Assembly (NCBI GenBank): GCA_018814305.1
Contig: JAHJAA010000075.1
Location: 1-45,007 of the forward strand
DNA length: 45,007 nt
DNA from: Pseudomonadota bacterium
Lineage (GTDB): Bacteria; Desulfobacterota; Desulfobulbia; Desulfobulbales; JAGXFP01
Direction of reading: 5' to 3'
In this document: piece by piece, positions 1-45,007 of the stretch
How positions within the stretch are numbered: the first letter of the stretch is position 1
Layout: every line of letters begins with the position of its first letter
Translations under genes and position numbers: made by a program
The notes under the pieces: generated by a model
The model's database searches: none
Seen by the model: only the letters and a program-made list of their open reading frames with translations
Told to the model about the DNA's origin: nothing

Positions 1-2745
1 AATATCCACCACCGCTACCGGCAATTGGTCGCTGTCCGAGACGTTGATGGTCAAGGTCGCAGAACTGGTATCGCCGTCCGCATCGGTGATGGTGTAGTTG
101 ATGACTTCCGAGAGACCGCCAGGAGGCACTGAGCCCAGGGCCGGTGGCGTGTACGAGTAGGTACCATCAGCATTCAGGGTCAACGAACCACCGGCTGCCG
201 TGACAAACGGATTGCCAAAGGTGATGGCAGTACCGCCCTGGTCCGCTGCTGTCAATGTGGTCGGGGTGTCACCCATGGTGTCATTGCTGGTTACATCACC
301 GATGATCGCCAAAGCGTTCTCTATCGCGGCATCAATGTCATCGACTGCCGATGGCAATGCATCCGGGGGAGGAGGGGGAGGAGGGGGAGGAGGGGGAGGA
401 GGCACAAAAACATCATTATCAAAAATCGAGGTGGTCACGGACCCATTGGTTATGACGAGTTGTTCGTACTCCCCTCCTGTGGCCCCGACAATGCCGACCT
501 CAAACTGTTCGGTCCCTTCGACATTTAAATCATTAATAATGGGAATATCAAAGCTTACACTGGTACTGCCGGCCGGGATGGTTACAGTGGTGTTGACCGG
601 GGTCAGGTCATTTGCATCGGTTGTGAGGTGTCCGGTTGCAACATTGACCTGTAAATCACTGAGAGGAGGGCTGGAAACACTGATGGTGTAGGTGACCATT
701 CCGTCTGCTTCATCGACCGACGAAGGTCCTGTCAAACTGAGAGTTACCTGAGAAATAGTGCCCGTTACAGTGGTGACGACCACGGAGTCATCGATCACCA
801 AATTCTCGAAATTACCGCCAACAACGGTATCGATCCCCCCTTCAACCGTATGGGAATCGATATAGACGGTATCAACCGTCTGCACAGAGACAGTACCGGT
901 GGTACTCCCGGCAGCTATGGTAATCTCTTCCCCACCGACAAGAGTCACGGTTACCTCCGTTCCTGCCGGATGACTCAGCGTCGCAGTATAGATAATAGTG
1001 CCACCTTCCTGGACAACCGGGTCAGCGCTTAAACTCAGCGTGACGTCATCAATGGTATCGGTAACCTCAGTGACGAAAGGAGTCTGATCTATTTCCAAAT
1101 TCTCAAAATTCCCGCCCGAGGTACTGATGATGGCATTGGAGATTGGTCCTGCATCAATGTAAACATCGCCGGTCGGTGCGGCAACAGTAATACTGCCGCT
1201 ACTGCTCCCCGCCTCAATGGTGATGATCTCTCCGCTGGCCAGAGAAACAGTCATATCGGTTCCCGCCGGATTGCTCAAGGTGGCCGTATAGGTTATTTCT
1301 CCGCCCTCGTCGACTGTCTGTTCAGCTGCCAGACTCAGAGTTGTCGTCTGGATAGTATCGATTACTTGGGTCGCAACCGGCATAGAATCGATGGCCAGAT
1401 CTTCAAAATTGCCGCCTTCAACCGTGGCGATGGAATTGACCACAGGACCGTCGGAGGCATAGACATCATCCGAAGGCAGCGGAACGATAACCTGGCCGGA
1501 GGTGTCGCCAGCCAGGATGGTGATGACCTCACCACCGGCCAGCGTCACGGTCACATCGGTCTGGGCGAGGTTGGTCAGGGTCGCGGTATAGGAAATGAGA
1601 CCACCTTCACCCACCTCCTGCTCGGCGGTGAGGGTGATACCGGTGGTGTCGACAATATCGGTGACTCCAACCACGGCGGGATGCCCGTCAATAACCAGAT
1701 TCTCAAACTCAGCCCCCTGAACATCAACGATAACATCACTGACCATCGCGCCATTACTCATATACGGGTCGTCGGCGGGCATAGTCACCGTAACACTGCC
1801 GCTACTTTCGCCTGCGGGAATCGTAATGATTTCGCCACTGGCCAGGGTAATGGTCAGATCTTCCGGCGCAGGATTATTGATAGTTGCCGTAAAGGTAACC
1901 GAGCCACCCTCTTGAGCGTCAGCAGCGGCACTCAAACTGATCGTTGTGGTATCAATGGTATCAACAACATCCGTCGATACTGCAGTATCGATGGCCAGAC
2001 TCTCATAACCACCACCGGTTGCTTCACTAATCCCGACCGTCAAAGTTTCCCCATCTACTGAAACATCATCGGTGGGAGCGGCAACCGTTACACTCCCGCT
2101 GGTTGCCCCGGCCTGAATGATGATTTGCGCGCCGTTATCGAGCACCAGAACCAAATCCGTTCCTTGGGGGGCATGGTTGACCGTGGCGGTATAAGTGATG
2201 CTGCCGCCTTCTTCCACCGAAGTTTCAGCACTCAGCAAAACTGTGCCGATCAATGGCGGCTGGTCATCAACCTCGCCGAACCCGTCATCCCTCTCAAAAA
2301 TTCCGCCTCCAGTCAAATTAAAATCATATCCCGTTGGATCAGAGACCTCCAGCACCCGGAGCAATTGAACAAAACTGTTGCCGTCATTATTGCCGGTCGC
2401 ACCCGCCGCCGGAGGATCTAAAGCAAGATCGATATCACGGTTCTCAGAGAGCGCCTCAACCACCCGATCGATTGTATCAGCTGCCATAAAACCATCATCC
2501 TCCTCTGGCTGGAAGGAGCTGGCAAGCTCTCTAGTCAGGGTGAGACTCTGATCATGGGGTAGATCAAGAAAAGCCCCCTGCCCGAAATCCAACTCAACCC
2601 GACTATCCGCTCCGGTAACGATCACCTCCCCCTGAAGGAGGATATCCCCCGGTTGAAGAGGGCGCAATGTCCCATCTTCCAAACGAACAGAGGCATTCCC
2701 GATAACGGCAACAACAGTGGCAATAGCGGAGGGAGTAGTCGGCAT
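1..2745 (-). CDS. LapA-like giant repeat adhesin, N-terminal part (runs off the left edge)
   Basis: An open frame of 915 codons with no stop runs from an ATG at 2745 to the window edge. Residues 5-70 resemble the retention module of LapA adhesins, which holds the protein in the outer-membrane TolC channel. Residues 111-130 contain PPAAG followed by GNNDGNSFVQLLR, close to the di-alanine site cut by the periplasmic protease LapG. Five Ig-like repeats of about 100 residues follow (166-664), then a Calx-beta-like domain (667-778), a run of 13 prolines (782-794) and a VCBS/cadherin-like domain (795 onward). AAGGA lies 8 nt before 2745, which favours this start over the in-frame ATG at 2754. The type I exporter encoded upstream on the same strand is the expected secretion route. 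The C-terminal RTX and secretion signal would lie outside the window. The family assignment is by recognition of motifs and repeats. Confidence 0.88.
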   Translation of the reverse strand, partial: MPTTPSAIATVVAVIGNASVRLEDGTLRPLQPGDILLQGEVIVTGADSRVELDFGQGAFLDLPHDQSLTLTRELASSFQPEEDDGFMAADTIDRVVEALSENRDIDLALDPPAAGATGNNDGNSFVQLLRVLEVSDPTGYDFNLTGGGIFERDDGFGEVDDQPPLIGTVLLSAETSVEEGGSITYTATVNHAPQGTDLVLVLDNGAQIIIQAGATSGSVTVAAPTDDVSVDGETLTVGISEATGGGYESLAIDTAVSTDVVDTIDTTTISLSAAADAQEGGSVTFTATINNPAPEDLTITLASGEIITIPAGESSGSVTVTMPADDPYMSNGAMVSDVIVDVQGAEFENLVIDGHPAVVGVTDIVDTTGITLTAEQEVGEGGLISYTATLTNLAQTDVTVTLAGGEVITILAGDTSGQVIVPLPSDDVYASDGPVVNSIATVEGGNFEDLAIDSMPVATQVIDTIQTTTLSLAAEQTVDEGGEITYTATLSNPAGTDMTVSLASGEIITIEAGSSSGSITVAAPTGDVYIDAGPISNAIISTSGGNFENLEIDQTPFVTEVTDTIDDVTLSLSADPVVQEGGTIIYTATLSHPAGTEVTVTLVGGEEITIAAGSTTGTVSVQTVDTVYIDSHTVEGGIDTVVGGNFENLVIDDSVVVTTVTGTISQVTLSLTGPSSVDEADGMVTYTISVSSPPLSDLQVNVATGHLTTDANDLTPVNTTVTIPAGSTSVSFDIPIINDLNVEGTEQFEVGIVGATGGEYEQLVITNGSVTTSIFDNDVFVPPPPPPPPPPPPPDALPSAVDDIDAAIENALAIIGDVTSNDTMGDTPTTLTAADQGGTAITFGNPFVTAAGGSLTLNADGTYSYTPPALGSVPPGGLSEVINYTITDADGDTSSATLTINVSDSDQLPVAVVDI
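365..402. repeat. Perfect 9-bp tandem repeat (four copies) encoding a proline linker
   Basis: Four exact copies of GGGGGAGGA (365-400) plus a trailing GG are present on the plus strand. On the coding strand they read CCT CCT CCC four times and give most of a 13-proline run between the Calx-beta-like and cadherin-like domains. Gain or loss of one unit would change the linker by three residues without shifting the frame. The plus strand has G-runs that could form a quadruplex. Confidence 0.9.
754..2250 (-). repeat. Five in-frame ~300-bp repeats encoding Ig-like adhesin domains
   Basis: The adhesin contains five consecutive units of almost exactly 100 residues. Each begins with a variant of TTTLSLSA, followed by EGG, YTATL, EIITI, AGxxSGSV, a D-V-Y/D turn and GGNFENL-I-D. 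The conserved positions recur at residues 169, 269, 370, 470 and 570. The units are diverged at DNA level but clearly homologous as protein. Such arrays extend the adhesin away from the cell, and their number often varies between strains. Confidence 0.9.
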
Positions 2746-2824
2746 AGCAAGCATCCTTGGCTGGAGGGCTAGAGAAAATACATGTATGAACTTTTACATT
2801 CTATCAAAAAACAATCATGAAACA

Positions 2825-2844
2825 TATTGGACCATGGTCCAATA
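2825..2844. promoter_or_regulatory. 20-bp perfect palindrome upstream of the adhesin gene, candidate operator
   Basis: TATTGGACCATGGTCCAATA is its own reverse complement over all 20 bases. It lies 79 bp before the adhesin start and 29 bp after the stop of the luxR-type gene. The lack of a loop points to a DNA site for a dimeric protein rather than an RNA hairpin. The adjacent regulator is an obvious candidate ligand, but that is inference. A shorter palindrome, ATACATGTAT, lies nearer the gene at about 2777-2786. Confidence 0.6.
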
Positions 2845-2873
2845 GAAATGGAGAAAACTTCGCGGGGGGTCAA

Positions 2874-3503
2874 TCAGGATGATTGGCGGGAAAGCAGGAG
2901 AATCAACTGTAGGCGGTCACGCACTTCAAGTTTTCGAAAGATGGAACTTAAATGGGCCTTGACTGTTCGTTCGGTAATCCCCAGGACATCGGCAATTTCC
3001 TTATTGGAAGCCCCTGACCGCACCTGTTGGGCAACTTCGAGCTCCCGATCCGAGAGGGTTGCCAGAATCGCCGGAGGCGGAAGTTCATGCTCGGCCCCCA
3101 TTGATCGGGAAAGACTCCCAGCCATGATCTCGATAAGATCCGACCCGACCCAGAGGCCTCCGTTTCTCACAACCAAGGCCACCTTGCGAAAAAGTTCGGG
3201 GGTTGACAACACATGACACGAACCGGAAGCACCCCCGGCCAGGAACAAGGCCGTTTTTCGGGACGATGGCATACTGGTCATCACTATTGTCCCAGCGACT
3301 CCCGGTGATGTGGTGAAGGAGGTAATTATCTTCGGCAGATCCTCCTGGGGCTGGCAATCGGCATGAAGCCAGATCAGGCTCGGATCTCGAATCAACGACA
3401 CCAACTCCTCCACCGTCCCTGCCATACGCCCTCCCGGGAAGGCCTGCTGCCATCGCAATAACTGATTGGCGCGGCTCGTGAGACAAAGATGATCAAGATT
3501 CAT
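2874..3503 (-). CDS. LuxR/NarL-family transcriptional regulator of the adhesin locus
   Basis: The 209-residue protein has a C-terminal LuxR-type helix-turn-helix (about residues 148-205, with LSDRELEV, SNKEIA and ERTVKAHLSSIFRKL). The N-terminal part has the length of a receiver domain but lacks the usual acidic pair and the phospho-accepting aspartate after strand 3 (LIWLHAD occupies that place). This layout resembles CsgD/VpsT-type biofilm regulators. The VpsT c-di-GMP motif W[FLM][TS]R is not matched; WVGS stands at 118-121. Its ATG overlaps the stop of the adaptor gene by 4 bp (ATGA), so it is translated as part of the type I secretion operon, and the adhesin gene follows 128 bp downstream. 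Control of adhesin expression is inferred from this position. Confidence 0.85.
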   Translation of the reverse strand: MNLDHLCLTSRANQLLRWQQAFPGGRMAGTVEELVSLIRDPSLIWLHADCQPQEDLPKIITSFTTSPGVAGTIVMTSMPSSRKTALFLAGGASGSCHVLSTPELFRKVALVVRNGGLWVGSDLIEIMAGSLSRSMGAEHELPPPAILATLSDRELEVAQQVRSGASNKEIADVLGITERTVKAHLSSIFRKLEVRDRLQLILLLSRQSS

Positions 3504-4849
3504 CGTTCTTTTAACGAGTTATATTTTGCCCTGAGGATAGGTTTCAGCAGATACGCCAACATGGTCTTTTTTCCGGTGACAATATCCACCTGGGCCAGCA
3601 TCCCGGGAATTATCGGCAAATCGTCCCCCAGATTCGGGACAAGGGTTCTAACTCGAATCAAATAATAGGCATTCCCCCGCTCATCGATAATGGTATCGGC
3701 ACCGATCTGTTCCACTTTCGCTTCAAGACTGCCGTAAATTGCGTAATCATAGGCGCTGAAACGAACCTGGGCCTTCTGGTCAGGCCGGAGAAAGGCGATA
3801 TCCCTGGGATTAATCCGAACCTCCAGGACCAGGGTTTCATCAAGGGGGACTATTTCAGCGACCTCCCGACCGGGTTGTACCACCCCACCGATTGTATTGA
3901 CCAACAGCCGTTTGACCGTACCGTGAACCGGAGAACGAACCTCGGTGTGTTTCACCCGATCGGCCAGTCCAAGTTTTTCTTCGGACAACCCGCTCAAGGT
4001 TGCCATGGTCTCGGAAAGATCCCGTCGAATACGATTTTCAAAGTTCAACTGAACTTCCTGAATCTTGCGCTCGGCTTCGGTCCGGGATGATTTGATCCGC
4101 TCGATCTGGGACAGGACCTGGTCCCGCTGACCACGGGTGTAGATCACATCACGCTCAAGCCGCAGGATCTCCACCTCGGATACCGCACCTGAGTCAACCA
4201 GAGGCCTGGTGAAATCGAGTTCCTTTTCCGAAAGCTTCAGTCTTTGTTCCAACTGATCCAGATTCGCCTGGGCCTCATTCAGTTCTTCTTCACGCTGCTG
4301 CAGTTGCTGGCGGGCAATGGCCAGTTGAGCCGTCAACTCATCACGACTGGACTCGAATAATCTTTGCTCACGGGTAAGCAGGTCCGGCGCCTCATCCGTA
4401 AGCTCTTTCGGTGGAATAAATTCACGCTGTTCGGACAGGGCCTTGAGCCGTTCAGCTCTCGCCAACACCGCAAGATACTGCGATCTGTTTTCCCGTAACG
4501 ATGCAACGAACCGGGTCGAGTCTATTCGAACCAACAGATCGCCCGGGTCAACCACGGCCCCTTCCTTTACCTTGATCTCCGAGACCACCCCACCATCAAA
4601 GGCCTGGATGATTTGAACCTGTCCCGAGGGAATCACCCGGCCTTCCCCCCGGGTAACCTCTTCCAGGTTGGCAAAACCCGACCAGACCACCAGAACCAGG
4701 ATGATTGCTGTGGCCACATAGAGCAAAGTCCTGGCCCGGAGAGGATCCTGATCGTACCGGGCCCAATCGGCATCCCGCTGCCAGTCTTGGGGAAACCTGG
4801 TATCAGCCGGGATTAGCCTTGCCAGCAATCGATCGAAAAAGGAACCCAT
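3500..4849 (-). CDS. HlyD-family type I secretion periplasmic adaptor (LapC-like)
   Basis: The 449-residue protein has the standard adaptor plan: a cytoplasmic N-terminus, one membrane segment at about 43-61, a biotinyl-lipoyl half motif near GRVIPSGQVQIIQAFDGGVV, a long coiled coil at about 115-290 rich in Glu, Gln, Arg and Leu, then the second lipoyl half and a beta-barrel region. Adaptors of this family bridge the inner-membrane ABC exporter and the outer-membrane TolC channel. The ATG at 4849 shares one base with the stop of the ABC gene (TGATG), with GGAGG 8 nt upstream, so translation is coupled. Within this locus it should act in export of the adjacent adhesin. Confidence 0.93.
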   Translation of the reverse strand: MGSFFDRLLARLIPADTRFPQDWQRDADWARYDQDPLRARTLLYVATAIILVLVVWSGFANLEEVTRGEGRVIPSGQVQIIQAFDGGVVSEIKVKEGAVVDPGDLLVRIDSTRFVASLRENRSQYLAVLARAERLKALSEQREFIPPKELTDEAPDLLTREQRLFESSRDELTAQLAIARQQLQQREEELNEAQANLDQLEQRLKLSEKELDFTRPLVDSGAVSEVEILRLERDVIYTRGQRDQVLSQIERIKSSRTEAERKIQEVQLNFENRIRRDLSETMATLSGLSEEKLGLADRVKHTEVRSPVHGTVKRLLVNTIGGVVQPGREVAEIVPLDETLVLEVRINPRDIAFLRPDQKAQVRFSAYDYAIYGSLEAKVEQIGADTIIDERGNAYYLIRVRTLVPNLGDDLPIIPGMLAQVDIVTGKKTMLAYLLKPILRAKYNSLKER

Positions 4850-7032
4850 CAGGAGGCCCTCCCGATTCGACCCTGGCGCAGAGCCTCGATCACTGAATCC
4901 TTGGGTCCATCAGCGACGATTTTCCCGCCATCAACAACAATAATTCGCTGGACCAGACTGAGCAACGAGGTCCGGTGGGTGACCAAAACCAGGGTTTTGC
5001 CACTGGAGAGTTTTTCAAGTTCCTGCCGAACCAGATCTTCGCTGGAATGATCCATGGAACCAGTAGGCTCATCAAGCAGCAGAATGGGCGGTTTTTTGAT
5101 CGCCGCCCGGGCCAGGGCCACCCCCTGCCGCTGCCCTCCGGAAAGGGATTCACCCCGTTCTCCGACGATCAGGTCGAAGCCCTGGGGATGGGCGTTAATA
5201 AACTCCAACAACCCGCCCACCCGGGCCGCGTCAATCAAATCTCGATCATCGGCATGGGGGGTATTCATCATCAGATTATCCCGCATGGTCCCGAAAAAGA
5301 GGGTCACATCTTGGGAAACATAGCCAATGCTTCTGCGTACTTCAGCAGGATCAAGCTGGCGCAGATCAATCCCGTCCAGAAAGATCCCGCCGCCAGTGGG
5401 TTGATACAGCCCGAGAATCAATCTGAGCAGAGTCGATTTCCCCGACCCGACCTTCCCAAGAATTGCCACGTGTTCGCCTGGATTGAACTTAAAGGAGATA
5501 TTGCGTAAGGCCTCGGACTGCTGGCCCGGATAGCTGAAGGCCACCTCTTTGAATTCGATGGCCCCATCAAAACTCAACCGGGTCACGAAGTTTGCATTGT
5601 CTGGCCGTTCCACCGGATTATTCAAGATTTCATCGAGTGAATGAAAGGCGGTGGTGGCATGATGATACTGGGTCAAGAGCCCGGCAAGCTGACTGATCGG
5701 CGCCATGGCTCGAGATGAGAGCATTGCACAGGCAATAAGCCCCCCCATGGTCAACCGATGGTCGGCAATCAGATAAACACCGATAACGATATTGGCGATA
5801 TTGATCGTCTGAGTGACCCACAGAGCCATGTTCATGGTCGAGGTTGAGAGCAGCCGCAACTGGTTGGCGATCTGAGCGAGATAGACCACACTCTTTTCCC
5901 ACTTGCCCTGTAACACTCCTTCACTGCCCATGGTCTTGATCGTCTCGAGCCCCACCAGACTCTCGATCAAAGTCGAGTTTCGCTGGGCTGAGGCCCGATA
6001 GGTCAACTCGGAGAGCTCATGCATCTTGGACTGGACCAGCAATGAGCCGATCACCACCAGGATCATCCCCACCAGAATGGGAATAATCAAAGGCCAAGAG
6101 ATCATGGCAATAACCGCCAGAAAGACTGCGGCGAACGGCAGATCGATCAGGGCGGTAATGGTGGCCGAGGTAATAAAATCACGAACTGTTTCAAATGAGC
6201 GAAGATTTGAGGCAAAGGAACCGGTTGAAATAGGCCGATATTCCATCCTGGTGCCAAGGACCCGTTCCATGATAAAGGCCGAAAGTTTCACATCCACCCG
6301 CTTACTGGCCAGGTCAAGAAAATAGGCCCGCATGGTACGGAGCAGGACGTCACCAACCAGGATAATCAATACCCCCGAGGCCAACACCCAGAGGGTGTCA
6401 ATGGCCTGATTGGGCACCACCCGATCATAGACATTTCGGGTAAAGAGCGGGACCGCCAGGGCAAAAAGGCTGAGCAGAAAGGCCGCAATGAGAACATCGC
6501 GGTAGAGGGGAAAATTTTCGCCGAGGACACTCCAGAACCAATGCCGCCGCCTTACCTTGCCGACCTCTGGACTGCGGGTATCAAAACGAAACCGCGGCTG
6601 AATGTAAATGGCATCGCCGGAATAGCTCTCTTCTAACTCGGCCAAGGGTATTTCCCGACTGGCCTCGCCGAGTTCAGGATAGATAACCCTGACTCTTCCC
6701 TTGCCCAGGTCAAGGTCAATCACCAAACAGGCCTGACGGTCGGAGAGGAGGAGAATAACGGGAAAGAGATTACGATTCAGAGAGGCAAGGGGACCATGGA
6801 CCAGACGGGTCACCAGATTCCCCCGGTGGGCGGCCCGGGCAAACAGGGTAGGAGATAATCGCCCCCCTTCCAGGGGCAACCCGGCCATGGCCGCCTCACG
6901 GGTAAGATTGCCCCCATGCAACCGAACCGTAATCAACAAAACCTCCAACAGAGGATCAAGCTGATTATGCCCGTTTCCCGCCATTTCTTCTTGTTGGACT
7001 GGAAGAATAATCTGCTTCTCCTCTTTCACCAT
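4849..7032 (-). CDS. Type I secretion ABC exporter with degenerate C39-like domain (LapB-like)
   Basis: The 727-residue protein has three parts. Residues 20-150 look like a C39 peptidase-like domain without the catalytic cysteine, as in exporters of adhesins and RTX proteins, which bind but do not cleave the substrate. Residues 165-460 form the six-helix ABC transmembrane domain. The ATPase domain follows, with Walker A GKVGSGKST (526-534), signature LSGGQ (630-634), Walker B ILLLDEP (650-656) and the switch histidine 686. The length and plan match LapB-type secretion ATPases. The gene lies second in the operon, 224 bp after the tolC-like gene, and overlaps the adaptor gene by one base. Confidence 0.94.
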   Translation of the reverse strand: MVKEEKQIILPVQQEEMAGNGHNQLDPLLEVLLITVRLHGGNLTREAAMAGLPLEGGRLSPTLFARAAHRGNLVTRLVHGPLASLNRNLFPVILLLSDRQACLVIDLDLGKGRVRVIYPELGEASREIPLAELEESYSGDAIYIQPRFRFDTRSPEVGKVRRRHWFWSVLGENFPLYRDVLIAAFLLSLFALAVPLFTRNVYDRVVPNQAIDTLWVLASGVLIILVGDVLLRTMRAYFLDLASKRVDVKLSAFIMERVLGTRMEYRPISTGSFASNLRSFETVRDFITSATITALIDLPFAAVFLAVIAMISWPLIIPILVGMILVVIGSLLVQSKMHELSELTYRASAQRNSTLIESLVGLETIKTMGSEGVLQGKWEKSVVYLAQIANQLRLLSTSTMNMALWVTQTINIANIVIGVYLIADHRLTMGGLIACAMLSSRAMAPISQLAGLLTQYHHATTAFHSLDEILNNPVERPDNANFVTRLSFDGAIEFKEVAFSYPGQQSEALRNISFKFNPGEHVAILGKVGSGKSTLLRLILGLYQPTGGGIFLDGIDLRQLDPAEVRRSIGYVSQDVTLFFGTMRDNLMMNTPHADDRDLIDAARVGGLLEFINAHPQGFDLIVGERGESLSGGQRQGVALARAAIKKPPILLLDEPTGSMDHSSEDLVRQELEKLSSGKTLVLVTHRTSLLSLVQRIIVVDGGKIVADGPKDSVIEALRQGRIGRAS

Positions 7033-7123
7033 GACGGTCGGTCCATTTACTTGAAATTAGCAATTATCGCGTTGATTAATACTCACAATAAAAAGTGTAC
7101 AAGAGGCGGAATCCGGAGGCAAG

Positions 7124-7155
7124 CTGTAGGTTTGTCCTATGCAAGAAACCTGCAG
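7124..7155 (-). other. Hairpin in the tolC-ABC intergenic region
   Basis: CTGTAGGTTT (7124-7133) and AAACCTGCAG (7146-7155) form a 10-bp stem, with one G-T pair and a 12-nt loop. It lies in the 224-bp gap between the tolC-like stop and the ABC exporter start. No T-run follows on the minus strand, so it is not a classical terminator. It could be an mRNA processing or stability element that adjusts expression between the two genes. The rest of the gap shows nothing recognisable. Confidence 0.45.
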
Positions 7156-7256
7156 TTCAATACAACAGGCCGCCCAACGAAGGCAGACAGATACAGAGCA
7201 ACCTGCCTTTAATGAAATAACAACCAGGGACCCGAGCAACATTCAGGATGGAAAGC

Positions 7257-8741
7257 TCAATCAAACTCCCAGATGAATGACTCATCAAAATCAGAATTGA
7301 GTGACGGCGGCAGGGGATCTTCAGACATCAACGGATATTGATCATTTTCAACACAAACGCTCATTGGATCAAGATCCGTTGGTACCGGCAAAAAGTCTTC
7401 CCGACTGGGCAGATCCGCTTGCCTGAGGTCAAGCACCTTCAGCAAACGCCCCATGGCTGCCTGGGTCCGGGCATAGGCGTAGAGTGAATCGTAGGAAGTG
7501 CCGACAAAGGAGCGATTCGCCTGAAAATATTCGTTCTCGGTATCGAGGAGATCAAGGAGGGTTCGTTGACCAATATCAAACTGTTTCCGGTAAACCATCC
7601 TGACATTGGCAATGGAATTACGGTGCAGATCGAGTTGGGAGAGCTGTCGATCATAGGCCTGAATATCATTATGAGCAATTTCCAAGGTCTGACGGAGGTC
7701 ACGGCAAATCTTGTTTTTCTGATGACGGACCTGGGTCACTTTACTGGCCGATTGCCGAATAGCAGCGGTATCGGCCCCACCCCTATAGAGATTGGCGCTT
7801 AAAACCAATTCAAGGGCACTTTCGTCACTCTGGCCGTCAATACTGCCGCGGTCAGTGCCAAGATCATGACGAGCTCGAAGATCCAGACGGGGCGAACGCA
7901 CGCTTCTCTGAACATCATACTCCACCCGAATGGCCTGCAGGGCCTCCACCGCAGCATGGAGAGCCGGACTTTCCCGCAATGCCTCCTTAAGCAGGCTCGC
8001 AAAGATACCGGAAATCCCCTCCGCCAAATTTTCCGGAGGACTCAGCTCTTCCGGAGGGAGTTCCCCGACAATCCTGAAATAGCGGGAACTGACATCGTGG
8101 AGATTCGTTGCCTCGGTCAGGCGATTAGAATCGGCAAGGGCGAGACGACCGGTGACCTGTTCCAGATCAACACCGCGGCCAATCCCAGCCTCGGTCCGCT
8201 TTTTGACCTGTTCATAGATGGTGAGGTGTTGCTGGTAATTCTCTTCAGCCAGGCCGGTGAGCCGACGATAACGCAGAACATCAAAAAAGGACCTGGTCGT
8301 TTCGAGCGCAATGGATTCAGTTATTTCCAATAGTTCGTAAAAACGAGTCAGCCGATTATAGCCCAGACGTCTGAACTCATTACGGGTGGCGTTCCCGTCA
8401 TAAATCCTCTGGGACAAGGTCAGCGATATCTCTCCGGGATGCAGTTCTCTGGAAAATGAGTTGGTATCAAGCCACTCCATACCCAATCGAGAGGTCAGGT
8501 CGATTCGTGGAAAATATCCCCCTTGAGCGGAACGCTGTTCAAAAGAAGAAGACCTCAAAGCATCAAAGCGTTCCATCACTTCAGGATTAGAACTAACCGC
8601 TTTCTGGACCGCCTCAGCCAGGGTAGCCGCTTTGAGATCTGCTACCGAGTTCAATGAGAAAAAACAGAATACACCGATGGTGAAAAACGAAATAAACTTC
8701 GTTGAAAAAACGGGATCGAGCAGGGGTTTGACATGGGCCAC
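7257..8741 (-). CDS. TolC-family outer-membrane secretion protein (LapE/AggA-like)
   Basis: The 494-residue protein begins with a hydrophobic signal region (about 13-34) and shows the duplicated TolC architecture: long amphipathic helices with conserved patterns such as AVQKAVSSNPEV, a strand segment ending ISLTLSQRIYDG, and the second-half counterpart LELVLSANLYRGG followed by DLLDTENEYFQANRS. It would form the trimeric outer-membrane duct for the type I system. It starts with GTG at 8741, preceded by GGAGAG 7 nt upstream; no better ATG is nearby. The acidic C-terminal tail after residue 440 (PLPPSLNSDFDESF) is longer than in minimal TolC proteins. It is the first gene of the adhesin secretion operon, behind a recognisable promoter. 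Confidence 0.9.
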   Translation of the reverse strand: MAHVKPLLDPVFSTKFISFFTIGVFCFFSLNSVADLKAATLAEAVQKAVSSNPEVMERFDALRSSSFEQRSAQGGYFPRIDLTSRLGMEWLDTNSFSRELHPGEISLTLSQRIYDGNATRNEFRRLGYNRLTRFYELLEITESIALETTRSFFDVLRYRRLTGLAEENYQQHLTIYEQVKKRTEAGIGRGVDLEQVTGRLALADSNRLTEATNLHDVSSRYFRIVGELPPEELSPPENLAEGISGIFASLLKEALRESPALHAAVEALQAIRVEYDVQRSVRSPRLDLRARHDLGTDRGSIDGQSDESALELVLSANLYRGGADTAAIRQSASKVTQVRHQKNKICRDLRQTLEIAHNDIQAYDRQLSQLDLHRNSIANVRMVYRKQFDIGQRTLLDLLDTENEYFQANRSFVGTSYDSLYAYARTQAAMGRLLKVLDLRQADLPSREDFLPVPTDLDPMSVCVENDQYPLMSEDPLPPSLNSDFDESFIWEFD

Positions 8742-8872
8742 AAAACACTCTCCGTGTACACAAAATTATTCAAAAAACCATCCTCCCCCCAGAGTCTTGA
8801 CCAAACTACTTACTGCACTTGATAATAATTTTCAACAACCATTTTCCTAGACCTGAAGAGACTTTGCTCGAA

Positions 8873-8901
8873 ATCATACAAAATCGATCCTGTTTTCACA
8901 A
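8873..8901 (-). promoter_or_regulatory. Sigma-70-like promoter of the type I secretion operon
   Basis: On the minus strand TTGTGA (8896-8901) is separated by 17 bp from TATGAT (8873-8878), giving four of six and five of six consensus bases. It lies about 130 bp before the GTG of the TolC-like gene and after the neighbouring secreted-protein gene, so it would drive tolC, ABC exporter, adaptor and luxR. Predicted by eye only. Confidence 0.55.
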
Positions 8902-8977
8902 CTATTGTATATCGTATTTGAACATCCACAGGAAAAAAATGATGGATTTCCCTCCATCCATAGAGTGTTTTTGAGGC

Positions 8978-9427
8978 TCAGTCATCAAGCTGAGCAACCG
9001 TCCCCATCAAGGCAACGTTCACCACCATTTTCCCGGCCAAACAGCTATACTCGGTTACACTTTCAAATTTTCTATCCTTGGTTATGGTATAGATGTCCAC
9101 AACCGCATTGCCTCCTTCACGCTGGGCCCTGGACTGCAGAGAGATCAAGGCTGAAAGAAAGGCCACATCACAGGCCACCTGGTCGGATTTACCAAGGCCA
9201 TTACTGCGTTTATTGGCCTCAAATTCACCCAGTTTCTTCTGCAGACCTGGATGTTTTTCTCCCTTCATAAAAAGCTTGATCCCCGGTAATAATTTATCCT
9301 TACCCAAAGCACCGTGAATTGCGTTATCCACCGGAAACTGGTGCCATTGGTCTGCGGCCGAGGCTGAACCTGCGCAGAACAGTAAAGAAAAAAGAACGGC
9401 CATGAAAATTTTCGCATCTCTATCCAT
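8978..9427 (-). CDS. Small secreted protein of unknown function
   Basis: The 149-residue protein has a clear signal peptide (MDRDAKIFMAVLFSLLFCAG, cleavage near ASA-AD). The mature part contains LGKSDQVACDVAFLSALISLQSRA, GGNAVVDIYTI and CLAGKMVVNVALMGTVAQL. This pattern resembles a family of small periplasmic proteins often mislabelled 'excinuclease ATPase subunit' in databases; nothing in it resembles UvrA. Two cysteines in the mature part could form a disulfide. The ATG at 9427 has GGAGAG 6 nt upstream, so an in-frame start further upstream at 9487 is not needed. It is flanked by the efflux operon terminator and the type I secretion operon and appears to be a single gene. Function unknown. 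Confidence 0.75.
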   Translation of the reverse strand: MDRDAKIFMAVLFSLLFCAGSASAADQWHQFPVDNAIHGALGKDKLLPGIKLFMKGEKHPGLQKKLGEFEANKRSNGLGKSDQVACDVAFLSALISLQSRAQREGGNAVVDIYTITKDRKFESVTEYSCLAGKMVVNVALMGTVAQLDD

Positions 9428-9564
9428 TGTCAACTCTCCGTTTGGTATTTTACTGACGATCCCCGCAATGAAACCACCCAAACACACACCTACGGGAACA
9501 AAAGGAAAATCTATAATGAAAACCGAATGATGTCAACTAATCAGACACTTTTCTCAGGATACCA

Positions 9565-9593
9565 ATAAAAAAGGCAGACCAATAGGCCTGCCT
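9565..9593 (-). terminator. Rho-independent terminator of the RND efflux operon
   Basis: On the minus strand AGGCAGGCC, loop TATT, GGTCTGCCT form a 9-bp stem with one G-U pair, followed directly by TTTTTTAT. It starts 28 bp after the stop of the DUF2892 gene. This places that gene inside the efflux transcription unit. Confidence 0.88.
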
Positions 9594-9621
9594 CCTTAAA
9601 ACGTCTGTAGCGCACTCTTGG

Positions 9622-9834
9622 TTACTTTTCCGACACCCCTATTTTCTTAAGGATAATTCCCATTGGACAGAATTTCGTTAACCCGAACTGAAAGAGGTTG
9701 GCACCGACAAAGGCAGTGAACCAAAGCCAGTACTTACTCATAAAGATTGGGCTCCCCTCCACTCCAAGGGCAAGACTCAGTAAAATAAAGGTACCGGCAA
9801 CTGTATGGATCCAATCTGTAACAATCATTTTCAT
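9622..9834 (-). CDS. DUF2892 (YgaP-type) small inner-membrane protein
   Basis: The 70-residue protein consists of two hydrophobic segments (about 8-27 and 36-53) ending in FCPMGIILKKIGV. This matches DUF2892 proteins, the membrane part of the E. coli rhodanese YgaP, which often end in C-P-hydrophobic residues. GAGGAA precedes the ATG by 6 nt. It lies 99 bp after the RND pump gene and directly before a strong terminator, so it is the last gene of that operon. In E. coli, YgaP is regulated by the ArsR-family protein YgaV. Finding DUF2892 in an operon headed by a similar regulator supports a sulfur-stress link, which is inference. Confidence 0.85.
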   Translation of the reverse strand: MKMIVTDWIHTVAGTFILLSLALGVEGSPIFMSKYWLWFTAFVGANLFQFGLTKFCPMGIILKKIGVSEK

Positions 9835-9933
9835 AATACGTTCCTCAGGATAAAGGCAAAAAAGTTATCGATGGATACGCTTGGATAAAAACGTATCAGA
9901 AATTTCGCTGGAAGATCTCGTTATTATTGATAT

Positions 9934-12900
9934 TTATCCGGCCACAGCCCGCTGTCGCCGACTGATCAACATATAATAGAGCACCGGTACCGCCATCCGG
10001 CTGATCAGAAGCGACGCGATCTCACCAAACATCAGGGAGATGGCCAGCCCCTGGAAGATGGGATCGGCCAGGATCACCGAGGCGCCGACCACCACCGCAA
10101 GAGCCGTCAACAGCATCGGGCGGAAACGGATAGCCCCGGCTTCAACCACAGCCTCGGCCAGCGGCAGGCCATGACTGATCCTCAGTTCGATAAAATCCAC
10201 CAGGATAATGGAATTCCGAACCACGATCCCGGCCCCGGCCATGAACCCGATCATCGAGGTGGCAGTAAAAAAGGCACCCAGGGCCCAGTGGGCCGGGAGG
10301 ATCCCGATCAGAGAGAAAGGAATGGCCGCCATCACGACCAGCGGCACCCAATAATCCTTGAACCACCCCACCATCAGCATATAAATCAGAATCATCACCG
10401 CGCAGAAAGCCAGTCCGAGATCGCGGAAGACCTCCAGAGTGATATGCCATTCCCCGTCCCACTTGATGGCGGGCTCATTCTCGGTAAAGGGCTGATTGAG
10501 GTTATAGACCTCGATTTTGTTTTCATTGGAACCGAACTGTCGGCCGTCAATCTTAGCAAGTTGTTTATTCATGTCCAAAATGGCGTAAACCGGACTCTCG
10601 ACCGCCCCGGCCACATCGCCGGTCACATAAATCACCGGTTTCAAATTCTTCCGGTAGATCGGCTGCTCCACCGGAACCTCCGAGACCTTTACCAGTTCTC
10701 GTAAAGCAACCAGAGGGCCTCCGGGATTCAGCATGGAACGCATCTGAAGATTCAGGATAGAGTCAATCCGGGCCCGTTGCGCCTTGGGCAATTCAAGAAT
10801 CACCCCAATGGGCTCCTTGTCGTTGGGCTGATGAAAGAGGTCAATGGGCATACCCTTGACGGCCAGGTCAACCGTAGCAGAGATCTCGCCGACCGAAATG
10901 CCATTCAAGGCGGCCTTTTCCCGATCCACGGTGATCACGGTCTTGGTCCGCTCCGTCTCCTGATACCAATCCACATCCACCACCCCAGGCGTTCCGGTAA
11001 AGACCTCCTTCACCCTGGTGGCCAGCTTAACCCGGGCGGCAGCGGTTGGTCCGTAGATCTCTGCCACCAGGGTCTGCAGCACCGGCGGTCCCGGAGGCAC
11101 CTCGGCCACGGCGACCTGGGCGCCATATTTCTCGGCAATGGCCGCCACTGCCGGTCTCACCCGCTTGGCAATGTCGTGACTCTGGGCTTCGCGCTCATCC
11201 TTGGGCAGCAGATTGATCTGGACATCGGCCACATTGGCCCCCTGCCGCATATAATAATGGCGAACCAACCCATTAAAATTATAGGGCGAAGCGGTTCCGG
11301 CATACACCTGATAGTTGACTACCTCGGGCTCCCGACCGACCACCGCCGCCATCTCCCTGGCCACCTGGGCAGTACGCTCAAGGCTCGTCCCTTCCGGCAT
11401 ATTCAGAATGATCTGAAACTCGCTCTTATTGTCAAAGGGCAGCATCTTGACTTTGACCAGCCCCTTATAAACCATACCGCAAGAGCCGAGCAGTAAACTG
11501 ACAATGACCAGAAAAAAGAGCACCCGCCAGAACACACTCGACAACAGCGGTCCCATAATCCGGTGATAGAGCCGGGTAAAAAAATCATCCGGGGCATGAT
11601 CCTGATGGGGATCGAACTCAAGTCCCGGCTCGACCTCAATGGCACACTCGGCAGGGGAACAATGTTTGCGCAAAACCCGGATGGCCGCCCAGGGGGTAAC
11701 GGTGAAAGCGATAACCAACGAAAACATCATCGCCGCCGAAGATCCGATGGGAATCGGCCGCATATACGGTCCCATGAGCCCCCCCACAAAGGCCATGGGC
11801 AAAATGGCGGCAATTACCGCCCAGGTGGCGAGGATGGTCGGATTTCCCACCTCGTCCACCGCTTCCACCGCAATGTTCAACAAGGACCTGCGTTCATTGG
11901 ACGGTAAGCGGAGGTGCCGGACGATGTTTTCCACCACCACAATGGCGTCATCCACCAGGATACCGATGGAAAAAATCAGGGCAAAGAGGGTGATTCGGTT
12001 GAGGGTGTACCCATAAAGATAGAAGAGCAAAAGGGTCAAAGCCAGGGTTGAGGGAATGGCCAAAATAACGATGATCGACTCACGCCACCCCAGGAAGAAG
12101 AGAATCAACAGGGCCACCCCGAATACCGCAATCCCCATATGAAGGAGCAACTCATTGGACTTCTCGGCGGCGGTCTCGCCATAATCACGGGTTACGCTAA
12201 CCTCCACATCATCGGGGATCAGGTTGCCCTTCAAGGCATCAATCTTGGCCAGGATGGTATCCACCACATGGACGGCATTAGCCCCAGGTCGCTTGGCAAC
12301 CGAGAGGGTGACGGCCGGTTCCTCCCCATGCCCCTTGCCCTGCCCAAACAGGACGTAGGTGTCAGGTTCCTGGGGGCCGTCGATGACGGTGGCAACCTCG
12401 TCCAGATAGACCGGTTTGCCACGGGAGACCCCCACCACAACTCGACCGATCTCCTTGGCGGAGGATAAGAATTGCCCGGTCTGCAGGGTGATCTCTTGGT
12501 TTAATGATTGCAGGGTTCCGGAAATGGTCTGGCGATTGGCCTGCTGGAGACTGGGAATAATATCGGCAGCGGTCAAATGACGGCTGGCCAACCGGCTTGA
12601 ATCAAAGTGGATCCTCACCTGGCGGACCGCCCCCCCGATCAACTTGGTCTCAGCCACCTCATGGATATTCTTGATGGCGTCATCGACTTGGGCCGCCAAC
12701 CGACGTAAGGTATAATGGTCATAGGTTTTGCTATGAAAGGTCAAGGCCAGAATCGGCACATCATCGATGGTGTGGGGCTTGACCAAGGGTTGCGAAACCC
12801 CGTCAGGAATACGATCAAAATTGGTGGCCAATTTCTGATTCAGGCGCACAATGGCATTTTCCATGCTCTCGCCCACGTAAAACCGGGCAATCAACAGACT

Positions 12901-13203
12901 CTGACCGGGCATTGAGGTGGAATAGATATATTCGACCCCGGGAATCTCATAGAGCAATTTCTCCATGGGAATGGAAACCCGCTCCTCCACCTCCTTGGCG
13001 GTGGCGCCGGGCATGGCGACCATCACATCGATCATCGGCACCTTGATCTGCGGTTCTTCCTCCCGGGGCAGCATAACCACGGCCATGACCCCAAGCAGGA
13101 GAGAGGCAACGATCCCGATGGCAGTCAGCTTGGAATCCATAAAATAGGCGGCGAGTCGACCGGCAAAACCTCGGTGGTCGTTGGATTTGGCTTGCTTCAT
13201 CAT
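9934..13203 (-). CDS. RND-family efflux transporter inner-membrane pump
   Basis: The 1089-residue protein has the two-fold RND layout: a membrane helix at about 25-45, a large periplasmic loop, helices from about 350, the proton-relay motif [14 protein letters not shown] with Asp418-Asp419, a second periplasmic loop (about 590-900) and a final helix bundle with [19 protein letters not shown]. It resembles AcrB/MdtB-like hydrophobe exporters rather than the metal-specific CusA type, but the substrate cannot be read from the sequence. It starts with tandem ATGs, the first at 13203 overlapping the adaptor stop by 4 bp. A proton-driven trimer with the adaptor and TolC partner encoded just upstream is expected. 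Confidence 0.95.
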
Positions 13204-14234
13204 TGCACGACCCGAATGGGCTGTCCATCAACAAGCCGGTCATTGCCCTGAATAACAACCTGCTCACCGGCTTCAACTCCGGATAGTATTTCAATCTGAT
13301 CGCCAAGTCGCTCCCCGGTACGAACCAGACGCAAATGGGCGACATCGTCCTTTACCACCAGCAACTGTTCCATCTGACCATACTGTCTCACCGCCGCCTG
13401 GGGAACCATCAAGGTTTTCACCGTGGTACCAGGAATAATCAAGCGGACATACTGTCCCGGCCGAAGTGAGGAGATATCGTCCAGTTGAAGCTTCACGGTG
13501 GTGGTCCGCGACTGGGGATCGGCCGAGGGGGCTATTTCGCTCACCATCCCGGTCTTCTCAAATCCGGCTGCATCGACCCGGACCGGCAAACGGTCACCGA
13601 TCTTGATCCTCATGGCCAGGGCCTCCGGAACCGAGGCCACCACCTGCAGTTTCCGGTTATTTTCCAAAACCAGGAGCGGGGCTCCAGGGGTAGCCAGATC
13701 CCCTGCCTGAAAATTCTTGGCAGCAATCACCCCATCATAGGGAGCGGTGATGGTGGTATAGCCAAGCATGGTCTTGGCTTCGTTATAACCAGCTTGGGCC
13801 ACCCGAAAACCATCTTCCATGGATTTCACCGTCTCCGGGGTCGAGGCCTCCTTGGCCAACAGACGCTGTTCCCTTTCCAGATTCCGACGAACCTGCTCAA
13901 GCTGAGCCTCGGCCTGGGCCACCCGGGCATTAATCTCCCCGGCGCTGATCCGAACCAGAACATCGTCAACCTTGACCACCGATCCCACCTCCACCGGCAG
14001 GGATTCAATGGTCCCGGTAACTTTGGTGGCAATGGTCACCCGCTGGATAGCTTCGACGGTCCCAGTCGCCTCATTGAGACTCTGGGTGGTCTGGGCCACA
14101 ACATTGACAATCTTCACCTGGGCCACCGGAAAGGTCACCGGGTGAATCGCCTCTTCTTTCGGTTTGTCCTTGCATCCACCAACGACCAACAACAGACCGG
14201 TGAGGAGAATGAGCATCCGATTATTTCTAATCAT
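13200..14234 (-). CDS. RND efflux periplasmic adaptor lipoprotein
   Basis: The 344-residue protein starts with a lipoprotein signal ending VVGGC at Cys21, so it should be anchored to a membrane by lipid. The order then is a barrel-sandwich half ([18 protein letters not shown]), a short coiled coil (about 98-150), the second half ([20 protein letters not shown]) and beta-barrel and membrane-proximal domains ending in [22 protein letters not shown]. This is the standard membrane-fusion protein of RND pumps. It overlaps the pump gene by 4 bp (ATGA) and follows the tolC-type gene by 76 bp, in one operon. Confidence 0.95.
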
Positions 14235-14310
14235 CTTAATAGGTCCTCTTTTCTTTATTCAATGTTAAAAAAGATGCATTTTCAACGGAAGAACTCCGCT
14301 TTCCGGGACT

Positions 14311-15663
14311 CTACTCCCCGCCAGAGGACTCCCCAGAGAATTGCGCAAGCCCCAGAGCCCGTCGAAGATCGGCGATGGCGATACGTTGAGCGGTTTCAGC
14401 CAAGGTGCGTCGCAACAAGGCATCGGTCAAACCATTTTCCACCCCGATCAGATCAGAAGCCAAAATCTCTCCCTCCTTAAAACGGGCGCGATGAATTCTG
14501 GCGCTTTCCCTGGCCTGCTCCACGGTTTTTTCGGTAACGGCCAATCGAGTTTCGGCATCCCTTATGGCAAGTTCCGCCTGCTTCACTTCAAGACCGATAG
14601 CCAACTCAACTTTTCTCCGCTGCTCACGAACCTTGGCCAGCATGGCCTCGGCACCTCGCAAGGCGGCATCGGTATGGTGACCATCAAATAGCGGCAGATT
14701 TAATTGAACTCCGGCCTGCCAAGAGGTCCCGCCCCCTCCTGTCACCGTGCCCTGATCAAGGTCGTATCCGGCATAACCGTCTACCGTTGGATAACGGCCC
14801 CCCCGTGCCATATCAACCCTGGCCTCGGCCGCGCGAATCATGGCATCAATACGCTTCAATTCAGGACGCTGATTAATGGTTCTTTCTGCCGGTATTTCCT
14901 GGTCTTTACATGATTGGTCATCGATCTGGACCACCCCGTCCGCAAGTCCCAAAAGATTAAGAAAAATCTTCCGCGTTACCTCCAAACCATTTTCAGCCTG
15001 ACTCACATTTTCCTGAGACCGGGATTGCTGGACTTCCAGATTCAGTAAATCCGTCTTGAGCAAAACCCCTTCACCATACCGGGCCTTGGCAACAGCCAAA
15101 GAGGCGTCAATGGCTTCGAGCCCAGTCCGATGGGCCGCAACTCCACCCTCCGCCTGAATAATCAGATTAAAAATCCGGACAGCATTAAAAGCCAACTGAT
15201 CTTGAACACTCAATAACGCCATTTGAGAAGCGTATTCCTGGGCCTCGGCCGCTTCAATCCCGGCCTGGTCACGACCGCCGTTATACAATCGATAACTGAG
15301 TTTGACTGCCACATTGAAGTCATCCGTCCGTCCCGGATCATTAAAATCAATGGAGGGACTGAAGGCACCCTGATTCAGGATATTACCAAAGGAATACATG
15401 GGATTATCGGTCTGACCGTATCGTGAAGAAAGCGCCAGATGTGGATAAAAGGCAGCCTTCTGCATGGTAATAGCACTATCTGCCGCATCAATTTTATACT
15501 TTGCTATAGTGCTGTCGGGATTGTTGCGCAGGGTAAACAGAACCGCCTCCCTGGCCGTCCAGACCTCGGGAACGGACAAAGACATACCCTCTTCAGCCAA
15601 TACCGGCTGAATCAAAAAGAATAAAAACACAAGAAACAAGCTTACTCTTAACCCAGCTGTCAT
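14311..15663 (-). CDS. TolC-family outer-membrane efflux protein
   Basis: The protein of 450 residues has a signal peptide (TAGLRVSLFLVFLFFLIQPVLA) and two outer-membrane-factor repeats: AVLFTLRNNPD with FNVAVKLSYRLYNGG, and AMIRAAEARVDMARGGRYPT with VQLNLPLFDGH. It would be the outer-membrane channel for the RND pump. The start chosen is the ATG at 15663, with AGGGTGA about 8 nt upstream; the ATG seven codons earlier (15684) has no ribosome binding site. A long TolC (7257-8741) is used by the separate adhesin exporter; the two are not close paralogues by eye. Confidence 0.92.
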   Translation of the reverse strand: MTAGLRVSLFLVFLFFLIQPVLAEEGMSLSVPEVWTAREAVLFTLRNNPDSTIAKYKIDAADSAITMQKAAFYPHLALSSRYGQTDNPMYSFGNILNQGAFSPSIDFNDPGRTDDFNVAVKLSYRLYNGGRDQAGIEAAEAQEYASQMALLSVQDQLAFNAVRIFNLIIQAEGGVAAHRTGLEAIDASLAVAKARYGEGVLLKTDLLNLEVQQSRSQENVSQAENGLEVTRKIFLNLLGLADGVVQIDDQSCKDQEIPAERTINQRPELKRIDAMIRAAEARVDMARGGRYPTVDGYAGYDLDQGTVTGGGGTSWQAGVQLNLPLFDGHHTDAALRGAEAMLAKVREQRRKVELAIGLEVKQAELAIRDAETRLAVTEKTVEQARESARIHRARFKEGEILASDLIGVENGLTDALLRRTLAETAQRIAIADLRRALGLAQFSGESSGGE

Positions 15664-15849
15664 TGGATGGTCACCCTGCCGCATGGAATATTAATGAATG
15701 AAAACTTTTTACAAGAAGCCACGACAACAACCGCCGCGTTATTAAAATCAGCAAAGATATGCCGATTGACGACTCGAAACACCTCCCCCGGACCATAACC
15801 GGTCCCGAGGCCCTCCCAAAACCGATCCCTCCGAGCTAAAGGCAAACTC

Positions 15850-16134
15850 TTAGGACTGACAGAAAAGCCTGCTCATGGTGGCGATCAACTCCAAAACCCT
15901 GGTGTCGGTGATCCGATTAAATATATAGTTGGCCTCCTTCCGAGAGCCGATAATACCCTGATTCCTCAGAATCGATAAATGCTGCGAAACATTCGCATTG
16001 GTCGTTTTGACCTTATCGCGAATATCCCCCACCGCCATCTCCTTTTCCTGCAACAGGCAAAGGATTTTAAGCCTGAGCGGGTGAGACATGGTCTTCAACA
16101 ATGCCGCCACACTTTCCACATGTTCGTCTTTCAC
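15850..16134 (-). CDS. ArsR-family repressor with SqrR/BigR-type cysteine pair
   Basis: From a GTG at 16134 the protein has 94 residues, normal for ArsR winged-helix repressors. It contains LLKTMSHPLRLKILCLL, the recognition helix region TTNANVSQHLSILRNQGI and the wing SRKEANYIFNRI. Cys26 (KILCLL) and Cys92 (RLFCQS, near the end) are 66 residues apart. This equals the spacing of the reactive cysteines in the persulfide sensors SqrR (Cys41, Cys107) and BigR (Cys42, Cys108), which form a tetrasulfide bridge and release DNA. The metal-site CxC of ArsR or SmtB is absent. GAGGG lies 5 nt before the GTG. An upstream in-frame ATG (16203) is rejected because the promoter lies inside that extension. 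It heads the RND efflux operon and is likely its repressor. Confidence 0.88.
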   Translation of the reverse strand: MKDEHVESVAALLKTMSHPLRLKILCLLQEKEMAVGDIRDKVKTTNANVSQHLSILRNQGIIGSRKEANYIFNRITDTRVLELIATMSRLFCQS

Positions 16135-16162
16135 AGCAACCCTCGTATGTATTTCAGTTTTT

Positions 16163-16191
16163 AATTTAATACCAAAACAGAGCCTTGTAAA
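16163..16191 (-). promoter_or_regulatory. Sigma-70-like promoter of the arsR-efflux operon
   Basis: On the minus strand TTTACA (16186-16191) and TAAATT (16163-16168) are separated by exactly 17 bp. Transcription would start near 16156, about 20 nt before the GTG start of the repressor gene. The position explains why an upstream ATG at 16203 cannot be the start. Confidence 0.55.
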
Positions 16192-16539
16192 GTACTCTTT
16201 CATTTTTTTCGAACTCGTTCTTTACCCACGGCTTCCCCGGGCTTGGACCTACCCTCAGTTTTACGCCAAAACCTGGGTTCATCCCCTTAAAATCCACGAG
16301 CAACGGCTCGGCCCACCAATCCCCCAGCACCAAAGCCAGTACGTTGAGAATAATGAAAATTAAGATGCTTTTGAATTTTACTATTTAACTATCTACTGTT
16401 GTAAAAAGCAAAATTTTTTTAGAAAAATCCCGGGGAACAAAAACATGTCAGCATAAAAAAACAATGATGAAATTACAAGGCGTTAACAACAGCAAAAAAA
16501 ACGGCTAAATCCCCATATCTCGTAGGATACTAAAAGGAC
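16192..16539. other. AT-rich intergenic stretch without recognisable gene
   Basis: About 350 bp between the arsR promoter and the end of the polysaccharide deacetylase gene. It is AT-rich, with a homopolymer of seven T at about 16413-16419 and one of eight A near 16494. No coding frame with a ribosome binding site and no convincing hairpin was seen. Confidence 0.5.
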
Positions 16540-17538
16540 TTAATGCATGATCCGACTGATGGAGACGACCTCAACCCGATGGTCCAAGTCGCCCTGAAAA
16601 GCGGAGATGGCTTTGAGGGTTTCAGGGTGAGGATGACCGATACCAACGGCCCAACCCTGTTTCTCAGCCACGGAAAGAAGCCCGCGCAATTGGCCGGTTA
16701 TCGCACTATGAGTACGCTCGTTGTCCAGGAAAACGTCACGACGTGCGGTTTTGATCCCCATCTCCCGGGCCAGGAGATATCCCACGCTATTCCGCGAGGT
16801 CATACTGTCCAGAAAAAAAAGGGAATGATCATTTACCAACTCCAGGAAGAACTGCATGGCTTGTCGATTCTCGGTAAAAAGGGAACCCATATGATTATTG
16901 ATCCCGAGAGCAAGTGGTAACGCCGCCAGATTTGCAGTAAAGCGCTGACGAATAGTATCACGATCCATCTCGACCCGAATGGTGCCAGGACCTGGATCCC
17001 AACTTGGATCAGCCGTTTGCATCGGGAAATGAAGCAGAATGTCCCGACCCAACCTCCTGGCTCGGGCAGACTGCGTTCCGGTGAAAGGGCCCGAAGGCAA
17101 AAAGGCAAAAGACAGGTTGACCGGTAGGTTAAGAAAATCGTCCCCAATTTTTTTTTGATAGCCCATATCATCAATGACAATGGCCACCAACGGCAGTTCT
17201 TCTTCAAAATCTTGAGGGGATTTCTTGGTCGATACGGAGGGAACAGGATCACCCTTCCCTTCAGTTTTCATCAAGGGACGGCGTTTCAAAGAAGAGGACT
17301 CGATAATGATCGGCGGGGAATGCCCGGTGCCGGGCTCTTCATAGACCGGTGGCGGACGAAGCTCCTTCCCCCCTCCTCCCGCCATCTCCCGTTGCAGGCC
17401 GAAAGGACGAATAAACAGGAGAATAAAAGCGGCGACCCCGGTCACAAGAAGAATCCCCCCAAGGACCAAGAGTGTCAAGAGAGCCTTCTTTTTACTGCGC
17501 CGCGGTAATGCCTTTTTAGTTGTTTTTTTTCTGGCCAT
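16540..17538 (-). CDS. Divergent polysaccharide deacetylase family protein (YibQ/DUF610)
   Basis: The 332-residue protein has a basic N-terminus (MARKKTTKKALPRRSKKKA), one membrane anchor at about 20-43, a proline-rich low-complexity spacer, and from about residue 115 the family domain. That domain shows LPLVAIVIDDMGY, NLSFAFLPSGP, DILLHFPMQ, LGINNHMGSLFTE, FFLDSMTSRNS and VGIGHPHPETL. The family has the NodB barrel fold with altered metal-binding motifs, and its enzymatic activity is not well established. The location would be periplasmic, anchored in the inner membrane. No clear Shine-Dalgarno precedes the ATG. It appears monocistronic. Confidence 0.88.
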   Translation of the reverse strand: MARKKTTKKALPRRSKKKALLTLLVLGGILLVTGVAAFILLFIRPFGLQREMAGGGGKELRPPPVYEEPGTGHSPPIIIESSSLKRRPLMKTEGKGDPVPSVSTKKSPQDFEEELPLVAIVIDDMGYQKKIGDDFLNLPVNLSFAFLPSGPFTGTQSARARRLGRDILLHFPMQTADPSWDPGPGTIRVEMDRDTIRQRFTANLAALPLALGINNHMGSLFTENRQAMQFFLELVNDHSLFFLDSMTSRNSVGYLLAREMGIKTARRDVFLDNERTHSAITGQLRGLLSVAEKQGWAVGIGHPHPETLKAISAFQGDLDHRVEVVSISRIMH

Positions 17539-17906
17539 GAAACTGTGAGGTTACGCAATACCTATAAATCGACCACAATGGCCAATAAAAAATTTCAGGA
17601 AAGGCTGGCTCTTGCCATCCCTTCGAGGCCTTTCATACATTTCCTTCATTCGCTTGATGCGAAGCAGTGAACTGGAGATACTGGAATGATCTTATTCAAG
17701 ACCAGATTCAAAAAAAACTCCAGGGACCGACAGCTACAAAGATTTTCAGTTTATCCCTGGCGGACGATTAGTCAATAGATTTGATCTGACACAGCACTAT
17801 CCCAAAGCAGCTCAACGTAACAACCGGATACGTCTCAGGTTGCTTCCAGTGCGCAACTCTTTTATAGTGTTTGTTTTATCTATTCCTCAACCATAATGGG
17901 TACCCC
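17539..17906. other. Intergenic region without clear gene
   Basis: About 370 bp upstream of the deacetylase gene. Visible structure is limited to a short stem TTCGC-TTGAT-GCGAA near 17650-17664 and a widely spaced inverted pair CCAGGGA (17720-17726) with TCCCTGG (17754-17760). No ORF with translational signals was recognised. Confidence 0.4.
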
Positions 17907-18149
17907 ATGACACTTGTTAAAACCTTTCTGGCCCTCCTTTTATTCTTGTTGTTATTAAGCTCACCTCTCGCTTTAGCTGGTGAAAGTCCATTCGTCAAAC
18001 TTGACCAAACGGGGAAGGAGCTTCCTGATGAGGCACCGGCATGGATCATGGTCGGTGATACCCCCTCATTTTTTACGATTAACCACATATTCCGCCAAAC
18101 CAACCAAGACTTCACGTTCTCTAGAAGGGGAAAAAACACTCAAGGCTGA
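17907..18149 (+). pseudogene. Truncated secreted-protein fragment (resembles N-terminus of DUF1566/Lcl proteins)
   Basis: The frame starts at ATG 17907 with a clear signal peptide (MTLVKTFLALLLFLLLL then ALAGES). It continues FVKLDQTGKELPDEAPAWIMV, a sequence typical for the start of Lcl/DUF1566 domain proteins, where a segment like RDNVTGLIWEVK would follow. Here resemblance stops at about residue 53. The frame then runs antisense into the last 84 bp of the polyprenyl synthase gene and ends at 18149. The simplest reading is a gene remnant whose 3' part was lost by rearrangement. A functional small secreted protein of 80 residues is possible. No strong ribosome binding site is present. Confidence 0.5.
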
Positions 18150-19055
18150 GCACGCCTGATCGATCAGTTCCTGGGCAACCCGACGAGCCCCCAAAAAACC
18201 ATCCAGGCCCTCCAGTTTGAGCCCCACCTCGCTCAACTGTTCTTCCCTGACCTCACGGCTCCCACTCAACAACCCCAGCAACCAGGGACGATCAACCTCA
18301 TCTGCCTCCATCAAAGCCAGAATCATCGGGAGGGTCATCTTCCCTTCCAGCCAATCATTACCGACCGCCTTGCCGGTAACCTCGGGATCACCCTGATAAT
18401 CAAGCAGATCATCGACCACCTGAAAAGCGAGTCCGATCTTCTCTCCGTAAAACCGAATGGCCCGGCGCTGGGCGTTGTTGCCCCCCGCCAGGAAGACTCC
18501 GGCTTCTCCGGCTGCGGCAATAAGCGCCCCGGTTTTCCCCTTGATTACTTCAAAATATTGGTCAACGGACAGATCCCTCCTCATGGCGATGTCCGCCTGG
18601 AGAAATTCCGCCTCGACCATGGCCTCTGTGGCCCCACCGACCAGAGATACTCCGGTGGCCCCACAGAGCGAACCGGCCACTGACAGAGCCCGGGCATGAA
18701 GAAAATCTCCGGCCAGGATGACCGGCCCAGGCCCCCAAATGGTATTGGCTGAAGGTTTACCCCGCCGAATTGTCGCATGGTCAATAATGTCGTCATGGAG
18801 CAGGCTTGCTGCATGGAGATATTCAAAAACAATGGCCAGATTAAGAACCTGAACAGGAGATTTGCTCTCACCTGCATCCACTAATCCGTAGCCCAGAACG
18901 GTCAACTGAGGGCGAATCCTCTTCCCGCCACTTTCCAGGGCATGGCGCAAAATCTCCTTAAGTACCGGGGATTGCACCCCAGCCAAATTATCCCGCATGG
19001 CCTGATCAATATCTTTCGCCGACGCAGCAAAATAGGCGAGTAGGTGCTGATCCAA
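18066..19055 (-). CDS. ispB: Polyprenyl (octaprenyl-type) diphosphate synthase
   Basis: The 329-residue trans-prenyltransferase elongates allylic diphosphates with isopentenyl diphosphate to make quinone side chains. Visible are GGKRIRPQL (43-51), the first Asp-rich motif LLHDDIID (85-92) followed by RRGKPSAN, GDFLHARA, the KTGALI segment and the second Asp-rich motif FQVVDDLLDY (211-220). The small-residue pattern before the first Asp motif (YLHAAS) suggests a long product, probably for menaquinone. The start is TTG at 19055 with GGAGA 8 nt upstream; no in-frame ATG fits the conserved N-terminus. It follows the helicase gene across a hairpin-containing 60-bp gap, so the two may be cotranscribed. 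Confidence 0.9.
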   Translation of the reverse strand: MDQHLLAYFAASAKDIDQAMRDNLAGVQSPVLKEILRHALESGGKRIRPQLTVLGYGLVDAGESKSPVQVLNLAIVFEYLHAASLLHDDIIDHATIRRGKPSANTIWGPGPVILAGDFLHARALSVAGSLCGATGVSLVGGATEAMVEAEFLQADIAMRRDLSVDQYFEVIKGKTGALIAAAGEAGVFLAGGNNAQRRAIRFYGEKIGLAFQVVDDLLDYQGDPEVTGKAVGNDWLEGKMTLPMILALMEADEVDRPWLLGLLSGSREVREEQLSEVGLKLEGLDGFLGARRVAQELIDQACSALSVFSPSREREVLVGLAEYVVNRKK

Positions 19056-19090
19056 AATCGTATCTCCTTTGAAAGCCGCTCAAACGATTT

Positions 19091-19126
19091 AAACGGTTTA
19101 AACGGATTGAGTCGTTTAAACCGTTT
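19091..19126. repeat. 14-bp perfect inverted repeat between helicase and ispB genes
   Basis: AAACGGTTTAAACG (19091-19104), an 8-nt loop and CGTTTAAACCGTTT (19113-19126) form a perfect 14-bp stem. The helicase stop codon lies inside the right arm. A further partial copy, AAACGATTT, precedes it at 19082-19090. On the minus-strand transcript the hairpin is followed by AAATCGTTTGAG, not a U-run, so a terminator is unlikely. It could stabilise or attenuate the message or be a protein-binding site. Confidence 0.7.
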
Positions 19127-21104
19127 TTATTCTCCAGAAGGCCGCCACATCCTCCAGGTCCCTGGTGATGGGACACGGCGGCAGGCTGGCCCGAAAATTT
19201 TTGCCATACCCCTTACTGAACAGCCGGACATCGAGAATTGCCAGCACCCCTCGATCCTCCGAAGTTCGCATCAATCGCCCCACCCCCTGACGTAAACTCA
19301 AGATCGCCTGGGGTACCTGGAAATCAAAAAAAGGATTGCCTCCGTCCTCCCTGATTCGCTCAATTCTGGCCTTGACCACTGGATCACTTGGTACCTCAAA
19401 GGGCAGCTTGTCTATAATGACACAACTCAAGGCTTCACCCGGGACATCCACCCCTTCCCAAAAAGAAGCAACGGCCAGCAGAACGGAATCCACCTCCCTG
19501 CGGAAGCGGTCAAGCAATGCCGCCCGGGGCGCCTCACCTTGAATCAGCAAGGGGAAGGGCAGACCCTCTTTGCAAAGCCCTTCGTAACAGGCCTGCATGG
19601 CCTGCTGGCTGGTAAAAAGAACCAGAGTTCGTCCTCCCGACAGCATAATGAGGTCACGAATTCTCTGCCGCGCCACGTCAGCATAGCCCGGCTGATTGGG
19701 CTCAGGAAAACCCTTTTCGGGGATATGACAGAGCGTTCGGTTGGCATAATCAAAAGGGGTCGCCAGACTCAAGGTCTCAATTATTTCAGGCAACCCCAGC
19801 CGTTCACGAAAATAATGAAAGTCCCCCGCAACAGTCAAGGTTGCCGAGGTAAAAACGGAGGCCAGCACCTGATTATAGAGATGACGCCGTAATTCCTCGG
19901 CCACTGAGATGGGTGAGGCCGAGACGATAACTGTTCGCGACCGTCGCTCCAACCAGTAAATCATAGCCGGGTCTGTGCCGCGACATACCTCGCGAAGAGC
20001 GGCCTGCAACTCTCGACAGCGGCGCAGCATCCCCTGCCAGAGATCACTTAACAAGATGAGGGTTTCGACATGTCCAGACAAGGCCTCGAACCGATCTTCA
20101 AGCTCGTCAAGATGCTGCCACCAGGCCGGTTGACCTTCGACAACCGCTTCCAGAGGGAACCGGCCCGGAGTTGACGGCACCACCATCAACCACCGGTCGG
20201 CCGCTGCCGCCAGGGAACGAGCCAGGGCCATGGTTTTTTCAGAATCCCGTTCCTTCAACTCTGCCTGGGCCATGCTCTCCAGGTCCCGAACCAGATCAAG
20301 AATCTGATAATGGCTGACCGAAAGGCCAAAATACCGGGTTGCGGTAGATTCAATATGGTGAGCCTCATCAAAAATCACCGCTTCGTAGCGGGGCAGGACT
20401 TCTCCATTCCCGTGACGACGGAGGGCCAGATCCGAAAAAAAGAGATGGTGGTTAACGATCAGAATTTTGGCGCGGGCCGCCTCTTTCCGCAATCGGGTGA
20501 TAAAGCAGTTTTGCCACTCCGGGCAATGGGACCCAAGACACTGGGAGGTAGAGGCACTGACCAGACTCCACAAACGGGCGTCATCGGCCAGCCAATCAAG
20601 CTCGGCCCGATCACCAAACTCGGTCCCGCCAAGCCATTCGCCGATAATAGCCACCCCCTCCCGATCCTCAAATAATCGATGCTGCGGGGTGGCGGCCAGT
20701 TGCTGCCACCGATAAAGGCAGAGATAATTCTGCCTACCCTTGACGCAGATGGCGGTCAATCGAGGATCGATATGCTTTTGGATAAAAGGAATTTCCTTAT
20801 TGAGGATTTGATCCTGCAAGTTCAAGGTTCCGGTGGAGATCACCATTTTCAACCCTGAGATAACCGCAGGGATCAAATACGCCAGGGTCTTTCCGGTTCC
20901 TGTCCCGGCCTCGGCCGCAAGCAGGCCAGGGAAACCGGGTTTAAAATCACTCCCCACTAAGGCCCGACAAACTGCCTCTGCCATGTCCTGCTGTCCTTGG
21001 CGGAATCGAAACCCCGGCAGAGTTTGAGCCAGTTTCCCATCCGCGACAAAGTAGCGGGCCATGGATTCAACCATGCCGATTTCATCAAATCCAGGTCCAC
21101 TCAT
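19116..21104 (-). CDS. DinG/XPD-type ATP-dependent DNA helicase (YoaA-like)
   Basis: The 662-residue superfamily 2 helicase contains Walker A AGTGTGKT (66-73), four cysteines placed for a [4Fe-4S] cluster (Cys129, Cys189, Cys194, Cys200), the DEAH box (246-249) and the C-terminal motif VI QGVGRLMR, preceded by ASFWEGVDVPGE. This matches the YoaA/DinG group of 5'-3' helicases that remove R-loops and assist replication after damage. There is no exonuclease domain at the N-terminus, unlike some Gram-positive DinG proteins. Ribosome binding is weak (GGATAG). It is probably cotranscribed with ispB downstream. Confidence 0.92.
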   Translation of the reverse strand: MSGPGFDEIGMVESMARYFVADGKLAQTLPGFRFRQGQQDMAEAVCRALVGSDFKPGFPGLLAAEAGTGTGKTLAYLIPAVISGLKMVISTGTLNLQDQILNKEIPFIQKHIDPRLTAICVKGRQNYLCLYRWQQLAATPQHRLFEDREGVAIIGEWLGGTEFGDRAELDWLADDARLWSLVSASTSQCLGSHCPEWQNCFITRLRKEAARAKILIVNHHLFFSDLALRRHGNGEVLPRYEAVIFDEAHHIESTATRYFGLSVSHYQILDLVRDLESMAQAELKERDSEKTMALARSLAAAADRWLMVVPSTPGRFPLEAVVEGQPAWWQHLDELEDRFEALSGHVETLILLSDLWQGMLRRCRELQAALREVCRGTDPAMIYWLERRSRTVIVSASPISVAEELRRHLYNQVLASVFTSATLTVAGDFHYFRERLGLPEIIETLSLATPFDYANRTLCHIPEKGFPEPNQPGYADVARQRIRDLIMLSGGRTLVLFTSQQAMQACYEGLCKEGLPFPLLIQGEAPRAALLDRFRREVDSVLLAVASFWEGVDVPGEALSCVIIDKLPFEVPSDPVVKARIERIREDGGNPFFDFQVPQAILSLRQGVGRLMRTSEDRGVLAILDVRLFSKGYGKNFRASLPPCPITRDLEDVAAFWRIKTV

Positions 21105-21189
21105 TCTGTTCTATCCATTGCAAATGGCACGGTCAATACGTCCATTTTCCCATCAATTTCTTAATAGCACCCTCACCCCAAGCGGAGGC

Positions 21190-21219
21190 TTGACACCAGC
21201 GATTTTTTAATGCTAGCAT
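21190..21219 (+). promoter_or_regulatory. Sigma-70-like promoter of the uspA gene
   Basis: TTGACA (21190-21195, full consensus) is followed after 18 bp by TAGCAT (21214-21219). The start codon of the universal stress gene lies about 110 bp downstream, leaving a leader of about 100 nt. Confidence 0.5.
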
Positions 21220-21329
21220 GAGGTAGGAGAGGATGTTTCAGCGACGATAACCGGATGACGGCTAATATCGACTCCCCGATAAAAATACCGGGTTACAATA
21301 ACAATTCCAACTGACCTTTGGAGGAGCCT

Positions 21330-21776
21330 ATGAAAACATTCAAACACATTATGGTCCCTATTGATTTCTCCGAAAATGCCCCGAAAATTCTCCAGTCTGC
21401 AGTGGATGTAGCTGAAAAATTCGAAGCTGAATTAACGGTTATTTTCGTCGTTCAAAGTTTTGAAGACTACTCGGGGTTTTTTGTCCCTCACCTGCCCATA
21501 GCCCAATTCGAGGCTGAAATATTTGAGGGCGCTGAAAAAAAGATGGCTCTTTTTCTTGAAGAGAACCTGAAAACCGACATCAAACACAGTACGACTATAC
21601 TCAAAGGTGATGTTGCCGAGGAAATTACCTCTTGGGCCAAGGATCATAATGTGGACATGATCATCATGGGAACCCACGGTTATAAAGGTTTGGAAAAAAT
21701 CCTTTTCGGCAGCGTGGCTGAATTAGTCGTTAAAACGTCCCCATGTCCCGTGCTGACGGTAAACCCATATCAATAA
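21330..21776 (+). CDS. Universal stress protein, UspA family
   Basis: The 148-residue cytoplasmic protein begins KTFKHIMVPIDFSENA and ends SPCPVLTVNP, both typical of the family. The ATP-binding pattern G-x2-G-x9-G-S is present in GTHGYKGLEKILFGS (about residues 117-131), so it belongs to the nucleotide-binding subgroup. The ATG at 21330 has GGAGGAG just upstream; an earlier in-frame TTG lies before this ribosome binding site and is rejected. It stands alone between a promoter and a bidirectional terminator. Its specific stress role is unknown. Confidence 0.93.
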   Translation: MKTFKHIMVPIDFSENAPKILQSAVDVAEKFEAELTVIFVVQSFEDYSGFFVPHLPIAQFEAEIFEGAEKKMALFLEENLKTDIKHSTTILKGDVAEEITSWAKDHNVDMIIMGTHGYKGLEKILFGSVAELVVKTSPCPVLTVNPYQ

Positions 21777-21800
21777 TCCAGTCAATTAGTCGGACCCAAT

Positions 21801-21872
21801 AAAAAACCTAGTCATCGTACCCGAGAGGCGGGAGCCTCCCCGCTTCCCGGGTACAGTGTAGAATCTTTTTTC
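21801..21872. terminator. Bidirectional terminator between convergent genes
   Basis: A GC-rich hairpin spans 21817-21854 (outer GTACCC/GGGTAC, inner GCGGG/CCCGC). A run of six T follows about 10 nt later on the plus strand (21866-21871), and six A precede it (21801-21806), giving a T-run on the minus strand. It separates the convergent uspA gene and the gene ending at 21879. The spacing between stem and T-run is longer than ideal on both sides. Confidence 0.6.
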
Positions 21873-21878
21873 ACGGGA

Positions 21879-22883
21879 TCAAGAGAGCATCCCCAGCAAC
21901 CGGGGATGCATGCTTGTTACGGACAATACGTCCTCTTCTTGGCCAGTTAGCCGAGCCAGCACCTTGGAAAAAACCGCCCCATCAACGGCATACAACACGA
22001 TCTGCCCCCCCTCCCCCGCACTTGATGCATTGAGAGTCTCAATCAGATCCCGTAAAGGGGCCGGATCACCGCCCCCACCCTCGCCCCAACGAATCAGTTC
22101 TCCCTGTATAGCCTGCCTCATCTCTCTCGTTTTTTCGAGCCACTCAGAGTCGTTTGGTGTGTGGGGCAACCGGACCCGGCAAATTTCTGGTACTGGACTC
22201 CCTAATTCGCGCAACTCCTCAAGCACAAGCTCGGCTGTCTCTACCTGATCGGTCAACAAAATCTGCCGGTCCCCAGAATCATGGCAGGCGAACTGAGCCC
22301 ACGCCTTCAACACCCGTCCGATTTTGAACGGACTGCCCTCGAGGCGCCCCTCCACTTCTTCGCCAGGAAACATCTCATCCGAATCATCATCGTCACCCTT
22401 AAGGGCTTGAAAGAGATCCTTTTCCCGGTTGCGGATCACCTCGTAGCCCCGGCGGACCTCAACTTCCTCTTGGCTAAGGATCTCGGACAGTTTGAGGACC
22501 ATCCTGGCCTGCCACAAGCGTTTCGCTACAACGGAAAGGGCTTCAGCCTTCCCATCGCGACGAAAGGATGAGATCAGATTCCAGACCTGATCATCGTCAT
22601 GATCACCATGCCCGGAAGCAGAAAGCGAAGAGAGTTGCCCTGAATAGTATTCTCCAGCATGTCCCTTGAGATCCTTAATCATCTGGAGGAATCCCGCCTC
22701 TTCATCGTTCATGGGCAAAGGACAGTACAATTCGACCCCGTCAGCTTGTTCCGGGAGATGCATGGCACAGTCCGACTCAGATACCTGATAGAGAACAATC
22801 CGGTCAAACAAGGCGAGAAAGCTCCTTACCCCCCGGTCCGAAATGACGGTCAAAGGAAAATACAATCCACTGAGGATGTTCAT
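21879..22883 (-). CDS. Conserved-looking protein of unknown function
   Basis: The 334-residue soluble protein is not recognised. It is acidic, with clusters of Asp and Glu (GDHDDDQ, KGDDDDSDEMFPGEE) near the middle and no signal peptide or membrane helix. The N-terminal part (ISDRGVRSFLALFDRIVLYQV) and the C-terminal part (GGQIVLYAVDGAVFSKVLARL) look like alternating beta and alpha segments. A predicted helical stretch at about 120-165 includes KRLWQARMVLKLSEILSQEEVEVRRGYE, split by charged residues. AAGAG precedes the ATG. It is divergent from the small membrane protein gene at 22954, with 70 bp between them. No function is proposed. Confidence 0.8.
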   Translation of the reverse strand: MNILSGLYFPLTVISDRGVRSFLALFDRIVLYQVSESDCAMHLPEQADGVELYCPLPMNDEEAGFLQMIKDLKGHAGEYYSGQLSSLSASGHGDHDDDQVWNLISSFRRDGKAEALSVVAKRLWQARMVLKLSEILSQEEVEVRRGYEVIRNREKDLFQALKGDDDDSDEMFPGEEVEGRLEGSPFKIGRVLKAWAQFACHDSGDRQILLTDQVETAELVLEELRELGSPVPEICRVRLPHTPNDSEWLEKTREMRQAIQGELIRWGEGGGGDPAPLRDLIETLNASSAGEGGQIVLYAVDGAVFSKVLARLTGQEEDVLSVTSMHPRLLGMLS

Positions 22884-22953
22884 ATTTCAACTCTTCACAA
22901 AATAGGCTACGTTATCGTAAAAGATCATCGCCAACGACGCTTAGGAACCGCCC

Positions 22954-23244
22954 ATGACAACCCTACGAGAAAAAATTTCGCTGACCCTGCTAACCGGCCT
23001 CTTCATGGTCTGCTCGCTCCGATATTATCCAGACCACCCTCGGCAGACCGCTTTGGTCACCGGCCAGCATCTCTTGACCCTGGCCCCATTTCTAGTCGGC
23101 ACCGCCCTGATTACCAACGCCCTCTTCCAAAGGCTCTCCGGCGACAAACCATCCCGGGTTAATCTTTTCAGGATCGGTCTGACCCTGGGAATCACCATTG
23201 AATTTATCCTGGGGATATACCACTATCTGGCGATCAACAGTTAG
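22954..23244 (+). CDS. Small integral membrane protein of unknown function
   Basis: The 96-residue protein has three hydrophobic stretches (about 9-23, 38-58 and 72-91) separated by short polar loops, and little else. AGGAA lies 7 nt before the ATG, a credible ribosome binding site. It is divergent from the unknown gene at 21879-22883 and convergent with the beta-helix gene that ends at 23290. Not recognised. Confidence 0.65.
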   Translation: MTTLREKISLTLLTGLFMVCSLRYYPDHPRQTALVTGQHLLTLAPFLVGTALITNALFQRLSGDKPSRVNLFRIGLTLGITIEFILGIYHYLAINS

Positions 23245-23289
23245 TTTGTTTCCATCCGGGAACAGTCTTTTTACCCGCATCACCCTTTT

Positions 23290-24093
23290 TTATCGGATCA
23301 CCGAATGACTCGGGTGAAAACCGGAAGGAGACGTTACATTGGGAAGCAGAAATGATTTCTTCCCCAGCAGGGTTCCAGGACTGGTGACGGAATTACATCC
23401 GGTTTGCACCCCATCACCAAGAATGGCCCCAAACTTTCTAAGCCCCGTGTCAATTGCCCCGGAAGGGGTTCTCACCTTGACCGCTCCTCCAATAAATCGA
23501 AGATTTGCCATTTTGGTACCAGCCCCAAGATTCACCTGATTCCCGAGGATACTGTCTCCCAGATAGGCAAAATGCCCGGCCTTGGCGTCATCTAAAAATA
23601 TGGTGTGTTTGACTTCGGTCACATGACCGATCACACAGCGGCGACCGAACAGGCAGTTCCCCCGGATATAGGCGCCCTGCCGAATTTCAGAACCATCGCC
23701 CACCACGACCGGACCAGTCACCATGGCTCCCGACTCGATCAGCACATCATTTCCAAATGCAAAACGATCTCCAGCCAGAACCACCCCAGCCATGATCACC
23801 GAGGCCCCAGACAGGAGTCGTCGCTCGCGCCTAACCGCAGGTCTCCCACCATCATCTGACCAAAGGATTTCACAGGTATCCCCATCGATAAATTCCCCAT
23901 CATGGACCACAACCACCCGGTCCAAAGGGCAGTTCCGGGGCAACCACCCCGGGATCGTAGGCCAGTTATAATTGGCCAGATAGCTCTTCAACTCCTTCAG
24001 TCCTTCCCAGACAGAACCATGATCGGAGAAAAGATGTCGATGTTCATATTGCACCAAATCAAAAAAAGCATTGGCCGAGAGATCGTTCGTCAT
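23290..24093 (-). CDS. Left-handed beta-helix protein, nucleotidyltransferase/acyltransferase-like
   Basis: The 267-residue protein has, from about residue 75 on, imperfect hexapeptide repeats (hydrophobic residue, G, x4) such as SVIMAGVVLAGDRFAFGNDV, GPVVVGDGSEIRQGAYIRG, VIGHVTEVKHT and GDSILGNQVNLGAGTKMANL. They predict a left-handed beta-helix like the C-terminal half of GlmU-type sugar-phosphate enzymes. The N-terminal nucleotidyl-transfer signature (L-x-x-G-x-G-T-R) is absent, so it is not a full bifunctional enzyme. An acetyltransferase or a binding protein for nucleotide-sugars is possible. The ATG at 24093 is preferred; a TTG five codons upstream gives only a short extension. Confidence 0.8.
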   Translation of the reverse strand: MTNDLSANAFFDLVQYEHRHLFSDHGSVWEGLKELKSYLANYNWPTIPGWLPRNCPLDRVVVVHDGEFIDGDTCEILWSDDGGRPAVRRERRLLSGASVIMAGVVLAGDRFAFGNDVLIESGAMVTGPVVVGDGSEIRQGAYIRGNCLFGRRCVIGHVTEVKHTIFLDDAKAGHFAYLGDSILGNQVNLGAGTKMANLRFIGGAVKVRTPSGAIDTGLRKFGAILGDGVQTGCNSVTSPGTLLGKKSFLLPNVTSPSGFHPSHSVIR

Positions 24094-24552
24094 ATATAGT
24101 GTCACCAAAAGTAATATTTAAGGTAAAACCCCACAGCTTTACCGCATAATGTTGCAAATCATCAATTTATTCAAGATGAAAGCGTCAAAGGACGTACGGA
24201 GAAGCCATTCGTTCCCGGACATTTCGCCCCACCCGTAGCGGACAGATGTCACCTCTAAAAACGACCTCCCTACCCGGGAGGTAATCGGCAATACCTATAA
24301 CGGCTCAGTAGCATCAGCTCCCGACCAAGTGCAGGTCCTGTCGACCATGTCCTAAAGGTACCATGGAACATGTCACCAGGGGCTGAAAATTCTTACCGAT
24401 TCGGAACAACAAAACATGCCGACCACCATGGATTTATTGTGTATCATGCTTAGTGTACCTGATCTTCCCCGGAAAACCTCGGCCCTGCCGGTTTCAGTAT
24501 CCTAATAAATACGGCATCCGCCATTAACGCAATACGATAAGGAGCCCTGCCT
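24094..24552. other. Intergenic region upstream of lon
   Basis: This 459-bp region between divergent genes must contain the lon promoter, but no convincing heat-shock or sigma-70 element could be assigned by eye. A 7-bp stem hairpin ACCTCCC-TACCC-GGGAGGT lies at 24264-24282, with no T-run after it. Two CATGTC direct repeats occur around 24350-24380. Confidence 0.5.
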
Positions 24553-26922
24553 GTGAATATCAATGATTCCATTTCCGACGGCATTCCGGAATTCCCGGAT
24601 CTGGACGAACATGAAATCCCGGAAGTTCTGCCGTTGATGGCAGTTCGGGATGTGGTCATTTTCAATTATATGATCATCCCCCTCTTTGTTGGTCGCCCCA
24701 ACTCGGTGGGCGCCGTCAACGAAGCCTTGACCAAGGACAAAATGATCATGCTGGCCACCCAGAAAGAGGCCACAACCGATGATCCTACGCCGGAGGATGT
24801 CTATGACGTAGGCATGGTCTGTATGATCATGCGGACCCTCAAACTCCCTGACGGACGGCTCAAGGTCTTGGTGCAGGCCATGAGCAAGGCCAGAATAACT
24901 AATTACCTCCAGACCGAACCGTTCTTCCAGGTCAATATCGAACTGCTCAACGATGAAGAGGTCCTGGAGCTGACCGTCGAGACCGAGGCCCTGATGCGGA
25001 CGGTCCGGGAACAGACCGAAAAGATCCTCTCCCTCAAGGGTATCATGTCCTCCGACCTGATGGTCATCCTCAACAACATTGAAGAACCTGGGCGTCTGGC
25101 CGACCTGGTGGTGTCAAACCTCCACCTGAAAACCGCCGAATCCCAGTCAGTGCTCGAAATCAGTGATCCCGTCGCCCGACTCAAAAAGGTCTCCGAATAT
25201 CTCCATAAAGAACTGGAAGTCTCCACGGTTCAGGCCAAAATCCAATCGGAAGCCAAGGAGGAAATGGGCAAAACCCAGCGGGAATACTACCTCCGCGAAC
25301 AACTCCAGGCCTTGAAAAAAGAATTGGGCGATATCGATGATCGTTCCCAGGAGATTGAAGAACTCAGGGTCAAACTCAGCAAAAAAAGAATGCCGCCGCT
25401 CGCCAAGGAAGAGGCCTTCAAACAACTGAAACGGTTGGAAATGATGCATCCCGACGCATCGGAGGCGACCACGGTTCGCACCTATCTCGACTGGATACTC
25501 GATATCCCGTGGCGTCAATCTACCCGGGATCGAATTGACCTGGTTGAGGCCAAAAAAGTTCTCGATACTGACCATTACGGCCTTGAAAAAATCAAAGAAC
25601 GGATTCTGGAATACCTGGCTGTGCGCAAACTGAACAAAACCACCAAGGGCCCGATCCTCTGTTTTGTCGGCCCTCCCGGGGTTGGCAAGACCTCTCTGGG
25701 GCAATCCATCGCCCGGGCCATGAATCGCAAATTCCACCGCCTGTCCCTGGGCGGCATGCGGGATGAAGCAGAAATCCGCGGCCACCGTCGGACCTATATC
25801 GGCTCCATGCCAGGCCGCATCATCCAGGGGCTTAAAACCGTCGGCGCCAACAATCCGGTCTTTATGATGGATGAAATCGACAAGGTCGGAGCCGATTATC
25901 GGGGTGATCCTTCTTCAGCCCTGCTTGAAGTCCTTGACCCTGAACAGAACTTTGAGTTTTCGGATCATTATTTGAACATGCCCTTTGATCTGTCCAAGGT
26001 CATGTTCATCACCACTGCCAATATTACCGACACCATTCCCAGTCCGCTCTTGGACCGGATGGAAACCATTGAACTTTCCGGATACATGCTGGAAGAAAAA
26101 ATGGAGATCGCCAGACGCTATCTCATCCCCCGCCAGACCAAGGAAAATGGGATCAAAGAGAAAGACCTTAAACTGGACGATAAGACCATCGAAAAGATCA
26201 TCACCCATTACACCCGCGAGGCAGGTCTTCGGAACCTGGAAAGAATGATCGGTAAGGTCTGCCGTAAGATCGCCAGGAGACTGGCCGAGGGCAAGAAAGG
26301 CCCCTACAGCATTACCGACCGGACCCTCGGTAAATACCTGGGTCCACCACGCCACATCCCCGAGATGGAACGGGAGATCATCGATCAACCTGGGTTGGCC
26401 ACAGGACTCGCCTGGACCGAAGCCGGTGGCGAGGTCCTCTATATCGAGGTTTCCATTGTAAAGGGCAAGGGCGGTCTCACCATGACCGGCCAACTGGGCG
26501 ATGTGATGAAGGAGTCCGCCCAAGCCGCCTTGACCTATTGCCGCTCCCTGACCAAGAAGCTCAAGCTGGATGAGAATTATTTCGAAGAAATTGATATTCA
26601 CATCCACGTCCCAGCCGGTGCCATCCCCAAGGACGGCCCCTCCGCCGGAATTACCATGGCCACCGCCCTCTATTCAGCCCTGTCAGGCAAGACAGTACAA
26701 CAGGGCGTGGCCATGACCGGAGAGATCACCCTCCGGGGACGGGTTCTGCCCATCGGTGGTTTAAAGGAAAAGGCCCTGGCCGCCTTACGTGCCAATATTA
26801 CCAAGGTCATCATCCCGGCCCAGAACCAAAAGGACCTGGAGGAGATCCCCAAAAAGCTTCGCGACCAGATGCAGTTCATCCCGGTGAAGAGTATGTCCCA
26901 GGTCCTTCCCCATGTTTTTTAA
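24553..26922 (+). CDS. lon: ATP-dependent Lon protease (LonA type)
   Basis: The 789-residue protein shows full LonA architecture: N-terminal substrate domain (from [20 protein letters not shown]), a long helical segment with [17 protein letters not shown]-like sequence at about 235-255, the AAA+ module with Walker A GPPGVGKT (373-380), Walker B MMDEID (438-443) and sensor regions, and a C-terminal protease domain with Ser697 in PKDGPSAG and Lys740 in [10 protein letters not shown], the Ser-Lys catalytic dyad. It degrades misfolded and regulatory proteins in the cytoplasm. It starts with GTG at 24553 preceded by AAGGAG at 8 nt. mltG follows 6 bp after its stop, so the two are cotranscribed. 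Confidence 0.98.
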
Positions 26923-26928
26923 TGTTCC

Positions 26929-27975
26929 ATGAAAATGATTGCAAAACGGATCGGGACGGCGCTCCTACTGGCCGTCTTCATCCTGGCTCCAGGCCTTCTA
27001 TTCTGGATCATCAATTACGCCTTTCTGTCCCATCCACGAATGGCCGAAAGTTCGACTCCGGTCATCCTTGCATCCGAGTCAAGTTTTCGGACCATTGAAA
27101 AAGAACTGGCTGCGGCAGGGGTGATCCTGGCCGATGGGCGCTTCAGGATCCTTGGCCGAATGATGGGAGTGGCCTCCCACCTCAAGGCGGGCGAATACCT
27201 CTTCCCGCCCTCGATCTCGCCTTACCGGGTCCTGATTATGGTTAAGGAGGGCGCCACCTACAAACATCAGGTCACCATACCTGAAGGTGCTACCCTCAAT
27301 CATATCGCCACCCTGTTAGCCGCAGAGAATTTAACCACCATTGAAGAATTTCTGCGCCTGGCCCACGATTCGGCCTTACTGGCCTCTTTAAATATTCATG
27401 GACCAAGTCTGGAGGGGTATCTTTTCCCGGATACCTATTTTTTTGAGCGAGGCCCCAAGAGCACGGAAACCATGATTCGCATCATGAGCGACCAGATGCA
27501 AAGGGTACTCATCCAGACCGACGCAATAAACGGCCTGCCCCAGTACGGACTCGACAGACACGGAGTCGTCACGCTGGCCTCAATTGTCGAAAAGGAGACC
27601 GCCCTGGTCCAGGAACGCTCGTTGATTGCCCGGGTTTTTCTCAACCGGTTGGCTGCAGGGATGAAACTCCAGACCGATCCCACCGTGATTTACGGTCTGG
27701 CAAATTTCTCAGGAAATCTCACCAGACAGGATCTGGAATCACCAAGTCCCTACAATACATACCGCATCAGAGGCCTCCCGCCTGGACCCATCTCCTCCCC
27801 CGGCCAGCAGGCCATTACGGCAGTGATGCATCCGGCCGAGGAATCATTTTATTATTTTGTTTCAAAAAATGACGGATCGCATTACTTTTCCAGTACGTTA
27901 TCCGATCACAACCGGGCCGTCTTGCAATACCAAACCAAGACCAACCCGACTAACCTTAAGGTACGAAAACAATGA
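26929..27975 (+). CDS. mltG: Endolytic murein transglycosylase MltG (YceG-like)
   Basis: The 348-residue protein has a single N-terminal membrane helix (about 10-32), a LysM-like region and the YceG domain: TIPEGATLNHIATLL, LEGYLFPDTYFF, LASIVEKETAL with the catalytic glutamate at 221, MKLQTDPTVIYGL, YNTYRIRGLPPGPISSPG and YYFVSKNDGSHYFS. The enzyme cuts nascent peptidoglycan strands at the outer face of the inner membrane and is thought to set glycan length. No good ribosome binding site precedes the ATG, so translation may depend on coupling to lon, whose stop lies 6 nt before. It overlaps gspG by 4 bp. Confidence 0.95.
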   Translation: MKMIAKRIGTALLLAVFILAPGLLFWIINYAFLSHPRMAESSTPVILASESSFRTIEKELAAAGVILADGRFRILGRMMGVASHLKAGEYLFPPSISPYRVLIMVKEGATYKHQVTIPEGATLNHIATLLAAENLTTIEEFLRLAHDSALLASLNIHGPSLEGYLFPDTYFFERGPKSTETMIRIMSDQMQRVLIQTDAINGLPQYGLDRHGVVTLASIVEKETALVQERSLIARVFLNRLAAGMKLQTDPTVIYGLANFSGNLTRQDLESPSPYNTYRIRGLPPGPISSPGQQAITAVMHPAEESFYYFVSKNDGSHYFSSTLSDHNRAVLQYQTKTNPTNLKVRKQ

Positions 27976-28400
27976 AAAAACCTTTTACCATCAAAGACCA
28001 GCAGGGATTCTCCCTGATCGAAATTATGATTGTCATGGTCATTATCGGCCTCTTGGCCTCACTGGTCGGCCCCAGAATGTTCGGACAACTCGGCAAGGCC
28101 AAACAGAAAACCGCCAAAGCCCAGATCGAAATGATCATGGCGTCCCTGGATGCCTATCGGCTCGATGTGGGCACCTATCCCACCCAACAGGAAGGCCTGG
28201 AGGCCCTGGTTAACGATCCCGGAGTTGACGATTGGGCCGGCCCGTATATGGCCAAAGGCGTCGTTCCCGTTGATCCCTGGAAGCACCCGTATCTTTACAA
28301 GAGCCCTGGAGACCATGGTGATGTCGATGTCTTCGCCCTGGGTGCCGATAGTAAACCAGGTGGATCCGGCGAGGATACGGATGTCAACAGCTGGGATTGA
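27972..28400 (+). CDS. gspG: Type II secretion major pseudopilin GspG
   Basis: The 142-residue protein has a type IV prepilin leader QG|FSLIEIMIVM (cleavage after Gly12, Glu at +5), the hydrophobic stalk and the GspG globular features: LDAYRLDVGTYPTQQEGLEAL, DPWKHPYLYKSPG and the calcium-loop region ADSKPGGSGEDTDVNSWD at the end. It would assemble into the pseudopilus that drives proteins through the GspD secretin. The ATG overlaps the mltG stop (ATGA), so it is translationally coupled to mltG. It lies 10 kb away from the other gsp genes in this window, which is unusual. Confidence 0.96.
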   Translation: MKKPFTIKDQQGFSLIEIMIVMVIIGLLASLVGPRMFGQLGKAKQKTAKAQIEMIMASLDAYRLDVGTYPTQQEGLEALVNDPGVDDWAGPYMAKGVVPVDPWKHPYLYKSPGDHGDVDVFALGADSKPGGSGEDTDVNSWD

Positions 28401-28604
28401 CCTCTAATCCGGCTCACCAACGTCATACAACCCTGGGCGGCTTTAGTTTCCATTGCCTGAGCCAAGAAACATCAGCAACGGCAAACCCTGTTGGACCCTC
28501 AGCCGGCCCCTTTGCCCCTCATAAAAGTTCCACCCGCCTTTTCACCCAAAAAGCGGCAAGGAATGCTGTCTGTAACGTCAAATAACCAACGCAACCGATC
28601 ACCC

Positions 28605-30041
28605 ATGACGCCAAGCCACAACCCACCGCATAAATGGAAAATCTTCCTGCTGGTTGCCGTCGGGGTTTTTATGTCCACCTTGGACAGCAGCATGGTCAAT
28701 ATCGCCCTGCCCACTATCCTCAAAGATTTTCATTCCACCTTACCGGCCACCGAATGGATCGTCCTGATCTACCTGTTGACCATTACCGCGACCATGCTTT
28801 TCTGGGGTCACCTGGGCGACCGGAATGGCCGAAACAGGGTATATGGAGCCGGCATGCTGGTTTTCGGCCTTGGGTCTCTTTCCTGTACGATCGCTCCGTC
28901 ACTGCCCTTTCTGGTAACATCCCGCTGCGGTCAGGCCCTGGGAGCAGCGATGCTCATGGCCACCGGTCCGGCGATCATCAGGGATACCTTCCCCAGAGAG
29001 CAGTTGGGCCGTACCCTGGGCCTTATTGGGGTTGCCGTTTCCCTGGGATTGATGTCCGGACCGCCCATCGGCGGCTTCCTGGTCCAATATGCTTCATGGC
29101 GAACCCTCTTTTTTATCACGGTACCCATCGGACTTGCCGCCGCTGTAGTCAGCCTCAAAATCCTACCCGGATCGAGTAAAGACACCCAAAACGGCACCAC
29201 AGACTGGCCCGGTGCCCTGCTCTGGGCCTTAGGTCTCAGTCTCGGCTCCATCGTAATGACCCACGGGGGAACCCCCACTGCTCGTCCGCTGCTCTCCTTC
29301 GGGATGATGACCATAGCTATCATCTGTCTCATATTGTTCTTCCGTCGGGAAAAAGTCGCCTCCCACCCGATCCTGCCCCCGGATTTACTTCGCGACCGCT
29401 TTTTTAGCATGGGTATTCTGAGTGCGGTCCTCTCCTTTGCCACCCTGTTTGCCGCCATCATGCTGACCCCGTTCTTCCTGGACCGAGTCCTCGGGTTACC
29501 GGCCTCACGCATGGGCTTGATCATGACAGCCCTTCCCGCCGCGATTATGTTGACGGCTCCAGTTTCCGGCTACCTTTCCGACCGAATCGAGCGACGGATC
29601 ATCGCTACCCTTGGTATTTTCATCGCCACCGCGGCCATGTTCTCACTCACCAGTCTGGAACCCACTTCAGGCCAGATCGGGATCAGTATCAGATTGGCCA
29701 TTCTGGGCTGCGGGCAGGCGATGTTTCTATCACCCAACAGTGCGGCGGTCCTCTCTGGAACCAAACCCAACCGGACCGGCACGGCCGCCGCCCTGCTTGC
29801 CACCTCACGAAACCTGGGCATGCTTTTAGGCATTGCCCTGGCCGGCCTGGTCTTCAGTCTGGTGTTTAGTCGGCTCACCGGCGGTCTCGACATGCGTGAC
29901 TTTCAGAGCCAATACACTAACGAATTCATGATTGCGCTGAAGAGCGCCTTCCTGGCTGCCGCTTTGGTCGGAAGCATGGGCACCTTGACCTCCTGGGGTC
30001 GAGGGATGGAAACAATACAAGACCACGAGTCACCCCTATAA
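28605..30041 (+). CDS. MFS drug exporter, DHA2 (14-helix) type
   Basis: The protein of 478 residues begins with the first helix KIFLLVAVGVFMSTLDSSMVNIALP, where the D-S/T-x-x-V-N-x-A-L-P motif (motif D1) marks the DHA2 group of proton-driven multidrug exporters. Motif A appears as GHLGDRNGRNRVYGAG and motif C as GVAVSLGLMSGPPIGGFLV. Fourteen hydrophobic segments are likely. The start is uncertain: ATG 28605 gives the usual short N-terminus, but no Shine-Dalgarno is visible; ATG 28563 has AAGGA too close, and a TTG further upstream is unlikely. It lies 32 bp before leuB on the same strand. Substrate unknown. Confidence 0.9.
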   Translation: MTPSHNPPHKWKIFLLVAVGVFMSTLDSSMVNIALPTILKDFHSTLPATEWIVLIYLLTITATMLFWGHLGDRNGRNRVYGAGMLVFGLGSLSCTIAPSLPFLVTSRCGQALGAAMLMATGPAIIRDTFPREQLGRTLGLIGVAVSLGLMSGPPIGGFLVQYASWRTLFFITVPIGLAAAVVSLKILPGSSKDTQNGTTDWPGALLWALGLSLGSIVMTHGGTPTARPLLSFGMMTIAIICLILFFRREKVASHPILPPDLLRDRFFSMGILSAVLSFATLFAAIMLTPFFLDRVLGLPASRMGLIMTALPAAIMLTAPVSGYLSDRIERRIIATLGIFIATAAMFSLTSLEPTSGQIGISIRLAILGCGQAMFLSPNSAAVLSGTKPNRTGTAAALLATSRNLGMLLGIALAGLVFSLVFSRLTGGLDMRDFQSQYTNEFMIALKSAFLAAALVGSMGTLTSWGRGMETIQDHESPL

Positions 30042-30073
30042 AATCAACGTCAAAGCAGAGGAACCTGAACATT

Positions 30074-31174
30074 ATGGAAAAAATCATTGCTGTACTGGAA
30101 GGAGATGGAATCGGCCCCGAGATTGTTCGGGAGGCCATCAAGACAATTCACGCAGTGGAAGCGAGATTCGGCCATACCTTTACTCTTAAATATGCCCCCT
30201 TCGGGGCGGGAGCCTATTTCGCCGAGGGCTCGCCCTTTCCGGATAAAACCAAGGCGGTCTGTGACCGAGCCGATGTTATTATGAAAGGCCCGGTGGGCCT
30301 GGCCGTGGAAAGAATGAATGAAATTCCCCAGGAACATCGACCCGAGGTCGGGGCCATTCTACCCCTCAGAAAACGCTACGACACTTACGCCAACTTCCGC
30401 CCGGTCCGTCTCCCCAAGGCCCTGTCCGGATTTTCCCCTTTAAAGCCCGAGCTTATTGGTGAAGGCCTCGACATTCTGATGATTCGGGAACTGGTCGGAG
30501 GGATCTATTTCGGCAAGAAGACCGAGGGTCCCGCCACCGGCATGAAATACGCCGAAGATGAATGCATCTACACCGATGATCAGGTTCGACGGGTGGCCCT
30601 GGTCGCCTTTAATGAGGCAAAAAAACGAAACTGCAAGATGATTAACATCCACAAGGCCAACGTCCTGGCCACCTCTCGCTTCTGGAACGCGGTGGTGGAG
30701 GATGTTGCCAAACAATTTCCGGAGGTGCCCTATGAATCCGTCCTGGTCGATAACGCGGCCTACCAACTGGTCATCAAGCCAACCCTGTTTAACGGCGTGG
30801 CCCTGCTTGAAAACATGATGGGAGATATCCTTACCGACCAGGCCGGGGGGGTAATTGGATCCCTGGGACTCATGCCCTCCGCCTGTGTCGGTCCGGAAAA
30901 AAGTTATGTGGAACCGGCCCATGGTTCGGCCCCGGATATCGCCGGCAAAAATATCGCTAATCCCTACTCAATGATCGGGAGTGTTGCCCTGATGTTCGAC
31001 AAATGCCTCAACCTCCCCGATGAGGCTGAGGTGGTCTGGAATGCCCTCTTTACCGTCTTTGAGCGGGGCTTCACCACAACCGAACTCAGTTCCGGGTATG
31101 CCCCTGAAAAGATTCTTTCAACCAGTGAATTCGGCGATATGGTCGCTGCAATCATCAAAGGGGAAAGAAGGTAA
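30074..31174 (+). CDS. leuB: 3-isopropylmalate dehydrogenase (isocitrate/isopropylmalate dehydrogenase family)
   Basis: The 366-residue enzyme would oxidise and decarboxylate 3-isopropylmalate with NAD in leucine biosynthesis. Signatures are LEGDGIGPEIVREA at the N-terminus, YANFRPVR, IRELVGGIYFG, NIHKANVLATSRFW, LVDNAAYQLV and the family motif LLENMMGDILTDQAGGVIGS (about 254-273), then EPAHGSAPDIAGKNIANP. The motif has DQ where most LeuB proteins have DE; other residues are standard. LeuB fits better than isocitrate dehydrogenase because of the I-R-E-L-V-G-G-I-Y-F-G segment. No leuA, leuC or leuD is nearby. GAGGAA precedes the start by about 11 nt. Confidence 0.92.
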   Translation: MEKIIAVLEGDGIGPEIVREAIKTIHAVEARFGHTFTLKYAPFGAGAYFAEGSPFPDKTKAVCDRADVIMKGPVGLAVERMNEIPQEHRPEVGAILPLRKRYDTYANFRPVRLPKALSGFSPLKPELIGEGLDILMIRELVGGIYFGKKTEGPATGMKYAEDECIYTDDQVRRVALVAFNEAKKRNCKMINIHKANVLATSRFWNAVVEDVAKQFPEVPYESVLVDNAAYQLVIKPTLFNGVALLENMMGDILTDQAGGVIGSLGLMPSACVGPEKSYVEPAHGSAPDIAGKNIANPYSMIGSVALMFDKCLNLPDEAEVVWNALFTVFERGFTTTELSSGYAPEKILSTSEFGDMVAAIIKGERR

Positions 31175-31222
31175 TAAACGAGGAGGGAGGAGGCTCAATG
31201 GTTCCTCTCTCAGCAAAACGAA

Positions 31223-31272
31223 GAATCCCTGCCGGATTGATTCTTCCAGGCAGGGATTCGGAATCTTTAATT
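31223..31272 (+). terminator. Probable terminator after leuB
   Basis: GAATCCCTGCC (31223-31233) pairs perfectly with GGCAGGGATTC (31249-31259) across a 15-nt loop. It is followed by GGAATCTTTAATT, a poor T-run. It lies 48 bp after the leuB stop. The convergent gene ends at 31337, so it may serve both directions. Confidence 0.6.
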
Positions 31273-31336
31273 AAGAGGATTACTTCTCCCCTTCATGATG
31301 AAATGACCAGGACCGGACGATCTCCTGAAGCGAAAT

Positions 31337-32416
31337 TCAGGTCCTGATATCGACCAGGGAAATCTTCTGGAGACGGGCCTGCTTTTCAATGGTCTCCTTC
31401 ATCGTCTGATGGAGATCAATGCCGACCAACTGACACGTCAAAATCACCTCATCAAAGCCAGCCGCATTCAAAATCCCCTTAAGTTCATCAAGATTCTCCA
31501 GAAGGAGCCCCCTCACCTCCTCATTAACCACATCGATAGAACCATGGAGTCTCTGGAGACCGACATTTAAGGAGATATGCATATCCCCCAACCTACTCAT
31601 CTCAAGAAAAAAATCCAAATGATAGCCACCGCCCTCAGCAGTGGCAGATTCCGGTTCCGCATAAAACAGCCACTGCCCCCAGCCCCCGCCATCCATGAAA
31701 AAACAGGGGATCAGATAAAATGGCAACTGATCCTGGGCAACGGCTTGACTATTCAGGTTCCGCATCCCCTCCATCAGTTCGGCCAGCTTGGCAAAACCCT
31801 CCAAGGCCTTATGGCCCTGCACCGAGGCCGGATCCGCACGATCCAGACTATGGACATCGGCCAGAACATCAACGAGATGGGCAAGTCGACTCAAGGGATT
31901 TTTCAAACCAGGCCCCCCATTCCCGACTCGCAGGATTGCCAAAAGGGTCTCAACGACTTTCCCCGGTTGGGCCTCACCGTTGATTGAAACCGACTCCAAG
32001 ACCGGTGGATTTGGGAACAAAGCCTCGACCCAACCGGGTTCAGGAGAAGCAGAGGGCATTGTCAACGAGGCGACACTCTTGGTCAGGAGAGAACTATTGG
32101 ACAAAAGAAGCCGCAACAGAGCCCCGGCCGCAGCCTTTTTCCCGGCCAGGACCAACAACGGCTCTGCCCCGGCCTCACGAACCTCGAGCCAGATCGTGCT
32201 CCCAGCAGTGAGCCTGGCAAGACTCGTTGCCGTCATGGCTCGTCCCTCTATTTCAAGCAGAACTTTCCCGTCGGGCAATAAATTTTGAACCCTGGCCTGC
32301 AGGAGCTGGCCAGGCTTCAGCTGAACATCCGAGATAGTTGCCTGTTGATTTCCAGAAGGGTCGGCAGGGCCGATGATTTTAAATGTGGTCTGGTGAGTTG
32401 ATGGGAGAATTTTCAT
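31337..32416 (-). CDS. FliK-like C-terminal (Flg_hook) domain protein
   Basis: The 359-residue cytoplasmic protein has an N-terminal region of beta-rich sequence (LKPGQLLQARVQNLLPDGKVLLEIEG), a helical middle, and from about 240 a domain with GGYHLDFFLEMSRLGDMHISLNV and LLLENLDELKGILNAAGFDEV. This pattern resembles the flagellar hook-length control protein C-terminal domain. Family resemblance is by eye. No flagellar genes are in the window, and proteins of this type also occur as orphans. The start has AGGT 5 nt upstream. The neighbour upstream is a histidine kinase gene on the same strand, 170 bp away. Confidence 0.62.
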   Translation of the reverse strand: MKILPSTHQTTFKIIGPADPSGNQQATISDVQLKPGQLLQARVQNLLPDGKVLLEIEGRAMTATSLARLTAGSTIWLEVREAGAEPLLVLAGKKAAAGALLRLLLSNSSLLTKSVASLTMPSASPEPGWVEALFPNPPVLESVSINGEAQPGKVVETLLAILRVGNGGPGLKNPLSRLAHLVDVLADVHSLDRADPASVQGHKALEGFAKLAELMEGMRNLNSQAVAQDQLPFYLIPCFFMDGGGWGQWLFYAEPESATAEGGGYHLDFFLEMSRLGDMHISLNVGLQRLHGSIDVVNEEVRGLLLENLDELKGILNAAGFDEVILTCQLVGIDLHQTMKETIEKQARLQKISLVDIRT

Positions 32417-32586
32417 CGGGACCTGAAAAGAACGATTATATCCTTCAGCTTTCCATGGGTATACCGGATTGAAAAAAGAAACAAAACCTGAATAAAAAAG
32501 CGCAAAATCAGTTGGATTTGAGGCAACTTACAGTGAAGCGAACAGGGGTGCAAAAACCATGGAATTGGGGACCGATGGAATGGCGG

Positions 32587-34539
32587 TCAAGCCCCTTGGG
32601 ATTCGATCAGTAACGAAACAGGGAGATTGACCATGGCCTCCATTCCACCTTCGGGACGCCGCTTCATTTCCAGGGTACCGCCATGACTGTTCAAAACATT
32701 TTCCACCATGGTCAGCCCCATCCCTGTACCGTAGGTTTTGGTGGTAAAAAATGGATCAAAAGCCTTATCGAAATAATCATCGTTCATCCCGATCCCGGTA
32801 TCCCGAACAGCCACCAGCAACCAATGGTCCTTGATCGCCACATTGATGTCCAGTCGTCCGCCGTTGGGCATCGCCTCTATCCCGTTTTTCACCAAATGCA
32901 GAAACATCTGCCGAATCTGCTTGAGATTGGCCAGTATTTGTACTTTTTCATCCGAAAAATTCAGTCCCCATTCGATCCCCTGACGCACCATATCCTGTTG
33001 AACCAGCATCAGGGTACGGCGAAGCATGGCATGAAGAAAAATCGGCTCACGCTGTTCTTCATTCAACTCGGTGAAGGAATAAAGATCGTCAAGAATCTTC
33101 TCAAGCCGAGCCGTTTCCTTGGAGATCACATCCAGAAACTTCTTATGCTCGTCACTGTCAATTTTCCGGGTAAGGATTCGGGCCACTCCACCGATGGAGG
33201 TTATGGGATTGCGAATCGAATGAACCAGCTGCGCTGCCATCTGCCCTAAAGCTGAGTAACGTTCGGCCTCAACCAGGAGATCCTTATTTTTTTCCAGTTC
33301 CTCAGTCAAATCTTCCAATTCGGTGATTTTCATCTGTTGATCGACATAGAGATGGCTGTGCTCAATGGCAAGACTCGCCTGACTGGAAAAAAGCTCCAAA
33401 GAATTTATATGATTATCGGTGATGGGCTGCCCAGTGATAGAGTTATCCGCCACAATAACGCCCAGTGAACGACTGGGAGAATACAGGGGAACAACCACAA
33501 AAGATTCCTCATTCAAAAGTTGGATGAGATCGGTTGGGACAACCAGTGGGGCCTCGTCGATAGGTTGCCGTCGCTCAATGGACTCAGGCCAACTCCGCCC
33601 ACCCCCTTCTTCCATTCCAGCACGCCGTTCAAGGGGGAGGGGTACGGAACCATTCTCTTTGGAAACCCGAATACTTCGTCTCTCCTTGGCCGCCTTGATC
33701 AAAATATTATTATGATCCTCGACGGAAATTTTCAGGTTGGCGGTGATCCGGTTGACTTCATTGTCCGGCCCCTTGCAGCGCTCCCGGAAACCATGAACCA
33801 ACTCCATAAAGCTCAGTTGCTTCCCTTGGATATCCGACCAGATCCGACCGGCCTCGTCGCGACACCCGGGTCCAATGGCCAACCGCCCCACCAGATATTT
33901 ATTGTCATCATCAAACATGGCCAGAAAGGCCCGATTGAACCGAAGTCCCTCTTTCGCGGTAATCCCGACCATAACCGCCTGGAGGATATCATCCAATTCG
34001 ACGGTACTGAGATAAGCGGTATTCATCTTAATCGAAAGTTGATGGAGAACATGGATCCGGAAATGGGCCTTTTCCAGATCCTCCTGGTACTTACGGTTTT
34101 CAAAAATCAGCCGCCGTTTTTCCAGGGTTTTTTTGACAACGAAGAGAATTTCGGAAAATTGGGACGGTTTGGACAGGAAGTCATCAGCCCCTTCCCGAAT
34201 ACAGTCCAGGGCTACTTGCAGATCGGCCATCCCGGTCAGCATGATGATGGCCACATCAGGATAACTTTCGACAAGCTGGGGCAACAGGGTTCGGCCATCG
34301 ATATCAGGTAAGCCGATATCCAGGAGGATCATTCCGACCCGCTCCTCTTTCAACGCCTGGAGCAGTTCCTGGGCCGATCCGGCCTCACCGACCTGAAGAC
34401 CTTGGCTTTCGAGGAAAATCCGCAAAGGACCGCGAATAGACGGATCATCATCGACGATCAGAATTTTCTCACCTTCGGATAACAATTGATCCGTGGCAAG
34501 AGAGATATGTCTTCGAAGGCCTGAAATTGAATCAACCAT
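32587..34539 (-). CDS. Receiver-GAF-histidine kinase hybrid signalling protein
   Basis: The 650-residue soluble protein has an N-terminal receiver domain (about 24-140, phospho-accepting Asp74 in MILLDIGLPDIDG, conserved Lys124), a GAF-like sensory domain (about 165-395) split by a charged, low-complexity insertion at about 285-330, a HisKA dimerisation domain with His440 in LVHSIRNPITSIGG and an HATPase domain with N-box KNGIEAMPNG, G1 DTGIGM (580-585) and G2 GTGMGL (604-609). There is no membrane segment, so it senses or relays inside the cell. With the receiver at the N-terminus it probably takes input from another kinase. No response regulator with an output domain is adjacent. Confidence 0.93.
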   Translation of the reverse strand: MVDSISGLRRHISLATDQLLSEGEKILIVDDDPSIRGPLRIFLESQGLQVGEAGSAQELLQALKEERVGMILLDIGLPDIDGRTLLPQLVESYPDVAIIMLTGMADLQVALDCIREGADDFLSKPSQFSEILFVVKKTLEKRRLIFENRKYQEDLEKAHFRIHVLHQLSIKMNTAYLSTVELDDILQAVMVGITAKEGLRFNRAFLAMFDDDNKYLVGRLAIGPGCRDEAGRIWSDIQGKQLSFMELVHGFRERCKGPDNEVNRITANLKISVEDHNNILIKAAKERRSIRVSKENGSVPLPLERRAGMEEGGGRSWPESIERRQPIDEAPLVVPTDLIQLLNEESFVVVPLYSPSRSLGVIVADNSITGQPITDNHINSLELFSSQASLAIEHSHLYVDQQMKITELEDLTEELEKNKDLLVEAERYSALGQMAAQLVHSIRNPITSIGGVARILTRKIDSDEHKKFLDVISKETARLEKILDDLYSFTELNEEQREPIFLHAMLRRTLMLVQQDMVRQGIEWGLNFSDEKVQILANLKQIRQMFLHLVKNGIEAMPNGGRLDINVAIKDHWLLVAVRDTGIGMNDDYFDKAFDPFFTTKTYGTGMGLTMVENVLNSHGGTLEMKRRPEGGMEAMVNLPVSLLIESQGA

Positions 34540-34649
34540 AGTACGCTCAATAAAGTGTCTTTATAACTCTATCGATATTAGCAGCCCTTGGCAATAAGGG
34601 AACAATAAAAAATCCGTCATTTTTTAACAAAACCATTTTTTGAAACAAC

Positions 34650-34681
34650 AACGCACCCGCCGGGTGGACCGGGAGTGCGTT
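34650..34681 (-). terminator. Hairpin after the YeeE gene, probable terminator
   Basis: AACGCAC (34650-34656) pairs with GTGCGTT (34675-34681), enclosing a GC-rich inner region with CCGG/CCGG. It lies 49 bp after the YeeE stop on the minus strand and is followed there by GTTGTTTC, a weak T-rich tail. Confidence 0.5.
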
Positions 34682-34729
34682 ATTGTGTTTATTGAACATG
34701 TAATACGGGGCCTTAACGGCAACTCCCCA

Positions 34730-35986
34730 TCACATGGGGACGATCAACTTATTGCTCTCTTCATTCCATTTTGCCACTAAGTACCAGGCAGCCATGGCAA
34801 GAGTAATCAGAATCAACGTACCGCCGTAACCAAGGAAGGTATCTGGCATATAAACGAACTTGCCAAGTTTCCCCCCAAAGACAAGTAAGGTCTCCGCGTC
34901 ATTCTCTTCAAGATACTCCGCCCAGGCCACCTGGCCTTCCATATCAACACTTTTAAACCAGGCCGTCATCAACGAATTCGAAATCCCAAAAAAAGGCACA
35001 ACGATCCACAATTTGATCTGCCCCTCACCGACCCTCCAGAGCGTCCCGGTCCCACAACCACCGGCGAACATGGCTCCCAGCGCAAAGATAAATCCGCCGA
35101 CAACCCCACCCCAGCCAAAGGTGCCTCGAACATAATGAATCGAAGACTGGAGGCCTGCCGCCTTAATCACGGCAATCCCGAAGGCCAGGAGAAGAACACT
35201 CAAGGCAACCGACTTGGCCATGGTGCAATTACCGGTCATATGGGGCTCACGAAATCCCTGAATCATGCACCAACGGCCGCGCTGCATCGAATACCCAAGG
35301 CCAGCTGCGATCAGAAGCATACCGCTCATTTTGGCAAGATCATCATCGCCAGCATAGACGTAGGCACCATAGACCAGAGCAACCAGGGCAATCACCCCCA
35401 AAACAACCTGCACGGCTGAAGGAAGTTCAATGGTCTTGGCACCGCCACTGCCCCAGGAGATGTGTTCCATCTCCCAATACAGATATTTCAACCCGGCGAC
35501 TGCACCGAGTACCAACCCGACCCACATGGCAAATCCATGGGCGGAAAGGTTCCCGATCGCATTATAAAAACCACCAACATTACAGCCCCCGGCCAGAGCC
35601 GCTCCTACCCCCATCAACAAACCCGCCACAACCCCCTTGCACATCTCAAGAACCGGAGGAATACGGAAGGCAAAATTATTGCCGAGGCAGGCGGACAAAA
35701 AAGCCCCGCCGACAAAACCTATGCCAATGACCGAACCGCTATTTTTCAAAATATTCGCAGGGGCCTCTCCATCAAAAATCTCGAAGGGGTCAAAACCCAT
35801 CCCGTAGATAATCCAGTCCCCCCAATTCCTGATTGCCCCTACCGCCCCCCACGGCCTGGACCAGGCAAGCATCAGAACACTCAGAAAAGCGACGATTATT
35901 CCTACTGTGTAGGCATCCCACTCATCCTGACACATTCCCTTATACAATTCTTTACATTTCTTCCAGAACACGCTTTCGCTGCTCAT
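34730..35986 (-). CDS. YeeE/YedE-family sulfur-compound transporter
   Basis: The 418-residue inner-membrane protein has about ten hydrophobic segments and two copies of the family cysteine motif: ALAGGCNVGGFYNAIG and MFAGGCGTGTLWRVGEGQ. A third cysteine-containing segment is RGRWCMIQGFREP. These match YeeE/YedE (sulfur transport) proteins; TsuA of this family takes up thiosulfate, with cysteines relaying the ligand. The start at 35986 has an excellent AGGAGGAAAG upstream; an ATG 28 codons earlier (36070) is rejected because this ribosome binding site lies inside that extension. It is divergent from a tusA-dsrE cluster, so imported or periplasmic sulfur may be passed to TusA. The direction and substrate of transport are inferred. 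Confidence 0.93.
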   Translation of the reverse strand: MSSESVFWKKCKELYKGMCQDEWDAYTVGIIVAFLSVLMLAWSRPWGAVGAIRNWGDWIIYGMGFDPFEIFDGEAPANILKNSGSVIGIGFVGGAFLSACLGNNFAFRIPPVLEMCKGVVAGLLMGVGAALAGGCNVGGFYNAIGNLSAHGFAMWVGLVLGAVAGLKYLYWEMEHISWGSGGAKTIELPSAVQVVLGVIALVALVYGAYVYAGDDDLAKMSGMLLIAAGLGYSMQRGRWCMIQGFREPHMTGNCTMAKSVALSVLLLAFGIAVIKAAGLQSSIHYVRGTFGWGGVVGGFIFALGAMFAGGCGTGTLWRVGEGQIKLWIVVPFFGISNSLMTAWFKSVDMEGQVAWAEYLEENDAETLLVFGGKLGKFVYMPDTFLGYGGTLILITLAMAAWYLVAKWNEESNKLIVPM

Positions 35987-36088
35987 ACCCTTTCCTCCTG
36001 ATCCATTTATCTTTTTTCCAGAGTTTCCTGCGATCTCCCCCGGTACTCCCGGGTAAAAAACGTAAAACATTTTAGAGCCAAGGTAAAT

Positions 36089-36106
36089 AATGAATTAGTC
36101 TTCATT
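36089..36106. promoter_or_regulatory. Candidate operator 1 of the divergent sulfur locus
   Basis: AATGAATTAGTCTTCATT is a dyad (AATGAA, 6-nt spacer, TTCATT). It matches the second site at 36272-36289 in all 14 non-spacer positions of AATGAATT-N4-TTCATT. It lies 103 bp upstream of the YeeE start. Confidence 0.45.
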
Positions 36107-36271
36107 TACTACCCGTGCGGCCTCCATTTGTCAAGAAAGAAGCCCCTGTAATTCGTTGCAGCCCTGAAAAGCATCACTCAGTAATCATTACCACATTGTG
36201 GGATATCAATGCATTATGCCAAGACTGATCTCTGCCATTTATAAACCACTCAACCTAAAACTCGAATCGTC

Positions 36272-36289
36272 AATGAATTGCCATTCATT
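36272..36289. promoter_or_regulatory. Candidate operator 2 of the divergent sulfur locus
   Basis: AATGAATTGCCATTCATT is a perfect 7-bp inverted repeat with a 4-nt spacer. It ends 6 bp before the predicted -35 box of the tusA operon. With the site at 36089-36106 it forms a pair flanking the divergent promoter region. Confidence 0.5.
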
Positions 36290-36295
36290 TACACC

Positions 36296-36324
36296 TTGAC
36301 AGCGCCAGACAATCTTGGTAGAAA
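36296..36324 (+). promoter_or_regulatory. Sigma-70-like promoter of the tusA-dsrE operon
   Basis: TTGACA (36296-36301) and TAGAAA (36319-36324) are separated by 17 bp. A further dyad, CAAATG-ATG-CATTTG (36340-36354), lies just downstream of the -10 box and could be another control site. The remaining part of the 448-bp intergenic region contains CCACATTGTGG at 36191-36201 but no gene. Confidence 0.5.
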
Positions 36325-36434
36325 TTCCTTTTTTGACATCAAATGATGCATTTGAGTCCGGCTCCCCGTTACGGCAATCATTTAACCCCCAGCCGGACTA
36401 TCGACAGACACTAAATTGAAACAAGGAGGAACTG

Positions 36435-36692
36435 ATGAGCGATTCAAAAACGGCCCCCGACGGAATTACTCCTGACAAGACTCTCGACGCCAAAGGACTG
36501 AGCTGCCCGATGCCTTTGCTCCGTACCAAAAAAGAGATCGACAAAATCCAATCCGGCCAGGTTTTGGAAGTTCTCGGCACCGACCCCGGCTCCCGAAATG
36601 ACCTCCCCGGTTGGTGTGAGAGAAGCGGGCATGAATTTCTTGGTGAAAAAGAAGACGCAGGATTTATCCGCTTCTACATCAAAAAAGGTTAA
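36435..36692 (+). CDS. tusA: TusA-family sulfur carrier protein
   Basis: The 85-residue cytoplasmic protein contains LDAKGLSCPMPLLRTKKEI, the C-P-x-P motif of TusA/SirA proteins with the sulfur-carrying Cys24. A second cysteine, Cys61 in LPGWCERSGHEFL, is common in TusA partners of YeeE. TusA proteins receive persulfide sulfur and pass it to DsrE-type or other acceptors. AAGGAGG lies about 6 nt before the ATG. It heads a plus-strand cluster with two DsrE-like genes and is divergent from a YeeE gene, the usual partner. In E. coli, yedE and yedF are a similar pair. Confidence 0.94.
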   Translation: MSDSKTAPDGITPDKTLDAKGLSCPMPLLRTKKEIDKIQSGQVLEVLGTDPGSRNDLPGWCERSGHEFLGEKEDAGFIRFYIKKG

Positions 36693-36778
36693 TTTCGAAC
36701 GGACTGGCCTTACCCTTGTCCGGCATCACGGCGCCCCAATAAATTCTCGGGGCGCCACTACTTTTTTGGAGGAAAAAA

Positions 36779-37093
36779 ATGGCTAAGAGTCTAGGGATAT
36801 TTGTCACCAACCCCGACAACTTCCGGCACGTCATGGGCATTACCAAGGCGGCCAAGGCAAAAGGTTCAAAGGTTAAAGTTTTCTTTACCTGGACTGCAAC
36901 CCACAATGCAAAACTCCCTGAGTTTTCCGACCTGTGTGAACTGGCCGACGACGTCTCCATCTGTGTCGACAGTTACCAGAAGATGGGCTATAACCGGGAA
37001 GATATTCCCAAAGGATTGGAGCCGAAGAAAATGGCCACCCAGGCCCAGCACGGCGCCATCATCGAAGATTACGACTGCTACCTGAGCTTATAA
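36779..37093 (+). CDS. DsrE-family sulfurtransferase-like protein
   Basis: The 104-residue protein begins SLGIFVTNPDNFRHVMGITKAAKAKG, with the alpha/beta pattern of DsrE/TusD proteins, and has VKVFFTWTATHN followed by ADDVSICVDSYQKMGYNREDI. Cys62 in SICVDSYQKMGY sits where DsrE carries its active-site cysteine. It probably takes sulfur from TusA. The strong ribosome binding site GGAGG precedes the ATG by 7 nt. The gene follows tusA by 86 bp and precedes a second DsrE-like gene by 10 bp. Confidence 0.85.
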   Translation: MAKSLGIFVTNPDNFRHVMGITKAAKAKGSKVKVFFTWTATHNAKLPEFSDLCELADDVSICVDSYQKMGYNREDIPKGLEPKKMATQAQHGAIIEDYDCYLSL

Positions 37094-37103
37094 GGGGGGA
37101 ACC

Positions 37104-37406
37104 ATGGAATACAAAAAAGTCTGTCTGATGTATCGACATAAGGATTATGCCATCGACGGGATGCGTTCCGCTCTCGGTCTCGCCGTAGAAAACATGTACG
37201 CCTTCGGTGTTGTTATGGATACCGAAATCGCGGCCCTGGATGAAAACCAGCAGGAATCCATTGAAATGCTGCGCGACATGGAAGGTGAAATTTTCACCAC
37301 TGTTCCGGCCAATGCCGAGAATAACGGACTGGAAATGCTTACCATTGAAGAACTTGGCGAAAAACTTCGCGAAATGACCAACATTATTCCTTACGGTCTT
37401 AAATAA
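37104..37406 (+). CDS. Second DsrE/DsrF-like protein
   Basis: The 100-residue protein begins MEYKKVCLMYRHKDYAIDGMRSALGLAVENMYAFGVVMDTEIAAL-like sequence, with a beta-alpha-beta layout similar to DsrE/DsrF (TusD/TusC) proteins. Its only cysteine is Cys7, not at the DsrE active-site place, so it may be a structural partner like TusC. GGGGGG lies 4 nt before the ATG. It is tightly placed in the tusA operon, and a hetero-oligomer with the preceding DsrE-like protein is a reasonable guess. Confidence 0.75.
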   Translation: MEYKKVCLMYRHKDYAIDGMRSALGLAVENMYAFGVVMDTEIAALDENQQESIEMLRDMEGEIFTTVPANAENNGLEMLTIEELGEKLREMTNIIPYGLK

Positions 37407-37461
37407 GTCGATATCCTTACAATTTTAGAGTTCTTACCTACGTTTGAAAAGGAGTCTTGTC

Positions 37462-37635
37462 ATGAAAATCTTAAACGTATACCGATCCAAGCCCGACGAT
37501 ACGACGAAAAAACTCGTCGAGATCGTTACCCGGGACCGTGAGTCCGATAGCTTTGATTTAAACACCGACACACCTGACTATGACGCTTTGGTTGATAAAA
37601 TTTTCGATGCGGACCAGACCATTTGCTGGTGGTAA
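37462..37635 (+). CDS. 57-residue protein at the end of the tusA-dsrE operon
   Basis: The small protein reads from ATG 37462, with AAAAGGAG 8 nt upstream. A TTG six codons earlier lies before that ribosome binding site and is rejected. The sequence starts MKILNVYRSKPDDTTKKLVEI and ends IFDADQTICWW. Its place after two DsrE-like genes is that of DsrH/TusB in known clusters, and a start with K-I-L-N-V followed by a closing I-x-W is loosely reminiscent of DsrH, but the protein is much shorter than the usual ~95 residues. The Cys three residues from the end could carry sulfur. The operon terminator follows 36 bp later. Confidence 0.75.
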   Translation: MKILNVYRSKPDDTTKKLVEIVTRDRESDSFDLNTDTPDYDALVDKIFDADQTICWW

Positions 37636-37670
37636 TCAGAAAAGAGCAGACCTCGTCATCTTCTGTTTTT

Positions 37671-37714
37671 AAAAAAAAGGCCCCTCCCGTATAAATCGGG
37701 AAGGGCCTTTTTTT
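37671..37714 (+). terminator. Rho-independent terminator of the tusA operon
   Basis: AGGCCCCTCCCG, loop TATAAAT and CGGGAAGGGCCT form a 12-bp stem with one mismatch (37678-37708), followed by a run of seven T ending at 37714. Eight A precede it, so it may also act for the opposite strand. Confidence 0.93.
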
Positions 37715-37829
37715 CGCATACAATAATAAGAAAAGAAGAGCAGATACCAGGTGCTGTTTGCTTAATCCTTTCTAGAAATTTCCAGCCCCGCGCCCTTGCC
37801 CAAAACCTAACACGACACTACGCCCTCGT

Positions 37830-37849
37830 GGTTCGTCTTGCGAAGAACC
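37830..37849 (-). other. Short hairpin with GCAA tetraloop
   Basis: On the minus strand GGTTCTTC-GCAA-GACGAACC forms a stem of eight positions with one mismatch, closed by a GNRA-type tetraloop. It lies 45 bp after the last gene of the minus-strand gsp operon. No T-run follows. It may stabilise the 3' end of the transcript. Confidence 0.35.
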
Positions 37850-37894
37850 GCACTGTCTCGATAATGAACGGACCCGACTCTCCAAGCAGCACTG

Positions 37895-38227
37895 CTAGGC
37901 GCTGATCATCTCCTCGACCAACATCCGATCTACAACTTCCAACAGGTATTGCCGCTGAACCGCTGTTGCATAACTGATACAGGAACAATGGAGGTTGGTG
38001 TGGCTCCGAACCAACAGTTCAAAAGCCACCCTGCTTTCACCCAATTCAACTCCCATAAAAAACGGCCCGCACGCAGCATGTCCGCTCTGGGCCTCTCCTT
38101 CCAGTTCGACCGGCAGGGGCAACCAGTAACTCCCCTCAAGGGCACCTGACTGAAGGTTCCTCCGGAAGTAACTCTCAATATTGTCCCGTTCTTCCCGGGT
38201 CAGGTCATCAATAACTAACTGTCGCAT
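37895..38227 (-). CDS. Small protein of unknown function, last gene of the gsp operon
   Basis: The 110-residue soluble protein starts MRQLVIDDLTREERDNIESYF and has three cysteines (AACGPFF and LHCSCISYA). It has no signal peptide. Not recognised as a known family. The ATG at 38227 is 8 bp after the gspD stop, with AAGGGAG just upstream, so it is cotranscribed and probably cotranslated with the type II secretion genes. A role in secretion or its control is only suggested by this position. Confidence 0.75.
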   Translation of the reverse strand: MRQLVIDDLTREERDNIESYFRRNLQSGALEGSYWLPLPVELEGEAQSGHAACGPFFMGVELGESRVAFELLVRSHTNLHCSCISYATAVQRQYLLEVVDRMLVEEMISA

Positions 38228-38235
38228 TGGCTCCC

Positions 38236-40494
38236 TTACTCTCCGGCCAGTTTTTTCCGCAGCTCATCCATCTTTCCGTCAAAACTCTTCACATACTGCC
38301 CAAGGACATCTTCCGACTCAATCACGTACGGGGTGATCATCACCAACAGTTCGGTTTTTTCCTTCTGGTCCTTCTGATACTTAAAGAGCCAACCGAGAAT
38401 CGGAATATCCTTGAGGATTGGAATGCCACTATCCACCTTATTGATATTATTTTCGATCAACCCTCCCATAAAGACTGTCTGGCCATCCCGAACCGCCAGT
38501 TTGGTCTTGAGTTCTCTGGTGGAAATTTTGGGGGAACTGATTCCGGAAAGATTGTTCTCAACAGCAGTACTGACCTGCTGATTGATATCAAGAATGATGA
38601 TCCCATCATAGTTGATCTTCGGAGTCACACTGAGAATAACCCCGGTATCACGATATTGGACGGTCCTGGTATCCGATCCTCCGGTGGAACTATTGATGGT
38701 TTCGGTGGTAACGATGGGCACTTGGTCACCGACATTGACCGTGGCCGTCTCGTTATTCAAGACCATGATCTGAGGTGAAGAAAGGATGGAGACATCATTA
38801 TCACTGGCAATGGCATTCATAATCCCGATGGCGTCACCCGCGTTGTTCAAAACGCTGTAGGTAAATCCGACCGCCGCCGAGCTTAATGATTGCGGCACCG
38901 GATCGCTACCGATCTGTGAGGAATTACTGATATAGTTGCCATTATACTGACTCCCACCTATTTTGAGCCGCCCTTTATCCTGCAAGGCCCATTCAATACC
39001 CAACTCCCAGGAATCGGACAGCTGTACTTCCGCCACCATGACCTCAATTAAAACCTGGCGGGGCATGTTATCAAGGCGCTCCAGCAACTTGATTAATCGG
39101 GCATTATCCGCTGGCAAGGCCCGTAACAAAATGATATTCCGACTATCATCAGCGATCAGAACCGGTTCCCCTGCAAAACGCAGTCCACTGCTCGGTTCGA
39201 TATTCTGGGTCTGAACCCCACCGGTGGCGGGTGGAGTGGTATGGAGATCCGCCGGCGTGGTCGGCTGGGCTACCCCACCCAATGAGGCCCTGGTCATGGC
39301 CGTCACCGCTTTGCTCTCCGGGGCGGTGATAGTCTTGGCCGCCTTCTTCTTGGAATCACCCGATCCTTTTTCACCAATCAGCTCATTGACCAATGAAGTG
39401 AGCTCTGAGGCCACTGAGTTCCTGACATTATAAATATAGATATTATCCCGCCCCTCACTGGGCACCTTATCCAATTCGGCAACCCAATCGGTGGCACTTT
39501 CAAGCAATTCCTGGTTGGAGCTAATCAGCAGTATGGAATTAACCCGCTCCAGAGCGACGACGGTGACCCCTTCATATCCTTTCTTATTCACCTGTAGCGA
39601 AGTCAATATTTCCGTCAGCTCATCGCGCAGGTCGAATAAAGGTGCCTTATCCACCCGGACCAGACGGACCTTCAGAGACGTCAGCGGGGATTGATCGATG
39701 CGGGACAGGATCATCAGGGCATCAATCACCCGACTCTCATAGTCACAAACAAAAATGGTGTTCAGACTTTCAAGGCTCTCGACTACCCCCTGGGGGGAAA
39801 GATAGGGCTTGATCAATTTGATTGCCTCAGCCGCCTGGATATGCTGAACCGGCACCACCTGGATCACCACTTGCGGAGAATCTTTCAGACTATCGGCCTG
39901 ACCAGGGCCCATCACCCTTTCTGCCAAAGGCTTGGCAGAGGGGAATATATACCTGTAATCGCCTTCATCCCTTATATCCAAGCCATTGATATTTAAAATC
40001 TTCTTAAAAACAACATAGAGTTGATCAATGGGTATCTTCTTACCAGAGCGGATATTCACAACCCCTTTCACCTGGGGATCAATGATGTAGCTGATATTGA
40101 GAAGCTCGGTGATAATATGAATCACTTCATAGATATCGGCATTATCGAAGTTCAACAGAACCCCTTCTCCTGCTTTTGAGGCAGGTACAGCCAAAAGATT
40201 TTTCTCGGTAAGAATATCTTTGAGATATGGGTTGCCGCCATCAACCGTGGTCGTCAAGTCTTTTACCGGTGGGCTCGACATGGTTTCACCGAAATCACCG
40301 CCCTCAGTGGACTCTCCAGTATCCTTGGTCAAAGCCAGCGGCAATTGCTCCGGCTTCACCACACCCTTACGAATCTCGGGCAGATTAAACCCGTTGGCGC
40401 TGGTCTCGCTTCCACCACCGGTGGTGGAACACCCGCCAAGGGCGATCAGAGATGCGATGAGCACCATTCCGGTAAGTACTTGTCTCAATTTCAT
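38236..40494 (-). CDS. gspD: Type II secretion outer-membrane secretin GspD
   Basis: The 752-residue lipoprotein has a lipobox LGGC with Cys22. After a spacer of about 90 residues come the N0 domain (GVLLNFDNADIYEVIHIITELLNISYI), N1 and N2 repeats (QVVPVQHIQAAEAIKLIKPYLSP; then a linker at about 355-430 rich in Lys, Ala, Pro and Thr inserted in N3), and the secretin domain with VLIEVMVAEVQLSD, VPIVTTETI and VFMGGLIENN, ending in GWLFKYQKDQKEKTELLVMITPYVI. It forms the outer-membrane pore. The lipid anchor could replace a pilotin. AAGGTGA precedes the ATG. It is separated from the preceding gspC-like gene by 281 bp, more than the other genes in the operon. Confidence 0.96.
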   Translation of the reverse strand: MKLRQVLTGMVLIASLIALGGCSTTGGGSETSANGFNLPEIRKGVVKPEQLPLALTKDTGESTEGGDFGETMSSPPVKDLTTTVDGGNPYLKDILTEKNLLAVPASKAGEGVLLNFDNADIYEVIHIITELLNISYIIDPQVKGVVNIRSGKKIPIDQLYVVFKKILNINGLDIRDEGDYRYIFPSAKPLAERVMGPGQADSLKDSPQVVIQVVPVQHIQAAEAIKLIKPYLSPQGVVESLESLNTIFVCDYESRVIDALMILSRIDQSPLTSLKVRLVRVDKAPLFDLRDELTEILTSLQVNKKGYEGVTVVALERVNSILLISSNQELLESATDWVAELDKVPSEGRDNIYIYNVRNSVASELTSLVNELIGEKGSGDSKKKAAKTITAPESKAVTAMTRASLGGVAQPTTPADLHTTPPATGGVQTQNIEPSSGLRFAGEPVLIADDSRNIILLRALPADNARLIKLLERLDNMPRQVLIEVMVAEVQLSDSWELGIEWALQDKGRLKIGGSQYNGNYISNSSQIGSDPVPQSLSSAAVGFTYSVLNNAGDAIGIMNAIASDNDVSILSSPQIMVLNNETATVNVGDQVPIVTTETINSSTGGSDTRTVQYRDTGVILSVTPKINYDGIIILDINQQVSTAVENNLSGISSPKISTRELKTKLAVRDGQTVFMGGLIENNINKVDSGIPILKDIPILGWLFKYQKDQKEKTELLVMITPYVIESEDVLGQYVKSFDGKMDELRKKLAGE

Positions 40495-40559
40495 GAATCA
40501 CCTTCCAGACATATTTTTGATCCTGGAGACGCAACCCGGCTCCAGAGCATCAGAATGAT

Positions 40560-40574
40560 TGAATTTCAAATTCA
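40560..40574. promoter_or_regulatory. 15-bp palindrome upstream of gspD, candidate operator
   Basis: TGAATTT-C-AAATTCA is a perfect 7-bp inverted repeat around a central C, 65 bp before the gspD start. It lies in the only sizeable gap in the gsp operon (40495-40775). A weaker hairpin CTGGAG/CTCCAG lies at about 40524-40545. A separate promoter for gspD in this gap is possible but not identified. Confidence 0.35.
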
Positions 40575-40775
40575 TTACAGGCGACCTTAAATAATGGCCT
40601 TTTGGTCCGATCTCTGCGTTATACGAAAAACTTTATATCGGAATATCAATTATATGCCTCCGGGTAAAATTTTCACGCATGCCTTGATCTCGAACAAAAA
40701 ATCTCATAATTCAAGATACCCTACAGTTAACATTACGCTTCATCCCCTAAACAATGCGACAAAACGATACGACGG

Positions 40776-41531
40776 TCAACGTTTGCCAGTTGGAGCTGGA
40801 GGCATCGGCACCATAAAAGACGGGTCTCTTCTCAGGAGCCGTTGCGAGCGTCGTTGAGCTGGTGGGGGTGAAGGAGGTTGCACCGGAACGGCTATCGGTT
40901 GCTGAGGAGTTGACGGCATCGCCTGAGGTTGAGGAGTTGCGGTAACGGACGTAACAATTTCACGATTTTTTTCCGTATCATGAAGAAATTTTTCAAAACT
41001 CTGTCCATCACGACCAAAGACAATTCGATCCGCTTCAATCAATTCCACGACAAACCCCTTGAATCGGGAGTCAGGATATAATTGCCTGAACTGAATATTT
41101 TTCGGCGAAGACTTCTTGGCTGAGGTAGCCCGATTTTTCATATCCGCAGCCTTCTCTGCTGAGAAGGCAATGAGAGCGACCCGGTTGTCCCCAACAAACA
41201 AAGAACCCTGATATTCCACATCATCAAGACTTTCACTGCTGACAGCGGCGACTTCCTCAGTGCCCCCTTTGGCGAATTCATCAAAATCACTGTCCTCAAG
41301 AACCCGATCCTCAATGAAGAGATAGCCGGTATAGAGATCAGGTAACATCTCCGGGGCCTTGGGATACATCACCAGAGGCGCCTGCAAAACACTTGCATCA
41401 TTACCTCCGGCTGTTTTTTCAACAACCGGGAAATCGGCCCCATTTCCATGCTCCCGCAATTCAATCCCAGCATAACGGACCATAAAAAAAGGAAGGATAG
41501 TGAGAACTATAGCGGCAACAACTCTGATCAT
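40776..41531 (-). CDS. Probable inner-membrane GspC-like type II secretion protein
   Basis: The 251-residue protein has one N-terminal membrane helix (about 4-20) and a periplasmic region. Residues 105-185 (VEYQGSLFVGDNRVALIAFS, then SRFKGFVVELIEADRIVFGRDG) match the pattern of the HR domain of GspC/PilP: a small beta-barrel with 'V-x-I-x-x-D-R-V-x-F-x-x-x-G' at its end. The C-terminal 60 residues are Pro- and Gln-rich, with a basic stretch (AQRRSQRLLRRDP), and no PDZ domain is present. GspC connects the inner-membrane platform to the secretin; gspD is the next gene. It overlaps gspM by 4 bp. The family call is by pattern, not certain. Confidence 0.6.
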   Translation of the reverse strand: MIRVVAAIVLTILPFFMVRYAGIELREHGNGADFPVVEKTAGGNDASVLQAPLVMYPKAPEMLPDLYTGYLFIEDRVLEDSDFDEFAKGGTEEVAAVSSESLDDVEYQGSLFVGDNRVALIAFSAEKAADMKNRATSAKKSSPKNIQFRQLYPDSRFKGFVVELIEADRIVFGRDGQSFEKFLHDTEKNREIVTSVTATPQPQAMPSTPQQPIAVPVQPPSPPPAQRRSQRLLRRDPSFMVPMPPAPTGKR

Positions 41532-42151
41532 GGCTTTTCACCCGTTGCTTTATCAGCCACAATCGCCTTTCCGGACTGGGTCAAGAGATAATATCCCTTC
41601 AAATCAAGGGCAATCTTCAAGCCCGCCTTCTTGTATGGTTTCAGATTCAGCGATTCAACCAGAAAAAATTTCGAAGACCCATAGAGAAGATCAATAAAAC
41701 CCAGGAATTGATCCATGGTCCCGGTCAACCTCATCTTAATGGTAATTTCCAGCAGGTCTTCATCAGCAACCCCTTCCCGATTCCGATCTGAGGATTGCAT
41801 CATGGGCCGAATTGATTCAGATTCAAGTCCGGAGCGAGTCACCAATCCCTGAATTTCAATCTGCATAATCGAGGCAACATTTTCTTCAGACGGTCCTCTA
41901 AAAAAATAATGCTCAACCTGCTTTCGACGGACGAGCAGATCATTCAATCGAGTCTTCAAACCATCACCCAGGGCAATGGTCTTGCGATATTGGGAAATTC
42001 GTGCCTGTTTCCCTTCCACATCAGCTTGGCCAGCCTGATACGAGGCCAACATCCAACGCCCAACGTTTAATAATAACAACAGCAACGCAATGACGATCAG
42101 TAAAGAACGACCTTGGAATCTCCCGAAATATCTCATTAGAATCCGGTTCAT
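41528..42151 (-). CDS. gspM: Type II secretion inner-membrane platform protein GspM-like
   Basis: The 207-residue protein has one N-terminal membrane helix (about 17-35, LLIVIALLLLLLNVGRWML), a coiled-coil region with ARISQYRKTIALGDGLKTRLNDLL, and a ferredoxin-like periplasmic domain (about 90-190) with LTGTMDQFLGFIDLLYGSSKFF. This is the layout of GspM and the related PilO. It would pair with the GspL-like protein in the inner-membrane platform. It overlaps its neighbours on both sides by 4 bp (ATGA). Confidence 0.82.
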   Translation of the reverse strand: MNRILMRYFGRFQGRSLLIVIALLLLLLNVGRWMLASYQAGQADVEGKQARISQYRKTIALGDGLKTRLNDLLVRRKQVEHYFFRGPSEENVASIMQIEIQGLVTRSGLESESIRPMMQSSDRNREGVADEDLLEITIKMRLTGTMDQFLGFIDLLYGSSKFFLVESLNLKPYKKAGLKIALDLKGYYLLTQSGKAIVADKATGEKP

Positions 42152-43293
42152 TGCAGACTGATCTCCACCTGAAAATAGGTCCGGTCTTTTCTCCGGCTGG
42201 TCGATTTTAATTTGGTTGTTCCGAGTTCCTGTAAATTTTCGGTCATCACCCCAATATCATCAGTATACCCAAAGATACTGACCACCCTGTCTTCTGAATT
42301 CAACTGAAAATTATCAAGAAAGGAATTTTCCGGCAGAACATTGGTCAGGGACTCCAAAAATCTGATAATGTCCGGATTACCAGCCAGGTCCTGACTCGCA
42401 TCTAAAAATGATTCGACTTTCGCCACATCATCTTTGTAGTTTTTTACCAAACGAACCTGGGGCATCAAGCGGGTAATCTCACGGTCCGCCTCAAGAATGA
42501 GCTTGTTTTGGGTATAGAAGAGCAGCCCGGCAAGAGCAATAAGCCCGCAAAGATTAAGAACCGCGAGAAAAACCAACACCCCCTTAAAGTAATCAGGCCG
42601 GCGATACATGGCAGGGAGAAGATTAAAATCCCGGAGAACCGGTTCCCCGGCCAAGAGGAGTTGAACCGGTCGGAAACCGCCCCCCTCTGGAGGCGCACCA
42701 TGAAACAAATTTTCCGTCCCACAAAGCTCAACCAACTGGTCATGATTCGCCTCGGTTCGGCTGACCAGAGTCTCTTGCAAGCGATACCCCTGAAAGATAC
42801 GAATTCGAGTCAACTTCCCTGGCAAAATCAGGGCCCAGCGCAGGCCTTTCCATTTCTTCGTAACATATCGCTGGGACTCGGGATACAGACCTTTAATCTC
42901 GAATCCCGCTTCCACCAGCTCCTCGATAACAACCGAGGCCGCCGAGGCCCGGGCTGAAAAAACGATGACCTGATAGCCTTCTTCAGCCCGATCAGCCGTA
43001 TGGTCGTAGAGGATATCTTCGCCCGAAAAGGGTGAGAGCAGCCCGATCTGAAATCCCACGGCCTCACTAATATCAGGAGTTTTAAGTGGAAGAACCAACG
43101 AGGCCACGTGAACCTGGTCCTCGGAAAAAAAGAGGCTGACCGAGTTACTCCCAATTCCGTGTTGCCGGCAGAAGAGAGCGAGTCGTTCCCCGATATCGAT
43201 ATCGGTCCCGACCACCTCTTCAGTATGGGTGTCCCGGGAATGGCTGAAGAAAAACCCATTCGTTCGGATGACAATTTCAAGACTACTTTTCAT
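42148..43293 (-). CDS. gspL: Type II secretion inner-membrane platform protein GspL-like
   Basis: The 381-residue protein has a cytoplasmic actin-like fold (residues 1-215, with VSLFFSEDQVHVASLVLPL and EAVGFQIGLLSPFSGEDILYDH), one membrane helix (about 234-257, VLVFLAVLNLCGLIALAGLLFY) and a periplasmic ferredoxin-like domain (about 300-380). This is the plan of GspL, equal to PilM plus PilN fused. GspL binds the ATPase GspE on the cytoplasmic face; gspE is not in this window. It overlaps gspK and gspM by 4 bp each. Confidence 0.86.
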   Translation of the reverse strand: MKSSLEIVIRTNGFFFSHSRDTHTEEVVGTDIDIGERLALFCRQHGIGSNSVSLFFSEDQVHVASLVLPLKTPDISEAVGFQIGLLSPFSGEDILYDHTADRAEEGYQVIVFSARASAASVVIEELVEAGFEIKGLYPESQRYVTKKWKGLRWALILPGKLTRIRIFQGYRLQETLVSRTEANHDQLVELCGTENLFHGAPPEGGGFRPVQLLLAGEPVLRDFNLLPAMYRRPDYFKGVLVFLAVLNLCGLIALAGLLFYTQNKLILEADREITRLMPQVRLVKNYKDDVAKVESFLDASQDLAGNPDIIRFLESLTNVLPENSFLDNFQLNSEDRVVSIFGYTDDIGVMTENLQELGTTKLKSTSRRKDRTYFQVEISLQ

Positions 43294-44270
43294 ATCAAAC
43301 TTTCCTTCCAGGAAAGATATTGCATGGTATTGCCGAGTCGACCCAATCGCACCTGGATTCTGGTCCCATGGAGCTTGACGGTTTCCCCGTCCGGATCGGT
43401 TTCATCCTCTTCTGCCTTGGCACCAGGATACCCAGTAGCGATGATGGTAAAATAGGGATTGCGAGCATCGTTGTATATAAAATACTTGCTCAACTCATCA
43501 CCCCTGGTTGGCCCGAAAATCATGGTCACATGTGAAGCATCCAGATTGATGACGGCCTCTCTGGTCGCGTGGTAGTCACCAATAATCTCCGGATCACCAC
43601 CAGCCAGGAATTTCAACATACCCGGAGTCAGACTATTGATATTGATCTGTTTTTGACCACTGAGGGCAGTAAAATATTCATACGGATCGATCCGATCACG
43701 CAGGACTTCGGTTCCTCTGATCATAAAAAACTCAGCCGGATCCTCTATTCTCCCATTACGGGGGCCATACGACAAACCCTGTTCTTCGTAATATTCCTGC
43801 TCGGCACCGTTAATCCGATAGAGGTCGTCCCCGTCACGCCAGTCCAGAATGGAATCGCTGATAATTGAAACTTGATTGTCATCCAGCCCAAGATGTACCA
43901 ATAACTTTTCCAGAAGCTCCATGGATTCGGAGTTCAGATTGATTTTGCCGGATTCATTGACCATATAGTACTCCATTTTGCCTTTGGGCAAAACAGTTTC
44001 ATAGGGCCATCCCAGCAAAAATGACAGACCAAATTCCGGCGGAGAGGTCCCTGCCGGTTCATCAATCAGGCGAAAAATGGCCAGACTCACCCCGCCTTCA
44101 GCCAAAAACCGTCCCAGGGTCCGCTCCCGTCGGTTTGAGGTCATCTGGAGTTCCGTTCTGACCTGCATAATCAGCTGTGAAGCCAGAAAACTGACCAGCA
44201 GTAAAACCACGACCACAATCAGCAAGGCAAAACCCCGCTTCCCTGCCATGGGCGATCGACTCTGTCTCAT
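43290..44270 (-). CDS. gspK: Type II secretion minor pseudopilin GspK
   Basis: The 326-residue protein has a short prepilin leader RG|FALLIVVVVLLLVSFLAS. Glutamate at +5 is absent, as is characteristic for GspK, which caps the pseudopilus tip. The body contains YYMVNESGKINLNSESMELL, SILDWRDGDDLYRINGAEQEYY, GRIEDPAEFFMIRG and ININSLTPGMLKFLAGG, all typical of GspK. The start overlaps gspI by 4 bp. The C-terminus overlaps gspL. Confidence 0.93.
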   Translation of the reverse strand: MRQSRSPMAGKRGFALLIVVVVLLLVSFLASQLIMQVRTELQMTSNRRERTLGRFLAEGGVSLAIFRLIDEPAGTSPPEFGLSFLLGWPYETVLPKGKMEYYMVNESGKINLNSESMELLEKLLVHLGLDDNQVSIISDSILDWRDGDDLYRINGAEQEYYEEQGLSYGPRNGRIEDPAEFFMIRGTEVLRDRIDPYEYFTALSGQKQININSLTPGMLKFLAGGDPEIIGDYHATREAVINLDASHVTMIFGPTRGDELSKYFIYNDARNPYFTIIATGYPGAKAEEDETDPDGETVKLHGTRIQVRLGRLGNTMQYLSWKESLI

Positions 44271-44605
44271 CGTTTCTCGAGGACCAGGGTCGTCAGAGCC
44301 GAATCCAACTCCCCCTTGACCAGAAGGATTTGAAAGGTCTCGCCCTCAAGGTAGAGTTCACCATCGATGTGCTCTCCTCCATCATTTAATCGTTGGGCTA
44401 ATAACAATTTTTCCAGCGTCAGAGTGTCGGTAAAAAGGTCCGACCCTTTCGTCGCCGCCCGCTCGATATTACGTAGCGATACGGAAAAATTCTGGAGGAC
44501 CACCAGATACGCCATGCCCAGAATGGTTACCGCAATCAGGATTTCCAAAATGGTAAATCCACCCTGGGTGATCTTCGTCCGATTTTGATTTTTCTGCCGT
44601 TTCAT
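44267..44605 (-). CDS. gspI: Type II secretion minor pseudopilin, GspI-like
   Basis: The 112-residue protein has the prepilin motif GG|FTILEILIAVTILGMAYLV (Glu at +5) and a short globular part with LQNFSVSLRNIERAATKGSDLF and LEKLLLAQRL. Short minor pseudopilins of this form are GspI; GspJ cannot be excluded since only one gene stands where I and J are expected before gspK. The ATG at 44605 is preferred over an adjacent GTG at 44608. It is the first gene of the gsp operon in the window. Confidence 0.8.
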   Translation of the reverse strand: MKRQKNQNRTKITQGGFTILEILIAVTILGMAYLVVLQNFSVSLRNIERAATKGSDLFTDTLTLEKLLLAQRLNDGGEHIDGELYLEGETFQILLVKGELDSALTTLVLEKR

Positions 44606-44690
44606 CACACTTTTTCCAGCAGGTCTCCTAACCCAGATAGACTGGAAAGCACATAAAAGCCATGGATAAGGACCTTAGCTAGTTTTTATC

Positions 44691-44812
44691 CAGAAACGGT
44701 CTTTTTCGAGAATCTCTGTGTCAAACCGCACAGTTGCTTGTGCGGCGTACCCATGTACGCCTCCGCGCAACTGTTTGTTTTCCTGGACCTTCTCGAAAAA
44801 TCCTCGTTTCTG
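44691..44812. repeat. 122-nt nested inverted-repeat (cruciform) element
   Basis: Four arms are nested. CAGAAACG (44691-44698) pairs with CGTTTCTG (44805-44812); TTTTTCGAGAA (44702-44712) with TTCTCGAAAAA (44790-44800); ACAGTTGC (44730-44737) with GCAACTGT (44767-44774); GGCGTAC (44744-44750) with GTACGCC (44755-44761) around a CCAT loop. The whole could fold as one long stem. It lies between the gsp operon and a transposase remnant. It may be an interspersed repeat or a miniature element. Confidence 0.75.
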
Positions 44813-44834
44813 AATTGAAAACAACACGTTTCAT

Positions 44835-44863
44835 CATCCGTAAAGTCTGCGACTTTACGGATG
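44835..44863. repeat. 13-bp perfect palindrome near the transposase 3' end
   Basis: CATCCGTAAAGTC (44835-44847), loop TGC, GACTTTACGGATG (44851-44863). It ends 11 bp from the stop codon of the transposase gene, where the right terminal inverted repeat of an IS630-family element would be expected. It could be that terminal region or the transposase gene's terminator. Confidence 0.7.
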
Positions 44864-44874
44864 GGAACTAGTGT

Positions 44875-45007
44875 TTAATTGCGAAAGTTCTTTATTGTAT
44901 TACGCAACTGGCTGCCGCGCACTTCTCGTTTTTTCCACTTGAACGGGGTTGGGTTCTCGTTGTGCCGCTCGGTAAATGCTTTGATCGCTGCAATCAGGCT
45001 ACCTTTG
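44875..45007 (-). mobile_element. IS630-family transposase, C-terminal end (runs off the right edge)
   Basis: The last 43 codons read KGSLIAAIKAFTERHNENP, then PFKWKKREVRGSQLRNTI and NFRN before a TAA at 44875. The pattern 'aI-x-x-F-x-x-x-x-N-x-x-P-x-P-F-x-W' followed by a basic tail is the usual end of IS630/Tc1-type transposases. Most of the gene, including the DDE catalytic core, lies outside the window, so intactness cannot be judged. The element sits directly upstream of the gsp operon. Confidence 0.8.

Follow-up and report, generated by a model that had tools for sequence, protein, structure and literature searches.

The best-described relatives of the regulator studied here are two-cysteine ArsR repressors that sense reactive sulfur. 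HlyU, which has this cysteine pair, forms an intraprotomer tetrasulfide with persulfides and then leaves DNA (PMC10509353), and a 2025 Hyphomicrobium study describes intraprotomer tetrasulfide formation and DNA release for the two-cysteine ArsR group (PMC12423496). SqrR (Rhodobacter capsulatus) and BigR (Xylella fastidiosa) share with our repressor both the fold and the positions of the two cysteines, but they control sulfide oxidation genes, whereas the targets predicted here are exporters and a DUF2892 protein. In Escherichia coli, ygaP follows ygaV, and YgaV represses the operon (PMC9774250). As at our locus, the gene for a two-cysteine ArsR repressor thus adjoins one for a YgaP-type transmembrane domain (PMC9774250). 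YgaV is also autoregulated, with the repressor covering the RNA polymerase site (PMC9774250), an arrangement that the sequence suggests for our repressor too. Unlike the DUF2892 protein, however, YgaP has a rhodanese domain, and the ygaVP operon as described contains no RND pump. The SqrR-type box of the YgaV study (ATTC-N8-GAAT; PMC9774250) also differs from the motif found here.

Two precedents connect such sensing to RND pumps. In Pseudomonas aeruginosa, sulfane-sulfur sensing by MexR has been reported to release MexAB-OprM (PMC11211675); like our proposal, this places a cysteine-based repressor on an RND pump operon (PMC11211675), but MexR belongs to the MarR family and uses other cysteines (Cys30 and Cys62), with bonding between subunits. 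The accessible part of the Hyphomicrobium study names RND efflux genes among the neighbors of two-cysteine ArsR regulators (PMC12423496); it is a neighborhood listing and, as far as that part goes, includes no analysis of operators, trans targets, or Desulfobulbales. A link between sulfur sensing and an RND pump is therefore less uncommon than a first, sequence-only reading of our locus had supposed. In the open-access literature we found no described Desulfobulbales regulon of this kind, namely one that extends across an order of relatives of sulfate reducers, has a defined operator, keeps DUF2892 as its constant partner, and takes in exporters either in cis or in trans. The link between a sulfur-sensor-type repressor and an RND pump looks real and was partly anticipated, and the present analysis extends it.

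The window analyzed is a stretch of 45,007 nucleotides from a member of the Desulfobulbales (contig JAHJAA010000075.1). On its minus strand, the gene for a 94-aa ArsR-family repressor (15850 to 16134) is followed by genes for a TolC-type outer-membrane factor (OMF; 457 aa; 14311 to 15684; OEP, 188.7 bits), an RND periplasmic adaptor (MFP; 344 aa; 13200 to 14234; RND_mfp, 212.3 bits, above the cut-off), an AcrB-type RND permease (1089 aa; 9934 to 13203; ACR_tran), which overlaps the end of the MFP gene by 4 nt, and a DUF2892 or YgaP-like transmembrane protein (70 aa; 9622 to 9834; Pfam YgaP-like_TM). The OMF, MFP, and permease genes lie together, as expected of a tripartite RND efflux system, and the gene order (regulator-OMF-MFP-RND-DUF2892), assigned from family profile matches, bears out the earlier description of a three-part RND pump plus a DUF2892 protein. 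The permease scores far better against the multidrug model RND_permease_2 (434 bits) than against CusA/CzcA (229 bits), and the MFP carries a CusB/HlyD_D23 domain. Farther 3′ of the DUF2892 gene lies a 169-aa open reading frame of no family (8978 to 9487, minus strand) whose product looks secreted. Its membership in the operon is unsupported: it has its own promoter-like site (9536 to 9508), a terminator-like stem (8958 to 8941), and no relatives among about 350 fetched loci, and it is probably a separate unit.

We placed the repressor start at the GTG at 16134 (stop at 15850), closely preceded by GAGGG. An alternative ATG 69 nt further 5′ would give a 117-aa product, but the conserved promoter and operator would then fall within the gene. 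The protein contains exactly two cysteines, Cys26 (codon 16057 to 16059) and Cys92 (codon 15859 to 15861), spaced 66 residues apart in the contexts ILCLL and RLFC. Pfam HTH_5 matches at 51.6 bits, and among solved structures its closest relatives are BigR (3e-17), HlyU, YgaV, and SqrR. Both cysteines align with the sensing cysteines of these proteins, without gaps for BigR (3pqj), HlyU, and SqrR (6o8k) and with one gap for YgaV, so that the correspondence with SqrR and BigR drawn in the sequence-only reading agrees with both the open reading frame and the alignments. The alignments place the cysteines in helix alpha2 and near the C terminus, which are the SqrR/BigR positions. When sequences were ranked against a profile of the orthologues, all seven reactive-sulfur-sensor sequences came above NolR, Rv0081, SmtB, and CadC. 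An AlphaFold model (mean pLDDT 92.7) has HlyU, BigR, NolR, and SqrR as its closest solved folds; because NolR is among them, fold alone leaves the function undecided. Nevertheless, the combination of an ArsR winged-helix fold with sequence kinship indicates that the repressor falls with the two-cysteine ArsR proteins of the SqrR/BigR/YgaV/HlyU type. It is not BigR proper, scoring 81.4 bits against a curated cut-off of 155 for the NCBIfam equivalog NF040642. By inspection, the metal-ligand motifs of ArsR/SmtB proteins are missing from the repressor: EMAVGD replaces the CxC motif of alpha3, and alpha5 (DTRVLELIATMSRLFC) contains no His and does not have the His/Asp set.

Upstream of regulator genes, CTTTACA is followed after 13 to 14 nt by the inverted repeat STATTWAA-N8-TKAAATAC. 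Counts of exact palindromes in these regions gave weak signals; the repeat became clear once positions were aligned. In the window it corresponds to a 24-bp operator-like inverted repeat (GTATTAAATTAAAAACTGAAATAC; 16149 to 16172, minus strand), conserved 5′ of orthologues. The predicted promoter (16163 to 16191, minus strand) consists of a -35 element TTTACA (16191 to 16186), a 17-nt spacer, and a -10 element TAAATT (16168 to 16163), which lies inside the repeat; a promoter scan independently recovered both elements. The repeat is the best site for the operator PWM in the window (33.4; next nonoverlapping site, 12.6) and the only zero-mismatch match to the consensus in the genome. The runner-up (16373 to 16396), which is preceded by a TTTACA-like sequence, lies about 240 nt 5′ of the repressor start. 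The SqrR box was ruled out as the operator, since ATTC-N8-GAAT does not occur upstream of the repressor gene and the conserved repeat is a different one. A genome-wide pattern search for the operator gave no excess over a reversed-pattern control (43/49 versus 53/62). No operator-like site was found in front of other sulfur genes in the window genome, and the other candidate sites checked lay mostly inside open reading frames.

The regulator is present in 112 of 146 genomes and in 48 of the 54 genera of the order, mostly at 60 to 80% identity; the named relatives in the set, from which the order was recognized as Desulfobulbales, are Desulfurivibrio, Desulfofustis, Desulfopila, and Desulforhopalus. 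Of 101 distinct regulator loci, 100 retain both cysteines, more than chance would give. They are also kept in all four loci that have the same operon as the window, where their loss would have counted against the sequence-only reading. The one exception (G060:C3, about 345878 to 346153) is a second, diverged regulator copy in which the cysteines are replaced by Tyr/Phe; neither DUF2892 nor a pump adjoins it, and it amounts to a natural control. Nineteen of 40 loci, like the window, have a polysaccharide deacetylase gene 5′ of the regulator in the same orientation, which argues for one ancestral locus.

The regulator's constant neighbor is DUF2892, not the pump. Of 101 loci, 57 have a DUF2892 gene immediately 3′ of the regulator; in 17, the two are separated by genes for an MMPL-type RND exporter, a LolA-like protein (Pfam LolA_like), and a protein of the outer membrane, and a tripartite pump occupies this slot in only 4 (the window, G003, G017, and G084). 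The DUF2892 protein itself is conserved at Cys56 (codon 9667 to 9669 in the window, in TKFCPM), which all 83 distinct homologues share within a KFCP motif (83/83) and which we take to correspond to the membrane-domain cysteine of YgaP. Within the window's own family, the slot may be empty (G021), hold the MMPL module (G039), or hold the tripartite pump (the window). Of 136 genomes, 36 have an MMPL orthologue, which adjoins the regulator in about 31 by coordinate comparison; the window genome has none. In a permease tree, the linked pumps occupy three separate positions, and branches with good support require at least three changes. These patterns suggest an exchange between the MMPL module and the tripartite pump, although this is not statistically secure; a tendency for genomes with MMPL to lack an operator at the tripartite pump was only a trend (2/8 versus 28/44; P = 0.058). 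The module adjoins the regulator almost always. At one such locus (L052), it lies 0.4 to 5.1 kb 3′ of the regulator and, as at similar loci, its outer-membrane protein has no Pfam family.

Control of the pump by the repressor predicts that the operator also occurs at unlinked pump loci. Orthologues of the window's RND permease (72 to 83% identity) are common in the order at separate loci. We therefore scored the region before the OMF gene with a PWM trained on regulator promoters only, at a threshold of 14. Unlinked tripartite RND operons were preceded by a site at or above this score in 32 of 54 regulator-positive genomes (two linked loci omitted), and 31 regulator-positive genomes reached P ≤ 0.01 against dinucleotide shuffles. 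In the unlinked pump promoter of G021, for instance, the candidate operator reads ATATTTAATGAAAATCTTAAATAG. By contrast, only 1 of 18 regulator-negative genomes had such a site (Fisher test, 31/56 versus 1/18; P = 0.0002, uncorrected for relatedness, the genomes being related and the counts not independent); the other 17, from three genera, had none at this threshold. The single case (G137) is a 75%-complete assembly from a genus (g31) whose other genomes nearly all carry the regulator. Control gene starts in the same loci never reached the threshold (0/219). At the genus level, a pump operator site occurs at least once in 13 of 27 regulator-positive genera. The linked pumps (the window, G017, and G084) have no good operator-like site before the OMF gene (best score in the window, 0.8), which fits transcription of the entire operon from the regulator promoter. 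Given the operator before unlinked pumps, the repressor's control over an RND pump looks real and old; however, about 40% of regulator-positive genomes have no clear operator before the pump, and so control is not universal. The pairing of regulator and pump proposed in the sequence-only reading is therefore backed by comparative operator evidence as regards control, but the regulator's usual neighbor is another gene.

These data are consistent with a mechanism that we consider probable, in which sulfane sulfur releases the two-cysteine repressor and so derepresses the pump and DUF2892. The reduced repressor dimer would bind the repeat at 16149 to 16172 and cover the -10 element, silencing its own operon (repressor, OMF, MFP, RND permease, and DUF2892). 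A rise in cellular sulfane sulfur would lead to a sulfur bridge between Cys26 and Cys92 within one subunit; the bridged dimer would then dissociate from DNA, allowing synthesis of the pump and of the DUF2892 membrane protein. The sequence itself shows the family, the conserved cysteines, the overlap of operator with promoter, and the operator shared by unlinked pumps; the bridging and derepression are inferred from the characterized relatives. Repressor and DUF2892 would form the core pair in Desulfobulbales, comparable to ygaV-ygaP in E. coli, and an RND-superfamily exporter would be added to the regulon in cis, as an MMPL module or a tripartite pump, or in trans via the same operator. Sulfate reducers live in constant sulfide, and H2S as trigger would therefore keep the operon permanently induced. 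Sulfane sulfur (polysulfide, elemental sulfur, or sulfide oxidized by trace oxygen) or another signal is thus a more plausible inducer than H2S. The genome encodes DsrC, in line with dissimilatory sulfur metabolism, which does not prove the inducer.

The same repressor and regulon could instead serve oxidative or xenobiotic stress, with the cysteines sensing thiol oxidation or electrophiles through a disulfide or an adduct. Two-cysteine repressors are able to form disulfides, a drug-type RND pump suits xenobiotics, and YgaV was initially reported to be derepressed by tributyltin (as cited in PMC9774250). However, HlyU, which belongs to the repressor's group, reacts with persulfides but is unreactive toward peroxide and disulfides (PMC10509353), and we regard this explanation as unlikely. 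Still less probable is a repressor that mainly controls itself and DUF2892, with the pump a cotranscribed passenger: the constancy of DUF2892 and the four pump-bearing loci among 101 would fit, but not the operator before unlinked pumps, which is missing in regulator-less genomes and before control genes, nor the three separate pump-regulator linkages. Least probable of all is a metal sensor whose cysteines bind a thiophilic metal and whose pump exports metal or metal-stressed compounds, because the membership in ArsR/SmtB (general metalloregulator model, 78.8 against a cut-off of 55) and the CusB/HlyD_D23 domain are set against the missing CxC and alpha5 ligands, the drug-type permease, and the ranking of seven reactive-sulfur-sensor sequences above SmtB and CadC.

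Release of the repressor by sulfane sulfur, our preferred reading, would mean that bacteria making or living in sulfide adjust how much of a drug-type efflux pump they make through a reactive-sulfur sensor. Intrinsic pump expression would then be tied to sulfur chemistry, a physiological substrate would be suggested for RND pumps in anaerobes, and DUF2892/YgaP-type membrane proteins would gain a role beside export. An order-wide link of sulfur sensing to export is likely. More tentatively, the main output of this persulfide-type sensor in Desulfobulbales might be export and not sulfide oxidation, with regulator and DUF2892 recruiting either type of RND-superfamily exporter (MMPL-LolA-like-outer-membrane protein or tripartite), whether in cis or in trans. 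The exporter would then rid the cell of an envelope compound derived from sulfane sulfur or damaged by sulfur.

Two loci from other orders of the same phylum (L160 in G206 and L163 in G340) also have a tripartite RND operon followed by a DUF2892 protein (47 to 49% identity). At L160, an ArsR protein encoded nearby is missing the first cysteine, and the pairing of pump and DUF2892 may therefore predate sulfur sensing or be independent of it.
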